This document shows, one piece after another, positions 1 to 64,000 of a stretch of 64,000 nt of DNA. Under the pieces are notes generated by a model. That model made no database searches. It worked only from the letters and a program-made list of their open reading frames with translations, and was not told where the DNA came from. This DNA comes from Planctomycetaceae bacterium. Lineage in GTDB: Bacteria; Planctomycetota; Planctomycetia; Planctomycetales; Planctomycetaceae. The stretch is taken from NCBI GenBank assembly GCA_014762625.1, contig JABURQ010000148.1, positions 1-64,000 of the forward strand, given 5' to 3'. Each line of letters opens with the position of its first letter. The first letter of the stretch is position 1. Made by a program: the position numbers and the translations under genes.

Positions 1-234
1 AGAGACAGAATCGTGAGTTTGATCCACGATCAGCGCGATTTGGAGCAGGCGCACATCGAAGCGAAGGGCGAAACAGCTTTCGGTAGCGGGCCGGACGACT
101 CGCTCCCGTTTTGCCACGCATTCCTGCAGGCGGACCGTAAAGCGATTGTCCGCACAATCGAACGATTCATCGACGAATTGTTTGACGGACCGGACGAAGA
201 CGACGACACAACCGAAGCGGCTGATCTCGCGTGA
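1..234 (+). CDS. C-terminal part of an unrecognised protein, cut by the window edge
   Basis: The frame is already open at base 1, so only the last 77 codons are visible. A GTG at 13 is in frame but lacks a convincing ribosome-binding site, so the true start probably lies outside the window. The tail is strongly acidic, ending FDGPDEDDDTTEAADLA. No family is recognised. It is followed after 41 bases by the next co-directional gene, so it is probably the last part of an upstream member of the same element-borne operon. Coding status is inferred from frame, direction and context. Confidence 0.5.
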   Translation, partial: RDRIVSLIHDQRDLEQAHIEAKGETAFGSGPDDSLPFCHAFLQADRKAIVRTIERFIDELFDGPDEDDDTTEAADLA

Positions 235-275
235 GACCGGCTAAAACCAATACTTTTTTTTGAGGAGATGTTCGG

Positions 276-1100
276 ATGAAGAACGATCGACACGCAACCG
301 ATTTCAGTAAATTCACGGATGCGGAGCGACGAGAGACGCTTCGTGTCGTGGCAAAGTGCCGCGCACAATATCGGAATCAGGGCCTTTTTAACTCGGGTAG
401 GAGTGAGTTGGATTATGTTCGAGTTCGCGCTTACAACACGCACCAAATCAGCATTCCGGATTGCTATCTGAATCTCGACGAGGCGATTCTCGATCTTCAG
501 GGGCAACTTTTCGCTGGTGATCCGAATGCAGCAGCCCGGCGCGAATGGCGTATCGCTTATCGAGCTGGAGTGACCAGCCAAACGGAGCAACAGTGGGTCG
601 ACACGTTCCGCGTCGACCAAAACGGCGGAGTTGTGCTGGATCATCAGGAAGCCAGCGCGCTCCCCGTGACCGATGTTCCCGCGGTCGATGTCAGCGGCCA
701 GCTTGCTGCAATGCCTGGACCGCTCGGGGATCAAATGGTTCCGCGCGACAATCCGGCTTCCAGCGATGCAGCGCGAGCAGAGCGAAAGCGATTCCTGGCG
801 ATTCAGCGATTTGGTGAACAGCTCGGACTCGATGAAAAATTCATCAGTCGTTTTACCGGAAGTGACACCTCATTCGAGGACGCACGAAAGGCAATGCTTC
901 AGGAGTTCGGCAAAAAAGCCAGCTTGGAAGCGCTGGGTGCTGAGATCGAATCGGGCGAACCCGGGGACAGCCCTGAGGAGCTTTTTCGTCAACAATATCG
1001 ACTGTTTGACGGGAAGTTGGGCTGCTCTGAAGACGAGTACGTCCAGTCATGCCTCGAGACTCAGGACCAAACAGGCCTCGACTGCCTGACCCGGATTTGA
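276..1100 (+). CDS. Hypothetical phage-like protein, 274 aa
   Basis: The start is supported by an AGGAG ribosome-binding site (TTTGAGGAG, about 8 bases upstream). The N-terminal half is charged and has no recognised domain. The C-terminal third reads ERKRFLAIQRFGEQLGLDE, then FEDARKAMLQEFGKK. This pattern resembles the helical tail that follows ClpP-like prohead proteases in phages (rarAIlaLGreaGl... sleeAra.ll). No protease catalytic residues are visible, so a scaffold-like structural role is only a guess. It sits in a co-directional run with the genes at 1159 and 1779 and upstream of a tape-measure-like gene, which supports a phage-derived module. Confidence 0.6.
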   Translation: MKNDRHATDFSKFTDAERRETLRVVAKCRAQYRNQGLFNSGRSELDYVRVRAYNTHQISIPDCYLNLDEAILDLQGQLFAGDPNAAARREWRIAYRAGVTSQTEQQWVDTFRVDQNGGVVLDHQEASALPVTDVPAVDVSGQLAAMPGPLGDQMVPRDNPASSDAARAERKRFLAIQRFGEQLGLDEKFISRFTGSDTSFEDARKAMLQEFGKKASLEALGAEIESGEPGDSPEELFRQQYRLFDGKLGCSEDEYVQSCLETQDQTGLDCLTRI

Positions 1101-1158
1101 GCGAAGCCGGACGACGGTTTCACAACCAAACTTTTCACACTTCAACAAGGATTTTCAA

Positions 1159-1629
1159 ATGACCAACCAAACCACAGACCCCAAATCGACCGGGCAACCG
1201 ATCTCTCGACCGAGCGAAAAGGGGACGACCGAAGGCTCGCAAATCCCATTGCGACACGTCCCGAAAGAGTTTCAAAAGGAACGATGGAAAAAGCTGCCTG
1301 ATATTCCCGGAGCGGCGATTTCGTGGAGCGGTAAAATTTGCCGGATCGTTCGGGAAGCGTATCGAGATCAGCCTGCCATCTGGGAGGAGGTGAGAACCGG
1401 CCACCTGGGCGAAGATTTCGCGACAGCTCGGATTGGCGACAAGCGACACATCGTCGTGTCACTTGTCGCGCGATGCTGGGTGCCGCGCTTCGACCGCGCC
1501 CATCAGTATCTCGTCTTCGAGGGTGAAAATGTCAAACCGCTCGATCCGAACCGAATGGAATTCACCGACTGGGACGGATCGCGCGGTCGGAGGCGTTTGG
1601 AGATTCGCTTCAACCGCGACCACGAATGA
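1159..1629 (+). CDS. Hypothetical protein with a NUMOD4-like segment, 156 aa
   Basis: An AAGGA ribosome-binding site precedes the ATG. After a polar N-terminus of about 35 residues, the protein reads WKKLPDIPGAAISWSGKICR and later HIVVSLVARCWVP. This echoes the NUMOD4 arrangement (W..IPgy..Y.vs..G.vr, then h.LVa.aFl) seen at the front of HNH homing endonucleases. No HNH motif follows within the 156 residues, so if related it lacks the nuclease part. The basic C-terminus (RGRRRLEIRFNRDHE) could bind nucleic acid. The family link is an inference from motif spacing. Confidence 0.55.
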   Translation: MTNQTTDPKSTGQPISRPSEKGTTEGSQIPLRHVPKEFQKERWKKLPDIPGAAISWSGKICRIVREAYRDQPAIWEEVRTGHLGEDFATARIGDKRHIVVSLVARCWVPRFDRAHQYLVFEGENVKPLDPNRMEFTDWDGSRGRRRLEIRFNRDHE

Positions 1630-1684
1630 TGCATAAGACAAGCGGCTGGCTCGGGATTGGTGTGAACCCGAGACGGCCACTTCG

Positions 1685-1748
1685 CACAGGCGGGGTTTGC
1701 GTTGCGGGTTAATGGTTCCGCGTAACGCAAATTGGCGTCCCGCCTGTG
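1685..1748 (+). other. Long nested hairpin between two element genes
   Basis: The outer arms are a perfect 10-bp inverted repeat, CACAGGCGGG (1685-1694) and CCCGCCTGTG (1739-1748). Inside it, TTTGCGTT (1696-1703) pairs with AACGCAAA (1724-1731), and GCGG (1704-1707) pairs with CCGC (1718-1721), around a small loop. A T-rich stretch (TTTCTTTCC) follows, so it could end the upstream transcript. The asymmetric internal loop is unusual for a simple terminator. Confidence 0.6.
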
Positions 1749-1778
1749 TTTCTTTCCTTCAGAATCGAGAACAGACAC

Positions 1779-2120
1779 ATGAGCAAATCGAAAATCATCG
1801 ACATGAAAGCAATAGTTGTGCTGAGAGATCAGCGAGAGGACGGCACATACGAAGATTACATGATGCCGCCAACGCCGGTTTCGGTTGAAGTCCGGGGCCG
1901 GGCGGTCTGGGTGGTAGGCGATTACCTCTGGTCCAACAAGGGATTCGAGGAGGATATTGCGTTCAATCGTGTGCTGCTGTTCGAGCCAGCGCCGGTTTTT
2001 GTCTCCGAAGGTGAGGAGTTGCGACACCGGATCATGATCGACGTTCCCCGACAAACGATTCCTGCAGGAACACCGGTCAGGCTCTCAACTGAAAACCAGA
2101 CCCCGATGCGATTCATCTAA
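1779..2120 (+). CDS. Hypothetical protein, 113 aa
   Basis: The ATG at 1779 (MSKSKIIDMK) is chosen because the longer in-frame option runs through the 3' arm of the hairpin at 1685-1748. The ribosome-binding site is weak (CGAGA). The protein appears to be mostly beta-strand with alternating hydrophobic residues (VSVEVRGRAVWVVGDYLW) and an acidic, proline-rich middle. No family is recognised. Its position before the tape-measure-like gene suggests a small structural or assembly protein, but nothing in the sequence proves this. Confidence 0.5.
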   Translation: MSKSKIIDMKAIVVLRDQREDGTYEDYMMPPTPVSVEVRGRAVWVVGDYLWSNKGFEEDIAFNRVLLFEPAPVFVSEGEELRHRIMIDVPRQTIPAGTPVRLSTENQTPMRFI

Positions 2121-2555
2121 CGAAACCCCTTTCGTGAGATCCTGAGCGACTTGCAGTGACGATCCGACGCCCAAAACGAGGAAACCTACAGTGATGCAGT
2201 GGAAAGCCTTACGCGACCCCTCAGGACCCCTCATTGCCCCCCAGAAAAACACCTTATGCGCAAAAAACGAACGCTATTCTTGCCCCGCGTGGCCCCACAC
2301 CCCCCTCCGGAAGGACCCAACGTGTAGCGGGTGTGCACCATCAAGTGAGCGCCTCATTTCGAGGGGGCAGGCGGCACGATCAGCAGCCCCACGAAACCCC
2401 TGGAATCACGGTGTACCGCACCTGTTTCCCACGACGTAATCCAGTCCCGACCGGCAACCCCGGACCGGGTCACCACAACCGACACTCACGAGTCGAGGCG
2501 AACGTTACTTGTCTCGGCTCCTACCACACCCCACACAGAAAAGAGGGAAAATCGA
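2121..2555 (+). other. 435-base stretch with no convincing gene
   Basis: The sequence is rich in runs of C (CACCCCCC, GCCCCCCAG) and short direct repeats of the form GACCCCTCA. Two overlapping open frames (2191-2439 and 2234-2566) cross it. The first has a fair GAGGA site before it, but both have arginine/proline-rich translations typical of C-rich noncoding DNA. No strong hairpin, promoter or tRNA is seen. It may be a leader for the gene at 2556 or a decayed gene. Confidence 0.4.
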
Positions 2556-4112
2556 ATGACAAATGAAATCGATCTCAAATGGAATTCCCGTCACAACGAA
2601 GTAATGGCGGGCATGAACGCAATGCTGGGGAACATGGACAAGATGGCGTCCAAGGTCGACACGATCGGCAAGAAACAGGACGCGGCCAACAAAAAGAACA
2701 CGTCGGCCTGGAGCAAGATGCAGGGACAAATTAAACAGTCCGTGCTCGGGCTGACCGGCTTCACGTCGGGGCTCGGGGCGATCTATGGCATTTCCCAGGC
2801 GATTGCGGGCGAGTTCCAGAAGATTTACGAGACGGCCAAGAAAGCCGCAGACATCAACATCCGGGGCGGCCAGTCGTTTGCTCCCATGAACGTGAACATG
2901 ATGCTCGATAAGGAAGGATCGGGTGGGGTCAGCGATGAAAACGAATTCAACCGGCTCAAGTCGCGGATGAAAAAGGATGTCTTCCTGCAAGAGGAGGAAA
3001 TGAACCAGGTCTACTCGAACGCACTTTCGGCACGCGGTGACCTGAACGTCAATGAGATGAACGATTTCATCCGCACGGCGGGACGGTTACTCCCTGGGAA
3101 CGTGGAAGCCATCGAAACGCTGGCCGCACGCGGTATGGATATTTCCAAAGTGACTGGTGAGAAGGACGCCACGAAGGTCATTTCTTCGATCCTCGAGATG
3201 CAGGCCGCGTCCCGTGCTGTGAAGGTGGACGACTTGGCCGCCAACGTCATGACGCCGATTCTCGCCATCATGAAAAAAGGGGGCTCATTCGAGGAAGCGG
3301 CGGAGTTCTTCGCGGGGCTGACACAACTGACCGGGGATGTGACTCCCGAGAAGTCCCGAACCGGGTCGATTGCCATGCTGCGGGAGATGTACGAATTCGT
3401 GCCCGAGCGGAAAATGGAAGACCGGCGCGGTAACACGGTCCGGATCAGCAAGCAAGCGATTCAGGATTACGAGAAAGCGCTGACCGAAGGACCGATGCAG
3501 GCCGCCCAGGTCATTCGCAACAATCCTCAACTTGCGGAAGCGTTTCTCAAACATGCCGGATCGATGGGGAAAGGGGCACTGTTGCCGGCGTTCGAGGCGT
3601 TCTTCACTGGCGACGAAAAGGCGATGGAGCAGATGCGAGCCGCACAGCAAAAAATCGGCGCGATGGGGAACGCGAACGCGATTGCCGGTTATCAGGATCG
3701 CTTGCGAAGAAACGCAAGCAACGAACAGTTGCAAATCTTCAAGGCCGACAAGTCGATGAAGATTTTCGAGGAAGACTGGGCGTACTCTCGGCACGGCGTG
3801 CGGGAAGCGCAGCGATCGATGTACATGCAGGTGGCGGAAGATGTGATTAACCGCACGGACTCAGTCGGTTTTGACTCATTGTCGGACTGGAACGACCGCG
3901 CGAACTTGCGTTGGCAGGCGAGTGGAGGCGACCCCGCTGACGCGGCGACCATGTCCATTCTCAGGCAGGCGAACAGTTCCAAGAATCGGTCCGACCCAAA
4001 ATACACCGAGGATGTTATTGCTCCCGCATTGGACACGGTCCGGATGATGGAGAACACGTTGTTCGCCCCTCCCAAGGGGCGCGGGCAGAAACCAGGAGGG
4101 GGCCGACGGTAA
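2556..4112 (+). CDS. Tape-measure-like phage protein, 518 aa
   Basis: An AGAGGGAAAA ribosome-binding site precedes the ATG. The N-terminus (about residues 15-55) is rich in Met, Asn and Lys with heptad-like spacing. A small hydrophobic patch follows (LGLTGFTSGLGAIYG, about residues 65-80), then long alpha-helical segments. This layout, MNAMLGNMDKMASKVDTIG then a hydrophobic patch, is that of short tape-measure or tape-measure-fused tail proteins. In such proteins the helical length sets tail length. No capsid, portal or terminase gene is visible nearby, which is odd for a complete phage. The call rests on overall architecture rather than a signature motif. Confidence 0.55.
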   Translation: MTNEIDLKWNSRHNEVMAGMNAMLGNMDKMASKVDTIGKKQDAANKKNTSAWSKMQGQIKQSVLGLTGFTSGLGAIYGISQAIAGEFQKIYETAKKAADINIRGGQSFAPMNVNMMLDKEGSGGVSDENEFNRLKSRMKKDVFLQEEEMNQVYSNALSARGDLNVNEMNDFIRTAGRLLPGNVEAIETLAARGMDISKVTGEKDATKVISSILEMQAASRAVKVDDLAANVMTPILAIMKKGGSFEEAAEFFAGLTQLTGDVTPEKSRTGSIAMLREMYEFVPERKMEDRRGNTVRISKQAIQDYEKALTEGPMQAAQVIRNNPQLAEAFLKHAGSMGKGALLPAFEAFFTGDEKAMEQMRAAQQKIGAMGNANAIAGYQDRLRRNASNEQLQIFKADKSMKIFEEDWAYSRHGVREAQRSMYMQVAEDVINRTDSVGFDSLSDWNDRANLRWQASGGDPADAATMSILRQANSSKNRSDPKYTEDVIAPALDTVRMMENTLFAPPKGRGQKPGGGRR

Positions 4113-4409
4113 ATGATCACCGAGTGCGGGACGCCACTTGAGGAATGGATTCGAGTCATCATTTCCGGGATGCAAATGAAGACGATGAAAACATCAGCCG
4201 CGAAAGCGGGCAGGAAACGACGGCAGACCAACCGCAACACCGCTCCGCACGTTCCAGACGGCGAACCGACACCGGAGGAAATCAGGGCCGTGTGCCTGGA
4301 GATTCAGTCCGAGTGGTCGGACGCCGAACGGCAGCGGCGAGCGTGTCGAGGGACGGCGGTCGTCCCTCACGAGTTCCAGATGATCAACTCCCGCGAGCTG
4401 GAGGCGTGA
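4113..4409 (+). CDS. Small conserved-type protein with a TPEEIRAVCLEIQ motif, 98 aa
   Basis: The ATG directly abuts the stop of the tape-measure-like gene, with an AGGAGGGGG site inside that gene, so the two are translationally coupled. The N-terminal 45 residues are basic (KAGRKRRQTNR). The C-terminal half carries TPEEIRAVCLEIQSEWSDAE followed by RQRRACR. I associate this short helical motif with small planctomycete proteins of mobile regions, but no function is known to me. It may start at an internal Met nearer this motif. Confidence 0.55.
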   Translation: MITECGTPLEEWIRVIISGMQMKTMKTSAAKAGRKRRQTNRNTAPHVPDGEPTPEEIRAVCLEIQSEWSDAERQRRACRGTAVVPHEFQMINSRELEA

Positions 4410-4535
4410 GCGGAAGCTGTTTGAAGCGAAAACGGTAAGACCGATCTTTTACAATTCGAGAAATTGACGACGCTCTGACCGGACGCAGGAGCCAGTTACA
4501 ACGTCGCGAGGATTTACACAAGAGCTCGAGAAAAA

Positions 4536-5075
4536 TTACTCGGGAGGTTCTTCTGGATCCTCTGCCGCATCCTTCGATTCAAGGTATTTTCCACCTAGAA
4601 AAGCCAACACAATCAAGCCAAGCGCTGAAAGGATCGAGGATAAGCCCTCTGCACTGTGACCAGTCGAAATTAGAAACGTGCCACAGGCTATACATGTAAT
4701 GACAATGATAAAAGCAAATATCTGTCCCATAAAAACTCGATTGAGACCAGATGTTACAATTTTGTCCATTCGATCATTGTTTGCCTCCAGAAGTTCGTGG
4801 CGTTTCCGTTGCTCAATTTCACACATTGCCACCACCCTAGCTGGAAGAGCAGGGTCTATGTCTTCCCAACCTTGCAGCACCTCGGGCGGAGGGATCGGAC
4901 TCGTAAACTGGCTGTATTCTTCCCGGTGTTCGCTGTAAAGGTAATCAGTGAACTGATCAGTGGGAGGATCATCCCGACTTTTTTCAGCAGATGGAGGCGC
5001 AGGGTTCATCAACTCTTCAGGAGCTGACTTCACAACTCTTCCTTTATCTTCGTCACCTTTTTGCTTAGATGACAT
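4536..5075 (-). CDS. DUF2335 predicted membrane protein, 179 aa
   Basis: The central segment SPIPPPEVLQGWEDIDPALP, then RVVAMCEIEQRKRHELLE, matches the DUF2335 family pattern (sGPLPpPe.L..Ye...PG.aeri..mae.eq.hRh..e). Two transmembrane helices follow at about residues 115-137 and 142-162, with the family's short GH-containing turn between them (STGHSAEG). The N-terminal 60 residues are polar and probably cytosolic, and the C-terminus is acidic. It is the second gene of a two-gene minus-strand cassette, running against the surrounding element genes. The role of DUF2335 proteins is not established. Confidence 0.8.
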   Translation of the reverse strand: MSSKQKGDEDKGRVVKSAPEELMNPAPPSAEKSRDDPPTDQFTDYLYSEHREEYSQFTSPIPPPEVLQGWEDIDPALPARVVAMCEIEQRKRHELLEANNDRMDKIVTSGLNRVFMGQIFAFIIVITCIACGTFLISTGHSAEGLSSILSALGLIVLAFLGGKYLESKDAAEDPEEPPE

Positions 5076-5078
5076 GCT

Positions 5079-5306
5079 TTACTTTCCCGACTTAGCCTTT
5101 TCTGCGGCTTTTTTGAAGTCGGCACGCAACGACATAGCATCTGCCTCAAACCCTGAAGTCACGGAATTGTATCGAGGCAAAGGTAGCTTGAAATACCTCG
5201 CAGACGAAAGCTGCCCGCTCAGGTCTGCTAAGCTTCCAAAGCCTGCTATGACCTGTGTCAGATTATTTCGGTTTCGTCGAGTTGTGTTTGTTACATTCAG
5301 CATCAT
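5079..5306 (-). CDS. Small partner of the DUF2335 protein, 75 aa
   Basis: It lies three bases upstream of the DUF2335 gene on the same strand, so the pair forms one operon. A GGGAG site precedes the double ATG at 5306/5303. The protein is basic at the N-terminus (NTTRRNRNN) and ends in a helical, charged tail (EADAMSLRADFKKAAEKAKS). A small soluble protein of this sort beside a DUF2335 gene is an arrangement I recall from other bacteria, but no function is known. No membrane segment or metal motif is visible. Confidence 0.6.
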   Translation of the reverse strand: MMLNVTNTTRRNRNNLTQVIAGFGSLADLSGQLSSARYFKLPLPRYNSVTSGFEADAMSLRADFKKAAEKAKSGK

Positions 5307-5646
5307 TTTACTCCCAAGTCGTTGTAGACCAGATGGAAACGACGAGGTTCACTTCTACTATTTGCTCTGGCTCAAGGATTATCAAGGGCCAACTTGTATA
5401 TCTATCGTCATGTGCGGTCAATATTGCTTATTTTACGATCTTTTGGCGGATTTTCTTCCCTATTTTTCTGAAACCTCACGCGACAATGGCGTATTTGTAT
5501 ACACTTCCCGCGAATCGCCCAGAATGCGGACACTGACCGAAGTTGAGGTGATCGGAACCTTGCACCGGTTGAAGCATCCGAAAACGAGGCCGTGAGATGC
5601 ACATCAGCACTCACAATACGATCACATTCTAACGAGGTGATAGACC
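5307..5646. other. Divergent intergenic region with no gene seen
   Basis: This 340-base gap separates the minus-strand DUF2335 cassette from the plus-strand zinc-ribbon gene, so promoters for both directions should lie here. It is more AT-rich than its surroundings (for example TTGCTTATTTTACGATC around 5424). An open frame on the minus strand (5408-5668) has an unconvincing translation and would overlap the start of the gene at 5647. No clear hairpin or repeat is seen. Confidence 0.4.
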
Positions 5647-5994
5647 ATGAAATCCTACCCATGTCCAAAGTGCGACGTACTCATCAAGCACGTTCCCGAG
5701 CAAGCAGGGAAGAAGACGAACTGCCCAGCCTGCCAACAGGTATACACAGAACCGATGCCAACGATCACATATTCTCGACATGGTTCAGTTGGCAGAATCG
5801 CGGCGGCGATGTCGGCGGTCGTTCCCGGCTCCGGCACAGTCTACAACGGGCAACCAATCCGCGGGACTTTGATGTTGCTGATCATCGCCAGTCTGTACGG
5901 ATTCACTATTAACTTGGGGCCTGGAATTCTATTGCTTGCCTTCCCGCTTCACTTGGTGGCCGTGCTGGATGCCGATCGTGGGCAGTCGAGATGA
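5647..5994 (+). CDS. Zinc-ribbon plus two-helix membrane protein, 115 aa
   Basis: The N-terminus has two CPxC knuckles (CPKC at residues 6-9 and CPAC at 26-29), forming a small zinc ribbon. It is followed by a membrane part with two hydrophobic helices. The first ends in VVPGSGTVYNGQPIRG, the turn typical of the TM2-like family of small membrane proteins (..lPG.Gq.Yng....g). A GAGGTGATAGACC site precedes the ATG. It probably sits in the inner membrane with the ribbon in the cytoplasm. Such proteins are common in planctomycetes, but their function is not known. It faces away from the DUF2335 cassette. Confidence 0.65.
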   Translation: MKSYPCPKCDVLIKHVPEQAGKKTNCPACQQVYTEPMPTITYSRHGSVGRIAAAMSAVVPGSGTVYNGQPIRGTLMLLIIASLYGFTINLGPGILLLAFPLHLVAVLDADRGQSR

Positions 5995-6023
5995 TTTGAT
6001 CTGTAGCAAGGATCAGCTCGACT

Positions 6024-6197
6024 CTACTTCGCTTTTTCGTCCTTCAATTGTTCCTCGGAAGCGTCGTCCAGAGTGATACGGATCCAGTCGGTGAGCGTGC
6101 GCCGATCCTTCGCGGCGGCGGCTTCCCATTGCTCACGCTGGGCTTCGGAACAGCGGACGTTAACTTGCTGATCTTTGTTTGACATAAGGAGAATCAT
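6024..6197 (-). CDS. Ribbon-helix-helix type DNA-binding protein, about 53-57 aa
   Basis: The core reads [20 protein letters not shown] then [12 protein letters not shown]: a short beta strand, helix, turn and second helix with the S/T-L-x-x-W-I-R pattern of the MetJ/Arc fold. I start at 6197 because GGGGA lies five bases before that ATG. The ATG at 6185 (MSNKDQQ) is the alternative. The direct repeats at 6229-6245, just upstream, are a plausible operator, so it may be autoregulated. It could be an antitoxin or a regulator of the element. No toxin gene is adjacent. Confidence 0.6.
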
Positions 6198-6228
6198 AGG
6201 TGTCCCCAAAATCTGCAACAATCCCATT

Positions 6229-6245
6229 GCGTCGCGATGCGTCGC
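6229..6245. promoter_or_regulatory. Candidate operator: two GCGTCGC repeats spaced 10 bp
   Basis: GCGTCGC occurs at 6229-6235 and 6239-6245, exactly one helical turn apart, flanked by ATT and AAT so the block is also partly palindromic. It lies about 30 bases upstream of the ribbon-helix-helix gene. Such proteins commonly bind phased direct or inverted repeats at their own promoter. Binding is inferred. Confidence 0.4.
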
Positions 6246-6321
6246 AATGATATCTTATTGTTCCGTGGCTTGTAGTGGAGTCACGCGAACAATTCAGCAC
6301 ACCGGATAATCCGGTTCTCGA

Positions 6322-6362
6322 CCCGCTCGGGGCTGTCCACTACCAGCTCCAGCGGGTTTTTT
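6322..6362 (+). terminator. Rho-independent terminator
   Basis: CCCGCT (6322-6327) pairs with AGCGGG (6351-6356). Inside this, GGGCTG (6329-6334 region) pairs with CAGCTC (6344-6349) using one G-U pair. TTTTTT follows directly. No plus-strand gene ends nearby except the one at 5994. It therefore either ends that transcript after about 330 bases, or ends a small RNA made from the stretch 6250-6362, which also holds the hairpin ACCGGATAATCCGGT at 6301. Confidence 0.7.
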
Positions 6363-6467
6363 GCTGGCCTCGCAATAGCTGGGGCTCACGAGACGACCAG
6401 TAACACGCTTCACCCCTCACGAAATCAACGAGAGGGGCGAATTCAAAACCCGGAAAGGGGCGAAATA

Positions 6468-6836
6468 GTGATAAATTCGACGCGACACCCAACCGACGCG
6501 GCATCCATTCGCAACGGTCACAGGACCGCACAGACCGCCGATCAGCGGCAACCGATCGATGCGGACGTGACTCACACCATGCTGAAGTTGGCCACCGAAA
6601 AGGGATACACGGTCGTTCCAGATGTGACCGGGGACCACTGGTTTCCCGAAGAATTTCTCGTGGGTGAATTGCTGGGCAAGGAAGTCGAATATTCTTTCAC
6701 CAAGGAAAAAGCCAGGTGGCGAAAGTCGGGTATGCCGTTTCCCCACCGACACCCCGGCGTGAAAGGAATCTATTACAGGATGTTCGACTTCCTGGGGAAT
6801 TACTACGAATGGAAAACGCAGGTTTCAAAACGGTGA
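6468..6836 (+). CDS. Hypothetical protein, 122 aa
   Basis: Translation probably starts at the GTG at 6468, preceded by GGAAAGGGGCG. The protein has a polar N-terminus of about 30 residues, then a mixed alpha/beta part (THTMLKLATEKGYTVVPDVT) and an aromatic-rich C-terminus (GIYYRMFDFLGNYYEW). No family is recognised. It precedes the integrase by two genes in the same direction, so it may belong to the recombination or control module of the element, but it has no helix-turn-helix and is not an obvious excisionase. Confidence 0.5.
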   Translation: MINSTRHPTDAASIRNGHRTAQTADQRQPIDADVTHTMLKLATEKGYTVVPDVTGDHWFPEEFLVGELLGKEVEYSFTKEKARWRKSGMPFPHRHPGVKGIYYRMFDFLGNYYEWKTQVSKR

Positions 6837-6975
6837 GGAATCGACCGAGAGACCGGTTCGGGACGCGATGATCGGCCAGACGAAAATGAGAGACACCAAG
6901 GGGGCAAACCAAAATCTAACCCACTCGAAATCATCGAGATGGGGAGCATTTGAAAACTCAGAAAGAGGACCGCAC

Positions 6976-7164
6976 GTGGCGAAGGAGTCAAATCGAGGCC
7001 AACAAAGCGACGACGAAGCAAGAGGTACACCGTGCCCAGAATTCAAAGTCATGCCTTGCGAGGTGGATAATTCGGAACAACTCGTGAGAGCAGTTGCGGC
7101 ACTGTTGTTGGATGCCGCACGAAAAAAATATGGACATCAACACAAGGGAGGTAGAAATGAGTAA
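6976..7164 (+). CDS. Small hypothetical protein before the integrase, 62 aa
   Basis: The GTG at 6976 is chosen because AAAGAGGA precedes it by about 8 bases; the frame also extends upstream to 6868 with a less likely sequence. The C-terminal part (NSEQLVRAVAALLLDAARKK) is a probable amphipathic helix. The stop overlaps the integrase start by 8 bases, so the two are very likely co-translated. It could be a small regulator of integrase expression. No family is recognised. Confidence 0.45.
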   Translation: MAKESNRGQQSDDEARGTPCPEFKVMPCEVDNSEQLVRAVAALLLDAARKKYGHQHKGGRNE

Positions 7165-8284
7165 GAAGCGACGCGGAAACGGTGAAGGGACGATTTTCAA
7201 ACGGGACGGCAAGTGGAAGGGTTCGATCACACTCGGGCGGGATGCGTCTGGAAAATTGGTCCGGAAGTGGAAGACCGCAGACACTCGCCGCGAACTCATC
7301 GAAAAACTGGAAGAACTCAAGGCGGGACGGCGTGATGGGTACTTGCCCGCGTCCGAGGTCGTGACGGTCGAGGATGTCGTGAGACGCTATCTCAAGGCCA
7401 AGGCGGGCAATCTGGAGCCTAACACAATGGCCGGGTACACGAGCAAAGCGGAAACTTATGTGCTCCCCGCGTTGGGGCATTTGCCAGTCGAGAAGCTAAA
7501 CGCGGAGCACGTCGACACGATGCTCGATGAAATGCTTGGGAAAGGCCTCGATGCCAGCACGCGCAAGAAGGCGCTCGGTGTGCTCTCCCGATCACTCAAA
7601 ATGGCGGTGAAGAAGCGGCAGTTGATGTACAACGTCTGCGACCGCGTCGAAACCCCGAAGGTGAAACCCAAGGAAAAAATCACTCTCACAGCGGAACAGC
7701 TCCAGTCCTATTTCAAAGCGCTCGCAGGCGAGCGGATGAGCGCGTATTTCATATTGTTGGCGCAGACCGGGTTGCGTGTCTCCGAAGCTCTCGGGCTGCA
7801 ATGGGATTGCGTCAACTTTGAAACCGGGGAAATCATCATCCGACGTGCGTTGGTGGATGCTGGTAGCAAATACTACCTGAAAGAGTACGGGAAAACGGCG
7901 TCGTCTTCTCGTAAGGTCAAGCTCACCGCGATTGCCGAGCAAGAGTTGCTGGAACATCGTGCCCGCATGGAGACTGAAGGCAACGCGAGCTCGAAATGGG
8001 TATTCTGCAATGCGGCTGGTGATCACCTGAAGCGTCGGGCGGTCCTGCAATGGCACAAGCGGATTTTGAAGAACGCGGGCTTGCCGGTGATCCCTCAGAA
8101 GAATCTACGCCACACCGTCGCCACGATCCTACTCGGGCGGAAGTGGCCGCTAAAGACCGTTGCCGATCTGCTCGGGCACTCCAACATCCAGACGACCGCG
8201 AACTCCTATGCCCAATTCACAGAGGGAATCCACCGTGAAGCGATTGCGGATTTGCAATTTGCCACCAGCACAGAAATCGAATAA
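7157..8284 (+). CDS. int: Tyrosine recombinase (integrase), 375 aa
   Basis: The ATG at 7157 has a strong AAGGGAGGT site. Domains: a basic AP2-like arm-binding region (residues 1-60, starting RRGNGEGTIFKRDGKW), a helical core-binding domain (65-165), and a catalytic domain (175-365). Catalytic residues visible are Arg207 (TGLRVSEAL), Lys253 or Lys255 in the beta-hairpin, Arg318 and His319 (KNLRHT), His341 (LLGHSN) and nucleophile Tyr351 (SYAQF). The first His of the usual HxxR box is Lys315 here. Length and layout match phage and island integrases. It sits about 1 kb from the 3' end of tRNA-Leu, the probable attachment site. Confidence 0.95.
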   Translation: MSKKRRGNGEGTIFKRDGKWKGSITLGRDASGKLVRKWKTADTRRELIEKLEELKAGRRDGYLPASEVVTVEDVVRRYLKAKAGNLEPNTMAGYTSKAETYVLPALGHLPVEKLNAEHVDTMLDEMLGKGLDASTRKKALGVLSRSLKMAVKKRQLMYNVCDRVETPKVKPKEKITLTAEQLQSYFKALAGERMSAYFILLAQTGLRVSEALGLQWDCVNFETGEIIIRRALVDAGSKYYLKEYGKTASSSRKVKLTAIAEQELLEHRARMETEGNASSKWVFCNAAGDHLKRRAVLQWHKRILKNAGLPVIPQKNLRHTVATILLGRKWPLKTVADLLGHSNIQTTANSYAQFTEGIHREAIADLQFATSTEIE

Positions 8285-8359
8285 CAATAATTTGATTGGA
8301 AATTGCCAAGATGAATAGGTATATCAGGATCTCTACAAGAATTTGATGGAGTTTTTACG

Positions 8360-8698
8360 ATGTCTGATGAATCATTTCTGATCACTTACCCGTCATTTGC
8401 AATGCTTAAAAATGAAGCGAATCTTCCAGCATTCACTTTAGATATTGATGAGGGGCGGGCCGTTCCGATATTTACTGATCAAGACAACCTTGAAGTCTTT
8501 GCCGAGAACTTCCGTGAGAAAGTAGAAATACCAGACTCGGGACGAATCATAATGTTTGAAAAGTGGATGGGGTTCAAAAAATTTCTTGTGAATCTTCCAG
8601 ACGAAATAACTTTCGTTGCCTTCGATCCAGACTCAAGAAAAGTGCTGAATACTCGGTTTGTGCAAATCTCACAACTGATTGAAGAAAACGACGAATGA
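8360..8698 (+). CDS. SseB-like domain protein (tentative), 112 aa
   Basis: Residues 5-55 read FLITYPSFAMLKNEANLPAF, then VPIFTDQDNLEVFAENF. This recalls the SseB N-terminal domain, in which a beta-rich segment is followed by a vPvFTd...l..f motif. The base composition is clearly more AT-rich than the neighbouring integrase and host genes, and codon use is less C/G-ending, which suggests later acquisition. It lies 75 bases after the integrase in the cargo slot next to tRNA-Leu. Function is unknown. Confidence 0.5.
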   Translation: MSDESFLITYPSFAMLKNEANLPAFTLDIDEGRAVPIFTDQDNLEVFAENFREKVEIPDSGRIIMFEKWMGFKKFLVNLPDEITFVAFDPDSRKVLNTRFVQISQLIEENDE

Positions 8699-8732
8699 AC
8701 TGTATCAAGCTCGGAGGAAAATAGCCTCTTCC

Positions 8733-9200
8733 TCATTCTTCTTCATGCTTTTCCGCGCCCTCAGGCATCTGAAATCCAAATGGTTTTTTCGGTGACTCTG
8801 GATCTTTCCGCGGCAGCTTCATCAGCAAGATGCTTATTTGATTCACATGTTGAATGAGTTCAACCGGTTCTCCCTCGACACTCGTGCCCTTGAAAGAAAT
8901 AAGTGAAGGATTCCAGTATCCGATATCTTCGAGGTGAAAAGAAACAGTCTGACCAAACGAAACTAGTCTTACTCCGACTTCGTGCGCCTCATCCAATTCT
9001 TGATCAAATTCAGCGATCCATTTTGTGAGACGTTGGTAGAAGGCTGACGCCGAATTTTCTCTGGCGTTTTTGATCAAGGGATTTTCGAGCGTGGCAGGGT
9101 CAGGCAATTTTAGATTTGGCTTCGGCATTTTTGACGCTGTTAATGAACGTAGATCGGGAAAATTGAACTTGTTCACTTCTATCCTCCAACTGTTGCGCAA
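8733..9200 (-). CDS. DUF6173-like protein, 155 aa
   Basis: The core reads FDQELDEAHEVGVRLVSFGQ, then FHLEDIGYWNPSLISFKG and VELIQHVNQISILLMKLPR. It matches my recollection of DUF6173 (aeLd.eheVgvrL..fG, ..igyhnP.lI.F.G, ..veLiQhv.QlnvLL), a family without a known role. The start is uncertain: no strong ribosome-binding site precedes 9200, and MPKPNLKLP (start at 9128) is an alternative. It is convergent with the SseB-like gene and lies between it and the tRNA-Leu terminator. Either host or element cargo is possible. Confidence 0.5.
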   Translation of the reverse strand: MRNSWRIEVNKFNFPDLRSLTASKMPKPNLKLPDPATLENPLIKNARENSASAFYQRLTKWIAEFDQELDEAHEVGVRLVSFGQTVSFHLEDIGYWNPSLISFKGTSVEGEPVELIQHVNQISILLMKLPRKDPESPKKPFGFQMPEGAEKHEEE

Positions 9201-9215
9201 CTGTTGCGCGGATGC

Positions 9216-9251
9216 AAAAAAGCGACTCCCCGGAATCTTCCGAGAAGTCGC
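9216..9251 (-). terminator. Rho-independent terminator downstream of tRNA-Leu
   Basis: Read on the minus strand, GCGACT (9251-9246) pairs with AGTCGC (9227-9222), with further pairs inside, and is followed by TTTTTT (9221-9216). It begins 23 bases after the tRNA 3' end and is best read as the tRNA terminator. Confidence 0.75.
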
Positions 9252-9273
9252 AACGTGTTACTGAGTAACACAA

Positions 9274-9355
9274 TGGGGCTGACAGGAATCGAACCTGCAC
9301 TCCCGAAGGAACGGGATCCTAAATCCCGCGCGTCTGCCAGTTCCGCCACAGCCCC
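9274..9355 (-). tRNA. tRNA-Leu (UAG anticodon)
   Basis: The acceptor arms GGGGCTG (9355-9349) and CAGCCCC pair, with discriminator A at 9274. The anticodon stem CGGGA/TCCCG encloses the loop TTTAGGA, giving anticodon UAG. A long variable arm (GTTCCTTCGGGAGT) and the T loop TTCGATT mark a class II leucine tRNA. CCA is not encoded. The 3' end faces the integrase-bearing element. This is the usual orientation when an element integrates into a tRNA 3' end and restores it, so this is a candidate attR. Confidence 0.95.
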
Positions 9356-9465
9356 GTGATCGGTCGGACAATTTTAAGGGGCCGCGGTTCGGTTTGCCAA
9401 CCCCAGAGACACTTCGAAAATCGCTTCGTCCAGATTTGTCGCGCGACAGTAAGCAGGGAAATGAG

Positions 9466-10905
9466 CTAACTCGCCTCCAGTTCGCGTTCCAGCGTCCCGA
9501 GTACGTCGGACAGCGACCATTCCCGCGACGAGATCGATAGCGGGCGGCTCTCCTCCAGCCAGCTTTCCACCGCTCGCTCCGCCGAGACGACCGTGCTGTG
9601 ACGGCGTCCGCCGAAGTGCTCTCCAATGGCACTGTAAGGAGATTGCGTCAATTTGCGAGAGAGAAACATCGCCAGCATCCGCGGGTGGCTGATCGCCTTT
9701 TTCCGCGACGGTGATTTCAATTCGTCTGGCTGCAAGCCGAAAAATCGACAGACGCAGCGTTCGATGTCAGAGAGGTGAATCAAACGACGGCAGTCCCGCT
9801 CCAGATCGGCAAGGACCTGCCGGGCTCCGTTGAGGGTGAGCGGTTTTTTCGCCATCGATTCCGCATGCTGTAAACAGTTCAGCGCCCCCTCCAGTTCGCG
9901 GACCGATCGGGAAAACCGGGAGGCGACGTAGTCCTGAATCTCGGGGATCAGTCCCATGCCCAGGCGACGCGCTTTCGCTTTGACGATCTTCAGGCGCGTT
10001 TCCTGACCGGGGGTTTCCAGACGACACATCATGCCGGCGGAGAGGCGGGAGATTGTTTCCTCGCGAGACTTTTCCAACAGTCGCGGGTGACGATCCGACG
10101 TGAAGATCATCTGCTTGCCGGAGTCTTCCAGTTTTTTGATCGTGTGGAGAAATTCTTCCTGGAACACTTTTTTGCCGTCGAGAAATTCAATGTCGTCCAG
10201 GAGCAGCAGATCGGCGGAACGCATTTTGTGGCGAAAGGCGGGGAGCTTTCGTTCGGATAATGCCTGCGAGAAAAAGTTGGCGAACGTTTCAGCGGTCATG
10301 CGTAAGACGTTCAGTTGGGGGCTTCTCTTGCGCACGCTCCAATACACGCCATCCAGCAGATGCGTCTTGCCGGTTCCCACACCGCCGTAGATGACGAGTG
10401 GATTGTATTGTTGTCCGGGAACCTCGGAGACTCGGCAGGCGGCTGAAAAAGCGAGTTCGTTTTCCTCGCCGACGACAAACTCAGAGAGCAACCGTCGCGT
10501 TTGACCGGTGAGAGGGTCGCGATCCGTCTGGCTGCGAATCGGTTCCGCGGATTCTCTCTTTGCGGCAGCTTGGGCATTCTGTGCGAGAGCAATGGTCTGG
10601 GACGATTCCGAAGTCGCGGGGACGTCGTCTGCGGATTTGCGTCGCACTTGATATTCGACGCGGACCGCGGGGCCGCAGGTCTCTTTCAAAGCGTGTTGAA
10701 GCTGACGGCCAAACTGGCGTTGAATCCAGGTCATCTCGAACGGGCTGGAGACCGTCACGTGGAGCGACTCGCCGCGAAAACTCAAGTCGAGCTTCGTTCG
10801 AAACCACAACTCGTAATTCTGCGTGCCGACATGCTTTTTCAGCGCTTGTTTCAGGGCGGGAAGAGCGTCTTCGTGTTGGGGTGGTGTCATGGAACTGGGC
10901 TGCAT
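9466..10905 (-). CDS. dnaA: Chromosomal replication initiator DnaA, 479 aa
   Basis: The start at 10905 is set by GGAGGG seven bases upstream. The N-terminal domain I covers residues 1-85. After a linker, the AAA+ domain has Walker A GGVGTGKT (174-181) and Walker B LLLLDDIE (233-240). The C-terminal DNA-binding domain ends with the DnaA signature AIGEHFGGRRHSTVV, where the usual GxRDHSTV reads GGRRHSTV. DnaA binds DnaA boxes at oriC and loads the helicase. dnaN is not adjacent; the gene follows a GNAT gene. The 337-base leader holds one partial DnaA-box match at about 11010. Confidence 0.95.
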   Translation of the reverse strand: MQPSSMTPPQHEDALPALKQALKKHVGTQNYELWFRTKLDLSFRGESLHVTVSSPFEMTWIQRQFGRQLQHALKETCGPAVRVEYQVRRKSADDVPATSESSQTIALAQNAQAAAKRESAEPIRSQTDRDPLTGQTRRLLSEFVVGEENELAFSAACRVSEVPGQQYNPLVIYGGVGTGKTHLLDGVYWSVRKRSPQLNVLRMTAETFANFFSQALSERKLPAFRHKMRSADLLLLDDIEFLDGKKVFQEEFLHTIKKLEDSGKQMIFTSDRHPRLLEKSREETISRLSAGMMCRLETPGQETRLKIVKAKARRLGMGLIPEIQDYVASRFSRSVRELEGALNCLQHAESMAKKPLTLNGARQVLADLERDCRRLIHLSDIERCVCRFFGLQPDELKSPSRKKAISHPRMLAMFLSRKLTQSPYSAIGEHFGGRRHSTVVSAERAVESWLEESRPLSISSREWSLSDVLGTLERELEAS

Positions 10906-11242
10906 CTTGCGACCCTCCGAGCGCATACCATCTACGCCACGAGAGTGTTCGTGGTACGTAGTTCCTCCGTCGTCGGAAACCGAAAATTTCCGCGAACAGC
11001 GGTATGACACTTGTGGATGTACAGGGAATTTATAAGAGAAGAGGTGGGCATACCCCGAAGTGGGGAGTAGCGATCCTCCTGATCTCGTCACTCATTTCGT
11101 TCACTCGGGTTCCGATCCTACCGAGACAAACTTGAGAGTCAAACCAAAATCCGACCGATTTTTTCGAGTTCATTCACGGCGTTCAATTTCCACTCTCATT
11201 CCTCGAAAATTCACAACTTTTCAATTTTTGAAAAACCGAATT
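10906..11242 (-). promoter_or_regulatory. 337-base leader of dnaA, no gene
   Basis: The region is AT-rich in its upstream half (around 11130-11260), with several short TTTTC and GAAAA tracts. CTTGTGGATGT at 11009 matches a DnaA box on the opposite strand (ACATCCACA against TTATCCACA, 7 of 9). A single weak box is not enough to call an origin. The dnaA promoter presumably lies here. Confidence 0.4.
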
Positions 11243-12148
11243 TCATTTTCGCTCGTGTGTGTAATCTGTCGAAAACCCGCATTCACCACTGGTTTTCCAG
11301 AGTCGAAAACGATCGATCGCTTTCGCTCCGCACGATTGATAAATCCTGATGGCGGCGACATTTCGGGAATCGACGTCGAAGATCAGACGCTCTGCGTGAA
11401 GTGATTTCCCCGTGAGCAGAATGCTTTTCCAAAGTCTCTTCCCCCAACCCTGACGCCGAAATTCGGGAGCAATTCCCCAGTACTTCACTTCCATTTTCTT
11501 CACATTCGGCAAGTGACTCCAGACAGCGACTCCGACCGATCGCCCCTGCCGACGAAGCAGTCCGAACTGCACAGGATTTGGGGCGGCGGACGCGCGGTAA
11601 TCAGCCAGACGATCGGGCCAACTCAGTGCGGCTTCCAGCTCGGGACAATCCTCAGTCTTCCCACTGATCTCCGCCAGCGTCGCCAGGATTTCGGAGTTCT
11701 CCGTCGCCACCACTTCCCAATTTGATTCGTGAGCCTGAGCAAGGGAGGTTTCAAGCGGCAAGAGCGAGAGCTCGTAACGGAGCATCTCGGTCACAGGATT
11801 CCACTGCGATCGGGAGGCTGAGGTGGCGGGTTGCCAATCCGGGCTGGCGAGGAGGAGAGCTAAGGCCGAGTCTTGGGGCTCGCGATATCGAGTAAGCAGT
11901 TTTTCTTCCCCAAGGGGCGAGGAGGCGAGAGGTGGCGATGCGAGAAAGATGGTCGGTCCCACTCGACTGACGACCATCCCGGCAAATTCCTCGTCGGTCT
12001 CGGTCACCAGCAAATGATCCACAGCCGGAGAAGACTCAACGAGAGACCGGAAATCGACCGCGAGACGGGATGCTGTCGCCGGGTCGCAGGACTCCAGAAA
12101 CGCTTCCCGTGAAAGCTTGCGAACGGACACTCGGCCTACATCCGACAA
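11243..12148 (-). CDS. GNAT-family N-acetyltransferase, 301 aa
   Basis: The last third has the acetyl-CoA-binding signature: VKYWGIAPEFRRQGWGKRL, containing the R/Q-x-x-G-x-G/A loop, then RLIFDVDSRNVAAIRIYQSC with the typical N..A...Y...GF region. The first 180 residues look like a second, degenerate GNAT-like half, as in tandem-domain members. The substrate is unknown. The start codon overlaps the end of the FmdB-type gene by 13 bases, so the two are co-translated. It lies 337 bases upstream of dnaA. Confidence 0.8.
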   Translation of the reverse strand: MSDVGRVSVRKLSREAFLESCDPATASRLAVDFRSLVESSPAVDHLLVTETDEEFAGMVVSRVGPTIFLASPPLASSPLGEEKLLTRYREPQDSALALLLASPDWQPATSASRSQWNPVTEMLRYELSLLPLETSLAQAHESNWEVVATENSEILATLAEISGKTEDCPELEAALSWPDRLADYRASAAPNPVQFGLLRRQGRSVGVAVWSHLPNVKKMEVKYWGIAPEFRRQGWGKRLWKSILLTGKSLHAERLIFDVDSRNVAAIRIYQSCGAKAIDRFRLWKTSGECGFSTDYTHERK

Positions 12149-12351
12149 CAGCCCGGACCGCAGGGCGGGGCGTCAGGAGGAGGGCAGGCGGAAGTGACCG
12201 GTAGCGAATTCACGGCTCGTCCGTTGGGAGCACTGAGCAGCTTCTCCAGTTGATGCGAACCGCAGGCGGGACACGCGGGAGTTTCCTGATTGCGGACGAG
12301 AAGTTCGGCCTGTTGCTCGCAGTTGGAGCAGCGGTATTCGTAGAGCGGCAT
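12136..12351 (-). CDS. FmdB-type zinc ribbon protein, 71 aa
   Basis: The start MPLYEYRCSNC and a second knuckle CPACGS are diagnostic of the FmdB / CxxC-CxxC regulatory zinc-ribbon family. The ribbon is formed by Cys8, Cys11, Cys27 and Cys30. The C-terminus carries an extra cysteine cluster (CPPPDAPPCGPGCCRM) that may bind a second metal. Proteins of this family are small and cytosolic, and their role is poorly defined. It overlaps the GNAT gene and lies about 50 bases after the anti-sigma gene. Confidence 0.85.
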   Translation of the reverse strand: MPLYEYRCSNCEQQAELLVRNQETPACPACGSHQLEKLLSAPNGRAVNSLPVTSACPPPDAPPCGPGCCRM

Positions 12352-12399
12352 GCGTGTTTCTTTCGAATCCAGTGTCAGTCAATCAGTCGAAGACTCGAC

Positions 12400-13005
12400 C
12401 TATTTGACCTGTTGAGACTCAAAATTTCCATTCCAGGGGTAATATTCCGGGAGGTCGTTGCGAGAATCACGCGAGGGATTTAATCGATCGATCGGTAACT
12501 CGTGCGAGAGATGGGGGGAATCGTGCTCGGGAGCCGATCTCCAAGGCAGATCGAAATTGGCAGCCTGCCCACGAACATCAGCATCGTACACTGAATGGGA
12601 ATTGTTAGGATTCTCAGCATGCGTACCGAAACTGCCAGCTTGGGTAGAATAGCTCAATTGATCGAGTGTCCCGGAGATTGAAACCAAGGCCAGAATCAGG
12701 GAAGCCGCGGCGACCAGAGGCACCCAGGTATTGGCCAGCGTCCAAGAGTGCGAAGACTTTGAGCGAGGCTGAGAGGGACGAGGAAGTTTTCGCGACACCG
12801 ACGCCCACAACTGAGGAGATTCGGTGGGGCCGAAATCCTCGGAGGCGGCTTGTTCAAGCACGGCCGTTGAATCACGAAAACGGTTCCATTGATCGTGACA
12901 ATCGGGACATTCCGCGAGATGCCGACGAAGTTCCTGTTCGCTGACCTGATCGAGATCGTGTCCCGCGGAGAGAGCCAGTTCCTGTGTAGACCACTTGCAT
13001 TTCAT
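12400..13005 (-). CDS. Anti-sigma factor with zinc-finger domain, 201 aa
   Basis: The N-terminal domain has the His-x3-Cys-x2-Cys motif of the zinc-binding anti-sigma fold (HLAECPDCHDQW, about residues 29-40). One transmembrane helix follows near residues 95-115 (VPLVAAASLILALVSISG). The C-terminal part is polar and would face the periplasm. Such proteins hold an ECF sigma factor at the membrane until a signal releases it. Its partner is the sigma factor gene 26 bases upstream, in the same operon. Confidence 0.85.
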   Translation of the reverse strand: MKCKWSTQELALSAGHDLDQVSEQELRRHLAECPDCHDQWNRFRDSTAVLEQAASEDFGPTESPQLWASVSRKLPRPSQPRSKSSHSWTLANTWVPLVAAASLILALVSISGTLDQLSYSTQAGSFGTHAENPNNSHSVYDADVRGQAANFDLPWRSAPEHDSPHLSHELPIDRLNPSRDSRNDLPEYYPWNGNFESQQVK

Positions 13006-13031
13006 GGTAGAGATTCAGTCATCATTGAAAG

Positions 13032-13721
13032 TTAATCAGTCTCTTCAATCCGTTGTTCCCACAACTTTTGAAAGCGCGTCCGTGCTTCCGCCAGTCGCCA
13101 TCGGATCGTTGCTTCTTTCCGATCGAGAATGGCGGCAATTTCCGAGGTGGAAAAGTTTTCCAGATCTCGCAGGATGAGTACCGAACGATAATTCTCAGGA
13201 ATTTCTTCCAGAACCGCCCGTACTTCCTCCTGCAGGTTCTCGTAAATGCGCGGATCGTCGACGCCCGGATCGGGCATCTTTTCTGAAGGACTCTCGGAAA
13301 ACAGAGCCCATCGCCCGCGACGTTTTTGCTTGCGGAGATAGTCCAATGTCAAGTTTACGCCGATACGAAACAGCCACGGGCCGAATCGTCGCGACGGATC
13401 GAACATCTCAAGTTTTTTGTAGACGCGAAGAAAAGTCTCCTGAGCGAGATCGCGAGCCAACTCGTCGTCTCGAATGAAACGCTTGATAACTCTGAGCAAA
13501 CGCCGCTCGTAACGGTTGACCAGTTCTCCGAACGCCGCTTTTTCACCCTGGCGAGCCTCTTCCACGAGGCGCGCATCGTTCACACCTTCGTACTCCAGCG
13601 GAGTCAGAATGGCGCCGTCAGGCGATCTCGATTGATGACTATGACCGTGATCAGCCACTGGTGGGAGGCTTTCCATCACCGAGGTAGATTGATTGGAATG
13701 ATTGATTTTATGAGCCGACAT
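13032..13721 (-). CDS. ECF-type RNA polymerase sigma factor, 229 aa
   Basis: Region 2 is clear: FGELVNRYERRLLRVIKRF, then ARDLAQETFLRVYKKL and FGPWLFRIGVNLTLDYLRK. Region 4 has IPENYRSVLILRDLENFS followed by the helix-turn-helix EIAAILDRKEATIRWRLAEAR. Length and layout fit the RpoE-like ECF family. The first 45 residues are a polar extension, and the ATG at 13676 is a possible start. The zinc-finger anti-sigma gene lies 26 bases downstream. The pair probably autoregulates its own promoter, which should lie at 13722-14020. Confidence 0.92.
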   Translation of the reverse strand: MSAHKINHSNQSTSVMESLPPVADHGHSHQSRSPDGAILTPLEYEGVNDARLVEEARQGEKAAFGELVNRYERRLLRVIKRFIRDDELARDLAQETFLRVYKKLEMFDPSRRFGPWLFRIGVNLTLDYLRKQKRRGRWALFSESPSEKMPDPGVDDPRIYENLQEEVRAVLEEIPENYRSVLILRDLENFSTSEIAAILDRKEATIRWRLAEARTRFQKLWEQRIEETD

Positions 13722-14020
13722 GAGGTTCAGCAGTTTTATTTTAGGAGGATTCGGTAAATTAAAAAAGGGGCACTGTTAATACATACGGTGGTACGGACGC
13801 TGGTGTTGGAGGGAACTCAAAAAAAAAGATCAGATTCTATCCCCGATGCAAGTTGTAACCCGTTTCTCCAAAATATGATGCGTCGGTGGATTGCGGGAGA
13901 GGGGGGAGTCGATTGGTCTTCGTCCTTCGACCGGTTATTATCGATGCTCGGACTGACGCTGCTGTCGCGAGTCCGATGTCAAATTGCAACTTTTCCCCGA
14001 TAGAGAAGGCGACCCAGGCG

Positions 14021-15445
14021 ATGACCGATTTTCGCACCGAGCACGACACCATGGGAGATGTTCAGGTACCCGCTCAGGCCTATTACGGAGCTCAAACGCA
14101 AAGGGCCGTGGATAACTTTCCCATCTCCGGCTGGACCCTGCCACCGGCCCTGATCCACGCGCTGGGACGCATTAAATGGGCGGCTGCGGTCGCCAACCGT
14201 GACCTTGGAAAATTGACCGGTACCGGGAAAAAACCGCTCTCCGACGATCAGGTGAAATCGTTGATCGCCGCGTGTCAGGAAGTGGCCGAAGGAAAGCTCG
14301 ATGCTGAATTCCCGATCGATGTTTTTCAGACCGGCTCGGGCACGTCGAGTAACATGAACACCAACGAAGTGATCTCGAATCGGGCGATTGAGATCGACGG
14401 CGGAGATCGCTTCGGGGCCGAAAAATCGATCCATCCCAACGACCACGTCAACATGGGGCAATCGACGAACGATATGTTCCCGACGGCGATTCATGTGGCC
14501 GTGGCGAGTGAAATCAAGAACTCACTCATTCCCGCCTTGCAGAAGTTCGCGGAGACGCTGAAGCAAAAAGCGACGGAGTGGGACCAGATCATCAAGATTG
14601 GACGGACGCATCTCGCCGACGCCACACCCCTTCGTCTCGGTCAGGAGTTCAGCGGCTTCGCTCGACAACTGGAACTCTCCGTCGAACGAGCCGAACGCGC
14701 GCTGAACGCGGTGCTTGAACTTCCCGCCGGTGGAACGGCCGTCGGTTCGGGGATCAATACGCATCCCGAGTTCGGAAAACGAGTCGCCGCTGATCTCGCC
14801 GAACAGACCGGCATCCCCTTTGTGGAAGCCGTCAATCACTTCGAAGCCAACGCTCAGCGGGATGGTCTGGTGGAATGCCACGGCCAACTCAAAACCATCG
14901 CCTCGACTCTGTTCAACGTCGCCAACAACATCCGCTGGCTTAGCTCGGGGCCGCGCTGCGGATTCAACGAGGTCGTTCTCCCCGATCGTCAGCCAGGATC
15001 GTCCATCATGCCGGGTAAGGTCAATCCAGTGATGTGCGAAAGCATGGTTCAGGTGACCGCGAAAGTAATGGGGAACGACGCGGCGATCGCGGTGGCGGGA
15101 TCCGGCGGAGGTCAGTTCCAGTTAAACATCATGATGCCGATGATGGGACATACGATGCTGGAAAGCATCATGCTGCTCGCGAACTGCTCGGATGCGTTCG
15201 TGGAATTCTGTGCCGCCGACATGCAAGCCAATGAAGAAGCTTGCGAAGCGGCCGTCGAAAAATCGCTCTCGATGGTGACCAGTTTGAACCCCTACATCGG
15301 TTACGAAAAGGCTGCCGCCTTGGCGAAAGAAGCCTTCAAATCGGGTAAAACGATTCGCGAGCTCTGTCGCGAGAAGGAAATTTTACCGGAAGAAGAGTTG
15401 CAGACGGCGCTCGATCCGTATCGAATGACGGAACCTCAGGAATAA
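14021..15445 (+). CDS. fumC: Class II fumarate hydratase, 474 aa
   Basis: The fumarase/aspartase signature [11 protein letters not shown] is present at about residues 325-335, together with the conserved [15 protein letters not shown] and [17 protein letters not shown] segments. Length is close to the usual 465 residues. The ATG at 14021 ([12 protein letters not shown]) is chosen because homologues begin there; the frame is open upstream but has no such conservation. It catalyses reversible hydration of fumarate to malate in the TCA cycle, in the cytoplasm. It is divergent from the sigma-factor operon across about 300 bases that hold no other gene. Confidence 0.96.
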
Positions 15446-15501
15446 ACTTCGCTCGTGAGATTCGAAACATCCACACACTCTCCCTCAACAGGAATCCTCT
15501 T

Positions 15502-16464
15502 ATGTCTCAAAATCGTCGTGATTTCATGATGCAATCCGCCGCTGTGGCCGGATTGGCTGTTCTCGGTGGCAGCGCGACCGCGTCCGCCGCTCAAAAGAAA
15601 CCGTGGTTTGAAATCTCCCTCGCTGAATGGTCGCTCCACAAAGCGATTCGCGCCGGGAAAATCGATCACCTCGACTACGCTCGTATCTCCAAAGAGGAAT
15701 TCGGCATCTCGGGAGTCGAATACGTCAACCAGTTCTTTATGGACAAAGCGACCGATGAAAAGTATCTCGGCGAGATGAAAAAACGCGCCGCCGATTACGG
15801 CGTGAAGAGCCTGCTCATCATGTGCGACCGGGAAGGTCGTCTGGGCGATCCGGATGCGAAGAAACGAACTGAAGCCGTCGAGAATCATTACAAATGGGTG
15901 GATGCCGCGAAGTTCCTGGGCTGTCATTCGATTCGTGTGAATGCCGGTAGTGCGGGAACCTACGAAGAGCAGATGAAACTCGCCGCCGACGGACTGTCGC
16001 GACTGACCGCCTACGCCGCCAAGCAGGACATCAACGTGATCGTCGAAAATCACGGCGGCCTCTCCTCGAACGGTGAGTGGTTGGCAGGCGTGATGAAGAA
16101 AGTCGGTGACGATCATTGCGGCACGTTGCCCGACTTCGGGAACTTCTTCATCAGCCGCGGGAAGAATTCGATCGAATGGTTCAGCAACTACGAAGGGACG
16201 AAACTGTTGATGCCTTATGCGAAAGGTGTCTCCGCCAAGACGCACGAGTTCCTGGACCAATGGCCGATGTCCACATTCCAGACTCGTTACATGAATCAGG
16301 GCGTGATCATTGAGACCGACTACGTGAAGATCATGCAGATTGTTAAGGACGCCAATTACACCGGCTTTGTCGGGATCGAATACGAAGGAAGTGAACTCGA
16401 CGAATACGCCGGTATCCGTCGCAGCAAGAAACTCCTCGAAGACGTCCGCGAAAAACTGGCCTGA
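15502..16464 (+). CDS. Sugar phosphate isomerase/epimerase-like TIM-barrel protein, Tat-exported, 320 aa
   Basis: The N-terminus ([20 protein letters not shown]) is a twin-arginine signal ending near ATASAA, so the protein is exported folded. The body is an AP-endonuclease-2/xylose-isomerase-like TIM barrel: repeated beta-alpha units with [27 protein letters not shown] and VGIEYEGSE, whose His, Glu and Asp residues would bind the metal. Planctomycetes have many exported members of this family, probably acting on sugars. CAGGA precedes the ATG. A strong terminator follows at 16489. Substrate cannot be told. Confidence 0.85.
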
Positions 16465-16488
16465 TTCGAATTTTTGTGATAATCGCTC

Positions 16489-16520
16489 AAGCACCGGTTG
16501 ATGAGGCCGGTGCTTTTTTA
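16489..16520 (+). terminator. Rho-independent terminator
   Basis: AAGCACCGG (16489-16497) pairs perfectly with CCGGTGCTT (16507-16515), followed by a T run to 16519. It lies 25 bases after the stop of the TIM-barrel gene. Confidence 0.9.
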
Positions 16521-16595
16521 TTGGCGTGGAGAAAACTCCTCTCTCGCTTTATGATGAGTTCATACAACGATTGAAGATTGAACGAGGGGGCTCTG

Positions 16596-17603
16596 ATGAC
16601 CGAATCCGCCGAACAACTATTCGAACAAGCCCGCAAGGCCTATCTGGGAACGGACGGACCTCGCGATCTCGCCAAAGCCTTCGAGCTCTCTCGCCAGGCT
16701 CACGAACAGGGAAACTTCGAAGCGACCCGCATGCTGGGGACATTTTACGAAGACGGCGTCGAAGTCGAACAGGATCAAAACAAGGCCCTCGAACTCTACA
16801 AAGAGGCCGTTGAAGGGGGCTTCGCCCACGCGTTCTACAACATGGGGAACCTGTTCTTCAAACGGCAGGAGTTTCAACAGGCGCTCGATCACTGGGCTCA
16901 TGGGGCTGAATGCGGAGATGCCTACTGCGTGGTGAGTCTGGGACTTTGTTTCGAAGAAGGACGCGTTGTCGAACAGGATCACGCGGAAGCCGTTCGGCTC
17001 TACGAGCACGCGGCTCAGGCGGAGAATCCGGAAGGACAGATTCGCCTCGCGCTCTGTTATCGGGATGGCCTCGGAGTCGAACCCGATGCTCTCAAAATGA
17101 ACGAACTCCTCGAAGCGGCCAAAACTCAGAATCATCCCTTCGCCTGGTACGAACTGGGACGGCAGAAACTTTCCGGACAGGAATCCGCCGACGAATTGAA
17201 GCAAAGCCCCGCCATGCCGTATTTTCAAAAATCGGCGGAACTCGGTCAGGTAGAGGCGATGGAAGTTTGCGGCGAGGTGCTTTGTCTCTCAAAAGACCCC
17301 GACTACGAAACGGGCCGTGCGTTTCTCGAAGCCGCTGTTGCGGCGGAAAGCCCCCGGGCGAAATCGATCCTGGCGATCCTGCTGGCGAGTGGCAAAGGAT
17401 GCCCGGTCGATTTTGAACGAGCGCGGGAGCTTTGCGAACAAGCCGCTTCGCACGGGGAACCGAACTCCATGCGAATGCTGGGCTTGATGTATGAGCGGGG
17501 GGATGGCGTGGAAGCCGATTCCGAGACAGCTCTGGAATGGTTTCGACGCGCGGCTGCCAGCGGTGACCAGTTTTCCGCTCAAAAACTCCAGCAGACTGAG
17601 TAG
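16596..17603 (+). CDS. Sel1-repeat protein, 335 aa
   Basis: The ATG at 16596 has a GAGGGGG site; an in-frame TTG at 16578 is less likely. The whole protein is made of about eight Sel1-like repeats of roughly 36 residues with the A..LG..Y..G.gv..d...A...y..AA..G pattern, for example ATRMLGTFYEDGVEVEQD and IRLALCYRDGLGVEPD. These form an alpha-solenoid used for protein-protein contact. There is no signal peptide, so it should be cytosolic. No partner is evident from neighbours. Confidence 0.88.
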   Translation: MTESAEQLFEQARKAYLGTDGPRDLAKAFELSRQAHEQGNFEATRMLGTFYEDGVEVEQDQNKALELYKEAVEGGFAHAFYNMGNLFFKRQEFQQALDHWAHGAECGDAYCVVSLGLCFEEGRVVEQDHAEAVRLYEHAAQAENPEGQIRLALCYRDGLGVEPDALKMNELLEAAKTQNHPFAWYELGRQKLSGQESADELKQSPAMPYFQKSAELGQVEAMEVCGEVLCLSKDPDYETGRAFLEAAVAAESPRAKSILAILLASGKGCPVDFERARELCEQAASHGEPNSMRMLGLMYERGDGVEADSETALEWFRRAAASGDQFSAQKLQQTE

Positions 17604-17685
17604 AGTGCGTCCAGCGAAAATGTGACGTCAATGACGCAGCAAAATTGAGTTTTTCAACGGGCTGTTAAGTTGGATGTGCTCTAAG

Positions 17686-19680
17686 TTAGCAGCCTTCCGA
17701 GTCTCGGAACTCGTTAAATCGCGAGTATTCCCAGTGACGGTAGAGCGCTTCGTTCTGCACGAGTGAGGCGTGTGTCCCGACGGCCTGCACGCGTCCGCCA
17801 TGCAGCAGGATCACGCGATCCGCCTTCTTTACGCTCGAGAGCCGACCGGGCAGGATCAAGACCGTCCGCTCGGGAAAGATCCGTGAGTAGGCATCGTCGA
17901 GCAGATCTTTGACATCTTCTGCGAGAGGGCAGGTCGGTTCTTCCAGAATCAGCACCGTCGGATTCCGCAACACCGCCCGAGCCAGCGCCAGGCGATAGCG
18001 TTGTCCCATATCGAGAGGATGCCCGTAGACGCCGAGCGGAGTTTCGTAACCTTGCGGAAGTTTGCTGATGAAGTTGTGAGCGTGCGCCGATTTTGCCGCG
18101 TCGGTTGCGTCCTGCAAGGAATATTCGGACGATCCACCGGTCAGATTTTCCAATACCGTTCCAGTCAGTACGGGATCGTTGGCGGAGACGATCATCGTTT
18201 CCGCACGTATCGATTCGAGCGTCCCCCAGGCAATGTCCTCTCCATCGAACAGGATGCGTCCTGCCTGCGGCTCGATCAAACGCGGCATCAACGAAACGAC
18301 GGCTCTCGCCAGTTTGTGGTCGAGTGACACAATCCCCGCGACTTCGCCTGCTTTGATTTTGAGATCGAGCTTGTCGAGGAGCGGAGTTTTATCTCCGGGG
18401 CGAAGGTAGGTGACCGATTCGTAATAGATCGATTTCGCAACAGGTGAGAGGAATTTCGCTCCCACCGCCTGACCGACTTGAGGTTTCAAATTGAAGAAGT
18501 CGTTCAGCCGTTCTGTGATCTCGCCGTAGACTTTGCGGGCTTCGGCGACCAGACCCAAATCTTTGATCAATAACGAAATGCCCCCCAGCAATGTGACTAT
18601 TGTGATCGCTTTGGGAAGCGCAAAGCCGATATCCGTGGCATGCGTCATTTTCGAAACCAGGACGAACAACACCATCAAAAACAGAACGAGACCGCCCGCC
18701 GCGCCCATGCGAAACGTCCACCGCGAACTTTCGTCCATTCCGGCTCGCTGCTCGTGGTAGTCATCGATCAGCTTTTGAAATTGCGTTTGTTCGAACTCTT
18801 CCATATGGTATCCGCGAACCAGGCGCGCCGTGGACAGTCCGTTCTCCAGAAGTTCCAGGTCGCGACGGGCTTTGTCTTCCAACTCCTGTCGTTGCTGAAG
18901 ACCGCGGCGCGTATAGGAACGCCACAACAGCCAGCCCGCTTCCAGTGGTAATAAGCAGATCAGAAAGGTCAGCCAGTCAATCAGCAGACCGGCCGTCACC
19001 AGCCCGATCGTCAGAGCCAGTTCGCAAGTGATGGCCCGAAGATATTGCGCCAATCGTTCGCCGAGTTGCCGCGTATCCTGGCCAAATAATGTCGTCGCAC
19101 GATGATGAATTTCGCCGTTGAGATCGCTTTGTCCCAATCGTAACACCTGACGGTGCAGAATGCGTCGGATTCGCGCTTCGATCGTTTGAGTCAGGCGAAA
19201 CACCGCCGCGCGATTACGTTCGATCGCGAACAGAATCAGAATCAATGACGCCACCAGCACGCCGACGAGGAGCAGAATAGCCGAATGGTTATGACGAGCC
19301 ATCTCGAAATTGACGAACAGGTTAGTCGCCAGATATTCCGAGCACGGATCGTTTTGATGTAACAGGATGGGAAGAATTCCGGTATTCCGCAGTCGGACCG
19401 TTTTCCCCTCGGGAAGCTCTTCCTTACCGGGCAAGTCGTAGAGGTCGTAAAGACCGGCGGCGTCTTCGGAGCTCACCACGACCTCGCCGTGAGTTTCCAC
19501 CAACTCCATCAGAAAAAGAAAACTGAAGGTGAGCGGTAGCAGGACCAATGCGGCGAAAGTGCCCCAACCGAAGGCGAGCAAGCCGTCTCGGCTGCCCCAA
19601 TCTTCGCGGTGAAAGATCCGGTGTGGTTTGGAAGTGGTCTGTGAATTGCTCACGAATCCCTCGCTCTCCTGAGCGATCAT
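17686..19680 (-). CDS. ABC exporter-like protein with a degenerate nucleotide-binding domain, 664 aa
   Basis: About six membrane helices in the first 380 residues are followed by an ABC-type domain that aligns along its length with exporter ATPases (LFDGEDIAWGTLESIR, HNFISKLPQGYETPLG, RYRLALARAVLRNPTVLILE). Every catalytic motif has changed. The Walker A region (448-460) reads GIVSLDHKLARA with no GKS/T. The signature LSGGQ is LDMGQ (556-560). The Q-loop Gln is missing. The H-loop His is Gly in ILPGR (610-613). It should bind ATP poorly or not at all. It lies 88 bases downstream of an ABC-2 permease gene on the same strand. Confidence 0.85.
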   Translation of the reverse strand: MIAQESEGFVSNSQTTSKPHRIFHREDWGSRDGLLAFGWGTFAALVLLPLTFSFLFLMELVETHGEVVVSSEDAAGLYDLYDLPGKEELPEGKTVRLRNTGILPILLHQNDPCSEYLATNLFVNFEMARHNHSAILLLVGVLVASLILILFAIERNRAAVFRLTQTIEARIRRILHRQVLRLGQSDLNGEIHHRATTLFGQDTRQLGERLAQYLRAITCELALTIGLVTAGLLIDWLTFLICLLPLEAGWLLWRSYTRRGLQQRQELEDKARRDLELLENGLSTARLVRGYHMEEFEQTQFQKLIDDYHEQRAGMDESSRWTFRMGAAGGLVLFLMVLFVLVSKMTHATDIGFALPKAITIVTLLGGISLLIKDLGLVAEARKVYGEITERLNDFFNLKPQVGQAVGAKFLSPVAKSIYYESVTYLRPGDKTPLLDKLDLKIKAGEVAGIVSLDHKLARAVVSLMPRLIEPQAGRILFDGEDIAWGTLESIRAETMIVSANDPVLTGTVLENLTGGSSEYSLQDATDAAKSAHAHNFISKLPQGYETPLGVYGHPLDMGQRYRLALARAVLRNPTVLILEEPTCPLAEDVKDLLDDAYSRIFPERTVLILPGRLSSVKKADRVILLHGGRVQAVGTHASLVQNEALYRHWEYSRFNEFRDSEGC

Positions 19681-19768
19681 GGACTCCCAACTCCCGATCC
19701 GCTATCCAGCGGATGCCTGTCACTCCGATTGTCGAGCCGGTTTTGTTTTGGAAACTTAACCGTATCTC

Positions 19769-20674
19769 TCAGGCTAGATCGCGATCCTCAAACAAAATAA
19801 ACGCCAACAGCACACCGGCCGTTGAGTACGCCAGACAATAAACAAACGCCCATAGGAGGTAAGCCGGCGGTACTAACGTCCCGGTCGCAATAGCGGCGGT
19901 AATATTGAAATTATCGAGCTGCGGCAGCACCGTGGCAATAACCTGTCCCATAAATTGGACAAACTCGTTCAACCCTTCCGGAGAAGAAACGATAATCGCC
20001 GTCAGGTGACCCACCACGAAAATACTTAAACAGGTCACCAGATTGACCACCATCGGCACACGCGTCGAAATCGCCACGCTCACCGCGCTCAACACCGAGA
20101 TTTCCATAATCGCCAACAGGATTCCCGGCAGTGTTTTATAGATCCAGACCATACGCTCGGCGTGTGTCGGAGCATCCGCCGACGATTCGCGAGCGTCGTA
20201 GCCGACTTTGTAATACAGCAAAAGCAATAACGTGATCGACAGCGGCACGAGCAGCAGCAGCGTCGCATTTACGATGCCCAGATATTTTCCGATGATAAAC
20301 TGACGCCGCGTGATCGGCTTTGACAGCAGCGTCATCGCGGTTTTCCCCTCGATTTCCGCCGCCACACTCGTACTGGAAGTCCAGACTCCCAGCAGGAGTC
20401 CGCTGATCAGCAGGGTCGCGAGACCGCAGTCCATGAGCAGTTTGAAGTCATCTCCGAAGGTAAACATCGGGACAAAGGTGTTGATCACCAGCACAATCAT
20501 CCCCAACACGATCAGCATCGGGAACAGCGGCTGCCGGATCGACTCTTTGGTAGTCGCTCGGGCAATCATCCCTGCCTGAGTCCCGTAACAGGCCCCCAGC
20601 ATTAAACCGAGTGTGATCACGGTCCCCGCAATGACACCGATCCATTCCACTTGGACAGCCAGTAAGCTCAACAT
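19769..20674 (-). CDS. ABC-2 type transporter permease, 301 aa
   Basis: About six hydrophobic helices are visible. The second block ([20 protein letters not shown], then [14 protein letters not shown]) is the hallmark of ABC-2 permeases such as NosY/CcmB-like members (s...ei..gt..lLls.Pisr..fl.gK.lg). It would move a lipid, polysaccharide or drug across the inner membrane with a separate ATPase. The only ABC-type gene beside it has a degenerate ATPase domain, so a working ATPase must come from elsewhere or the pair does something else. It precedes that gene in the same direction. Confidence 0.85.
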
Positions 20675-20930
20675 CGTTGATTTCCCGTAAAACCCAGTCT
20701 GGAAATAGGATAAGACATCTTAGGTACGTTTGAAAATTGATTGGCGCTGGGCATTTCCCGAGATTTCCCTGAAAAACGCAACACGCGACAGATCCACACA
20801 TTACAGCGAGATTTCCACGCGGAAAAGTGACCTTCCCTCGATTTCCGGCTCCGAAGCGAAATTTCACGACTTCCACCCGAAAAGTCCGGGAGATCGCTCA
20901 AATTAGGACCGTCAATGCCGCGTCTCTCAG

Positions 20931-21239
20931 TCAGCGAACGATCTGAAAAGTCTCCACAGAGACCGTTTCCGGAGCCGGGCTGATCGTCCGATTCTGTATG
21001 TTCGTTGACATTTCTGACTCGATTTCGGCGAGAAAATCGAAAACGATCTTCGGATCGCCGTCCGCAAAGAGCTCAACAGTCCCGTCAGGCAGATTTCGAA
21101 CCGTTCCCCGGACGTCGTGGCGTCGCGAAATCTGTTGACAGGTCCAGCGAAAACCGACCCCTTGAACGCGACCCGAATAGATCACTTTCAACGGCGGATC
21201 GGGATGATTTGAATTTTCTGTGGAATCGTTCGAGGTCAC
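20931..21239 (-). CDS. acyP: Acylphosphatase, 102 aa
   Basis: The family signature is complete: YSGRVQGVGFRWTC at residues 21-34, carrying the catalytic Arg, and GTVRNLPDGTVEL carrying the catalytic Asn. The enzyme hydrolyses acyl phosphates in the cytosol. The first 16 residues are a polar extension not found in most members. Its ATG overlaps the stop of the large PSCyt1-WD40 gene by four bases, so it is translated from the same mRNA. Confidence 0.93.
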   Translation of the reverse strand: MTSNDSTENSNHPDPPLKVIYSGRVQGVGFRWTCQQISRRHDVRGTVRNLPDGTVELFADGDPKIVFDFLAEIESEMSTNIQNRTISPAPETVSVETFQIVR

Positions 21240-24079
21240 GGCTCTCTCCGGACGACACTTGGGTTTTTCACGATCTCAAGTGGCAAGGGAGCCGAGTGCT
21301 GGGCGATGTTTCGGCGCTCGTTTTTCTCTTTCCCCGTATTTTCGTCTTTGACCTTTTCGTTGTACGACCCGGTCGCACTGGCAAAAATCGGACGCGTCAT
21401 CGGTTGGACCCAGTCTTCTGCTGAGATGAAAATCATTCTCTGGTTTTCTCCTTCGCGGATCATGACGCCGTTGAGTCCCAGGTTATCGACGATCACTCCG
21501 TGCGGCAGATTATGAACGTCGCATTTCAGTTCGCCGTTGAATCCTTCCGCGCGATCCACTTTCAACACTGCCTGCACGCGACCGCCCGGCTTCAGTTGCA
21601 AACCGCTGGTCGATCCGTCCGGCATCAACAGGCGGAGAACGGCTTTGGGAGCGTCGGTGAGCTTGATGTGGCCGAGATTGTCGATGTTCTGTTTCTCTTC
21701 GGCTCCCACTTCCATCGCCGTAACCTCGACTTCATTCCAGCGGTCGGCATCGACAGGTTCCGCATCCCGGCTTGCGGTTAACACCGCTTCCGCCGAGGTA
21801 TGACCTTCCTCGATCACGAGCGTCTCGGGAATCGAATAACCCTCCGGCAGGTTCTTCAACGAGAGTTGAATCGCGGCTTCAAAGTCATCGTGGCGATCCG
21901 CCTTGAAAGTCAGTTTAACCCCGCCTCCTTTTTTCACGGTGGCTCCGCGTCCTGAAATCGAAATGGAAAAGCCAGGCTGCGGCGGACGAATGGTGAGCGA
22001 GTACTTATAGTCCGATCCGCCGAAGCCGCGCGTATCGCGAACCCGTACCAGATAGTCGCCATCCTGCGGCGCGGTGAACATCAACCGCGAGTCCTTGCCG
22101 AGCTTGCGGCGTCCGTCATCGTCATTGCGATAGTACAACGGAAAGACCGGCAAACCGTTATCGACGAGCTCCGTTCCCGGCGGATACGCTTCGACGATGT
22201 ATACGGTTTCTTCGTTCGCGTGGGTGACGGCGGTGGTGTCGAAATAGGCGCGACGTTCGCCGTCTCCATACAGCAGGAATCCTGAATCGGGGCCTTTCGG
22301 CATTCGGACGATGCGACCGATCTCCCCGTTCATGTAGAGATACTGATTCAGGCCCATCTCTTCCCACCCTTTCACGCGCACCTGTAATTCCGAGGAGCTC
22401 AAACCGCGAAAGTTGATGTACGATTCCCGCACCGCCTGGAGCAGATATCGCAGGACCGGTTCACCGTCCGCGTGAAAGACGTCAATTACCGTATCGGCGG
22501 GAGATTGGGATTGTTCGGCGTTGGTTTCGATGACCCAGCTTTGCCCCGCTTTCGCGGAGAAGCGGTAGAGATCGACATCTTCCGAAAAGCCTTCCGCCGG
22601 TAACAGTATCCCTTCTACTTTCGCGGGGATGTTGAGCGTTTGAGCTTCTTCCCGACGGTTGTTCGGTTCCATTTCCGCGACCGGCTTCAAGCCTTCGTCC
22701 GGCATCGGGACATCGGGAATCGTTTCCGGCGCCGTCACCAGAAAGACCGGTTCTTCCGTATTGGCATCTTTCCGGTATTCCGGCCGCATGACATAAGAGG
22801 TCAGCGTGCCGTTCATGCGTCCGACCACGAGTGCGTCACTTCCCGGCGTGAACGATACTCCCGCCGGCCAGTCCGGTTGCTGTTCGAGGATGCCCGTTTG
22901 CGTGAATCCAACAGTTTCCCACAGTTTAAGAACCAGATCCTCGCCGGCAGAGGCGAGAATCGCTCCGTCCGGTGAGAAGACGACGCGCACGATTGGTTTC
23001 TCGTGAGCAAAACGGGAATACAAAATCGGGTTGGATCCTTCCTGCCCCTGTTGGGTGATCTTCCACACGCGGATGCGACGATCGACGCCCGCCGCCGCCA
23101 GATGTTTGCCATCGGGACTGAAGGAAACGGTGTACTGCTCTTTTTCCGGTTCGTTGAGAGTGTCGAGTCGCTTACCGGTCGTGACATCCCACAGCTTGAC
23201 GGTCCGGTCGCCGCTGGCCGACGCGAGGATCGGCATGTCGGGATGATATTCGAGATCGTAGACCGGGCCGTTGTGACCCGTGAGCGTGTTGAGTAACTCG
23301 CCCGTCTTCAAATCCCATAAAATGATCGTCTGGTCGTAACTGCCGGTGGCGATGATTTTGTCTTCGGGAGAAATATCCGCCGCGTACATGCTGTCCGCAT
23401 GACCTTCCAGCAGATTCAATGGTTTCCAGGTGTCGGTCGAAAACAGCCCCAACTGTCCGTAGAGCCCCGGTTCGCCCGCGGCAGCAAACAGAATCTCCCC
23501 GTCAGCGGAGAAACCGACGTCGTTGACGTTTCCAGTCATCCCATCCAGAGTTTGCACCAGCTTCTGATCGGGTAACGTGTAAACCTCCACCGAACCGTAC
23601 CGTCCCACTGCCATCCAGCGACCATCTTTGGAATGGGTGACGGCAGTGATCGCCCGGCGGACTTCGTCGCGCGGTTTGATAGTTGGAACATCAGTCAAGC
23701 GACGGATCAGTGGTTTGGTCGGTTTCAGGGCTCCCGCAGCGATCCAGCGACGGATGACGGCGATTTCCTCTTTCGACGGTCCTGTGATCCCCTCGGGAGG
23801 CATGAGAGGCTCGGTTCGTCCTTCGATCAGTCGGACCAGATACGAATTGTCGGCATCCTGCGGTTTGATCACCTTTCCGCTCTGGCCTCCTTTCATGACG
23901 TTCTCAAACGACGTCAGCACAATCTCGCCGTTCGCTTCGACTTCGTCGTGGCAGCCGTTGCAATACTTCATGAAGATCGGTGCGACGTCGGCGTTGAAGT
24001 CGACTTCATCAGCGCAGAGAGATGAAATAGAAACAAAGACAATGGCGAGGCTACTCAGAAATCTGAACATCGTTATCAC
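21236..24079 (-). CDS. Planctomycete cytochrome (PSCyt1-type) with WD40 repeats, 947 aa
   Basis: A signal peptide covers residues 1-23. A PSCyt1-type haem site follows (CNGCH, Cys40, Cys43, His44), with the typical PLMPPEG further on. About seven WD40 repeats cover residues 150-440 (for example ATGSYDQTIILWDLKTGELL). The C-terminal half contains a pre-peptidase-like beta domain (AEMEPNNRREEAQTLN) and a further repeat region. The product is exported, probably to the periplasm, as a scaffold or electron carrier. GTG at 24079 has AGAGAG upstream; ATG at 24070 is the alternative. The sulfatase gene is 15 bases upstream. Confidence 0.9.
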   Translation of the reverse strand: MITMFRFLSSLAIVFVSISSLCADEVDFNADVAPIFMKYCNGCHDEVEANGEIVLTSFENVMKGGQSGKVIKPQDADNSYLVRLIEGRTEPLMPPEGITGPSKEEIAVIRRWIAAGALKPTKPLIRRLTDVPTIKPRDEVRRAITAVTHSKDGRWMAVGRYGSVEVYTLPDQKLVQTLDGMTGNVNDVGFSADGEILFAAAGEPGLYGQLGLFSTDTWKPLNLLEGHADSMYAADISPEDKIIATGSYDQTIILWDLKTGELLNTLTGHNGPVYDLEYHPDMPILASASGDRTVKLWDVTTGKRLDTLNEPEKEQYTVSFSPDGKHLAAAGVDRRIRVWKITQQGQEGSNPILYSRFAHEKPIVRVVFSPDGAILASAGEDLVLKLWETVGFTQTGILEQQPDWPAGVSFTPGSDALVVGRMNGTLTSYVMRPEYRKDANTEEPVFLVTAPETIPDVPMPDEGLKPVAEMEPNNRREEAQTLNIPAKVEGILLPAEGFSEDVDLYRFSAKAGQSWVIETNAEQSQSPADTVIDVFHADGEPVLRYLLQAVRESYINFRGLSSSELQVRVKGWEEMGLNQYLYMNGEIGRIVRMPKGPDSGFLLYGDGERRAYFDTTAVTHANEETVYIVEAYPPGTELVDNGLPVFPLYYRNDDDGRRKLGKDSRLMFTAPQDGDYLVRVRDTRGFGGSDYKYSLTIRPPQPGFSISISGRGATVKKGGGVKLTFKADRHDDFEAAIQLSLKNLPEGYSIPETLVIEEGHTSAEAVLTASRDAEPVDADRWNEVEVTAMEVGAEEKQNIDNLGHIKLTDAPKAVLRLLMPDGSTSGLQLKPGGRVQAVLKVDRAEGFNGELKCDVHNLPHGVIVDNLGLNGVMIREGENQRMIFISAEDWVQPMTRPIFASATGSYNEKVKDENTGKEKNERRNIAQHSAPLPLEIVKNPSVVRREP

Positions 24080-24094
24080 TCGTCTCTCTTAGAG

Positions 24095-25630
24095 TCAGTT
24101 GGCGTGTGGAGCGGTTGGATGCTGACGAATCTCTTCCATCAGCGTCTTCAACTCTTCGGCAATTTCAGGATGCTCGCGAATCACGTTCACATCCTGAGTC
24201 GGGTCTTCTTTTAAATTGTAGAGCTGTGCTTTCGGAGCGTTCGGTTTGATCTTGCCGTCGGTGATGTCGCTATTGATCTGGCCGGTAAACTTCGTCGCAG
24301 CTGCTCCTCCAAATCCGTGATCGCCGACATTCTTCGCCATGAAGCCTCCGTTTCCGGCGGCGCTGATATAAATCCAGTCGCCCTTTCGGATCGCGAGATG
24401 CGTTCGTTTTTGCGGAGCGATGAGCAGATGATCGCGGACCTGCTGTTCGGGAGAGCCGGTCAGAACCGGCAACAGATTAAAACTGTCGGGTCCTTCGTCC
24501 GGTTTCAGTTCGTGTCCCACCACGGCAGCCACCGTCGCCAGTAAATCGACGTTGCTGATCAGCGCGTCCGACTTTGACCCTGCGGAGATTTTCCCCGGCC
24601 AGCGAGCTATGAACGGCACACGATGGCCGCCTTCCCAGGCGTCAAATTTGAAACCGAACAAATCGCCGTTCAAGCGGTGTCCGCGTCGCCACGCTTCCTG
24701 GCCGCCGCGATTCAACATCCCACCGTTATCGCTGGTGAAAATGACGAGCGTATTTTCATCGAGCCCGGTCTCTTTCAAAGTCTGCATCACTTCGCCCACA
24801 ATCCAGTCGAGCTCGTGAATGAAGTCGCCGTAGCGTCCCGCTTTACTGGTTCCCTGAAATCGGGGAGCCGGTGTAAACGGGTGATGAATGTTGGTCGTGG
24901 CGAGGTACAGAAAGAAGGGGGAGTCTTGGTGCTGATTGATCCAATCGACCGCTTTTTCAGTCAGCTTGGTGCCGACCTCTTCGTCGTCGTAGGCGGCGTG
25001 TGCCGCTTTCGCGCCGCCGATCTGCTCGATCCCGAATTTCTCGTCGAAGGCGCGAGTTTCGGCTTTCTGGTTGTAAACGAACGGATCATTTTTATCGAAA
25101 CCGACCGGACGATGATTTTCGATGTACACGAACGGCGGGTGACTGTTCACGACCGGAATGCCGAAGTAATAGTCAAATCCGAGTTCCAGAGGTCCGGGTT
25201 TCAGCGGATCGTTCCAGTTGACCGGTTGTTTCTGACCGAAGCCGAGATGCCATTTCCCGATGATGGCGGTCTCATAGCCTTCCGCTTTCGCCACGTCGGC
25301 AATGGTTGTGCGATCCGGTTCGACAACCAGCGGCACTCGTAGAAAAACCGGACTCCACAGGTTCCCGTGACGAACAGGATAGCGACCGGTAAGAAGTGCG
25401 TAGCGCGACGGAGTACAGACCGCTGATGCGGAGTGAGCATCGGTAAACGATCGTCCTTCCGCGGCAAGGCGATCGATGTTCGGTGTCTCGACGTGTGTCG
25501 CTCCGTAACAACTCAAGTCGCCGTAACCCAGATCGTCCGCGAAGATGACGACGATATTCGGTGGCTTCTCCGCAGCGCAGAGCAACGTTGGGAATAACAG
25601 AATCGCGAGGCAGAGACTGATTCGTTGCAT
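24095..25630 (-). CDS. Exported sulfatase, 511 aa
   Basis: The start at 25630 gives a clean Sec signal (MQRISLCLAILLFPTLLCAA). The active-site motif is Cys72-Thr-Pro-Ser-Arg (SAVCTPSRYALLTGR), in which Cys is converted to formylglycine. Asp32 and Asp33 (FADDLGYGD) bind calcium, and GKWHLG holds the conserved Lys-His pair. It removes sulfate esters, most likely from polysaccharides or glycosaminoglycan-like substrates outside the cytoplasm. GGAAACC precedes the ATG. It lies between the DUF1549/1553 and PSCyt1-WD40 genes in a co-directional block typical of planctomycetes. Confidence 0.94.
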   Translation of the reverse strand: MQRISLCLAILLFPTLLCAAEKPPNIVVIFADDLGYGDLSCYGATHVETPNIDRLAAEGRSFTDAHSASAVCTPSRYALLTGRYPVRHGNLWSPVFLRVPLVVEPDRTTIADVAKAEGYETAIIGKWHLGFGQKQPVNWNDPLKPGPLELGFDYYFGIPVVNSHPPFVYIENHRPVGFDKNDPFVYNQKAETRAFDEKFGIEQIGGAKAAHAAYDDEEVGTKLTEKAVDWINQHQDSPFFLYLATTNIHHPFTPAPRFQGTSKAGRYGDFIHELDWIVGEVMQTLKETGLDENTLVIFTSDNGGMLNRGGQEAWRRGHRLNGDLFGFKFDAWEGGHRVPFIARWPGKISAGSKSDALISNVDLLATVAAVVGHELKPDEGPDSFNLLPVLTGSPEQQVRDHLLIAPQKRTHLAIRKGDWIYISAAGNGGFMAKNVGDHGFGGAAATKFTGQINSDITDGKIKPNAPKAQLYNLKEDPTQDVNVIREHPEIAEELKTLMEEIRQHPTAPHAN

Positions 25631-25707
25631 GATGGTTTCCGTTTGTGACGATAATGCTTCCAAGTACGCGGAGTTGAGTGAATCGGACGCGATGAATAAT
25701 TTTCAAA

Positions 25708-28137
25708 TCAGTGCTGAAACAAAAACTCTCGACTACTTAACAGGCTCCAGTACAGATCTTCGATCATTTGACGTCGTTCGCTGGGCGAAGTCTGCGACAG
25801 AACTGTCAGAATTTCGATTCGTTCCTGGCTGGTGGGGAAACGACTGAACGCCCGCAGGTACGCGGAATCGACAATCGTTTCGTCCGAAAGTTTCTGATCG
25901 ACAATGTGGCCGATCCAGTTTTTCTCCTGAGCCAGCTTTTGATTCAGCGTATCGCCGTTCACGAGATGCAGCACTTGTACCATGCTCGGCTCGTCGGAGC
26001 GTTCGCATTCGCAGGTGGCGAGTCGTTCGGGACGCCCAAACGCATCGAGAAAATACGAGGAAATGTTGACGTCTTTGAGTTGCAGCGCTCTCGTCCCTTC
26101 GTCGTAACCGTCGAATTTTGTCGGCGCGTCGAGTACCTGCGAGACGGCGTCCAGCAGCACTTCCGCCTTCAGGCGACGAGGATAATAGTGTGAGTAGAAC
26201 CGTTCGTCGGCTTCATTGCCGGCGATGAACTGGCTCGATCGCTGATAGGTCTCTGATTGCAGGATCAGTCGCATCAACGACTTGAGGTTATAATCCTCTG
26301 ATTCCAGATAAGCGGCCAGAGCATCGAACAGTTCCTGATTGCTGGGCGGGTTGGTGAGCCGCAGATCGTCCACATTCTCGACAATGCCGACACCCAGGAA
26401 ATTCGCCCAGATGCGGTTCGCGATCGCTTTACTGAAATAGGGGTTGTCATCGTCGATCAGCCACTCCACCAGATGCTCCCGACGGTCGTCCGTGGAGTCG
26501 AAGGAAACAGGTTCTCCTTGCAGCGGTCGCGGCGGTTGCGGTTTTCCCAGACGAGGCTGAATCAGTTCGCCCCGTTCGACGACGTACACATCCCGTTTGC
26601 CGTCTCCGTTGCGAAAATCGCCCCCCCAGCCTTTGGCTCTCACGCGTGAGAAGAGATTCGCCATGCCGTAATAATCGTTGTTTGTCCATTTTTCGAGCGG
26701 ATGATCGTGGCAACGGGCGCAGTTAATCGCCATCCCCATGAACGCCATCGAGACGGTCTCCGCCGTATCGAGCGGATCCTGATGCAGCGTATAAAAGTTG
26801 ACGGCACCGTTTTCGTAGCTGCTGCCGGTGGCGAGGATCACTTTCCGGGCAAACTCATCCCACGGTGTATTCTGTTCGACCTGCTCTCGAATCCATTTCG
26901 AGAAGGCATCGAGCGCTTTCGGTCGCAGCCGTTCGCCGGAGAGGAGAAACAGATCCGACCAGCGATACGTCCAGTAATCGACAAATTCCGGACGTTTGAG
27001 AACCTTGTCGATCAGTTGATGACGTTTGCCTGCATCTTCGCTCATTAGAAACGTTCTCGTTTCTTCTTCCGTCGGCAGGATTCCTAACGTATCGAGGAAC
27101 ACGCGGCGGATGAATTCCGAATCGGAACAGAGCGGGGAAGGGGGGATGTTGAGTTTTTGCAGTTTCTCGTTGACGTGTTTGTCAATCAGGTTTTCGGAAC
27201 GGCTGGCGTAAATGTGTTCGGGAACAGTTTGTTCGTAAGGAGACGTGATCAGGCCCACGACGTTCTGCCCCAGATACCAGGCGACGATCGCTCCTTCGCC
27301 GTGTCCTTTGATATCGGCGTGGCCTGTTTTGTCGATTTCGGCGACGGAGGAATTCGTCGAACTGAACTTGGCCCACTGGGTCACATCTTCCACATGTCCG
27401 TCCGAGAAGTGAGCGCGGATCAGGAACTGTTGCGTCACTCCCGGTTTAACGACGATTTGTTTCGGCAAAATTTCGAGTTCCGTAATCCGAGGATCTTCGG
27501 GCGTCGGTTCCGGTTGACCGGCGGCAATCCACTCCGCCAGAACCCGATACTCCAGACTCTCCTCATCGAAGCGGACCCCTCCTTTGTGGGGGACCATGCC
27601 GGTCGGTTTGGTGAGTAACAGGCTGCGTCCCGGATCGGAGGGAATGATCCGACGCCCGCGCGCCTGTCGCGTGATGCTCCAGAAATCGAATTCAGGATCG
27701 TAACCTCTGAGCGACAGGTAGAAACCGTTCTTTCCCTGCGCAGCACCGTGGCAAGCGCCCTGGTTACAGCCCGACTTCGACAGCACCGATTGAACGTGGT
27801 TTCGAAAACTCCAGGTGAAAGGCTGATCCATACCGGAGACTGTGACCTCGATGGAGGAGGTCGCATCGCCCACGGAGGCGGTGACGGTGGTCGAGCCGTT
27901 TCCCCGTGGGTGAATAACACCGTTCACGACTTCAGCCACTTCGGAGTCGGCCGTCTCAAACTCCACCTCTTCGGTGACCTGAGCGCCGAGCGTCTGGCCG
28001 GATGATTGTTGTACGACCAGCCGGTGCCGTGCTTCGGGACCGTTCAGTTTCAGTCTGTTTGGAAGAAGCTGAATCTCTGCCGCGTGAGCGGTCAAAGTGA
28101 GGGAGAGCAGGAGCGTCAGGGAGGTGAAAAATCGCAT
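25708..28137 (-). CDS. DUF1549/DUF1553 protein with Ig-like and cytochrome-type motifs, 809 aa
   Basis: The start at 28137 follows CCGGAG and gives a signal peptide (MRFFTSLTLLLSLTLTAHAA). A BIG2-like domain covers about residues 21-100. A cytochrome-like site CNQGACHG (Cys124, Cys129) follows, then a second BIG2-like part. DUF1549 carries a CARCHDHP haem-type site, and DUF1553 forms the last 270 residues (RIWANFLGVGIVENVDDLRL). Proteins of this set are nearly restricted to planctomycetes and are exported; their biochemical role is unknown. It is the second gene of the block that begins with the DUF1501 gene. Confidence 0.92.
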   Translation of the reverse strand: MRFFTSLTLLLSLTLTAHAAEIQLLPNRLKLNGPEARHRLVVQQSSGQTLGAQVTEEVEFETADSEVAEVVNGVIHPRGNGSTTVTASVGDATSSIEVTVSGMDQPFTWSFRNHVQSVLSKSGCNQGACHGAAQGKNGFYLSLRGYDPEFDFWSITRQARGRRIIPSDPGRSLLLTKPTGMVPHKGGVRFDEESLEYRVLAEWIAAGQPEPTPEDPRITELEILPKQIVVKPGVTQQFLIRAHFSDGHVEDVTQWAKFSSTNSSVAEIDKTGHADIKGHGEGAIVAWYLGQNVVGLITSPYEQTVPEHIYASRSENLIDKHVNEKLQKLNIPPSPLCSDSEFIRRVFLDTLGILPTEEETRTFLMSEDAGKRHQLIDKVLKRPEFVDYWTYRWSDLFLLSGERLRPKALDAFSKWIREQVEQNTPWDEFARKVILATGSSYENGAVNFYTLHQDPLDTAETVSMAFMGMAINCARCHDHPLEKWTNNDYYGMANLFSRVRAKGWGGDFRNGDGKRDVYVVERGELIQPRLGKPQPPRPLQGEPVSFDSTDDRREHLVEWLIDDDNPYFSKAIANRIWANFLGVGIVENVDDLRLTNPPSNQELFDALAAYLESEDYNLKSLMRLILQSETYQRSSQFIAGNEADERFYSHYYPRRLKAEVLLDAVSQVLDAPTKFDGYDEGTRALQLKDVNISSYFLDAFGRPERLATCECERSDEPSMVQVLHLVNGDTLNQKLAQEKNWIGHIVDQKLSDETIVDSAYLRAFSRFPTSQERIEILTVLSQTSPSERRQMIEDLYWSLLSSREFLFQH

Positions 28138-28269
28138 GGAGTAAAACTCCGGAAATGAAAACGGTGTGTGGAATTGCGTGCGCGAGCACGCCGGGAGTCT
28201 GATCAATCATCAGGAGTCTGTTGTGGCCGGTTGGTGACGATCACGCACATTCTCAACCGGCTCGACAGG

Positions 28270-29649
28270 CTAAAACAACTCGTGAATCGGCTTGGTCCCG
28301 AAATCGACGAGCGGGAAGGGACGACCCGCCGGCCCCGGCAAGTGAGTCTCCAGGTCGAATCCCAGGGACTCGAAGATCGTGGCAATGACTTCATTCGGAG
28401 CAACGGGACGTTCCGCGGGATAGGCGCCGACCGGATCGCTTTTTCCGACGACGCGACCTCCCTGAATGCCGCCACCCGCGAAATAGGAGGTCCAGCATTG
28501 AGGCCAGTGATCGCGTCCGCCCGCAGGATTGACGCGCGGCGTGCGTCCGAATTCCGCCAGATTGCACACCAGCGTCTTATCCAGCAACCCCCGTTCAGAG
28601 AGATCGGCGATCAACGCGGAATACGCCTGGTCGTACATTGGCGCCACCACATCCCGCATCCCTTCAATGGAGGTAAACGGTTTGGTGCCGTGAATGTCCC
28701 AGGTGATTTCGTTAAAGACGGTCAGGAATGTATTGACGGTGACGAACCGCACGCCGGCTTCGATCAACCGTCGCGCCAGTAAACAGCATTGTCCGAAACG
28801 TGTCATGCCGTACCGTTCGCGAACCTTCTGTGGCTCCTTCGAGAGATCGAACGCTTCGCGGGCTTCTTTGCTGGAGATGATCCGAAAGGCCGACTCGAAA
28901 CTCGTATCGAGCAAACGGGCGTCTTCCGATTTTTCAAACGATTTCACGGTGTCATCGACGATAGAACGCAGCTTCTTGCGGCGTTGCAGTCGCGCTTCGC
29001 CGATTGAATCGGGAGGCAACAGGTCGGGGACTTTGAAATTCGGTTTCGACGGGTCCGCCATCAGAACAAAAGGATCGTGCGCCTTCCCGAGGAAGCCGGC
29101 GTCCTGACCGTGAGGCATACCGCCTCCCGTGTTCCCCATCGGTTCGGGGAGGATCACGTGGGCCGGAAGATCGGAGCGGCGGCCGCGCAGATAAGAAGTA
29201 ACGCAACCGGCGTGCGGTGAAATGACGCCCCCCGTAAACAGTCGCCCGGTCTGCAACATCTGATGTCCCGAATCGTGGACGGCAGATGCGGTGTGATAGC
29301 AACTGCGGACGAGAGAAAACTTGTCAGCGATTTCAGCGTGTTTCGGAAAGATTTCGCTGATCTCAAAATCCCCTCTGGTTGACATCGGCTGGAAGGGACC
29401 GCGGATTTCCTTCGGTGCGTCCGGCTTCATGTCGAAGCAGTCAAGCTGACTCGGCGCGCCGAGGTTGAAGATCATGATGACCGAGCGCTCGTCGTCTTTG
29501 GGATTTCCTTCGGCTTGCTCACTCGCCCGGAGACGTTGCAGATCGGCCAGTGAAAGTCCAGCGGCACCCAGTGTGCCGACCTGGAGAAAATCACGACGGT
29601 TAATTCCGTCGCAGGTATGAGCGCTGCCCTTGCCTGAAAAATTCAGCAT
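28270..29649 (-). CDS. DUF1501 family protein with Tat signal, 459 aa
   Basis: The N-terminus NRRDFLQVGTLGAAGLSLAD is a twin-arginine signal. The body carries the DUF1501 pattern: MIFNLGAPSQLDCFDMKPDA, HDSGHQMLQTGRLF, LVCNLAEFGRTPRVN and GRDHWPQCWTS, related to the alkaline-phosphatase/sulfatase fold. The product is exported. DUF1501 genes almost always accompany DUF1549/1553 genes in planctomycetes, as here with a 132-base gap. No ribosome-binding site stronger than GGGG was seen. Enzymatic activity has not been assigned. Confidence 0.92.
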   Translation of the reverse strand: MLNFSGKGSAHTCDGINRRDFLQVGTLGAAGLSLADLQRLRASEQAEGNPKDDERSVIMIFNLGAPSQLDCFDMKPDAPKEIRGPFQPMSTRGDFEISEIFPKHAEIADKFSLVRSCYHTASAVHDSGHQMLQTGRLFTGGVISPHAGCVTSYLRGRRSDLPAHVILPEPMGNTGGGMPHGQDAGFLGKAHDPFVLMADPSKPNFKVPDLLPPDSIGEARLQRRKKLRSIVDDTVKSFEKSEDARLLDTSFESAFRIISSKEAREAFDLSKEPQKVRERYGMTRFGQCCLLARRLIEAGVRFVTVNTFLTVFNEITWDIHGTKPFTSIEGMRDVVAPMYDQAYSALIADLSERGLLDKTLVCNLAEFGRTPRVNPAGGRDHWPQCWTSYFAGGGIQGGRVVGKSDPVGAYPAERPVAPNEVIATIFESLGFDLETHLPGPAGRPFPLVDFGTKPIHELF

Positions 29650-29760
29650 TGGTGACCCCGTTGTTGGTTGGAACTCGATCCATCAATAGATCTTCATGCT
29701 AATCCGACAAGCGGGGCGACTCAAGCTGTGTTTGAGCGGGAGAATATTCCCGCCGCGCAC

Positions 29761-29790
29761 AAAAAAACGACCGGCAAGCCGGTCGTTTTT
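29761..29790 (-). terminator. Terminator after csrA (bidirectional)
   Basis: AAAAACGACCGGC and GCCGGTCGTTTTT form a nearly perfect palindrome with an AA loop. It begins 22 bases after the csrA stop and, having A and T runs on both sides, can end transcription from either strand. It separates csrA from the DUF1501 block. Confidence 0.9.
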
Positions 29791-29812
29791 AATCGAAAGG
29801 GGCGCGTCGCCT

Positions 29813-30022
29813 TCAGGGGGCCGACTCGACTCCCACAGCGACCTCATCCAGGTCGAGCTCGAAGTCGATTTCCTGCGAGCAGAGTTCCTCCCGCAAGATT
29901 GGAATATCGCGGGGAGCGTCGATTTTCAGTTTCACCTGACGCCCGGTGACCTTCACGATCGTGATCGAAACGTCGTGACCGATGAAAACGCTTTCGCCAG
30001 CTTTGCGAGAGAGTACCAGCAT
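29813..30022 (-). CDS. csrA: Carbon storage regulator CsrA, 69 aa
   Basis: MLVLSRKAGESVFIGHDVSI followed by ITIVKVTGRQVKLKIDAP is diagnostic of CsrA, an RNA-binding dimer that blocks or stabilises mRNAs at GGA sites. The conserved Arg in strand beta5 (residue 44 region) is kept in AP-R-D-IPILREE. The length is usual, with a slightly acidic extension. AGGAG lies 9 bases before the ATG. It is a single-gene unit ending at the palindromic terminator. Planctomycete and phage leaders with GGA loops are potential targets. Confidence 0.95.
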   Translation of the reverse strand: MLVLSRKAGESVFIGHDVSITIVKVTGRQVKLKIDAPRDIPILREELCSQEIDFELDLDEVAVGVESAP

Positions 30023-30533
30023 TGTCCTTCACTCCTTTTGGGACCAGTTTGCCATTGGGTCTGCCGTCACGCGAACACCTTTCCGCTGACAGCGAAGCCG
30101 TCTCCACGGCCTGTTGTCGAAAAGATACTACTGAACGACGAATCCTGCCTACCCCAATTGCGAGAATCTTTAGCAAATTTACCGATTTTTCGGATTGTAC
30201 AGCACTGAACATGGCCCGCTGCATCTGTTTTAGGCTCGCTTGAGTGCTGGTTTTTCGGCTGCGGGCGGTGCGAGTGCCTGTTATTTGTGCAATCGGAATT
30301 ATTCGCAGGATCGCTACAATCGGCACAGGCTGCCATTCTGGCGGGAGCGGGTGGTTCGAGAGGCTCGTTTTTGACGGTTCGTCAAAAATAGATTTCTCGT
30401 GCTGCGGACGATTGTCGCTTGAGACTCGCGGCGTGATTGGTCACTCTTGCGGGTGAAGTAAACCAATCAGCTCGCCGGTCGGACTTCCAGAGGAAAACCC
30501 GTCCCGCATTACGAATTAGCATCGAGGAAAGAT
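30023..30533. other. 511-base divergent region with a 9-bp palindrome
   Basis: It separates csrA (minus) from the oxidoreductase gene (plus), so it should hold both promoters. The only clear structure is TTTTTGACG (30368-30376) and CGTCAAAAA (30380-30388), a perfect inverted repeat with a 3-base loop, which could be an operator or a weak terminator. No convincing open frame or RNA gene was found; short frames on both strands have unlikely translations. Confidence 0.45.
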
Positions 30534-31583
30534 ATGGTCAGAATTGGCATCATCGGCTTGGGGTTCATGGGGTACACCCACTACACCGGAGCGCAATCGG
30601 TCAACGGAGCGAAGGTAACCGCCATCGCGACCCGCAGTGAGAAGAAGCGAGCGGGAGACTGGACCGGCATTCAAGGCAACTTCGGCCCTCCGGGAGGCCA
30701 GGTCGATTTGAGCGATGTCGCTACTTATGAAGACTACCACGACCTGCTCAACGATCCGAACGTCGATCTGGTCGATATCTGCCTGCCGACCGACCAGCAC
30801 GAAAAAGTGGTGCTCGAGTCGATCGCCGCTGGAAAGCCGACGCTCGTCGAAAAGCCGATTGCCATCGATCCGGAAGCCGCGGCTCGCATGGTTGACGCCG
30901 CGGAACAAGCGGGCGTCCCCCTGATGGTTGCTCATGTGCTGCCGTTCATGCCGGAATTCAAGTTCGCCTCCGACGCCATTGCTTCCGGAAAATACGGCAA
31001 ACTGAAAGCGGCCCACTTTCGTCGCGTGATCGCTCCGCCCGACTGGTCGAGCGATATGTCCGACTTCAAGAAGCTCGGCGGATGGGGAATCGATCTTCAC
31101 ATTCACGATAATCATTTCATCGGTCTGGCCTGCGGCGTCCCCAGCAAGGTCTTCTCCTCCGGGATTCTTCAGGAAGGTTTCGTGAATCACGTCCATTCGC
31201 AATACCTCTACGACGACAAACCCGATGTCGCCGTCAGTTGCGTCAGCGGGGGGATCGCGGCTCCCGGTTATGCTTTCGGGCACGGCTATGAAATTTACCT
31301 CGAGAAAGCGACGATCATGTTCGACTTCGCCACTCTCGGAGGAGAGCCAACCCTGAATCGTCCCGTGACACTCCTCGATGAGAACGGCAACGTCGAAACG
31401 CCCGAGCTTCCGGGAGGCGATGAATGGTGCGCGGCGTTTACTGCCGAACTTCAGGCGGCCGTCGATGGTCTGGAGAAAGGAGAGGTTCCCGAGATTCTCT
31501 CCGCCGACCTGGCGCGAGCCGCTCTCGATCTCTGTTACGCCGAAGCGAAGAGTATCGAAACGCACCAGCCGGTCGAGTTATGA
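30534..31583 (+). CDS. Gfo/Idh/MocA family oxidoreductase, 349 aa
   Basis: The N-terminal Rossmann fold shows GIIGLGFMG (residues 5-13), and the conserved VEKPIAI motif with the catalytic Lys follows near residue 103. The C-terminal alpha/beta domain has GGWGIDLHIHDNHF, where the H-D-x-x-x-H-type residues would sit at the active site. It reduces or oxidises a sugar or inositol derivative with NAD(P). Planctomycetes hold many paralogues, so the substrate cannot be named. GAGGAAAGAT precedes the ATG. It has no signal peptide. A hairpin follows the stop. Confidence 0.9.
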   Translation: MVRIGIIGLGFMGYTHYTGAQSVNGAKVTAIATRSEKKRAGDWTGIQGNFGPPGGQVDLSDVATYEDYHDLLNDPNVDLVDICLPTDQHEKVVLESIAAGKPTLVEKPIAIDPEAAARMVDAAEQAGVPLMVAHVLPFMPEFKFASDAIASGKYGKLKAAHFRRVIAPPDWSSDMSDFKKLGGWGIDLHIHDNHFIGLACGVPSKVFSSGILQEGFVNHVHSQYLYDDKPDVAVSCVSGGIAAPGYAFGHGYEIYLEKATIMFDFATLGGEPTLNRPVTLLDENGNVETPELPGGDEWCAAFTAELQAAVDGLEKGEVPEILSADLARAALDLCYAEAKSIETHQPVEL

Positions 31584-31600
31584 TGTGTCATTCCTGATAG

Positions 31601-31636
31601 CCCTGCCGCGCAAGCGGCGGGGGCTGATCTGATTTT
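31601..31636 (+). terminator. Probable terminator
   Basis: CCCTGCCGC (31601-31609) pairs with GCGGCGGGG (31614-31622), using one G-U pair. A T-rich tail (TTTTTAATT) begins about 10 bases later. The spacing to the T run is longer than ideal, so efficiency may be low. Confidence 0.5.
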
Positions 31637-31670
31637 TAATTGCTAATTGCCAGTTTCTGATTTCTCACGT

Positions 31671-32552
31671 ATGTCCGACTTCATAGAACCGCTCGACGAT
31701 GCCGAGCAGCCCGCCGTCGAAAACCTGCCGCTCCGATCGCTGCACCACGGTGGTTACACGATCGAAGGGTATTCGCGCGCCGCGGTCCAGAGTTACTGGC
31801 GCATTCCCGAGCTCAAGATCGGTTTCGATCTTGGCGGCAGCCCCTGGGCCTTCATGGGATTGCAGACCGTCTTCATCACACACGCGCACCTCGACCATAT
31901 GGCGGCACTCCCCGTCTACGTCGCGCGACGCCGCATGATGAAGATGGAGCCTCCGACGATCTACTTACCGGCGGAATCGGTCGACGATACCTGGAAGATG
32001 CTGAAAGCCTGGCATCGACTCGACCGCGGTCGCATGATCTGCGATCTGGTCGGCGTGAAACCGGGCGACGAAATCAAACTCGGCCGCGAACATGTCGTGA
32101 CCGCGTTTGAGACGAGGCATACCGTCGCCTCGGTCGGCTATATCGTGTACGACGTCCGTAAAAAACTGAAGGAAGAATATCAGGGGCTCAAAGGGGAAGA
32201 GATCCGCGACCTGCGACTGGGCGGCGAAGAAGTGACGCACGAAGTCCGCTTCCCCATCGTCTGCTACACCGGCGACACCTCCTCCGACGGGCTCGACAAT
32301 CACCCCGACGTCTACAAATCCAAGATTCTCATCACCGAGATGACATTCTTTCGGCCCGAGCATCGCAAAGATAAAATCCGCAAGTTCGGCCACATGCACC
32401 TCGACGACATCCTCGACCGCGAAGACAAGTTCGAGAACGAACTGATCGTCGTCTCCCATTTCAGCACGCGGTACGGCGAAGATCACGTGCGCTGGTCCCT
32501 GTCCAAAAAAATTCCCCCGTCGCTCAGTAAGAAAATCCAAATCTGGTTGTGA
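31671..32552 (+). CDS. Metallo-beta-lactamase fold hydrolase, ribonuclease Z-like, 293 aa
   Basis: The zinc motif HAHLDH ([20 protein letters not shown] region) is typical of the RNase Z branch. Later ligands appear in [11 protein letters not shown], in FGHMHLDDI and in the region [10 protein letters not shown]. Length fits RNase Z-like proteins (about 300). The MSDFIEP start is chosen although its ribosome-binding site is weak. The enzyme would cleave a phosphodiester, possibly tRNA 3' trailers, but single planctomycete genomes often carry several members. It is cytosolic and lies between the oxidoreductase and the GH43-like gene. Confidence 0.8.
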
Positions 32553-32625
32553 GTCGAAAATTGCTTCCGGGTATGATGCCTTCTTGTATGACGTGTGCAT
32601 GGCGACTCAACGGAAACGTGAAGCG

Positions 32626-33645
32626 ATGACGAGAATCTTTTTTTGGGCTTATCTGCTCTTGTTGAGCGGAGTCTGCTTCGCTGAAGAACCCCAGCCACAA
32701 GTTGATTCAGCAAAAAAACAATCGCCAGCATCTCGAAAAAGAGGGCGACTGCCGAGCTTGCCCTTCCTGCGGGTGCATGACCCCTCTTCGGTCTACAAAG
32801 AGCAGGGACAATACTGGGTTTTTTATACGGGGCGAGGAGTTTCGTCGGCCTCTTCCGAAAATCTGGTCGACTGGACCCCTGGTCCTTCGATTTTTCAGGA
32901 ATCGCCGGATTGGGTGGCTGAGGCCGTACCGGGTAATCGAGGACACTTTTGGGCTCCCGATTTGATCAGATTGGGCGACCGGTACGGAGTCTATTACAGC
33001 GTGTCGACATTCGGGAAAAACAGGTCAGCGATTGCCCTCGCGACTTCCCCCTCACTCAATCCGCAGAATTCCGAGACCGAGTGGACCGATCGGGGGATTG
33101 TCATCCAAACCGATGAGGCAGATGATTATAACGCGATCGATCCTTCGGTGTTGAGAACATCGGCTGGCGAATTGTGGATGGCTTTCGGGTCGTTCTGGAG
33201 TGGGATCAAGTTGATCCGTCTCGACCCGGAGACCGGCTTGCGGCATCCCGAATGTCAAACCGTTCATTCAGTCGCCTGGAAAGAACAGATTGAAGCTCCC
33301 ACTCTGATTGAGAAAGATGGTTTCTTCTATTTGTTCGTGAATTGGGGATGGTGTTGTCGGGGGACCGACAGTACTTACAATATTCGAGTTGGACGCAGTC
33401 GGAAAATTACAGGCCCCTATCTGGATCAACGTGGTCAAGAATTACTCCGAGGTGGAGGGACGCTCGTCTTGGAAACTGAAGGAAATATGATCGGTCCCGG
33501 ACATCCCGTCTTCATTGAACGAGATCAAAAATGGAAAATGCTTTTTCATTATTACGATGCCCAACATCGTGGCGTCCCGCGTCTCGGGATCCGCAATCTG
33601 ACATGGACCTGTGATGGTTGGCCGGAGATCGTGCAGCCGAAATGA
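32626..33645 (+). CDS. Exported GH43-like glycoside hydrolase, 339 aa
   Basis: The start at 32626 gives a Sec signal (MTRIFFWAYLLLLSGVCFAE). Five-bladed beta-propeller motifs of GH43 are visible: HDPSSVYKEQGQYWVFYTGR with the catalytic-base Asp, NAIDPSVL with the pKa-modulating Asp, QIEAPTLIEKDGFFYLF with the catalytic Glu, and GPGHPVF. The likely activity is an arabinan endo-1,5-alpha-L-arabinosidase or a related arabinosidase, outside the cytoplasm. Upstream in-frame ATGs at 32584 and 32599 are less likely. The stop overlaps the next gene by four bases (ATGA). Confidence 0.85.
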   Translation: MTRIFFWAYLLLLSGVCFAEEPQPQVDSAKKQSPASRKRGRLPSLPFLRVHDPSSVYKEQGQYWVFYTGRGVSSASSENLVDWTPGPSIFQESPDWVAEAVPGNRGHFWAPDLIRLGDRYGVYYSVSTFGKNRSAIALATSPSLNPQNSETEWTDRGIVIQTDEADDYNAIDPSVLRTSAGELWMAFGSFWSGIKLIRLDPETGLRHPECQTVHSVAWKEQIEAPTLIEKDGFFYLFVNWGWCCRGTDSTYNIRVGRSRKITGPYLDQRGQELLRGGGTLVLETEGNMIGPGHPVFIERDQKWKMLFHYYDAQHRGVPRLGIRNLTWTCDGWPEIVQPK

Positions 33646-35402
33646 ACCCCTTTCGCTTTCTTGAACCATCGATGATTGGAGATGATGTGACAGCAACAAT
33701 CGGTCGACGTCAGTTTCTCGGCTCCGTTGCGGGAGCTGCGCTCAGCGGTCTTGGTTCCGCGTCCCAAACCGCCATCGCCTCACAAGCTCATGCGCTGGCC
33801 GCCGGGAAGGAACTCTCCGCCGATCTGGTCATTGTCGGAGGCAGTCTGGGAGGTTGCGCGGCGGCGATTGCCGCTCTGCGAAATGGATTGCGCGTCGTGA
33901 TGACCGAAGAATTTCGCTGGATCGGCGGGCAACTCACCTCTCAAGCAGTTCCCCCCGATGAGAATCGCTGGATCGAAACCAACGGCTCCAACCAATCCTA
34001 TCGAGACCTCCGGACACGAATTCGCAATTACTACCGCCGCAACTATCCGCTCACCGAGTCGGCTCGCCGGAAAGAGAACCTGAACCCCGGCAACGGGAGT
34101 GTTTCCCGCTTGTGCCACGAACCGAAAGTCACCCTCGCCGTGCTGCGCGACTGGCTGGCCCCCTACGAAAGCTCCGGCCAGCTCACGCTGATGACCGAAG
34201 CCATTCCCATCCAGGCAGACACGGACGGAGACCGGATTCGCTCGGTCACCATCCAGTTCTCAAAAACGGAACAGACACTGGAACTCACCGCTCCCTATTT
34301 TATTGATGCGACCGAATTGGGAGATTTGTTGCCGCTGACGAAGACGGAGTTCGTCACGGGAGCCGAGGCACAATCGGAAACCGGAGAACTTCACGCCGCC
34401 GCGGAAGCCGACCCCGACAACCATCAGGCATTTACCGTCTGCTTTCCGATGGAGTATCGCGCGGGGGAGGAGCATCTGATCGAGGAGCCGGCGTCGTACC
34501 AGTTCTGGAAATCGTTCATTCCTGAACTCTCGCCGCCGTGGCCGGGGAAGCTGTTCGACCTGACCTACACACATCCCCGTTCTCTGGAACCGCGACAGCT
34601 CGGGTTCAATCCGGCGGGCGGAAAATACGACGGCGTCCTCAACCTTTGGCTCTACCGCCGCATCGCTGACCAGAAGAACTTCCAGCCCGGCACCTATCCG
34701 GGAGACATCAGCCTGGTCAACTGGCCGCAAAATGATTATCTGCTGGGAAATCTGGTTGGAGTGACGGACGACGAAAAAACCCGACACGTCCAGCAGGCCA
34801 GAGAGTTAAGTTTGTCGTTGTTCTACTGGTTGCAGACAGAAGTCCCCCGCGCCGACGGCGGGCAGGGCTGGCCCGGATTGCGATTGCGGGGCGATCTGGT
34901 CGGTACCGCGGACGGCATGGCGATGGCGCCCTATGTCCGGGAATCACGACGCATCAAGGCTCTGTTTACTGTGCTGGAGGAGCATGTGGGACGCGAGCAG
35001 AGAGCCCAGATCACCGGGGCCGCGGCAGGCGAGTTACAGGCCGCCCCGTTTGACGACTCCGTCGGCATCGGTTCGTATGCCATCGATCTGCATCCCAGCA
35101 CCGGTGGCGACAACTATATCGACTTCCTGGCGTTGCCGTTTCAGGTTCCGCTCCGATCGCTTATTCCTCAACGGATGGAAAATCTGCTGGCGGGCTGCAA
35201 GAACCTGGGAGTCACTCATCTCACGCAAGGCTGTTATCGTCTCCATCCCGTCGAATGGGGAATCGGCGAAGCGGCAGGCTGCGTCGTCGCTGAGGCACTC
35301 CAGAAAAATCGCAGCCCCCGCGCGATTGCCGACAATAAATCCCATCTGCAGGACTTTCAGCAGGCCTTGCTCAATCAGGGCGTCGCTCTCAACTGGAAGT
35401 GA
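33642..35402 (+). CDS. FAD-dependent oxidoreductase with Tat signal, 586 aa
   Basis: The start at 33642 overlaps the GH43 stop (ATGA), with GGAGA upstream, so the genes are coupled. A twin-arginine signal (IGRRQFLGSVAGAALSGL) precedes the FAD-binding fold (DLVIVGGSLGGCAAAIAAL, about residues 60-80). The C-terminal part (NLLAGCKNLGVTHLTQGCYR, then HPVEWGIGEAAG) matches the FAD-dependent oxidoreductase family, whose planctomycete members are sometimes annotated as xanthan-lyase-like. It is exported, and substrate is unknown. Pairing with a GH43-like enzyme suggests polysaccharide breakdown. Confidence 0.85.
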   Translation: MNPFRFLEPSMIGDDVTATIGRRQFLGSVAGAALSGLGSASQTAIASQAHALAAGKELSADLVIVGGSLGGCAAAIAALRNGLRVVMTEEFRWIGGQLTSQAVPPDENRWIETNGSNQSYRDLRTRIRNYYRRNYPLTESARRKENLNPGNGSVSRLCHEPKVTLAVLRDWLAPYESSGQLTLMTEAIPIQADTDGDRIRSVTIQFSKTEQTLELTAPYFIDATELGDLLPLTKTEFVTGAEAQSETGELHAAAEADPDNHQAFTVCFPMEYRAGEEHLIEEPASYQFWKSFIPELSPPWPGKLFDLTYTHPRSLEPRQLGFNPAGGKYDGVLNLWLYRRIADQKNFQPGTYPGDISLVNWPQNDYLLGNLVGVTDDEKTRHVQQARELSLSLFYWLQTEVPRADGGQGWPGLRLRGDLVGTADGMAMAPYVRESRRIKALFTVLEEHVGREQRAQITGAAAGELQAAPFDDSVGIGSYAIDLHPSTGGDNYIDFLALPFQVPLRSLIPQRMENLLAGCKNLGVTHLTQGCYRLHPVEWGIGEAAGCVVAEALQKNRSPRAIADNKSHLQDFQQALLNQGVALNWK

Positions 35403-35541
35403 CGGGATTCTGTCCAGTTTTTTTAGCCCATGCGCCTCTAGGCAGTCAAACCCCCGACCGCCGACAATAAGACCGCGTAAAACCGAGACACTACGCTAGG
35501 TACATTCAGGACATCGATTTGCAAAGCGTTTCAGGAAGAAG

Positions 35542-35583
35542 TACACCCGAAGGGATTCGAACCCCTAACCCTCGGTTCCGAAG
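35542..35583 (-). other. Prophage attL: truncated 3' part of a tRNA-Arg gene
   Basis: On the minus strand the sequence fits a tRNA from the anticodon loop to the discriminator base: loop CTTCGGA (anticodon UCG, Arg), stem ACCGA, a five-base variable region, T-arm AGGGG-TTCGAAT-CCCTT, acceptor CGGGTGT and A at 35542. The 5' half is missing: the bases before the loop do not pair with the ACCGA stem strand, and no D-arm exists. This is what remains at one end when a phage integrates by crossover at the anticodon loop and restores the full tRNA at the other end. Host genes lie to the left and phage genes to the right. Confidence 0.75.
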
Positions 35584-35600
35584 GCTCGGACAAGCCTTTA

Positions 35601-35720
35601 GGACATTTTCAGACAGAAGAGGACAAGGAGGGTCACGAAACGTTCCCGACCGTGTTTTGTAGGCTCTACTGCCCCTCCCGTTCTGGACACTTTCGGACAC
35701 TCCGGGACACTCTCGGACAG
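35601..35720 (+). repeat. Helically phased GGACA repeats beside attL (candidate integrase arm sites)
   Basis: One group has GGACA at 35601, AGACA at 35611 and GGACA at 35621. A second has GGACAC at 35685, 35695 and 35705, and GGACAG at 35715. Spacing is exactly 10 bp within each group, so bound proteins would lie on one face of the helix. Position next to attL fits arm-type sites for integrase or sites for a recombination directionality factor. Confidence 0.6.
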
Positions 35721-35725
35721 CCTCA

Positions 35726-35793
35726 GGGGGTGCAAAGGGGGGTGCAAGCCGCCAAAGGGGGTGCAAAAGACCGAGGGTTGCCAGGGGGTTCAA
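35726..35793 (+). repeat. GGGGGTGCAA direct repeats near attL
   Basis: GGGGGTGCAA occurs at 35726, 35738 and 35757, and GGGGGTTCAA at 35784. AAGACCGAGGG occurs twice (from 35767 and 35792). The region is G-rich on the plus strand. An open frame crossing it (35652-36086) has a low-complexity translation and is not counted as a gene. Confidence 0.6.
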
Positions 35794-36028
35794 GACCGAG
35801 GGGTGCAGGGTGTGCAGGGGGTTTTCGGAAGGCGGTTTCGCCGAAAGCAGACGCTGCGGAGGAGGCCCGCGAAGCGGGCCTACCGCGTAGCGGCAAGCAA
35901 CACCACCAGACCGCCACCCCACCCGAGCTTCTCCCTTACCCTCTTCTGGCCCGCTCTTCGGGCGAAGGGCCTACGCCGAGCCCAGCCCCCAGAGGCCAAG
36001 GGAAGCCAAAGGAAAGCCTCCCGAGTGG
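35794..36028. other. GC-rich hairpins between attL repeats and the first phage gene
   Basis: AGGCCCGC (35863-35870) and GCGGGCCT (35874-35881) form a tight GAA-loop hairpin. Just before it, TTTCGG...CCGAAA (35823-35846 region) makes another, and CCGCGTAGCGG follows at 35883. A terminator for the minus-strand gene ending at 36029 may be among them. No gene is seen. Confidence 0.45.
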
Positions 36029-36274
36029 TCACTCTTTGACGAGGCTCGAAAGTTGCGTGTCCTCCGGATACTCATCAGCCTCCTGAAAGACCTCGTCGAG
36101 TTGCTCCATCGAGAACGGGCAGGCCATGTCACGCAGTCCGTTCACGTTGTCCAGAATGTCTCCGGTGGTCTGCTCGCGGCTCTCCGATTCCCCAGTCTTC
36201 ATGTTGATCGAGGCTGCTCTGGGCACATTCTCCAGATGCCACTGAATGAACTCTCTAAACAAATCGCTTGGCAT
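36029..36274 (-). CDS. Small hypothetical prophage protein, 81 aa
   Basis: This is the only minus-strand gene in the visible prophage. AAGGGAG precedes the ATG at a good distance. The protein is acidic and helical (PFSMEQLDEVFQEADEY), with no membrane segment and no recognised motif. Its opposite direction at the extreme left end, next to attL, is where prophages often keep lysogeny-expressed genes, so a lysogenic-conversion or control role is possible. This is an inference from position only. Confidence 0.55.
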   Translation of the reverse strand: MPSDLFREFIQWHLENVPRAASINMKTGESESREQTTGDILDNVNGLRDMACPFSMEQLDEVFQEADEYPEDTQLSSLVKE

Positions 36275-36395
36275 AAACTTCTCCCTTTGATGGACGCCAT
36301 CCCGTCATTGAATCAAAGCCCCCAAAGGAAGGCAAGCGAGAAACTCGACCGTTGCTTGCGGTCTCGGAGCCCCAAGTCAGAGCCGCCACTTCGGG

Positions 36396-36406
36396 CAAAG
36401 TTAGTG
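36396..36406 (+). promoter_or_regulatory. CAAARATARRG motif, copy 1 (CAAAGTTAGTG)
   Basis: A weaker match to the recurring motif, 55 bases before the HNH gene at 36461. It is preceded by CGGG, as are the copies at 39861 and 62074. Confidence 0.35.
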
Positions 36407-36460
36407 TAGGAAGGGAGGACGCAGGAGCCTCCCGAAATCACACTAATCAGGAGACCCGAC

Positions 36461-37141
36461 ATGGTAGCCAAGGCCAAGACCAAAGAAATCTGGCGGACAA
36501 TCGCATTCAACGAACGCTACGAGGTAAGCAACCTCGGACGAGTCCGGAATGCCGAGACCAAGCAGATCAAAAAGCAGAACTTCTCGTACAACAGGCCCTA
36601 CGTTGGCCTCTACGACCCGAACCGATACACCTGCCACAGGGTATTAGTCTCCAAAATCGTCAGCGAGACATTCCTCGGACCCAAGCCCGAAGGCATGCAG
36701 GTCGAACACATCGACCAAGATTCCAGCAACAACGCCGTGACGAATCTGCTCTACGTCACTCCCTCGCAGAACCAACTCCGAAGCTATGCCCTCACAGATC
36801 GCCCGAGGCATTCGGGACCAGATTTGGATCAGGAGAGTTACGACATGATCTGCGAACTGTGGGAGACTGGGAATTATTCGCAGGTCTCCATTGGGAAGAT
36901 GCTGGGGATCAGCAACGCAGCAGTTTCGCGGATTGTGAATGGCAAGAGGGAGGCCAGAGGGAAGCACCGTTTGATGCCTCCGACGCCGGAAGACTTGGAG
37001 AAGTACAAGAAGCCAGAGCCGAAGATCGACTTAGAGGAGGTTCAGAGGCTTCGGGACGAGGGTTGGAGTGGGGCGGATATCGCTCGTCATTTCGACTGCA
37101 CTCCGGGCTACATCTATCGTGTGTGGAACAAGTTGGATTGA
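36461..37141 (+). CDS. NUMOD4-HNH homing endonuclease with two DNA-binding modules, 226 aa
   Basis: A CAGGAGA site precedes the ATG. The NUMOD4-like part (YEVSNLGRVRNAETKQIKK) covers residues 9-45 and is followed by the HNH core VEHIDQDSSNNAVTNL (81-96), with His83 and Asn residues in place. Two further segments look like helix-turn-helix DNA readers: SQVSIGKMLGISNAAVSRIV (about 140-160) and SGADIARHFDCTPGYIYRVW (about 203-223). The enzyme would cut a specific DNA site and promote its own spread. Codon use shifts from C-ending to G/T-ending halfway through. Confidence 0.85.
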   Translation: MVAKAKTKEIWRTIAFNERYEVSNLGRVRNAETKQIKKQNFSYNRPYVGLYDPNRYTCHRVLVSKIVSETFLGPKPEGMQVEHIDQDSSNNAVTNLLYVTPSQNQLRSYALTDRPRHSGPDLDQESYDMICELWETGNYSQVSIGKMLGISNAAVSRIVNGKREARGKHRLMPPTPEDLEKYKKPEPKIDLEEVQRLRDEGWSGADIARHFDCTPGYIYRVWNKLD

Positions 37142-37150
37142 GAGTAAATA

Positions 37151-37233
37151 GGATTGAGGGCCTCGGGGTTATTTTCACCTTGGGATCTACTAGGTGTCAC
37201 GTTGGGCGTACACTTCCCCGAGGTCCTTGATTC
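37151..37233 (+). other. 18-bp stem closing a branched structure, downstream of the HNH gene
   Basis: Positions 37151-37168 pair with 37216-37233 over 18 bp, including four G-U pairs. These pairs only hold in RNA read from the plus strand. The enclosed 47 bases contain CACCT...AGGTG and GTGT...ACAC, which could make two smaller arms. No T run follows, so a simple terminator is unlikely. Confidence 0.55.
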
Positions 37234-37243
37234 AAAAATAAAG
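37233..37243 (+). promoter_or_regulatory. CAAARATARRG motif, copy 2 (CAAAAATAAAG)
   Basis: An exact match. It ends at the first base of the 26-bp stem of the structured leader, consistent with transcription starting near 37243-37250 and running to the replication gene at 37520. Confidence 0.5.
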
Positions 37244-37519
37244 TGAGTTGGTTAAAGCGGGCCACTGGCCACAACTCAGGTGATTGGAATCTCTGGCATG
37301 TCCTTCAAGCGTCACCTGCTGCCATAGCGGTTCTCCAACCGGTGGCCCGCTTTAGTCAACTCGCAGCTCATCTGATATCGAATTGCAACACCGGTCAGAT
37401 GGGGGAATTTGACGACAACACCAGACGTATTGTAAGCATGCAATTCGATTAGAGCCGCATGTCCCCTTGTCTGGTGTGGGGCATCGCGGCTCTCGTCTTG
37501 TATAGAAGGACACCAGACA
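37243..37519 (+). ncRNA. Structured leader RNA of the replication gene
   Basis: Three helices stand out. A: 37243-37268 with 37339-37364, 26 bp without a mismatch, four of the pairs G-U; its 70-base loop holds CAGGTGA/TCACCTG (37277, 37312). B: TCGAATTGCA (37378-37387) with TGCAATTCGA (37439-37448). C: 37451-37458 with 37486-37493, extended by ATG/CAT and CCCC/GGGG, with loop TTGTCTGGTGT (37467-37477). That loop is exactly complementary to ACACCAGACAA at 37510-37520, which overlaps the start codon, and to ACACCAGAC at 37418-37426. The layout suggests a translation-control switch. Structure is by eye only. Confidence 0.65.
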
Positions 37520-38845
37520 ATGGCTAAGAAATCTTCCGGCGAGCCCGCTTGGCTCGACCCATCAGAGCGGATGAAGATCATCTTCTACTGCTCCGAACTC
37601 TCGCCAGCAGAATGTAACGTCTTGCAGGCTATCTCCTTTCACATGATGAAGAGGCCAACCTGCCACCCCAGCCAGATTCGCTTATCGAAAATGACCAACC
37701 TCAATAGGACCACCGTGAATCGGCGAATCCAAGATCTGGAGAAACGCGGATTCCTCAAGACAAGGGCGAGGAGCGGCAAGCTAGAGCAGTCACTCGAATA
37801 CCGAATCAACTGGGAACTGCTCCGAAAGCATGTGGACGAGAGCCTGCTCACCAAAGAAGAGCGGGAGCGGCTCAAGCCTGACACCGTGTCAAAATCGGAG
37901 AAACCTATTGCAGGAGAGCACAACTGTAACGACGTTAAGGTGTTGCAGGAGAACACAACCCCTGTTGCAGGAGACAACAACCCCCTGTTGCAGGAGACAA
38001 CAACCCCTGTTGTACCGTGCTACACGGAAGGGGAAAAAGAAAGGGAAATTCGAAAGACGACGAAAGGAGGGGAAAGGCCAGAGGCGAATGAGGCGGAGCC
38101 TCTCGTCGAAAGAGAAACAGAGCAGAAGAGGGAGGCAATCCCTGAAGAAACAGGATTCACCTTAGAAGAGCTAGAAGGAGAATGGGACGACGATGATGAA
38201 CTACACTTCGACGAAGAAGAGGAAGAGCTAGAAGATGCGAACCCTGAAGAAACCCAACTCCTGCAACTCAAAGAGGAATTGAAACTCCCTGACTCCGTCG
38301 AAACGATTCCAATCCTCGTCGAAGAATTTAAGAAACGAATCAAGAGGGGATTCTATTCTGCCTACAGAGAAGCGGAATTGCCGCCACCATCTCTTGCAGG
38401 AATAATTGCCGACCTCCGCAAAATCAGCCATCTGGAATTCGATTGCCAACTCTCCCTTGGCGGCATGTTCTGCCAGCCCGCCAATCTAGAGCGGCTATTC
38501 CATCGGCTCACCAATGAAGAGGACGGAATCCTGGCGAACCACGCCGACCTTCTCCACAGCTTCATCCGCCAAACCGTCGAAGCCCTGGCGGATAATGAAG
38601 CTGCTAGGGTCACCAAATCACAAGCCCTAACTCTCAGTGAAATCGGCGAGAAGCTAGAGCCATACCTCAGACGAGAGACATCAGAAGCTGAGAAGGAATA
38701 CGTCCTGCTCGAAATCCGCGAGGAGGCAGACCGACAATTGAAGGCAGAGCAAGATCGCGAAAAGCGTATCGAAAAGAAAATGCGACATTTGGAAGAAGCA
38801 TTAGCCCACCCAACCTCTACCGCTCCAAAGGAGGCTACAGCATGA
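37520..38845 (+). CDS. Phage replication protein with winged helix-turn-helix, 441 aa
   Basis: Residues 10-95 form a winged helix-turn-helix of the phage replication O / helix_turn_helix_36 type (CHPSQIRLSKMTNLNRTTVN, then RRIQDLEKRGFLKTRARSGK). The middle (150-250) is highly acidic and low in complexity. The C-terminal 190 residues are helical and charged, possibly for helicase-loader contact. AAGGA precedes the ATG but lies in the sequence complementary to the leader loop. Four 22-bp iterons lie inside codons 129-163. As with lambda O, the protein may bind them to start replication. Its stop overlaps the next ATG. Confidence 0.65.
   Translation: MAKKSSGEPAWLDPSERMKIIFYCSELSPAECNVLQAISFHMMKRPTCHPSQIRLSKMTNLNRTTVNRRIQDLEKRGFLKTRARSGKLEQSLEYRINWELLRKHVDESLLTKEERERLKPDTVSKSEKPIAGEHNCNDVKVLQENTTPVAGDNNPLLQETTTPVVPCYTEGEKEREIRKTTKGGERPEANEAEPLVERETEQKREAIPEETGFTLEELEGEWDDDDELHFDEEEEELEDANPEETQLLQLKEELKLPDSVETIPILVEEFKKRIKRGFYSAYREAELPPPSLAGIIADLRKISHLEFDCQLSLGGMFCQPANLERLFHRLTNEEDGILANHADLLHSFIRQTVEALADNEAARVTKSQALTLSEIGEKLEPYLRRETSEAEKEYVLLEIREEADRQLKAEQDREKRIEKKMRHLEEALAHPTSTAPKEATA
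37906..38007 (+). repeat. Iteron array inside the replication gene (candidate phage origin)
   Basis: TGTTGCAGGAGANNACAACCCC-type repeats start at 37906 (partial match), 37941, 37963 and 37986, with a fragment at 38008. The last two full units are identical over 22 bp. Steps of 22 and 23 bp place each unit in a different reading frame, so the encoded peptides differ (LQENTTP, AGDNNP, LQETTTP). Conservation is therefore at the DNA level. Confidence 0.7.
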
Positions 38846-39567
38846 ATACAAGAGAGCACGAATTAGATCATATTGAAATATTGGAACGAAGTTTGAAGCA
38901 ATTCCCTATTTTTCAGACCCCCGGATGTCCGGCAGGTCGAGCCGACTATCTGGCTAGGATTGAGGAATTAGAACAATCTACACCAACCTTAAAAAGGAGC
39001 CGAGTTTTGAACGAACAAATTATGAGCATGTGGGCTAGCATGACTCCCGTCGAGTTCTACTACTACTGGTACTGCTATATTGACGATGGTAGATGTCAGG
39101 GGATCACGAAAACTGGTGAACCTTGCCAAGCTGGGGCTTCACATCTCGAAGATCGAGGATTCAAGGCAGGTATTCATGACCGCTGTTTTCATCACAGGTT
39201 AGCATCTCCGATTACGACACTCCCAAAATCTCTAGTCCGATATCCTGAAGAATGGCACTATTGGATTATTGAGAGTGAAGTCGCTAGAGGTTCTGGTGGC
39301 TTCGTCGGAACCCTCGCTTTGGTCACACATTCTAGCTTTCCGACAGAGGAGGAAATCATAAAGGCATGGGAAACTTATGGATGCTCGGATGTTTTGCAAA
39401 TTAACTTCTGCAATCAAATTGATTCGTTGCTCTATTCTATCGCCAAGGATTTGTCGATTATTGATTCCCTGACTTATAACAGGCATTTCCAAGGCTGTTG
39501 CGAGGACCCTGTGGACGTATTGAAAAAGGCTAACGCCTCTTCACACCCAATACAGGAGACCCCATGA
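38842..39567 (+). CDS. Hypothetical protein with a Cys/His cluster, 241 aa
   Basis: It starts in a 4-base ATGA overlap with the replication gene. Residues 85-120 hold CQGITKTGEPCQAGA followed by RCFHHR, giving a C-x9-C-xn-C-x-H-H arrangement that could bind zinc. I recall similar clusters in small phage proteins but no assigned role. The rest is mixed alpha/beta and rich in aromatic residues (FYYYWYCYIDD). Composition is more AT-rich than neighbours. Coupling to the replication gene suggests an early function. Confidence 0.6.
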   Translation: MNTREHELDHIEILERSLKQFPIFQTPGCPAGRADYLARIEELEQSTPTLKRSRVLNEQIMSMWASMTPVEFYYYWYCYIDDGRCQGITKTGEPCQAGASHLEDRGFKAGIHDRCFHHRLASPITTLPKSLVRYPEEWHYWIIESEVARGSGGFVGTLALVTHSSFPTEEEIIKAWETYGCSDVLQINFCNQIDSLLYSIAKDLSIIDSLTYNRHFQGCCEDPVDVLKKANASSHPIQETP

Positions 39568-39839
39568 CTGATTCCACGAAAGCTGCCGTTCTTGGCGGAC
39601 CGCTCGACGGCAAAGAGTTCACCATTTCAGACCTCGATACTGCCCTCTCAGAATTCTACTACTGGCAAACCGTCTCACGTGGCAAAGTCCGCAGAGGGAA
39701 ATACATCCTCGTCATCAAAGAAGTCGATGGCGAAATGACATTCCGCTATCAATTCGAGGCATCCGAAGACTTCGACAACTCCCAAGCCAGAGGCCCCAGC
39801 GTCGCCAAACAATTCAAAAACCGCAAGAGGAGTACATAG
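39564..39839 (+). CDS. Small hypothetical phage protein, 91 aa
   Basis: It overlaps the previous stop by four bases (ATGA), with an AGGAGA site. The sequence starts TKAAVLGGPLDGKEF; the gGPLDG motif is common in small phage proteins of unknown role that end in a Tyr-rich beta part, as here (YILVIKEVDGEMTFRYQF). It is likely soluble. It closes the operon that began at 37520, as the next gene follows a CAAARATARRG motif. Confidence 0.6.
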   Translation: MTDSTKAAVLGGPLDGKEFTISDLDTALSEFYYWQTVSRGKVRRGKYILVIKEVDGEMTFRYQFEASEDFDNSQARGPSVAKQFKNRKRST

Positions 39840-39860
39840 CTTAACGCGACGTTAATCGGG

Positions 39861-39871
39861 CAAAAATAGGG
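39861..39871 (+). promoter_or_regulatory. CAAARATARRG motif, copy 3 (CAAAAATAGGG)
   Basis: An exact match that ends one base before the ATG of the helix-turn-helix gene at 39873. If it is a promoter, that message would have almost no leader. Confidence 0.5.
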
Positions 39872-39872
39872 C

Positions 39873-40094
39873 ATGAAGACTTCGCCATTCATCAGCCCGA
39901 AACAACTCGCCAGAAGGTACGGAGTCAGCCGCATCACCATCTGGAACTGGCGAAAAAAGGGCAAACTCCCCAAGCCTCTCATCGAGACAGGAAGGGAAAC
40001 CTTCTGGCTGCTCGTCGAAATCGAAGAATTCGACAGGAGAATGAAAGCCCTCGTCGGTGATGAATGGCCACCAAAAGGAGCATACCCCAAATGA
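39873..40094 (+). CDS. Helix-turn-helix protein of the AlpA/excisionase type, 73 aa
   Basis: ISPKQLARRYGVSRITIWNW followed by RKKGKLPKPLIETGRETFW is the standard MerR-like helix-turn-helix of AlpA regulators and phage excisionases, including the wing and the final trp/phe. Such proteins direct excision or switch transcription. The ATG directly follows the motif at 39861 with no ribosome-binding site, so the message could be leaderless. The stop overlaps the next gene by four bases. It heads an operon of small genes. Confidence 0.75.
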   Translation: MKTSPFISPKQLARRYGVSRITIWNWRKKGKLPKPLIETGRETFWLLVEIEEFDRRMKALVGDEWPPKGAYPK

Positions 40095-40558
40095 CCGTCA
40101 CTGCCGGAAAAGCCAAACTCATAATGGGCAAGCCCTGCATGGATTGCGGAGACGGGACCGCCATCTTCAACCGCTGCGATGAATGCGAGCGGAAGTTGCG
40201 AGAGTCCGAAATCCTGCATGCGTTCGCCTTAGAACTCGTGGAGCGGTACCCCGAGAAGAGATTCTACCCCTCGCATCCCAGTTGCTACTCCGACATCTGC
40301 TTCATGCAGACTGTCGATGGGGGAATTTCCCTGACTCTTGATGGTGGCGGTAATCTCGACATTACCCAAGAGTTCGACCTCGCTGCTCCTGACAGCATCG
40401 ACGCGATCTTCTCGGCTATCGATTCCTATTTCTGGCAAACCCAGGACCGCAACGAGTACACATATCGGCTCCGAGTCCAGACGAAGCAGAAATTATTCGG
40501 CTATTCCGTGACGGCGACCGTCAAAATCCCAAGCAGTATCATTCACGGGAGCTTCTAA
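40091..40558 (+). CDS. Hypothetical zinc-knuckle protein, 155 aa
   Basis: The ATG at 40091 overlaps the previous stop (ATGA); a longer reading from 40064 is possible. Two CxxC knuckles (CMDCGDG and CDECER, residues 16-30) would form a small zinc ribbon. The remainder, with NLDITQEFDLAAPDSIDAIF, shares a short motif with the next gene (NLDIDLQDPKSIDALWEFL), so the two C-terminal parts are probably paralogous. No function is known. Confidence 0.6.
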   Translation: MTVTAGKAKLIMGKPCMDCGDGTAIFNRCDECERKLRESEILHAFALELVERYPEKRFYPSHPSCYSDICFMQTVDGGISLTLDGGGNLDITQEFDLAAPDSIDAIFSAIDSYFWQTQDRNEYTYRLRVQTKQKLFGYSVTATVKIPSSIIHGSF

Positions 40559-41223
40559 TGGCAGCATCACCCTACATCAGCATGAACAAAGCAGGAATAG
40601 CCACCGAACGCTCCGAAGTCCTCGACGCCATCGAGTCCGAAATTCGGGAACGATACGCAGACGTTGAGATCCATCACGGACGCTATGAGAACCAAGAGGG
40701 CATCCAATGCAACCTGCCTATTCTCTCCGTGGTCCTGCGAGGGTCGGGGCTCACAGTTCAGTTCGCTCAAGAGTGGTCGCGGACTTTAGAGTTTGGGAAT
40801 AAATCCGAGAACCTCGATATCGACCTGCAAGACCCTAAAAGTATCGATGCCCTCTGGGAATTCCTCGACCCGAGAATGCGGGATCAGCCATACGGTATCT
40901 TCGGAAATTTTCGCTACATTTCGGGGCATTCCTCTTACACGATCACCTTTAACGGTTACACCTCAGGACCAATTCCTCCGAATGCATCACCTGCCACGAT
41001 TGAGCAAGTCCTCGCATCGATGCCCTGTTTTGAGAATTCGAGTATTGAGGTTAGTGCGAATGGGGAAGTCACCCTGACCGGTACGTCGAGGTCGAAGGAC
41101 TGCGAGGTTCAAGAGGTTGTGAGGGTTAAGGGGATATCACCTGCCGAGTCGTCCAAGATGTGGGATGAGATCGACATAAGCCTAGTCAATGACGAAGGAG
41201 CAGAATCATGCCAGACACCGTAG
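40558..41223 (+). CDS. Hypothetical protein, paralogue of the preceding gene's C-terminal part, 221 aa
   Basis: The ATG shares one base with the previous stop (TAATG). It has a NLDIDLQDPKSIDALWEFL segment near residue 90 that matches the previous protein. The first 60 residues are alpha/beta (ERSEVLDAIESEIRERYADV). No metal or membrane motif is present. Codon use changes near 41040 from C-ending to G/T-ending codons, as in several other genes of this phage, which suggests mosaic origin. Confidence 0.6.
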   Translation: MAASPYISMNKAGIATERSEVLDAIESEIRERYADVEIHHGRYENQEGIQCNLPILSVVLRGSGLTVQFAQEWSRTLEFGNKSENLDIDLQDPKSIDALWEFLDPRMRDQPYGIFGNFRYISGHSSYTITFNGYTSGPIPPNASPATIEQVLASMPCFENSSIEVSANGEVTLTGTSRSKDCEVQEVVRVKGISPAESSKMWDEIDISLVNDEGAESCQTP

Positions 41224-41384
41224 AAATTCTAGATGAAATGCAAGCGAGCATTGAGAGACTGAGGAGGCTCCATGGCGAATCCATCCCAACTCCAGAGGAT
41301 TCCCCGCGAACCCGAGTTTGCGGACGAGTTCATCGAGACCGCGAAGAACTGCAACAAGAGCCCATTCCTGATCCAGACCCTTGA
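41208..41384 (+). CDS. Small overlapping gene, 58 aa
   Basis: An AAGGAGCAGA site four bases before the ATG is the same start-associated sequence used by five other genes here. The product MPDTVEILDEMQASIERLRR begins with a probable coiled-coil helix and ends proline- and Arg-rich. It overlaps the previous gene by 16 bases and the gene at 41272 by 113 bases in another frame. Either both are made, or this one is a short leader peptide for the next. Confidence 0.45.
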   Translation: MPDTVEILDEMQASIERLRRLHGESIPTPEDSPRTRVCGRVHRDREELQQEPIPDPDP

Positions 41385-41460
41385 ACTCGAACGCCGACAC
41401 AGGCCCGAAATTCAGGAAGAGATCACGATCTTGTTGAATCGCCTCTACTACCAACAGTGA
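41272..41460 (+). CDS. Small hypothetical protein, 62 aa
   Basis: AGGAGG lies five bases before the ATG, inside the overlapping frame of the gene at 41208. The product is helical (FADEFIETAKNCNKSPFLIQ, then EEITILLNRLYYQQ). No family is recognised. It ends six bases before the next gene, so both belong to the operon that started at 39873. Confidence 0.5.
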   Translation: MANPSQLQRIPREPEFADEFIETAKNCNKSPFLIQTLELERRHRPEIQEEITILLNRLYYQQ

Positions 41461-41466
41461 GCAGCT

Positions 41467-41718
41467 ATGAAAATCACACTGAAGAAAGAGCCCTCCTTCG
41501 AGGTTATCTATAACGACCAGTCCTTCGGCACCTTCACTCAGTCTGGTGAAGAATGGGAGGGGCTTATCTGCCTGAGGAATTCATCGGGAGATCGCATAAT
41601 CGTGCAGGCCGAATCGATGGCTGAGAAGGTCTTCCCGATGTTCTGTGATTCCCGAGATGTGGATGCGATCTGTGCTTCGGAAGGGTTATTCGATGTGAAG
41701 GCATCGGAGGCGACCTGA
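41467..41718 (+). CDS. Small hypothetical protein, 83 aa
   Basis: It begins six bases after the previous stop with a weak GAGCAG site. The product is mostly beta-strand (FEVIYNDQSFGTFTQSGEEW) with a helical C-terminus ending DVDAICASEGLFDVK. The ..RDVDAI.. segment weakly echoes the SIDAI/SIDAL motif of the two larger genes upstream, so the three may share a fold. It closes the operon; a CAAARATARRG motif follows 12 bases after the stop. Confidence 0.5.
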   Translation: MKITLKKEPSFEVIYNDQSFGTFTQSGEEWEGLICLRNSSGDRIIVQAESMAEKVFPMFCDSRDVDAICASEGLFDVKASEAT

Positions 41719-41730
41719 AGGGCTGGACCT

Positions 41731-41741
41731 CAAAAATAGAG
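41731..41741 (+). promoter_or_regulatory. CAAARATARRG motif, copy 4 (CAAAAATAGAG)
   Basis: An exact match 12 bases after one stop and 43 bases before the start of the small membrane-protein gene at 41784. Confidence 0.5.
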
Positions 41742-41783
41742 CAGTTATTGCCCAATTCATGTCTTTACTGCTCAAGAGATCCA

Positions 41784-42083
41784 ATGGCCGACCAGAAGAA
41801 CAACTCCTCCCATAATTTCTGGGATAATGTCGATTTCGTCCTTAAGCTCCTGTTTCCGATTGGCATGCTCATCATTGGGTGGCTCGTCGGACAGATCGAT
41901 GACTTGCATGATACCGACATGAATCACGAGCGGAGGCTCACGATTGTGGAATCCGCCAAGGCAGAGCAAGCGGAAGTCAACAAGACCAATGAGGAGTTGC
42001 GGGCCTTGCTCCACAAGATCGACACGAAAGTCACTTCCATTCAATCCAAGCTCACGGAGCAAGATAGGCAGAGGAACCAATAA
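41784..42083 (+). CDS. Small single-span membrane protein, holin-like candidate, 99 aa
   Basis: The start MADQKNN is chosen over an in-frame TTG at 41748 because AAGAGA precedes it. One transmembrane helix (FVLKLLFPIGMLIIGWLVG, residues 18-36) is followed by a charged coiled coil to the end. This is the layout of some holin-like or accessory lysis proteins, but also of virion membrane anchors. No endolysin gene is adjacent in the window. It overlaps the next gene by one base. Confidence 0.55.
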   Translation: MADQKNNSSHNFWDNVDFVLKLLFPIGMLIIGWLVGQIDDLHDTDMNHERRLTIVESAKAEQAEVNKTNEELRALLHKIDTKVTSIQSKLTEQDRQRNQ

Positions 42084-42427
42084 TGCCGCATCGCAATCTA
42101 GAAATGAACTATACCCCACCAACAGTTGTCGCTTTCAAATCAGGGGCAATCAGCAGCACTGCCATCGGCCTGACAGACCTCGGGTTCACCGCCGAAGAAA
42201 TTGCGGAGGCAGAGAGGGCAATCATTTCGACTCATGCAACCGAGGTTCATATGCGTTGGGATGGTGGGAATCCGACTGGGACTACGGGAATTATGCTTGA
42301 TGAGGGGAGCGGTGCGGCTTTCGCCGTCATTGTCGGTTCAGAGAATCTCCAGAATCTAAAGTTCATCAAGGAATCAGGCGGGGCTGACGGAACGCTCTCA
42401 GTCATGCTCGAAAAGCAGAACACCTAA
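42083..42427 (+). CDS. Hypothetical phage protein, 114 aa
   Basis: The ATG shares its first base with the previous stop (TAATG). The sequence, with GAISSTAIGLTDLGFTAEEI, ATEVHMRWDGGNPTGTTGIM and ENLQNLKFIKESGG, is a compact beta-rich domain of a type I have seen in small phage structural or decoration proteins. I cannot name a family. Coupling to the membrane-protein gene suggests joint expression. Confidence 0.5.
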   Translation: MPHRNLEMNYTPPTVVAFKSGAISSTAIGLTDLGFTAEEIAEAERAIISTHATEVHMRWDGGNPTGTTGIMLDEGSGAAFAVIVGSENLQNLKFIKESGGADGTLSVMLEKQNT

Positions 42428-42534
42428 TACTGCTGACAGAAGAATAGCCCGAAACTCGCTGACGTATTGAAATGGAGGGTTCGAGTTCTCGCTGTGAAGC
42501 TCGGACACATTCACACCAAATTAGGAGCAGACTA

Positions 42535-43014
42535 ATGAAGCAGCTAATCTACACGACACTCATCCTCACATCAACAATTATTGCTTATGGCCAAGTCCGG
42601 AGCGGAAACCCGATAAAAGACTGGATCGACACCCAGAGACAAATAAGGGCCACAAATACCAGCAAGTATTCTGAAGATCGGGCATTATCGTTGGATTTCG
42701 TAACTGGAGGTTACGCAGATAAATCCTCCCAGCCATATCTAATGGTACTGGATGTGGACGATATCCCGGAACTCGACGAGAATAATGGAAAGCATTTTGC
42801 CACAATCCTCGTCAGGCAAGCTGTTGAGGGCAGCAAGAGCTATATTGCCCAAACTCCGGAAGGCCCTGTTGTCGTCGAGGGAGAACACAAAACAGCCGAA
42901 TTCCGATTAGGTGTGGCAACTGATCGACGCGGCAACATTGAAATCTCCGTATGGGGCAAGAACGGTAAACGATGGGTCAACCGATCCATCGAAAGTGACT
43001 GGTTAGACGAATAA
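42535..43014 (+). CDS. Secreted hypothetical protein, 159 aa
   Basis: The ATG at 42535 has the AGGAGCAGA site found before several phage genes. The first 20 residues (MKQLIYTTLILTSTIIAYGQ) are a Sec signal, so the product is exported from the lysogen or infected cell. The mature part is beta-rich (VVEGEHKTAEFRLGVATDRR) and has no cysteine. An exported phage product could alter the cell surface or block superinfection, but this is inference. Two terminators follow. Confidence 0.6.
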   Translation: MKQLIYTTLILTSTIIAYGQVRSGNPIKDWIDTQRQIRATNTSKYSEDRALSLDFVTGGYADKSSQPYLMVLDVDDIPELDENNGKHFATILVRQAVEGSKSYIAQTPEGPVVVEGEHKTAEFRLGVATDRRGNIEISVWGKNGKRWVNRSIESDWLDE

Positions 43015-43048
43015 GGCTGGCCCTCGGACTGTGTAGGTCCGAAGCCAA

Positions 43049-43083
43049 GGCCCGGCAGTAGTCTACGCTCCTGTCGGGCTTTT
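43049..43083 (+). terminator. Rho-independent terminator, first of a tandem pair
   Basis: GCCCGGCAG (43050-43058) pairs with CTGTCGGGC (43071-43079), with one G-U pair, followed by TTTT. It lies 35 bases after the stop of the secreted-protein gene. Confidence 0.8.
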
Positions 43084-43114
43084 CAAATCAAGGGACTGTG
43101 GCGGTTCCTGCCTG

Positions 43115-43154
43115 AGACCCCAGCAGATTGTTACGCCTCTGCTGGGGTCTTTCC
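43115..43154 (+). terminator. Rho-independent terminator, second of a tandem pair
   Basis: AGACCCCAGCAGA (43115-43127) pairs perfectly with TCTGCTGGGGTCT (43138-43150), followed by TTCC. It directly precedes a CAAARATARRG motif, so one transcript ends and the next begins here. Confidence 0.8.
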
Positions 43155-43159
43155 ATACA

Positions 43160-43170
43160 CAAAAATAAAG
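43160..43170 (+). promoter_or_regulatory. CAAARATARRG motif, copy 5 (CAAAAATAAAG)
   Basis: Identical to the copy at 37233. It ends one base before the ATG of the HNH gene and follows the tandem terminators by six bases. Confidence 0.55.
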
Positions 43171-43171
43171 C

Positions 43172-43558
43172 ATGCGGAAATACAAACCCCTACAATCCAA
43201 AAAGCAATTCAAGCGTCCCATACGCAGAAACCCAGATGCCCCAAAGGATAGGCACACCGTACCTGCCCACAAAAGAGGCTACGACTCCAAATGGAGACGA
43301 GCAAGGGACGGATTCTTACGCCGTCACCCACTCTGCCGAAGATGCGAGGCCGAAGGACGAGTCACTCCTGCTAACTGCGTGGACCACATAATCCCATGGA
43401 CCTCAGTCCCAACGTATGAAGAACAACGCAAACTCTTCTGGGATTCGAGTAACTGGCAATCCCTCTGCGACCATAGGAGCCCACATAACTGCCACGCTAA
43501 AAAGACGGCAGAAGATCAGGCGAAGTACGACACCTACCCAGCTATGACCAAAGGGTAG
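43172..43558 (+). CDS. Phage HNH endonuclease (packaging type), 128 aa
   Basis: Two zinc knuckles and an HNH core are visible: HPLCRRCEAEGRV, then CVDHIIPW, then NWQSLCDHRSPHNCHAKKT. Position one gene before the terminase small subunit and small size match the HNH proteins of HK97-like phages, which act with terminase in DNA maturation. The Lys/Arg-rich N-terminus would bind DNA. The ATG abuts the motif at 43160 and has no separate ribosome-binding site, as for the gene at 39873. Confidence 0.88.
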   Translation: MRKYKPLQSKKQFKRPIRRNPDAPKDRHTVPAHKRGYDSKWRRARDGFLRRHPLCRRCEAEGRVTPANCVDHIIPWTSVPTYEEQRKLFWDSSNWQSLCDHRSPHNCHAKKTAEDQAKYDTYPAMTKG

Positions 43559-43563
43559 AAGCT

Positions 43564-43574
43564 CAAAAATAGGT
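43564..43574 (+). promoter_or_regulatory. CAAARATARRG motif, copy 6 (CAAAAATAGGT)
   Basis: It lies five bases after the HNH stop and 27 before the next ATG. It is followed by AGGAATACACCCC, which recurs after the copy at 43932, so the two share about 27 bp with three differences. Confidence 0.5.
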
Positions 43575-43601
43575 AGGAATACACCCCTATTAGGAGCAGA
43601 C

Positions 43602-43919
43602 ATGAAATTCTCAGAGTTCATGGATTCTACCCTCTCATCACACCCAATAATCCTGCAAGTCAACGATTCCGCGAAAGAACGAATCACCTCCCTCATCGAA
43701 TGCCAAATAGAGGAAGTTCAGCACAGGGCTGAAGACGCAGGAATAGAGTTGACGCCGAAGTATCAGCTACGTGTCGGGAAGAGAGAGCCTGACAAATTCA
43801 TGCTGCGTCCAGTCGGTGAAGGCGAGCCCGATACTCTCATACGCATGCTGCAAGAGCAGATTGAGCAGCATCAAGACGAGGCTGAAATCTCAATCATGCT
43901 GCTAGGGCTCAAGGGGTAG
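43602..43919 (+). CDS. Hypothetical phage protein, 105 aa
   Basis: TAGGAGCAGA lies immediately upstream of the ATG. The product is mostly helical (AKERITSLIECQIEEVQHRA, then MLQEQIEQHQDEAEISIMLL) with no cysteine cluster or membrane segment. No family is recognised. It sits alone between two promoter-like motifs, between the HNH gene and the terminase operon, so it may be a regulator or a packaging accessory; this is position-based only. Confidence 0.55.
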   Translation: MKFSEFMDSTLSSHPIILQVNDSAKERITSLIECQIEEVQHRAEDAGIELTPKYQLRVGKREPDKFMLRPVGEGEPDTLIRMLQEQIEQHQDEAEISIMLLGLKG

Positions 43920-43931
43920 GGAAGACCGGCT

Positions 43932-43942
43932 CAAAGATACAT
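43932..43942 (+). promoter_or_regulatory. CAAARATARRG motif, copy 7 (CAAAGATACAT)
   Basis: It is preceded by GGCT and followed by AGGAATACACCCC, as at 43564. It lies 126 bases upstream of the terminase small-subunit gene. The 148-base gap has no other gene but is rich in CCCC runs. Confidence 0.45.
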
Positions 43943-44067
43943 AGGAATACACCCCATACCCCAAGGGGGTCTCCAAAACTAGGGGCAGGAATTCCTAAAC
44001 CACCAGACCCACCCCACTTCTTGACTGTCAAATAATTGGGAATCCTAAGTGTTTTGAGGGAATTATT

Positions 44068-44481
44068 ATGAGCGGAAATATTCCTACTTGCCCAGTGATT
44101 CTGAAAGGCGAAGCCAAGCGAGAGTGGAAGCGTCTCACCGAGGAATTGGATAATCAGGGCCTAATCAATCACCTCGACCGTGGAATCCTCGCGAATTACT
44201 GCCTCGCTTGGGGCAGATGGGTCGAACTCGAAAAGCAGCTTACAGAATTCGAGACGCTTTGGATCAGGGTTGGTGTCGGAGCCTCTGCTCAACTCCATCC
44301 GAGGCAGGAATACCGGATGGCCCAAGATCAACTCAAAGTCTTGAAGGATTTATCGGTCCTGCTCGGCCTCTGCCCGCAATCACGGCAGAAGCTTCGGACT
44401 GAGATCAAGCAGTTGGAGTCGAAGAAGAAATCCACGAAGCCGACAGCCTCGAAACCTAAGCATCTGAAGGTGGTCTCATGA
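44068..44481 (+). CDS. Terminase small subunit, P27 family, 137 aa
   Basis: GEAKREWKRLTEELDNQGLI, then LDRGILANYCLAWGRWVELE and the LKVLKDLSVLLGLCPQSRQK block, are the standard P27-family pattern (a...W.ri...L...g.l...d...l..ya..w..y......l, then g..p..r..l). It recognises the packaging site and recruits the large subunit. TGAGGGAAT precedes the ATG. The C-terminus is a Lys-rich tail. Its stop overlaps the TerL ATG by four bases. Confidence 0.88.
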   Translation: MSGNIPTCPVILKGEAKREWKRLTEELDNQGLINHLDRGILANYCLAWGRWVELEKQLTEFETLWIRVGVGASAQLHPRQEYRMAQDQLKVLKDLSVLLGLCPQSRQKLRTEIKQLESKKKSTKPTASKPKHLKVVS

Positions 44482-46205
44482 AAATCGACCCCGTCACCAA
44501 GAGGTGGATGCGGAATGCCAGCGATGAGAAGGCGGTGGAGGCGGGTTGTTGGTTCGTAGAGGAGTTGGGGCAGTACGCCGTCGATTGGATTCAGGAACAC
44601 TGCTATCTCTATCAGGGGAAGTGTGCCGGTCAGCCGATTGAGTTGATGCCTTGGCAGTATGATGCCGTGATGCGGATGTTCGGCTGGTTCCGCTTCGATC
44701 AGGAAGTCTATGAGGATGATAAGCGGCTCGGGGTTCTCCCAGAGGAGGAATGGGGAGTCGTTCGTCGGTTCAAGCAGGCTTGTTTGTGGGTGCCCAAGAA
44801 GAATGGGAAATCCCCCCTTCTCGCTGCTCTCGGTTTGTATCTCCTTGTGGGTGACGGCGAGCCGGGGCAGAGGGTTTATTTCGGAGCCAAGGACGGAACG
44901 CAGGCTCGGCGTGTGGTCGGCGATAATGCTATGAAGATGGTCGAGTATATGGACCGAAAGGGGATTCCATTATTCGACGAGATCAAGACGCATGTCCGAG
45001 AGAAGACGATCCAACACCTCCCGAGTGACTCGGCTCTGGAAATCCTGGCTTCTGCGAATTCCGCGAATCAAGACGCTCTACACGGAATCAATGGCTCGGT
45101 GCTGATCGATGAGACCCACGTTGTGGATTCCTATTTCATGGGAGTCATCAAGCAGGCGGGTATCTCGCGTAGGAATCCTTTCCAGATCGAGGTTTCTACG
45201 GCTGGTCTCAATCCGCATTCCTACGGGAAGAAGCGATTCGATTATTGCGAGAAGGTGATCGCGGGAGAGGCGGACGATATTGAGTTATTGGCGGTGATTT
45301 ATGCGGCTCCGCAGGATGTGACGGACGAGCAGCTTGATAAAGATCCCCTGAAGTATGCGAGGTTGGCGAATCCCGCTTTGGGTTACACGCTCACCGAGTC
45401 TGGTTTCATGACCTCCTACAATCAGATGCGGCAGAATACCGAGGACTGGACCAACTTCAAATTCGAGCGTTTGAATCTCTGGCAGAATTCCTCGCATAGT
45501 TGGTTGGAGGAGGCGGTCTGGGATGCTTGCCGGTCTGATTTCGAGCCGGAGCAGTTGCGGGGTCTCCCTTGCTTTGGCGGGTTGGACTATGCTCCTTCGT
45601 TCGATGCGACGAGTTTCCAGTTGGTGATCCCTGATGGGGATTTGGTTTATCTCCTGAGTTGGATTTGGATCAATGAGAAGACGCGGGATTCGGAACATAA
45701 GCTGATTGAGTGGTCGCAGTGGGAGGATGAGGGGGCTGTTCGTGTGGTTCCGGGGCCGACTGTGACGCATGCGGCGATGAAGGCTGACCTCGTGGAGATC
45801 TTCGAGCAGTTCCCGGAAATGCAGGCTCTGGCTTACGACCCTGCCCGCATGTCGAATCTCGCTATCGAGCTTGAGACGTTGGGGCTCCCGATGGTGACTT
45901 TCAAGCAGACGTCGTCCTTCTTGACGGAGCCGATTCGGGAATTCGAGCGGTACGTGATGGAGGGGAAGGTTCGCCATGAGGGGAATCCTTGTATGGATTG
46001 GATGGTGGATAATGCTCAGAAGAAGGTCTATGCGGATTCTGGTAAGTGTGCCATCGTCAAGCCGAGTCATGGTAGGTCGATTCGGAGGATTGACGGTGTG
46101 GATGCTGCGTTGATGGCGTTCGCTATGTGGCTGCAACAGGAGTGTATCGAGGATAAGACCAGTATTTACTCGAAGCCAGAGGATGAAAGGGTTGTGTTTC
46201 TGTGA
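44478..46205 (+). CDS. Terminase large subunit, 575 aa
   Basis: The ATPase has a Walker A-type loop VPKKNGKS (residues 105-112) and Walker B SVLIDETH (Asp211, Glu212). The nuclease domain has CFGGLDYAPSFDAT with Asp370, a second acidic site near YDPARM, and the final SIRRIDGVDAALMA Asp near residue 550. This is the phage terminase-like family partnering P27 small subunits in HK97-type phages. It pumps DNA into the prohead. Codon use becomes progressively G/T-ending toward the 3' end. It overlaps the next gene (GTGA). Confidence 0.95.
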   Translation: MKIDPVTKRWMRNASDEKAVEAGCWFVEELGQYAVDWIQEHCYLYQGKCAGQPIELMPWQYDAVMRMFGWFRFDQEVYEDDKRLGVLPEEEWGVVRRFKQACLWVPKKNGKSPLLAALGLYLLVGDGEPGQRVYFGAKDGTQARRVVGDNAMKMVEYMDRKGIPLFDEIKTHVREKTIQHLPSDSALEILASANSANQDALHGINGSVLIDETHVVDSYFMGVIKQAGISRRNPFQIEVSTAGLNPHSYGKKRFDYCEKVIAGEADDIELLAVIYAAPQDVTDEQLDKDPLKYARLANPALGYTLTESGFMTSYNQMRQNTEDWTNFKFERLNLWQNSSHSWLEEAVWDACRSDFEPEQLRGLPCFGGLDYAPSFDATSFQLVIPDGDLVYLLSWIWINEKTRDSEHKLIEWSQWEDEGAVRVVPGPTVTHAAMKADLVEIFEQFPEMQALAYDPARMSNLAIELETLGLPMVTFKQTSSFLTEPIREFERYVMEGKVRHEGNPCMDWMVDNAQKKVYADSGKCAIVKPSHGRSIRRIDGVDAALMAFAMWLQQECIEDKTSIYSKPEDERVVFL

Positions 46206-46396
46206 GTAATGGTACCCGTCAGACAAACATCAAGAAGGAGAGGCTTATCGGTTTCCCGGAGTTCCTAGCAATTTTGGGAACCATTTCGATAGGTCTCGGC
46301 CTCTGGCTCATATCACTTCCAGCATTCTTAATCGGTGTTGGCGGGATGCTTTTAACAGCCTCCTACATGGTTCAGAGGTACTTCTCCAATGCCTAG
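46202..46396 (+). CDS. Small membrane protein between terminase and portal, 64 aa
   Basis: The GTG start overlaps the TerL stop by four bases (GTGA). Two short hydrophobic stretches (FLAILGTISIGLGLWLISLP and AFLIGVGGMLLTASYMV) make a helical hairpin across the membrane. Small two-helix proteins at this position occur in some HK97-like phages, but their function is unknown. It is followed after 20 bases by the portal gene. Confidence 0.6.
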   Translation: MSNGTRQTNIKKERLIGFPEFLAILGTISIGLGLWLISLPAFLIGVGGMLLTASYMVQRYFSNA

Positions 46397-46416
46397 TCAT
46401 ATGATGAGAATACCTG

Positions 46417-48138
46417 ATGGGACTCCTCCAACGCATTTTCCGAAGCGATTCACTAGAAAATCCCAGCGTCTCGCTGTCTGACCCTGCCGCAGTTGAGAAG
46501 CTGTTCGGGGATCAGAAGAGTATCTCGGGAGTCCGTGTTACGGAGAAGAAGGCCCTCGGACATGCTCCTCTCTGGCGTGGTCTGAACCTGATTTCGGACT
46601 CGGTGGCGAAGTTGGCCCTCAACGTCTACAAGATGAATGAGGACGACTATCCCGAAATCCAGAAGAAACACCCTGCTTATAAGTTGATGCGACGTAAGCC
46701 GAATCACCTGATGACGGCGGGGATTTTCAAGAAGACGCTCACCTATCACGCGATGTTCTATGGGAATGGGTACGCTGCCATCTTCCGCGATGGTCGGAAT
46801 GTGCCGGTGGCTCTCTCGATTCTCAACCCGTCCACATTCCCACTCTTGAGGAATGGGGAGTTGTGGTACGTGACGACTCTCCCTTCTGGCGAGCAGCGGA
46901 AAATTCCGGCTCGTGACATCCTCCACCTGAAGGGTCTCGCGTTCGATGGCCTTCACGGTTACTCCGTCATCGAGATCATGGCGGATACTCTCGGTCTCAA
47001 CATGGCTGCCAGTGATTATGCGGGTCAGTTCTTCGGACAGGGAGCTTCGGCTTCTGGCGTCCTGATGATGCCGGGACACTTGGACAAGGAGGCCCATAAG
47101 CAGGCGATGAAAGACTTTGCCAAGATCGCTACCGGTTTGAAGAATGCCCATAAGGTAGGAGTTCTCCAAGACGGCGTAAAGTGGCAACCTCTGACGATCA
47201 AGGCGAGCGAAGCCCAACTGCTCGAATCGCGGAAGTATGGCGTGAAGGAGGTGGCCAACATCCTGGGGATTCCGCCACACAAACTCGGTGACGATTCGCG
47301 GACGGGTTATTCCTCCATCGAGGCTGAGAATCAGAGTTACTTAGATGATGCTCTGGATACGTGGCTTTGCCGTTGGGAGGAGGAGTGCTGGGACAAGCTG
47401 CTTTCAGAGGGTGAGAAAAATGCGGATCAACACGAGTGGGAGTTTGATCGCGATGCTTTGCTTCGTATGTCGAAGCTGGACCAGACTCGCGAGTATGCGA
47501 TGGGTCGGCAATGGGGATTGTACTCCATCAACGATGGGCGTCGCCGGAAGAATCTCCCACCTGTTGATGGTGGGGATGTCTACCTTTCACCGAGCAACAT
47601 GGTCGATGCAACCAAGCTGGATGAGGAGCCGGAAGATACTCCCCAGGATTCACCGGATGAGCCGGATACCGATCCGACACAACAACCAAATCCGGATGAT
47701 CCGGACGCCCAAGAGGACACGAACCCTCTGGGGCAGAATTCGCATGATCCGGTGGCTCACGAGGCTCAGATTGATCTGGTTGTCGAGCGTCTTCAGCGGC
47801 TCACGCAGGTGGAACAGAAGCAGATCGTGAAGGCAGCGGAGCGGGAGAAGAACTTCCTCGGTTGGCTCGATAAGTTTCTCCCGCAGCAAGAAAAGCGTCT
47901 TTCTGACGGTCTAGAGGCAATCCTCAGTTCGATATTCAAGATGCGTCAGAGTGCGACGGAGGCCCAACTCGTAGCCTCCGGTGGTGCCTCGGATTACATG
48001 GAGGAACTGAGGGGTTTGCTCCTCGATATTTGTGGGCGTTCGACAACATCTGAACTGCGGAAGAATGTGGAGTCTATCCCATATTGGGAGGAATCTTATT
48101 TGAGACGATTCGCAGAAGAACTCATCGAGCAAGCGTAA
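46417..48138 (+). CDS. HK97-family portal protein, 573 aa
   Basis: The core is typical: LWRGLNLISDSVAKLALNVY, KTLTYHAMFYGNGYAAIFRD, ILHLKGLAFDGLHGYSVIEI and GIPPHKLGDDSRTGYSSIEA, then SYLDDALDTWLCRWEEECWD. The portal forms the dodecameric DNA gate of the capsid. The C-terminal 190 residues are an extension: a Pro/Asp-rich linker (about 405-450) followed by a helical domain. That makes it longer than the usual 400-450. A perfect hairpin follows the stop at 48145. Confidence 0.95.
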   Translation: MGLLQRIFRSDSLENPSVSLSDPAAVEKLFGDQKSISGVRVTEKKALGHAPLWRGLNLISDSVAKLALNVYKMNEDDYPEIQKKHPAYKLMRRKPNHLMTAGIFKKTLTYHAMFYGNGYAAIFRDGRNVPVALSILNPSTFPLLRNGELWYVTTLPSGEQRKIPARDILHLKGLAFDGLHGYSVIEIMADTLGLNMAASDYAGQFFGQGASASGVLMMPGHLDKEAHKQAMKDFAKIATGLKNAHKVGVLQDGVKWQPLTIKASEAQLLESRKYGVKEVANILGIPPHKLGDDSRTGYSSIEAENQSYLDDALDTWLCRWEEECWDKLLSEGEKNADQHEWEFDRDALLRMSKLDQTREYAMGRQWGLYSINDGRRRKNLPPVDGGDVYLSPSNMVDATKLDEEPEDTPQDSPDEPDTDPTQQPNPDDPDAQEDTNPLGQNSHDPVAHEAQIDLVVERLQRLTQVEQKQIVKAAEREKNFLGWLDKFLPQQEKRLSDGLEAILSSIFKMRQSATEAQLVASGGASDYMEELRGLLLDICGRSTTSELRKNVESIPYWEESYLRRFAEELIEQA

Positions 48139-48144
48139 ATAAAT

Positions 48145-48172
48145 TGAGCCGAGTGTTACTGCACTCGGCTCA
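48145..48172 (+). terminator. Strong hairpin after the portal gene
   Basis: TGAGCCGAGTG and CACTCGGCTCA pair over 11 bp around a 6-base loop. Only ATTAG follows, not a T run, so it could slow or stabilise the message rather than terminate it. Confidence 0.5.
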
Positions 48173-48205
48173 TTAGCAACAACCTTGATTAGGAAGGATG
48201 TCACT

Positions 48206-48760
48206 ATGACATATTTACCTGAAGACCAGAGAGTCCCGCTTTCGCCGAAGTCTCGGCACGAACGAATCCCGATTGGCTCGAAGTTCGGGAGGCTTACTGT
48301 GATCAGCGAACCGTTCAAAGACCACAGACATAGCGTGAATTACGAATGCTTATGTGATTGTGGTCAAAGTGTCACGGCTCAAGCATTTCATCTTCGGAAC
48401 AGCAATATTACCTCCTGCGGTTGTTTGCATGATGAAGTTGGTGCTGAACATCTCGCGATGAACCACAAACTGGGACATGCAAAACGAAATAGTGTATCAC
48501 CCACATATGTCTCTTGGAAAGCGATGCGACAACGATGCGAATATCTTCGCCATAAGAGCTTCAGCAATTACGGCGGTCGCGGTATTCGGGTTTGTGAGAG
48601 ATGGGAGTCCTTCGAGAATTTCCTCGCTGATATGGGGGAGAGACCTGCAGGGACGACGATAGATCGAATTGACCCTGATGGGAATTATGAACCGGGAAAT
48701 TGCCGCTGGGCAACCCCTGCTGAACAAACCCAAAATCGTAGGTGTTCTGTCAAATCCTAA
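48206..48760 (+). CDS. Free-standing HNH-type homing endonuclease, 184 aa
   Basis: AGGAAGGA precedes the ATG. The N-terminal half has a CxCG...CGC cluster (ECLCDCGQSVTAQAF, then SCGCLHDE) that may bind zinc. The C-terminal half is the familiar block YVSWKAMRQRCEYL, NYGGRGIRVCERWESFENFL, TIDRIDPDGNYEPGNCRWAT and EQTQNRR of phage HNH homing nucleases. It splits the usual portal-protease pair. This is a known way for such genes to spread without harming phage genes. Confidence 0.85.
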   Translation: MTYLPEDQRVPLSPKSRHERIPIGSKFGRLTVISEPFKDHRHSVNYECLCDCGQSVTAQAFHLRNSNITSCGCLHDEVGAEHLAMNHKLGHAKRNSVSPTYVSWKAMRQRCEYLRHKSFSNYGGRGIRVCERWESFENFLADMGERPAGTTIDRIDPDGNYEPGNCRWATPAEQTQNRRCSVKS

Positions 48761-48791
48761 GGTAAGCATTCAATCTTCAGAGGCTTACCAA

Positions 48792-49439
48792 ATGAATAAA
48801 CTCGAACTACGATTCCTTGCGAACTCCCGCTCGAAGGTGAACCTCTCGAAGGTTCCGGTCCTGTCGAAGCGTGCGGAGGATGACGACGAGGAACAGGCTC
48901 AAGAATCAAGGATTATTACTGGATATGCTGCGGTCTTCTATGACGCTGACGAGGAAGGGACTGAATTTGATCTCTTTGGGGATGGTTCGGTTCTGGAGCG
49001 GATTGATCGCGGTGCTTTCACCAACGCCCTTGACCGTCCTGATGATGTGCGGGGTCTCTTTAACCATTCTGCAGATTACCTGCTTGGTCGAACTGCTTCG
49101 GAGACTGTTCGACTAGAGGTGGATGATGTCGGGCTGAAGTATTCCATCGACCTCCCGGACACGAGCCTTGGACGGGATATGGAGGTGCTGATCGCTCGCA
49201 AGGATATCACTGGTTCGAGTTTCGGATTCTTCGTTGATGGCGAGAAATTCGAGAGAGATGGAGAGGTGGTGATCCGAACGATTACGGATGTGACTCTTCG
49301 AGACGTTGCTCCTGTCACTTTCCCCGCTTACGAGGGAACGAGCGTGTCTGAACGGTCGAAGGATTCCATCCGAACTTACCGGGGAACTCCCCGACTAAAT
49401 ATGGCGAAGCGTCGCGAGGAGAGACGCCTCGCGTATTGA
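48792..49439 (+). CDS. HK97-type prohead protease, 215 aa
   Basis: MNKLELRF (start 48792, after GAGG) opens a U35-type protease. Visible blocks are ITGYAAVFYD, RGAFTNAL, LFNHSADYLLGRTASETVRL with the catalytic His92, and ARKDITGSSFGFFVD with the catalytic Ser (142 or 143). It cleaves the capsid N-terminal delta domain during maturation. The frame also opens upstream within the homing-endonuclease gene, but that part has no family similarity. The major capsid gene follows. Confidence 0.92.
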   Translation: MNKLELRFLANSRSKVNLSKVPVLSKRAEDDDEEQAQESRIITGYAAVFYDADEEGTEFDLFGDGSVLERIDRGAFTNALDRPDDVRGLFNHSADYLLGRTASETVRLEVDDVGLKYSIDLPDTSLGRDMEVLIARKDITGSSFGFFVDGEKFERDGEVVIRTITDVTLRDVAPVTFPAYEGTSVSERSKDSIRTYRGTPRLNMAKRREERRLAY

Positions 49440-49449
49440 GCCTTTCGCT

Positions 49450-49460
49450 CAAAACTAGAG
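49450..49460 (+). promoter_or_regulatory. CAAARATARRG motif, copy 8 (CAAAACTAGAG)
   Basis: One mismatch to the consensus (C for A/G at position 6). It begins 10 bases after the protease stop and heads the 144-base leader of the major capsid gene, which also contains the hairpin GCGAAAT/ATTTCGC near 49518-49535. Confidence 0.5.
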
Positions 49461-49603
49461 TAACAATTCAACAACAGAGCTTCATAGGCAACTCAAACGC
49501 GGTCTGTGGGTCTCACGCGAAATTTCTATTTCGCTGGGGTCTCATTCCGCGTTTTGTCATGTCGGTAGCGAGCCTCCAGCAATACCTAAGTGAGGAGGCT
49601 ATC

Positions 49604-50962
49604 GTGGCTGACTTAAAGCAACTCCGCGAAGAACGGGGACAACTCGATCACAAGATCAAGGAAGTTCTCGAACGTGCGGAGTCCGAAAACCGCGATCTCT
49701 CTGCCGAAGAAGACAAGACGTACAACGAACTTCACGAACGTGACATGGAGTTGAAGCGTCGGATCGAACGGCAGGAACGCGAAGAAGACCGAACTCGGGA
49801 ACTCGCCCAAGTTCGGGACGCTGGCGATCTCTCGCCAGAAGAGGCAGCCGGTGCTGTCGGTGAAGATCGCGGAAGCGAAACCGTCACCGAAGAAGACCGG
49901 GCTCTCGCCTTGCAAGCTTGGTGTCGTAGCCAGTCCGGATTGGACTTGGAGGATCGTCATCAGGAAGCATGTCAACGGCTCAAGTTCAACCCGCAGGTCC
50001 GCAACCTCGACATTCAGCTTTCGAGTGGTAGCCAGTTCCGCGATATGCAGCGGACTGCTCTCTCGAAGCGATCCTTCGAGGCTCGCGATCTGGAAGTGGG
50101 TGGTACCGGTGCGACCACTATCCCTCAGGGATTCGTTCGTCGTCTGGAAACTGCTCTGCTCGCTCACGGTCCGATGTGGCAGACGTCCGAAGTTATGCGG
50201 ACGGCTGACGGGGCTGCAATGCCTTATCCGACCATGAACGATACCGGGAATTCGGCGGTTCTGCTCGCAGAATCGACAACCATCGGAACTTCGACTGATC
50301 CGACCATGTCGAGCGTCACCTTCAACGCTTACAAGTACAGTTCACAACCTGTGCTCGTCAGTGTGGAGATGCTGCAAGACTCGGCCTTCGATCTCTCGAA
50401 CGTCATTGCCGATGCTCTCGGTGTCCGAATCGCTCGGGGTACCAACTCGGCTTTCACTTCCGCTGACGGCTCCAGTAAGCCTAACGGAATCGTGACGGCT
50501 GCTGCTGCCGGTGTCACTGCGGCTGGTGCGGAAGCCATTACTGCGGACGAGGTCATCGACCTGTACCACAGTGTGGATCCGGCTTACCGCTCCGATCCTT
50601 CCTTCGGATTCATGATGCACGATTCTGTCGTCGCTGTGGTCCGGAAGCTGAAGGATTCGGATAACCAGTACCTCTGGGGCTCGGGTCTCAATGCTGGTGT
50701 GCCGGATACTCTGCTCGGTGCTCCTGTTCGCGTCAATCAGGCGATGGATGACATGGGTGCCGGTACTGACTCTGGGGAAGATGTCATGCTCTGCGGTGCT
50801 TTTGCGAAGTACAAGATTCGCCAAGTCCGCGACATCCGCATGCGTCGTCTCGTCGAGCGGTACGCCGATCTCGATCAGGAAGCTTTCATCGCGTTCCTTC
50901 GCGTGGATGGTGACTTGGTCGATGCCGGTACTAATCCGGTGAAGAAGCTGACCTTGGCATAA
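49604..50962 (+). CDS. HK97-type major capsid protein, 452 aa
   Basis: Translation starts at the GTG at 49604, preceded by GTGAGGAGG; the upstream open frame is leader sequence. Residues 1-90 form a charged coiled coil (LREERGQLDHKIKEVLERAE), the delta scaffold removed by the protease. The mature fold shows VSVEMLQDSAFDLSNVIADA, FTSADGSSKPNGI, GFMMHDSVVAVVRKLKDSDN, TLLGAPVRVNQAMDDM and QVRDIRMRRLVERYADLDQE. It builds the icosahedral shell. Use of GTG with an ideal ribosome-binding site and its own leader suggests separate strong expression. Confidence 0.95.
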   Translation: MADLKQLREERGQLDHKIKEVLERAESENRDLSAEEDKTYNELHERDMELKRRIERQEREEDRTRELAQVRDAGDLSPEEAAGAVGEDRGSETVTEEDRALALQAWCRSQSGLDLEDRHQEACQRLKFNPQVRNLDIQLSSGSQFRDMQRTALSKRSFEARDLEVGGTGATTIPQGFVRRLETALLAHGPMWQTSEVMRTADGAAMPYPTMNDTGNSAVLLAESTTIGTSTDPTMSSVTFNAYKYSSQPVLVSVEMLQDSAFDLSNVIADALGVRIARGTNSAFTSADGSSKPNGIVTAAAAGVTAAGAEAITADEVIDLYHSVDPAYRSDPSFGFMMHDSVVAVVRKLKDSDNQYLWGSGLNAGVPDTLLGAPVRVNQAMDDMGAGTDSGEDVMLCGAFAKYKIRQVRDIRMRRLVERYADLDQEAFIAFLRVDGDLVDAGTNPVKKLTLA

Positions 50963-50987
50963 GCCAATAATCTGACGTTGGTCAGTT

Positions 50988-50998
50988 CAAAGATAGAG
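50988..50998 (+). promoter_or_regulatory. CAAARATARRG motif, copy 9 (CAAAGATAGAG)
   Basis: It lies 25 bases after the capsid stop and 53 bases before the gene at 51052, at the head of the long connector-tail operon. Confidence 0.5.
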
Positions 50999-51051
50999 GG
51001 TGAGGACTCGCAGTGGGTTCTCACCCTCATTTCATATCAAGGAGCAGAGCA

Positions 51052-51330
51052 ATGATTATTCGACTCGAAGTGTCTATGGCTGGAGCCCGGTGGTCTATTC
51101 AACCCAAGCAGTACGTCGCGTCATCCGTCAAAGAGCGGGAGATGCTGCATGAGATGGGGATCGATGAAGCCAGCGACTACATCTTGGACGAGGCGACTTG
51201 TGCAAGATTACTGGCTTCGGGGCAGGCGTCGGAAGTGGTCTTCGATGATCCGGAGCCGGAACCAGATCCGAAACCCAAGTCGAATAGCAAGAAATCATCG
51301 TCATCGAAAACAAAGAAGGATGAGGAATGA
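51052..51330 (+). CDS. Hypothetical head-region protein, 92 aa
   Basis: AAGGAGCAGA precedes the ATG. Residues 1-65 are a compact domain (SMAGARWSIQPKQYVASSVK, then ATCARLLASGQASEVVF) like small head-completion or decoration proteins, and the last 30 residues are a Pro/Glu then Ser/Lys tail (EPEPDPKPKS). The position right after the capsid gene fits a minor head protein. No firm family can be given. Confidence 0.6.
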   Translation: MIIRLEVSMAGARWSIQPKQYVASSVKEREMLHEMGIDEASDYILDEATCARLLASGQASEVVFDDPEPEPDPKPKSNSKKSSSSKTKKDEE

Positions 51331-51482
51331 GGGAACTTGAAACTGCCGCTAAGTATCTCAACAAGCCCAAAGGACGGGACGAGGTAAAGGATAAGCAAGA
51401 TGGAAAAGCAGATCGCCCTGCCAACGAAGCAGCCGATCAGTCTAACCGAGGTGAAAGAACACCTAAGGGTAGAAACGACTGA
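51327..51482 (+). CDS. Possible small overlapping gene, 51 aa
   Basis: The ATG overlaps the previous stop (ATGA) and has AAGGATGAGGA upstream. The product is polar and rich in Lys, Asp and Arg (NKPKGRDEVKDKQDGKADRP). It overlaps the connector gene by 83 bases in another frame. It may only serve to carry ribosomes to the connector start at 51400. Confidence 0.3.
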   Translation: MRELETAAKYLNKPKGRDEVKDKQDGKADRPANEAADQSNRGERTPKGRND

Positions 51483-52233
51483 CGAGGACGACCTCCTCAC
51501 CGCTTACATCGAGGCTGCTACCAGAATGGTCGAGCAGAACCTCAACCGCTCGCTTGTCCTCACCGAATACCAAAAGGTCTTCGATTACTGGCCTCACGAT
51601 GGCGGAGATCATTACAGCCCGCATCTCTCCAACTTGGAGAGGAACGCTATGTTCCTTGAGCATCCGCCAGTCAAGCAGGTCGATTCGATCACGTACGTCG
51701 ATGGGGATGGGGCAACCCAGACTCTCGCGGCTGCTGATTACCAAGTCGATCTGTTCCGAGAACCTGCTCGCATCATGCCCGCTTGGGGGAAGCATTGGCC
51801 TACTGGGGTTCGCTATCAGGCGAATTCGATTACGGCAACTTATAAGGCGGGCTACTTGATCCCGTTCACGGTGAATACTGGGACTGATGTCATCACGACT
51901 CCGGGTTATTCCCCCAGCAACGGGACGAGGGTCCGGTTCTCCACTTCGGGCGGGCTTCTTCCTTCGCCTCTTTCGGCCTTGACTGATTACTACGTGGTCT
52001 CGGCTTCAGGAACTAGCTGGAGCGTCTCCTTGACCGAAGGAGGAGCTTCCGTGGATATCACGGATGCTGGGGGCGGTCTTCTCTTCGTCGGAGAACTTCC
52101 GGCAGTGGTCTCTCAGGCCCTGAAATTACTGATCGGTCACTGGTTCTGGAATCGTGAAGCGGTGGGGTCGGCTGGTACGGAGATCGAACTCGCCTACGGT
52201 TCGCTCCTGAATGCTGCGAGGTGGACGTTATGA
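51400..52233 (+). CDS. Head-tail connector (gp6-like) with an inserted beta domain, 277 aa
   Basis: The gp6-like helical fold is clear: ISLTEVKEHLRVETTDEDDL, LLTAYIEAATRMVEQNLNRS, then SITATYKAGY, and after a gap LPAVVSQALKLLIGHWFWNREAV. These two parts normally touch. Here about 77 residues (155-231) are inserted between them: a Thr/Ser/Gly-rich domain with RVRFSTSGGLLPSPLSALTD, YYVVSASGT and ITDAGGGLLFV. A matching domain lies in the tail protein at 57589 (around residues 745-815). The connector forms the ring below the portal. Confidence 0.85.
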   Translation: MEKQIALPTKQPISLTEVKEHLRVETTDEDDLLTAYIEAATRMVEQNLNRSLVLTEYQKVFDYWPHDGGDHYSPHLSNLERNAMFLEHPPVKQVDSITYVDGDGATQTLAAADYQVDLFREPARIMPAWGKHWPTGVRYQANSITATYKAGYLIPFTVNTGTDVITTPGYSPSNGTRVRFSTSGGLLPSPLSALTDYYVVSASGTSWSVSLTEGGASVDITDAGGGLLFVGELPAVVSQALKLLIGHWFWNREAVGSAGTEIELAYGSLLNAARWTL

Positions 52234-52595
52234 CGAATGCTGGGCGGTTCAAGCAGAGGGTGATTGTGGAGCAACTTATCAGCGAGCCCACACCTCCTGC
52301 TCGCTTGGATGTCACAGATGATGCGAACTGGGAGACCTACATCACTCGCTATGCGGAAGTGGTGGAGACTACTGGTAGGGAGTATCACAACAACGACACA
52401 ACTCGGGCTCACATTACTCACCGAATCACGATGATCTTCGATTCGGAGACTCGCAAGATTACTCCCAAGATGCGGATCAGATGGGAGGACACCTACGCAG
52501 GCGAGACGCTTACACGAAAGCTGAACATCGAGCATCGCCTCTTCTCGAAGGATGCGAGGATGGTCGTCCAGCTTCAGTGTCAGGAGGTGCTGTAA
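52230..52595 (+). CDS. Head closure / head-tail adaptor protein, 121 aa
   Basis: It starts in an ATGA overlap with the connector gene. AGRFKQRVIVEQLISEPTPP, later NWETYITRYAEVVETTGREY and the final THRITMIFDSETRKITPKMR, then W are the pattern of the SPP1 gp16/HK97 adaptor family (Gr..hrv.i......d..G...w.......a.v.p..g.E.......t..i..r......t..mri...g). It closes the head and joins it to the tail. Confidence 0.85.
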   Translation: MTNAGRFKQRVIVEQLISEPTPPARLDVTDDANWETYITRYAEVVETTGREYHNNDTTRAHITHRITMIFDSETRKITPKMRIRWEDTYAGETLTRKLNIEHRLFSKDARMVVQLQCQEVL

Positions 52596-53056
52596 TGGCC
52601 TCCATGAATCTCGAAGTCCAACTGAAGGCTCAAATCCTCGGTGATGAGAAGTTGCTCAAACAGCTTGTCGCATTAGGGGATCGTGGATCGAAAAATGCGA
52701 TGAAAGCGGGGATTCGTCGTGGAATGACGATCCTGCGGCAGGGGGTTCGGTCTCACATTCCCACTCACGCAAAGTCGATCCGGAAGGCGGTCGGCTCGAA
52801 ATACAATGATCGTCGCGGCGTCGCCAAGGTCGGTATCAACGTGGGCAAGAAGAAGGCCAAGGGCAATTATGCTCCGCATGGTGCCATGTACGTTTTGGGT
52901 ACTGGTCCGCGTTATCACGCAGACGGAAGTTATGCGGGTGAGATGCCGGAAAATCCTGTCGTTCAGAAGGCCCTGAAATCGCATGGCTCGAAGGCTTACC
53001 GCGAAATGAAGGTGAAGATCGAGCAGCGGATTCAGAAGGAGGCGGGCAAGACATGA
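52595..53056 (+). CDS. HK97 gp10-family tail-completion protein, 153 aa
   Basis: The ATG shares a base with the previous stop. VALGDRGSKNAMKAGIRRGM, then ILRQGVRSHIPTHAKSIRKA, then the repeated Lys-rich strand and NYAPHGAMYVLGTGPRY, PENPVVQKALKS are typical of the HK97 gp10 family, which connects adaptor and tail tube. GGAGG lies upstream. It is followed by a 4-base overlap with the next gene. Confidence 0.82.
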   Translation: MASMNLEVQLKAQILGDEKLLKQLVALGDRGSKNAMKAGIRRGMTILRQGVRSHIPTHAKSIRKAVGSKYNDRRGVAKVGINVGKKKAKGNYAPHGAMYVLGTGPRYHADGSYAGEMPENPVVQKALKSHGSKAYREMKVKIEQRIQKEAGKT

Positions 53057-53481
53057 GTAGTCCGAAGTATGCCTTGGCTGAATACATCGTGAACAACATC
53101 GCGACTCCGACAGTGAGTGCGGTGGTTCCGAGTCTCGTCTATACGGATGCGGCTCCGCAGGGAACTGTGGATGACCATATCGTGATTACCCATTACGGGG
53201 ATGATCCGAATAACACGCTGGGCGGGATGGGTGGCCTGTTCTCTGGTGAGTTCGATATCGATTGCAAGAGTTCGGACCCGGAGGTAGCCGCAGAAATGGC
53301 TCGTGACGTCAAAGATGAACTGGATTTACTTCTCAACTCGTCACTGAATGCGGATTGGGTCTGTGGAGCAGTGATTATCAACAACGTGAGTGAGGGTTAT
53401 GAACCTCCTCCGGGTGATGGTCAGGACATTAGCATTTTCATGGCGACGTTAGAAATCACTATGCAATATAGGAGTTCCTAA
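53053..53481 (+). CDS. Tail terminator-like protein (DUF3168 type), 142 aa
   Basis: It starts in an ATGA overlap. The sequence (LAEYIVNNIATPTVSAVVPS, then DDHIVITHYGDDPN and FDIDCKSSDPEVAAEMARDV) follows the pattern of tail terminator proteins of the DUF3168/gp11 type: an N-terminal helix, a vyt...pq...d.yivi strand pair and a C-terminal ALATIEITMQYRSS-like strand. Position between gp10 and the tube protein supports the call. Confidence 0.7.
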   Translation: MSSPKYALAEYIVNNIATPTVSAVVPSLVYTDAAPQGTVDDHIVITHYGDDPNNTLGGMGGLFSGEFDIDCKSSDPEVAAEMARDVKDELDLLLNSSLNADWVCGAVIINNVSEGYEPPPGDGQDISIFMATLEITMQYRSS

Positions 53482-53897
53482 TGTCGATTCTTGTCTGTAA
53501 AGGGACGACTCTCGAACAAGACATCTCTGCTACGCTCACCACGATTTCGCAGGTGATCAGCTTTGATGGTCCTACTCCGGACGTCGAAACCTTCGAGGCC
53601 GACTACCTCGATGAAGGTAATGTCGGTATTCCGATGAAACCAACTGGCCGAGCTTCGGGCGGTACGATTTCATTCGAGATGTTCCTCGATCCTGCTCTCG
53701 CCGGTCACAAGGAGTTGATCGCCCTGATTGAGACGCCTGTCGTCGAGTCATGGGGGATTACCTTCACCGATACTACCGCTTGGACATTCGATGGAGTCTT
53801 TAAGGGTCTCGGGCCAGCGGTCGATATGGCTGATGGTCTCAAGGGATCGGGCTCTATTGAACTCGATGGACTACCAACTTACCCGGCCCTGGCATAA
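53481..53897 (+). CDS. Major tail tube protein, 138 aa
   Basis: The ATG shares a base with the previous stop (TAATG). Segments such as SFDGPTPDVETFEADYLDEG, GRASGGTISFEMFLDPAL and WTFDGVFKGLGPAVDMADGL followed by GSGSIELDG fit the tail-tube fold of siphoviruses (..gp...eiDvt.l..g...f..g....G.is......p). It polymerises into the tube around the tape measure. The order before a frameshifted chaperone and a tape measure is the standard one. Confidence 0.8.
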   Translation: MSILVCKGTTLEQDISATLTTISQVISFDGPTPDVETFEADYLDEGNVGIPMKPTGRASGGTISFEMFLDPALAGHKELIALIETPVVESWGITFTDTTAWTFDGVFKGLGPAVDMADGLKGSGSIELDGLPTYPALA

Positions 53898-53899
53898 TT

Positions 53900-54304
53900 A
53901 TGAAAGTTCGGCTCATTCGTGATATGCGGATTCGTAATTCTCATTACGATCCGCTGAAGGAGAAACGCTGCAAACAGCAGGGTCTCCCGTATCCCGAGCC
54001 GAAGTATGTCTGGGTTCACGCTGGCCACGAACTCGACCACGAGAAGTCTTGGAAGCTGATCTACATGGGAGTTGCCGAGCCTGCCGATGCGGAGGCGGAA
54101 GCTCATGTGGAGGCGAATGGTTTCGATCAGTCCAAGTTCTCGAAGGCGATCTGGCATTACACACGAGCAGAGAAGGGTATCGTCCCGGAGGACTTCGAGC
54201 ATTACAAAGCTGGCCTGATGGACGGCTACGACGCGGAAGGAAATCCAACGCTGAATGGGAAGCCGGTCACGCTTCCCGAGGATGATGATTACGAAGAATT
54301 CTAA
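53900..54304 (+). CDS. Hypothetical tail-region protein, 134 aa
   Basis: It begins two bases after the tube stop. A short motif KYVWVHAGHELDHEKSWKLI near residue 38 suggests a small structured domain, and the C-terminus is acidic (LPEDDDYEEF). No family is recognised. The gene lies between tail tube and tail assembly chaperone, where some siphoviruses have an accessory tail protein. Confidence 0.55.
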   Translation: MKVRLIRDMRIRNSHYDPLKEKRCKQQGLPYPEPKYVWVHAGHELDHEKSWKLIYMGVAEPADAEAEAHVEANGFDQSKFSKAIWHYTRAEKGIVPEDFEHYKAGLMDGYDAEGNPTLNGKPVTLPEDDDYEEF

Positions 54305-54315
54305 GGAGCAGAACT

Positions 54316-54675
54316 ATGCCGCTTAACTTCGAGCAATTGAAGTCGAAGTCTCTATCTCGCCGGAAGACCGTCACCATCGAAGGTGTCGGAGAAATCCTGG
54401 TCAAGCCATTATCCGCCAAGCAGACGAAAGACTTTGCGAAAGCTGGTAAGGAGGAACTCGCCAAGGGTGAGGAGATCGACAACACTTTCGGGCTGAAGGT
54501 GATTGTCCAAGCTGCTATCGATGAGGATGGGGGCCAACTCTTCCAAGATGAGGATCAGGTCCTCGAAGTTCTGACGATTGATGATATCCCCCATATTGTG
54601 GAGGAGATCCTTCAGTTCTCAGGCGTGGATAAGGCCAAGGTAAAAAACTCCGAAAGTCCTACGAGCGACGACTAA
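54316..54675 (+). CDS. Tail assembly chaperone, zero-frame product (G-like), 119 aa
   Basis: An AAGGAGCAGA site precedes the ATG. The helical product (IEGVGEILVKPLSAKQTKDF, then VLEVLTIDDIPHIVEEILQF) looks like gpG-type chaperones that coat the tape measure during tail assembly. Near its end lies A AAA AAC in the correct phase for -1 slippage, and the frame at -1 is open into the next gene. Ordinary termination gives this short form. Confidence 0.8.
   Translation: MPLNFEQLKSKSLSRRKTVTIEGVGEILVKPLSAKQTKDFAKAGKEELAKGEEIDNTFGLKVIVQAAIDEDGGQLFQDEDQVLEVLTIDDIPHIVEEILQFSGVDKAKVKNSESPTSDD
54642..54648 (+). promoter_or_regulatory. -1 ribosomal frameshift site AAAAAAC
   Basis: Zero-frame codons GTA AAA AAC contain the canonical heptamer A AAA AAC. 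Slipping back one base gives AAA AAA and continues CTC CGA AAG without a stop to 54998. Position and arrangement match the G/GT frameshift of siphovirus tail chaperones. Confidence 0.85.
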
Positions 54676-54998
54676 CAGCCAAGGTCGCTGGTAGGGCAGG
54701 ATTGACGGTCGACGAACTCTCGGACCGGATGACTTCGGGGGAATTATCCGAGTTGATCGCTGCCGAAGCTCTCGAACGAGAGGACCGTGTCATCTTCGAG
54801 GAACGCTTGCTGCGGACTATTGCTATGGGGCTCGCTGGGGCAATCAATGTCCATACGAAGACGAAGGTGAGACCGGAGGACATTATCGCCAAACATAAGA
54901 AGAGAAGGGGGAAGCAGAAACCCGCTTCTGTGAAGGCTCAGAAGGCATTCCTCCAAGGTATCGTAGCAACACAGCGAGCAAGTTATGGCTCTCAATGA
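54648..54998 (+). CDS. Tail assembly chaperone, -1 frame extension (T part of GT)
   Basis: Read after slippage, the extension continues LRKSYERRLTAKVAGRAGLT, then VDELSDRMTSGELSELIAAE and ends in a Lys-rich tail. The frameshifted product would have 227 residues. An ATG at 54729 and a TTG at 54702 exist in this frame, but no good ribosome-binding site precedes them, so expression by frameshift is preferred. The stop overlaps the tape-measure ATG by 14 bases. Confidence 0.8.
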   Translation, partial: LRKSYERRLTAKVAGRAGLTVDELSDRMTSGELSELIAAEALEREDRVIFEERLLRTIAMGLAGAINVHTKTKVRPEDIIAKHKKRRGKQKPASVKAQKAFLQGIVATQRASYGSQ

Positions 54999-56460
54999 CA
55001 TCGTCGTCAACCTGATCTCGAAAACGGATGGATTCGAGAAGGGAATGACTCGTGCCCAGAAAATGCTGAAGAGTTTTGTCGGAGGCATGAAGGGGTTGGG
55101 CGTCGCTGCGGCGACAACTTCTGCGGCTCTCGCATCGGCTGCTGCCGGTGGCTTCGCTTACATGACGAAATCCTCGTTCGAGTCTCTGGACGCAACGGCG
55201 AAGCTGGCTACTCAAATCGGCATCACTGGCCAGACTCTTAGGGAGTATCAGGCTGTCGCTGCAAAATCTGGCGTCGAGAATGAAGAATTCGCCGAGACGA
55301 TGAAAGAGATGAATATGCGGATCGGCGAGGCTTTCGCCGAGGGAGGCGGCTCCGCATTCGAGGCGTTCCAGCAACTCGGGTTGGATGCTGCTCAGCTTCA
55401 GGCGATGGGTCCGGACAAGGCTTTGCTGGCGATTGCGGATGCGATCAGTCAGGTCGATTCGTCGGCTCAGCAGTTGCAGCTTGCGGATAAGATGTTCGGG
55501 GATGCGGGTAAGGCTCTGTTACCGATGCTGCGGGAGGGTTCGGACGGAATCAACCGGATGCGGGAATCGTACGTCGAACTCGCAGGCACGATGTCTCCCG
55601 AAGATTTCAAGGCCATCGAAAACGCCAATGATTCAACAAGGGGCCTGTGGACTTCGATCAAATCGGTAGCCGATCAGTTCGCAGCTTACCTTGCTCCCGC
55701 AGTTCAGGCTGTGTCGGAAATGATGACGGAATGGCTGACTGATACCGTGAAGAATACGGGCGATGTGCGGCAGCAGTTCGGGACGGTCAGTGGTTTGGTG
55801 GGGCTCCTTGGCGACACGATTACTTCGGTCTATGGAGCGTGGAAGGGAGCCCAATCCATCGTAACTGCTGCTCTGTGGACGGCGATGCAGCCGCTGCGTG
55901 GAATCCTGAATGCTCTCGAAGGGATTGCTTCATTCGCGGGGATCGATCTTGATCTCGGGGCCTCGACTCTGAATGCGATTTCCGACGATCTGGCGAAGCT
56001 CTCGAACGAGCAGTGGGAAGCTGCGGGTGATGCTTTCCAGAGTACCTTCAGTGACGAACTGCGGAGTCGAACCGATCAAATCATTGCCGATAACAAGGCG
56101 GCTGCGGAGAAGGAACTCCAGAACCTCCAGAGGCTCGGGCTGAATCAGAACTTCGGCAGGATTCCTGCTACTGCTGACGAGGAAAAGCCAGTCAAGGTCA
56201 AGCTCGATCCCAAGGATTTGGAGGATGCTGATCTAAAGACGGCTCCTGACGAGAAGATCGTGCAAGCTATCGATGCTCGAAGCATGGAGGGTGTTCAGTT
56301 CTTGGCTCGGGCAACGATGCGAAACGTGAATGATCCCGAGAAACAAGCTGTTGAGAAGCTGGCACAAGTCGTCGAACAACAAAGAGAGACTAATAACGCT
56401 CTTAATGCGATTCGCAATAATTTCAACCGTAGACCCGTAAAGATCGGATTTGCAGGCTAA
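54985..56460 (+). CDS. Tape measure protein, 491 aa
   Basis: The N-terminal part is classic: NLISKTDGFEKGMTRAQKML, then a hydrophobic Ala-rich segment (AAATTSAALASAAAGGFAYM) and ATQIGITGQTLREYQAVAAK, the LG.s...L......a...G pattern of phage tape measures. Two further hydrophobic stretches lie around residues 235-330, and the C-terminus is helical and charged. At about 0.15 nm per residue this predicts a tail near 75 nm, short for a siphovirus. It ends one base into the next gene. Confidence 0.93.
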   Translation: MALNDIVVNLISKTDGFEKGMTRAQKMLKSFVGGMKGLGVAAATTSAALASAAAGGFAYMTKSSFESLDATAKLATQIGITGQTLREYQAVAAKSGVENEEFAETMKEMNMRIGEAFAEGGGSAFEAFQQLGLDAAQLQAMGPDKALLAIADAISQVDSSAQQLQLADKMFGDAGKALLPMLREGSDGINRMRESYVELAGTMSPEDFKAIENANDSTRGLWTSIKSVADQFAAYLAPAVQAVSEMMTEWLTDTVKNTGDVRQQFGTVSGLVGLLGDTITSVYGAWKGAQSIVTAALWTAMQPLRGILNALEGIASFAGIDLDLGASTLNAISDDLAKLSNEQWEAAGDAFQSTFSDELRSRTDQIIADNKAAAEKELQNLQRLGLNQNFGRIPATADEEKPVKVKLDPKDLEDADLKTAPDEKIVQAIDARSMEGVQFLARATMRNVNDPEKQAVEKLAQVVEQQRETNNALNAIRNNFNRRPVKIGFAG

Positions 56461-57467
56461 TGGCGAGAATTACAAGCTGGCGAGAAACTACAGACGATCA
56501 GAGCTACGGCGAGAATCAAGACCAAGTCGCCGAAGCCACCCGGTCATTCATCGCTCAAAGTGATGGACCAATGACCCCGCAACTGATCTATGCCTACACC
56601 GGTTGTCCAAAACCCTACTCGCAATACCCCAATGATCCTAACCTCGTGGCCACCTTCCCACGAGTAAAGACGACCAAGAATGGTCGGCTCCATCACATTA
56701 CTGTTCCCTACTCCTCATTGATTGTTGATGGGGAAGCGGACGAACGGCAACGCGACCCAAACCCGTTAAACCGTCCACCCAAGATCTCCTTCTCCGGAAC
56801 CTTCGAGCAAGTCCCATGTTTAGAGGACCGCGAGGGGAAACCAGTTGAGAATACCGCTGGTGATCCATTGCCCGGAGCGGTCATGTTTCAACCTGTTGGG
56901 AAGATCGTCGTGAAGCGGAATTTTCCCGAAATCCCGAGTTGGTTCAACGATTATGTGAATGCGGACAACAAGGGGCGGGTAGCGATCAATTCGGATGCGT
57001 TGAAGGTGGACGGCATCAGGTTCAAGGAAGAGACCCTGATGCTGGAGTCCTGGGATTTCGCTGATTACGAATTTGAGAATGGGGTGAAATACAGGCCCTC
57101 GACCTTCGTGATTGCGGCTAATACGAATACTTGGCATTTACCGCTTCTCAATGTCGGCTATCGGGAGAAGACTTTGGAAATGGAAAGGTCGAATCCCGAT
57201 GTTCCTGAGAGTATCCGTAATTTGCCGGGGATTAAATTCCCTCCGGGTCCGGGAGTACAACGGGTTATCATGCCGGACGGTTCGCCGACTGATGAGCCGG
57301 TCTTCCTCATCAAAGAGGGTAAATTCAAAGGGCGTGCTTACCGCAAGAATTTTACCACTCATCCTTTCGGACCGGTTGCGACTGGGGAAGACATTCCAGA
57401 GCGTGTCAAGAAGCCTTTGGAGTTCAAGATCTATCCTAAACTCCCCTATCGGAAGTTCTTGGTGTAA
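56460..57467 (+). CDS. Hypothetical tail protein, 335 aa
   Basis: The ATG shares a base with the tape-measure stop (TAATGG). The protein has no recognised signature. It looks beta-rich with many aromatic residues (DGIRFKEETLMLESWDFADY and STFVIAANTNTWHLPLLNVG). Position after the tape measure suggests a distal tail or baseplate component. Codon use is C-ending for about the first 125 codons and then G/T-ending, as if two sources were joined. Confidence 0.65.
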   Translation: MARITSWRETTDDQSYGENQDQVAEATRSFIAQSDGPMTPQLIYAYTGCPKPYSQYPNDPNLVATFPRVKTTKNGRLHHITVPYSSLIVDGEADERQRDPNPLNRPPKISFSGTFEQVPCLEDREGKPVENTAGDPLPGAVMFQPVGKIVVKRNFPEIPSWFNDYVNADNKGRVAINSDALKVDGIRFKEETLMLESWDFADYEFENGVKYRPSTFVIAANTNTWHLPLLNVGYREKTLEMERSNPDVPESIRNLPGIKFPPGPGVQRVIMPDGSPTDEPVFLIKEGKFKGRAYRKNFTTHPFGPVATGEDIPERVKKPLEFKIYPKLPYRKFLV

Positions 57468-57486
57468 TACTCGCCATTCAAACCTA

Positions 57487-57582
57487 AGGCAGGAATCAAC
57501 CTATATGGGGTTGGTCCTGCCTCTTGGGTTGTCTGCTCCTTCCCTACGCAGGGCCGACCTCTCCTAGCTCAACTGAGAGAGG
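57487..57582 (+). promoter_or_regulatory. Intergenic hairpins, one covering a ribosome-binding site
   Basis: AGGCAGGA (57487-57494) pairs with TCCTGCCT (57515-57522), and within it CAACC pairs with GGTTG. Farther on, CCTCTC (57558-57563) pairs with GAGAGG (57577-57582), which is the ribosome-binding site of the gene at 57589. The second hairpin could hold down translation. Confidence 0.5.
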
Positions 57583-57588
57583 TGAAGA

Positions 57589-60510
57589 ATGCCACTTAAT
57601 GAATGGCGTGGCGACGCAGTTCCACAAGCCCAAATTGTCAGCGTCTCGTTTGCGAATGCGGAAACTGGCGACATCTTCGGGATCGAGATCAACGGGAAAC
57701 AGATCCAAGTCGTCTCGAACGATGAGGACGAGGGGAATGTCGCCGATGCAATCGTCGAGGCTATCGACGAATCGACCATCCCGGAATTCGTGGAGTTGTC
57801 GGCTGTTGCTAGCGGCTCGTCAGTCATTCTGACTGCGAATACTCCAGGCTATCCGTTTGAGATTTCGGCCTTCACGATCAATTCGTCATCCGGTGCGAAG
57901 ATGAGCATCGAGGTTACGAGTGAAGGTGTGACCAAAGTCAACGAAGTGCAGGAGATCGATCTCGACGGGACTTACACCTCGACGGCTCCGGGTACTTTCA
58001 CTCTCGATCACCCGACTTTCACTGGTGGCCCTACTTCGGCCATCGATGCGGATGCAACTGCTGCGGAGTTGAAGGCGGAAATCGTGGCGACCTTCACCGA
58101 GGTGAGCAGTTCGGATTTGGATGTGACGGGTGGCGGCCTTGGCGGTCCTTGGTACATCACGTGGAAGGGTAGCTTCGCCGAGTCGGAGGTGGATGAATTC
58201 ACGGTGGATGGTTCGAGCCTGTCGCCGGATGAATTATCGGTCGTCGTTGATACGGTCCAGAATGGTTATGGCGGTGCGGATACGGTCTATCTGCTTACGA
58301 CGGCTCGCGGGGTCGATTATCAGACGGGAACTTACACGCTGACTGTGAACGGTGTGACGTCTTCGGATATCGCGTTCGATGCGACGCCTGCCCAGTTACA
58401 GTCGGCACTTGAGAGTATTGCGACTGTTGGTGCTGGGAATGTGGTCGTTGAGGGTTATGTCTCGACGAATACCAACACACCCGGTGCGGCGTATGCAATC
58501 CGCTTTACGGAGGATTTCGCTGGTGTTGATGTGACGATGACCGTCGATCCGCTTGGTTTAGCTATCAACGCTCTTCTCGAAAAGGTCGTTGAGGGTGGTG
58601 CGGAGAGCTGGTCAGAAATACAGGTACTGGATTATGGCGGCTACGGGAGTGAGGGTGGTGCTGCCGCTCGCTGGCGTCTCTCACAGGAGGGAACAACCAA
58701 CACCTATCAGGGATTCTCGCAACTCTACTATTGGGATGGAGTAAGTGAATTCAGCGGGCCTGGAATCAATTACGCTCAAGAGGCTTCTGCCTCCACGAAT
58801 GTCGAGGGATTTTGGTCCGCCGATCTGCAACAGCTTGAATTAGCTTACGGAGTTTATTTTAGCACCACGATTAACATCACCGGACGCCACTTTATCGCTG
58901 GCGACGGGATGATTTTGGTCTTTGAAGGGCCTAGCGTTGACGCTACTAACGTCAACAAGGCTCAAGTCTCTGCCGGTAGTATCGATCCCTCTAACCTTGC
59001 CCGAACTCCGCAAGTCTTCGACGTCCAAGACGGAGGGAGCGGAACTGGCTCCGAAATTCAAACTGTCTGGGTCCAAGGCTCGGGCAATACGTGGACGCTC
59101 TCTTTGGATGGTGAGACGACAGCTTCTATTGCTTACGGTGCGTCGGCTGCAACTGTCAAATCGGCTATCGAGACTGCCTTCACTGGCATCAATACGGTCA
59201 CCGTGACGGGAACAGGAACACTTGCTGATCCCTACGTCGTGACTTTCGACGATCCGGGAGCATCGAACATCAATGAGATGACGGGTGATGGTACGAACCT
59301 GACGGGTGGATCTGGTAACTGCTTTGAACTCGTGAGCCATGTGGTCGGTGCTAATGAAGTGCAGACTATCACCATCGAGCCCTCCGTCACTGGCGGTACT
59401 TTCAAGCTCTCCTTTGGTGGCTACCTGACAGGAGAAATTGCCTACGATGCGTCCGCTGCGGTGGTGGAGGCGGCTCTGGCTGCTCTCGAATCTATCGGAA
59501 CGCCGACCAGTCCGAATGTCTCGGTGACCGGTGCTGACGGTGGTCCGTGGACTGTCACATTCGATGGCGGATCCCTCGCCAAGAAGGATGTTGCCTTACT
59601 CGGGTTCGATGACTTCGGTCTCGAAGGGGGAGCGGGAACTCAGACTGCTACCGTTACGAGAACGACAGACAGTTTGGGTCCGAATCACCTCGACGATCCG
59701 CTGAACTGGTCGCAGGGTCGCGTTCCGGACTGGGGCGACGACATCGTCTTCGAGTCTGAGAACGTAAGTGCTCTCTACTATGGCGAGTGGGTCGCTGAAT
59801 TCACGGCAGAGGCGACGACTGGTGGGGCGGAATTCACGATCCCTTGGCATTCGTTCAACAATCGCAACCAGAAGGTGCGACTCTTCACGACTGACACACT
59901 GCCAACTGGTCTCTCTACCGGAACTGATTACTACGTCATCCCGGTGGATCAGGACACGATCAAGCTCTCGGAGACTGAGGATGGGGATGCTGTCGAGATT
60001 ACCGATACGGGAACTGGGACTCATACTATCGCGGTCCATATCAACTCGATCAAGACACACAACCGCTACACAGGCGGAATCGGCTTGAGTGAGTGGAACG
60101 ATAACGAGTACAAGGAATACCGACCTCTCTACATGAAAGTCGGTTTGCTCTCCACTGGCGATAAGCAAGTGCTGGTGGGCGTCGGCGAGGGCTCGGGGCA
60201 ACCGAGGCTGAAGCTGGATATGTCCGATACTCAGGCGAATGTGAAGGTCTTATCGACTGGCGGCTCGCAGGAATCGGGTGTGCCGACGATGCTGCTCCTG
60301 AATAACAATAGCAGTACGAACATCGAGGTGATCGATGGGGATGTCGGCTGTGCGTTCCATGAGGGCGAGACTTCGACCTTCAACAAGCTCACGCTTCGCG
60401 GTGGTTCTATGCGTCTTGGTGACGCGACCTTCTCTGAAATCGACTGGACTGGTGGCGAGTTCTTCGCTAGCGAGGCAACGCTTAATGGTCCTGTGAATGT
60501 GAACGGGTAA
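57589..60510 (+). CDS. Large repeat-containing tail protein, 973 aa
   Basis: Four copies of a unit of about 85-95 residues can be seen, starting near residues 117, 243, 488 and 588. Each has strand GTFTLSFGG-like, then iAYDASAAVVEAALAAL-like helix, then VSVTG...WTVTFDG and a final loop. A Thr/Gly-rich domain near 745-815 (VRLFTTDTLPTGLSTGTDYY) matches the insert in the connector protein. The C-terminal 150 residues look like a beta-helix (NNNSSTNIEVIDGDVGC). It is probably a tail spike, fibre or tube-wall protein. GAGAGAGG precedes the ATG inside a hairpin. Confidence 0.75.
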   Translation: MPLNEWRGDAVPQAQIVSVSFANAETGDIFGIEINGKQIQVVSNDEDEGNVADAIVEAIDESTIPEFVELSAVASGSSVILTANTPGYPFEISAFTINSSSGAKMSIEVTSEGVTKVNEVQEIDLDGTYTSTAPGTFTLDHPTFTGGPTSAIDADATAAELKAEIVATFTEVSSSDLDVTGGGLGGPWYITWKGSFAESEVDEFTVDGSSLSPDELSVVVDTVQNGYGGADTVYLLTTARGVDYQTGTYTLTVNGVTSSDIAFDATPAQLQSALESIATVGAGNVVVEGYVSTNTNTPGAAYAIRFTEDFAGVDVTMTVDPLGLAINALLEKVVEGGAESWSEIQVLDYGGYGSEGGAAARWRLSQEGTTNTYQGFSQLYYWDGVSEFSGPGINYAQEASASTNVEGFWSADLQQLELAYGVYFSTTINITGRHFIAGDGMILVFEGPSVDATNVNKAQVSAGSIDPSNLARTPQVFDVQDGGSGTGSEIQTVWVQGSGNTWTLSLDGETTASIAYGASAATVKSAIETAFTGINTVTVTGTGTLADPYVVTFDDPGASNINEMTGDGTNLTGGSGNCFELVSHVVGANEVQTITIEPSVTGGTFKLSFGGYLTGEIAYDASAAVVEAALAALESIGTPTSPNVSVTGADGGPWTVTFDGGSLAKKDVALLGFDDFGLEGGAGTQTATVTRTTDSLGPNHLDDPLNWSQGRVPDWGDDIVFESENVSALYYGEWVAEFTAEATTGGAEFTIPWHSFNNRNQKVRLFTTDTLPTGLSTGTDYYVIPVDQDTIKLSETEDGDAVEITDTGTGTHTIAVHINSIKTHNRYTGGIGLSEWNDNEYKEYRPLYMKVGLLSTGDKQVLVGVGEGSGQPRLKLDMSDTQANVKVLSTGGSQESGVPTMLLLNNNSSTNIEVIDGDVGCAFHEGETSTFNKLTLRGGSMRLGDATFSEIDWTGGEFFASEATLNGPVNVNG

Positions 60511-61247
60511 TGACTGAAAGAGCAGATTTTAGTGTTGATGACGCGAAGCGGATTGCGAATGTAGTCCAGCGTGTGGAGGGTCAACGTCCGGGTCGCAAGC
60601 CTAATCCTACTCGCAAGGATTTGCTGAATTCGCCTATCGTTCCGGTGATGCTCCTCGAAGACCTGAAGAATGGCTACATCGGGAAAGCGGCTGTCCTTAA
60701 GCCCGACCTGAATCGAACGCACCAACTGATTCGATGTAATGGCGAGGTTAAGCAGAATTTCACGTTCAATCTCGAATGGGGCGATGGAGAGGCGAAGTTC
60801 ATTTCCATGAGTGCCACGCCTGCGGAACTTGAGGCTGCGTTGCAGAGTCTTCCCGGAATTACCAATCGAGATGTGGAGGTTGATTTCGGGAATCACACGC
60901 GAGGTGTGAGTCGGGAGATCGTCAGCGATGATGAGACCGAAGTTTATGAATCATTCGCTTACAACACTTATTGTTGGATCGTGACTTTCACTGGTCGTTA
61001 CGAGAATGCCGACCATCAAGAACTGATGGAGCCCTCGGTCGCGAATGGGAACGGATTTTCTTACATGTCTTCGCAGCGGATCAATTTCCGAGATTCGGGC
61101 CAGACCATCGATATCACGAGTATCCCGGTGGGGCAGACGACGACTGGTGACACGATTTTGAAGCGTGGAGCCATTGGGACGGCTGGCTACATCGAGGGCT
61201 ACGGTTACATCTTATTGAATCTCGAAGTCAGGATTTTGGACTACTAA
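60510..61247 (+). CDS. Tail protein with one copy of the repeat unit, 245 aa
   Basis: The ATG shares a base with the previous stop. Residues 79-170 contain NFTFNLEWGDGEAKFISMSA, then TPAELEAALQSLPGI, then VEVDFGN and CWIVTFTGRY. This is the same unit repeated four times in the preceding protein. The first 45 residues are basic and helical. It is probably another tail-tip or fibre component assembled beside the larger protein. No enzymatic motif is visible. Confidence 0.65.
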   Translation: MTERADFSVDDAKRIANVVQRVEGQRPGRKPNPTRKDLLNSPIVPVMLLEDLKNGYIGKAAVLKPDLNRTHQLIRCNGEVKQNFTFNLEWGDGEAKFISMSATPAELEAALQSLPGITNRDVEVDFGNHTRGVSREIVSDDETEVYESFAYNTYCWIVTFTGRYENADHQELMEPSVANGNGFSYMSSQRINFRDSGQTIDITSIPVGQTTTGDTILKRGAIGTAGYIEGYGYILLNLEVRILDY

Positions 61248-61933
61248 TGGTATTACGCGAAGTTCTTCCAAGACGGACGAATCTGGGTGGGCTATGGATG
61301 TTCAACCCTCCGGAGCCGAACGGTCACACGACGAACCTTGAGGGAGTCGATAGGTTCAGTTTCAATACCTTTCCTGCTGGTGGGAATTACGCGATCCCTC
61401 CGGCGTTCAAGGTGAATTTCGCGGGTGAGGGTCGCGATCCGCTGAATAACCCGACTGAGGACATCGTCTTTTTCTGGGAGCAGTTGCTCGTCGGGGAGCA
61501 TGTGCTGGAGCTTCAGCAGAAGCCTTGGCAGATTCCGAGCTATATCAGGTCTGGTGGGCGGCTGGCTTATTATCGGACTAAGGCGACGATTCCGGGTTAC
61601 AGCACTCTTCCGTTGTGGACGCTGTTCTACGCTCCGTTTGGCCTGGAATTGGGGCCTTATCTGTATGGCGGTGTGAATCCGTTGCCGGGTTTCAGTATGC
61701 CTGCGAACTGGTACTTGATTAGCGAGTATGACGGCGATTACGCTTTGCAGATTTATTACAACGTCGGGAGTGCGGAGGATAAGAATAACCGCTCAACAGC
61801 GGAGTCTACTTTCGATGCGTTGGGCTCGAATAAGTTCCAGATTTTGTCGTGGTACTATTCTTCTCCGCAGAATGTGGCGGTGAGCGGTCTGGAGGAGAAC
61901 ATCGAGGTTGAGGTTCACGCTTATTGGCCGTGA
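61247..61933 (+). CDS. Hypothetical tail-tip protein, 228 aa
   Basis: It starts one base into the previous stop. The sequence is beta-rich with many Tyr and Trp residues (FFWEQLLVGEHVLELQQKPW, then PSYIRSGGRLAYYRTKATIP). This is common in receptor-binding or baseplate proteins, but no family is recognised. It is the last gene of the tail operon; two hairpins and a new promoter-like motif follow. Confidence 0.6.
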   Translation: MVLREVLPRRTNLGGLWMFNPPEPNGHTTNLEGVDRFSFNTFPAGGNYAIPPAFKVNFAGEGRDPLNNPTEDIVFFWEQLLVGEHVLELQQKPWQIPSYIRSGGRLAYYRTKATIPGYSTLPLWTLFYAPFGLELGPYLYGGVNPLPGFSMPANWYLISEYDGDYALQIYYNVGSAEDKNNRSTAESTFDALGSNKFQILSWYYSSPQNVAVSGLEENIEVEVHAYWP

Positions 61934-61941
61934 TAGAAAAA

Positions 61942-61971
61942 GAACCCGGTCGCCCCTCAGAGACCGGGTTC
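61942..61971. terminator. Hairpin at the end of the tail operon
   Basis: GAACCCGGTC (61942-61951) and GACCGGGTTC (61962-61971) are a perfect 10-bp inverted repeat. The T run is on the minus strand (TTTTTC), so as a Rho-independent terminator it would work best on minus-strand transcripts; on the plus strand it follows the tail-operon stop. Confidence 0.55.
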
Positions 61972-61974
61972 GAT

Positions 61975-62019
61975 GGAAGCTTGAGATGGCGGTGGAGATG
62001 GTGACCGTGGGAAGCTTCC
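61975..62019 (+). other. Second inverted repeat before the glycosyltransferase gene
   Basis: GGAAGCTT (61975-61982) and AAGCTTCC (62012-62019) are perfect inverted repeats 29 bases apart. They lie between the tail-operon hairpin and the motif at 62074. No gene lies in this 169-base gap. Confidence 0.5.
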
Positions 62020-62073
62020 GCATTTAGATTACCGACAGATCCATTACTGAACAAGTAATTTCTGAAAATCGGG

Positions 62074-62084
62074 CAAAGATAGGG
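62074..62084 (+). promoter_or_regulatory. CAAARATARRG motif, copy 10 (CAAAGATAGGG)
   Basis: It is preceded by ATCGGG exactly as at 39861. It lies 18 bases before the ATG of the glycosyltransferase gene, with AAAGGAGCGGA in between. Confidence 0.5.
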
Positions 62085-62102
62085 TCGAAAGGAGCGGACC
62101 CC

Positions 62103-63410
62103 ATGAAGAACGAGGGCGTGATCAAGAAGCGGCTGCGAGTTTGCAGCAAGTGCGATATTCAGAAGTTCGGACGCTGTGAGTCCAACAATAAACTGGTCGC
62201 GGACTTCGCGACCTACGCTAACCGCTGCCCGGAGTACCGCTGGCCCGGAGACCCGGAGAGGCCCGAGCCGCAGAAGAAGCCGGAACCCCCTCCCGAGGAC
62301 ACGGAAGGCACTCTCCGCACTCCTCACGTTCCGACGAAGCCAGAGCCCCGCAGAGAAGACGAGGCCAAGGAAGAGGCAAAGGAAAGGCTCCCAGAGATTA
62401 TCCGACGCTACGGCCTGAACACCGAGCAGGCGGAACAGACGAAGGAGGAACTCGAACTGATCAATCAGCCGATCCCTCGCGACCTGCTGAAGGAAGCCGA
62501 GCCTGCCGACATCGGACGGATAGCCATCCTCACCAGTTACTTCAACCCCGAGGGCTACAGACGGATCAGGGAGAACTACCTCCGATTCCGCGAAGAAATG
62601 GCTCGCTACGATGTGGACCTCTTTATCGTCGAGTTGGCCTTCGATCACGATCCCTTCGAGATCGAGGATTCCGAGCTTCAGATCCGAGGCAAGCGAAAGG
62701 AACACAAGCTCTGGCAGAAGGAGCAACTGCTCAACCTCCTCATCGATAAAGTGCCTGAAGACTATGACGCTATCGGCTGGTTCGATTGCGACATACTCTT
62801 CCAGAATCGCGACTGGACCGATGGAGTCCGGGATACTCTCAGCAGATACACTTGGTGCCAACCCTACGCAGGCTCGTGGTTCACGGAGACGGACGGGAGT
62901 CTGACTAACTTAAAGCATTCAATGGGTTGGTTCCTGCATCATGACCCGGAGAACTTCCTGCATTTCGGCAAGGCTCATCCGGGCTTCGCTTGGGTGGGGA
63001 GGGCTGATTGGGTTCGGAAGAATAAGCTCTGTCCCACGAATGTGACGGGCGGTGGCGATGCTTTGATGGTGAAGGCGATCACGGAGCGTCTGCTTTTCAT
63101 CGAGCAGTGGATGAATCCTGAGTGGATTGATGATGTGGCGGTCTGGGCGTCGCAGGCCCGAGCTTCGGGTGGCCGTCATTTTGGTTATGTGCCGGGTGAT
63201 GTGATTCACCTCTATCACGGAACGCGATCTAAGCGGAAGTATCGGGAGCGGTGGTGTTATTTGACGGATCATGACTACAACCCTCGGACGGATATTGAGG
63301 TCGATCCGGAGACGCAGTTATTGCGGTGGTCGGAGGAGGCTTGGCGGTACAAGCCAGAGATGATTGCCCGAGTCTCGAATTACTTTGGGGAGCGTGAGGA
63401 GGACGACTGA
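62103..63410 (+). CDS. Phage-encoded glycosyltransferase-like protein with zinc cluster, 435 aa
   Basis: Residues 14-42 hold four cysteines (CSKC, then Cys25 and Cys42) that could bind zinc. A Pro/Glu/Lys-rich linker runs to about residue 120. The C-terminal domain begins IGRIAILTSYFNPEGYRRIR and carries a DxD-like motif (GWFDCDILFQN, about residues 225-235) and PGFAWVGRADWVR, as in GT-A fold transferases that use a nucleotide sugar and a metal. The target may be host envelope or virion glycan. Codon use changes sharply near 62905. It overlaps the sulfotransferase gene by one base. Confidence 0.7.
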   Translation: MKNEGVIKKRLRVCSKCDIQKFGRCESNNKLVADFATYANRCPEYRWPGDPERPEPQKKPEPPPEDTEGTLRTPHVPTKPEPRREDEAKEEAKERLPEIIRRYGLNTEQAEQTKEELELINQPIPRDLLKEAEPADIGRIAILTSYFNPEGYRRIRENYLRFREEMARYDVDLFIVELAFDHDPFEIEDSELQIRGKRKEHKLWQKEQLLNLLIDKVPEDYDAIGWFDCDILFQNRDWTDGVRDTLSRYTWCQPYAGSWFTETDGSLTNLKHSMGWFLHHDPENFLHFGKAHPGFAWVGRADWVRKNKLCPTNVTGGGDALMVKAITERLLFIEQWMNPEWIDDVAVWASQARASGGRHFGYVPGDVIHLYHGTRSKRKYRERWCYLTDHDYNPRTDIEVDPETQLLRWSEEAWRYKPEMIARVSNYFGEREEDD

Positions 63411-64000
63411 TGCAACCGATTTTCTATGTGGGTGGTCCGAAGACTGGGTCCTGTTCGTTCGCTGAAGCTTTCCGAAAGCTTGGTCTTCCAGTCATTAAAG
63501 ATTATTCGGTTGCTGATGAGATTCGGAAGTTCGCTTTGGATTCTCGCCAGCATCCGCAGGCTGTTGGTGGTATTGCTGATTTCGGTCTGCCTGTTCCGGT
63601 TCGTCAGTTAGTTGAGGTTTATCCGGAGGCGAAATTCGTTGCTTTTCGTCGTTCGATGGATTCTTGGATCGAGTCATATCAGACGCATGTGCTTTGGGCT
63701 CGTAAGACTGGGGATTCTACCAATGCTTTGCCAGGGCTGTCGGATTCTGAGTTGGAACGGCGTTATCAGGAATTGTCTGCGGATTTGGATTGGCTCCAAC
63801 AGAATCATCAAGAACGGGCTCTGATTTTGAGTTTGGAGGATGTCGCGTGGGAGCCGTTATGTGAATTTCTGGGCGTTGAGGTTCCGGAATCTGAGTTTCC
63901 ACATAGTCACCGCTCTGACTCGAAGCTCTGGCAGTGTCTCGGTTATGAGTTTACGACGGATTGGGTGAGTTGGAAGACGAATTCGTGGAGGAAGTTTTTC
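63410..64000 (+). CDS. Sulfotransferase-like protein, cut by the window edge
   Basis: The ATG at 63410 shares its A with the previous stop (TGATG). At least 197 residues are visible and the frame is open to the last base. The N-terminus FYVGGPKTGSCSFAEAFRKL is a PAPS-binding P-loop-like start (g.pKtGttsl..aL..lG). FVAFRRSMDSWIESYQ matches the 3'-phosphate loop (R..fS..y). The later LCEFLGVEVPESEFPHSH is the usual C-terminal motif. It would sulfate a glycan or lipid. Coupling to a glycosyltransferase suggests both modify the same target. Codons are strongly T/G-ending. Confidence 0.75.
   Translation, partial: MQPIFYVGGPKTGSCSFAEAFRKLGLPVIKDYSVADEIRKFALDSRQHPQAVGGIADFGLPVPVRQLVEVYPEAKFVAFRRSMDSWIESYQTHVLWARKTGDSTNALPGLSDSELERRYQELSADLDWLQQNHQERALILSLEDVAWEPLCEFLGVEVPESEFPHSHRSDSKLWQCLGYEFTTDWVSWKTNSWRKFF

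Follow-up and report, generated by a model that had tools for sequence, protein, structure and literature searches.

The window that we analyzed is a 64,000-nucleotide stretch of DNA, bases 1 to 64000 of a 72.6-kb contig (C30) from a 6.23-Mb genome of the Planctomycetaceae. Two direct copies of a 44-bp repeat, at 35540 and 71673, enclose about 36.2 kb of the contig (35540–71716). Between the two copies are structural genes (terminase, portal, prohead protease, capsid, connector, tail tube, tape measure, and tail genes) along with a D5-type primase/helicase, an AlpA-like regulator, and a tyrosine integrase. This element is apparently an intact siphoviral prophage from a temperate phage. The host genes that adjoin it belong to the planctomycete families PSCyt1/2, PSD1, and DUF1501. 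By eye, the repeat resembles the 3' half of a tRNA; ARAGORN did not find a complete tRNA at attB in the joined flanks. The sulfatase that the earlier note placed near 24095 is real (PF00884, 2e-64; 24095–25663), and it is a host gene that lies 10 kb outside the prophage.

Two genes on the forward strand lie directly downstream of the tail genes of this prophage, between them and the replication and integrase genes (Table 1). The stop codon of the first gene overlaps the start codon of the second (TGATG), so the two genes look translationally coupled. The earlier note, which was made from the window alone, had described just such a coupled pair, for sugar transfer and sulfate transfer, and had attributed it to a phage. 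Both genes do lie inside a prophage with structural genes, an integrase, and att repeats, and the predicted activities are consistent with that description, with one addition. Reading to the right of 64000, the second gene continues to 64528 as a fusion of a sulfotransferase to a methyltransferase, and it is followed by the replication and integrase genes and the second att copy. We also considered an artefact of the window's end or a random insertion; this was ruled out, as the contig runs 8.6 kb further with those genes and the repeat.

Table 1. Features of the prophage and of the transferase cassette. Coordinates are those of the window, except that coordinates beyond its end are given on contig C30.
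Feature	Coordinates	Strand	Basis
attL, 44-bp direct repeat	35540..35583	.	Repeat search
Tail protein, independent marker (alignment A7)	56460..57467	+	Present in 30/170 family genomes
Large tail protein, 973 aa, marker of the cassette-bearing tail module	57589..60510	+	PHROG tail matches; homologues upstream of the cassette in other prophages
Tail-module gene, 245 aa	60510..61247	+	Homologues in L089, L163, L190
Last tail-module gene before the cassette, 228 aa	61247..61933	+	Homologue in the equivalent place in L190
10-bp perfect hairpin (GAACCCGGTC...GACCGGGTTC), no T-run	61942..61971	+	Fold analysis, sequence
Predicted GT-A-fold glycosyltransferase, 435 aa, N-terminal Cys4 module	62103..63410	+	23-homologue alignment A1; AF2 and Foldseek
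Cys4 module, residues ~12–47 (CSKC...GRC...RCPEYRWPGD)	62136..62243	+	Profile and pattern searches
Predicted sulfotransferase domain (Sulfotransfer_4), fusion residues 1–~176	63410..63937	+	PF17784, E = 3.4e-22
Predicted SAM O-methyltransferase part, start	63938..64000, on to C30:64528 (L008:1938-2528)	+	PF13578, E = 2.8e-22
attR, second 44-bp copy	C30:71673-71716, beyond the window		Repeat search

The first gene's product did not match any Pfam or PHROG family, and a search of the PDB by sequence gave no match either. Nevertheless, it has the motifs of a glycosyltransferase: a DxD at residues 228–230 and WQKE at residues 204–207. All 23 aligned homologues have QKE, DxD (D228 and D230), and HG, and nearly all have the W, GG, D, and certain other residues. 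The AF2 model has a mean pLDDT of 81.5, with most of residues 130–435 above 85. When we compared this model to the PDB with Foldseek, it matched GT-A enzymes, including beta4GalT and chondroitin polymerase (E ~7e-7, TM-score to target of 0.4–0.5). It also matches a protein from Yasminevirus, a giant virus, in BFVD (E = 1.7e-25). The invariant motifs and the structural matches uphold the assignment as a glycosyltransferase. Going by the model, the protein is a predicted GT-A-type glycosyltransferase from a family of its own ("WQKE"), outside the curated sequence families.

Among 170 genomes from the host's family, 28 encode a member of this protein family; in one of the 28, the match is limited to the Cys region. 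A profile search also found it in at least 164 viral contigs, and it occurs in many bacterial phyla. Single-protein patterns did not identify close relatives of the exact cassette proteins in viral contigs; it was the profile search that found relatives. The one named phage with a relative is XaC1 (27%, E = 8e-23), and we found no sequence relatives in mycobacteriophages. Codon usage shifts inside the gene (62103–63407): near 62900, the fraction of C-ending codons drops from 0.47 to 0.19, as in a mosaic.

The cysteine cluster at the N-terminus, which had been remarked upon as unusual, is real and recurrent. What had been missed is that unrelated glycosyltransferases share it. We searched 19,097 ORFs with a profile of this Cys4 module, and the significant matches were solely at the N-termini of tail-end transferases. 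Matches outside the seed were at loci L168, L094/L018, L256, L434/L070, L432/L024, L435/L071, L433/L072, and L431/L012. Most of the loci matching the profile have a homologue of the 973-aa tail protein upstream; none was seen in the available stretch of L094, L292/L434, or L432. In a set of 2,878 ORFs with 250 amino acids or more, a plain pattern gave 16 matches, and 14 of the 16 are cassette transferases. Because the same module precedes unrelated catalytic domains in different phages, we suggest that it is a docking or targeting part. In the AF2 model, this region has a pLDDT below 50. Motifs of the form CxxC...GCxC...CPxxxW, in small proteins or at C-termini near phage or glycosyltransferase genes (L082, 12098–12391; L112, 2195–2641; L173, 155–835), look like the Cys4 module yet are distinct.

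The second gene had been described as a sulfotransferase. It does start with a Sulfotransfer_4 domain, but the complete protein (372 amino acids) goes on into a methyltransferase, which had been missed. The matches to both families are well above their cut-offs (79.8 bits against 22.8 for PF17784; 80 bits against 26.3 for PF13578, or Methyltransf_24, at fusion residues 209–320), and the sulfotransferase domain has no match in PHROG. The protein is thus predicted, from its sequence, to be a two-domain fusion of a PAPS-type sulfotransferase and a SAM-dependent O-methyltransferase.

The earlier note had raised the concern that the complete protein might lack PAPS-binding residues, but they are present. 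The 5'-PSB motif GGPKTG (residues 8–13) is at 63431, Asp57 is at about 63578, and the 3'-PB motif (Arg81...Ser89) is at 63644–63676. All of these are invariant or nearly so among 12 relatives. In the methyltransferase part, the SAM motif (ExGxxxG) is LEIGSYEGRS at fusion residue 209, and the Gly, Asp, and His positions are invariant in 7 sequences. Foldseek's best match for the model of the fusion is the O-methyltransferase MeT1 (E = 6e-9), and the best 50 matches are all methyltransferases. MeT1 acts on a sugar. The host genome encodes an APS kinase (E = 5.5e-70) as well as other sulfotransferases, so PAPS should be available.

We are not certain that the sulfotransferase is active, because a His that is nearly invariant in the 13 aligned relatives is replaced by Leu (column 122) and Thr14 is replaced by Ser. 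It could be a decayed or non-catalytic passenger, with just the glycosyltransferase and the methyltransferase acting. That would be the situation in L190, a viral contig that contains the closest relative of the cassette. L190 encodes a tape measure, four tail genes, a glycosyltransferase with the Cys4 module (56% identity), and a methyltransferase (52% identity), with no sulfotransferase. The domain's codon usage is also atypical (GC3 of 0.46, versus 0.65 and 0.61 in its neighbors), as might be expected of a passenger. However, its reading frame stays open, the match to PF17784 is strong, and the Lys-Thr-Gly, Asp57, Arg81, Trp86, and Ser89 are all retained, and we consider a non-functional domain to be improbable.

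How did the sulfotransferase come to be there? In L190, the stop codon of the glycosyltransferase overlaps the start codon of a methyltransferase that stands alone. In the window, the sulfotransferase occupies this junction exactly, in frame with the methyltransferase. Because L190 has the tail genes, the glycosyltransferase, and the stand-alone methyltransferase but no sulfotransferase, the domain was probably added at the junction. Its rarity also argues for a gain rather than a loss from an ancestor that had the sulfotransferase: we did not find a Sulfotransfer_4 domain near any of the 80 viral glycosyltransferase loci or the 80 viral methyltransferase loci that we examined. We found one other cluster that combines the three activities, in L112 (G431:C149, 2195–5499). 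There, a Cys-rich ORF (PHROG 13558), a GT2 protein, a Methyltransf_24 protein, and a Sulfotransfer_4 protein are encoded one after another; the contig is short, and its phage nature is unproven.

To examine the same genomic position in related prophages, we used the tail gene at 56460 as an independent marker. We counted the 15 loci where the marker is directly followed by a gene homologous to that of the 973-aa tail protein and where sequence further downstream is available. In the Planctomycetaceae, 12 of these 15 loci have a gene for a glycosyltransferase and/or a methyltransferase within 9 kb downstream and on the same strand (L088, L155, L089, L157, L158, L160, L163, L164, L165, L168, L169, and L173), while the tested genes of L159, L166, and L170 include neither. 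This is a raw count: L088 and L155 are near-identical and from a single genome, and counting them once leaves 11 of 14 loci. These two loci (G024:C1, ~220843 and ~257012) have near-identical cassettes and tail modules about 36.2 kb apart, as for tandem prophages. The earlier note had suggested a search for the pair in other planctomycete phages: genes for sugar and/or methyl transfer are present at most of these loci, but the sulfotransferase is rare, with L112 as the one other cluster that has all three activities.

The catalytic domains found at the tail-end position are unrelated to each other: they include the window's GT-A family, GT2, GT2 with GT4, GT4, and a methyltransferase with GT8. 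The glycosyltransferase genes of related prophages are inside the operon of virion genes. In L190, L087, L163, and L169, the first 4 nucleotides of the glycosyltransferase gene are shared with the end of the last tail gene, which implies that it is a distal gene of the tail operon and is expressed late. Pairs or fusions of a glycosyltransferase with a methyltransferase recur as well (L077, L193, L228, L249, and L270); in L228, they are between the head-tail connector and the tail genes. L228 is a viral contig that also has, at 8998–11857, a tandem double-glycosyltransferase protein fused to a third domain, followed by a methyltransferase. Given the syntenic cassette in related prophages, the two genes are, judging from gene order, an integral cassette of the prophage and not the unrelated insertion that the earlier note had allowed for.

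In the window, a gap of 169 nucleotides (61933–62103) separates the cassette from the tail genes. It contains two strong hairpins, with a 10-bp perfect stem and a 9-bp stem (fold z = -3.1), and the first is not followed by a T-run. In relatives, the genes overlap at this point. The promoter-like motif that had been proposed for the pair was not confirmed: we found no sigma-70-like promoter on the forward strand in 60400–64000, and the gap has hairpins instead (planctomycete or phage promoters may differ from the consensus). A moron would have a promoter and a terminator of its own. Because of the hairpin, the cassette in this phage may be expressed separately from the tail genes.

What might the cassette do? 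Judging from the enzyme families, a soluble cytoplasmic acceptor would receive a sugar, a methyl group, and a sulfate group. Neither the glycosyltransferase nor the fusion has a membrane-like hydrophobic stretch, and none of the 37 ORFs of the prophage is a Gtr-type partner (a GtrA flippase, GtrB, or a membrane Gtr transferase). Together with the position in the late operon, this favors a virion protein as the acceptor. We give about an even chance to the cassette being a glycan-decoration system of a temperate siphophage, with a methylated and sulfated glycan that is most likely on virion proteins. A cytoplasmic GT-A glycosyltransferase would attach a sugar to the acceptor, which would most likely be a structural protein (of the tail or capsid) from the shared late operon. 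The fused enzyme would then O-methylate the sugar, using SAM, and sulfate it, using PAPS from the host. The Cys4 module, which phages would swap among unrelated glycosyltransferases, may dock the enzyme on a common acceptor.

The variability of the cassette among related phages counts against decoration of the virion, as it would also fit seroconversion of the cell surface. The main rival is lysogenic conversion, in which the cytoplasmic enzymes would add a methylated or sulfated sugar to a precursor of the LPS or envelope polysaccharide of the host and so block the adsorption of competing phages. The phage is temperate, the hairpin could permit separate expression, and clusters of glycosyltransferases and O-methyltransferases in jumbo phages have been interpreted as modifying the capsule or O-antigen (PMC7824862). 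On the other hand, the overlap with the last tail gene in relatives implies late expression, we saw no sigma-70-like promoter on the forward strand, and the prophage lacks proteins like GtrA or GtrB or a membrane glycosyltransferase, so we view lysogenic conversion as rather unlikely.

Another idea is that the product is a small molecule, made or altered by these enzymes, or that they hypermodify the phage's DNA. Phage glycosyltransferases that act on DNA are known, and the relatives of the methyltransferase in L190 and L112 match a PHROG that is named DNA methyltransferase. But none of the 37 ORFs of the prophage belongs to a nucleotide-modifying family, the Foldseek matches of the methyltransferase are O-methyltransferases for small molecules and sugars, and the cassette is at the tail end, so we judge this to be very unlikely. 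Returning to decoration of the virion, we tentatively speculate that glycosylation in planctomycete siphophages is built from interchangeable parts: a conserved Cys4 docking module, fused to the glycosyltransferase (GT-A, GT2, GT4, or GT8) that the phage has acquired, would aim that enzyme at a common acceptor on the tail or virion. In this phage, the new fusion would add sulfate and methyl groups.

Genes for decoration by glycosyltransferases and methyltransferases are already known from phages, and so are phage sulfotransferases. Mycobacteriophage Corndog, a precedent for decoration of the virion, encodes an O-methyltransferase and glycosyltransferases between its virion genes (PMC4351075). 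According to summaries in two papers, mycobacteriophages glycosylate their capsid and tail tube (PMC12619734, PMC12363180). Sulfotransfer_3 genes were reported in marine phages (S-SRM01 and OM43 phage contigs), and the authors consider their function unclear (PMC10580990). Among the open-licence papers searched, we found no report of sulfated virions, and no description of a fusion of a sulfotransferase to a methyltransferase, of a Cys4 module shared by unrelated glycosyltransferases, or of a conserved tail-end slot for them. If our interpretation is confirmed, then sulfation would be a further modification known from phage particles, or from changes that phages bring about in the envelope, and the transferases would be a series of exchangeable glycosyltransferases that have one targeting module in common. 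The question is testable because the sulfotransferase is fused to a methyltransferase beside a glycosyltransferase, the slot is syntenic in many prophages, and there is a relative without the sulfotransferase.

The cassette can be compared to five known systems. Corndog/Che8-type mycobacteriophages likewise have glycosyltransferases and an O-methyltransferase among their virion genes (PMC4351075; PMC12619734), but the cassette that we describe is from another host phylum, has the Cys4 module and a sulfotransferase fused to the methyltransferase, and is at the tail end. L190 (IMGVR_UViG_3300044676_005553) is alike in its tail gene order, its Cys4-containing glycosyltransferase, and its methyltransferase (52–56% identical), but its methyltransferase stands alone and it has no sulfotransferase. 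Sulfotransfer_4 (PF17784) enzymes have the 5'-PSB and 3'-PB motifs and Asp57 in common with the domain in the window, which at ~25% identity is shorter, lacks the nearly invariant His, and is fused to a methyltransferase. The Sulfotransfer_3 genes of marine phages (PMC10580990) are also sulfotransferases in tailed phages, but they belong to another Pfam family, and no such fusion is described there. Finally, L112, from a bacterium of the host's family, also clusters a Cys-rich ORF, a glycosyltransferase, Methyltransf_24, and Sulfotransfer_4, but as separate genes, with the methyltransferase before the sulfotransferase and a glycosyltransferase of the GT2 type.
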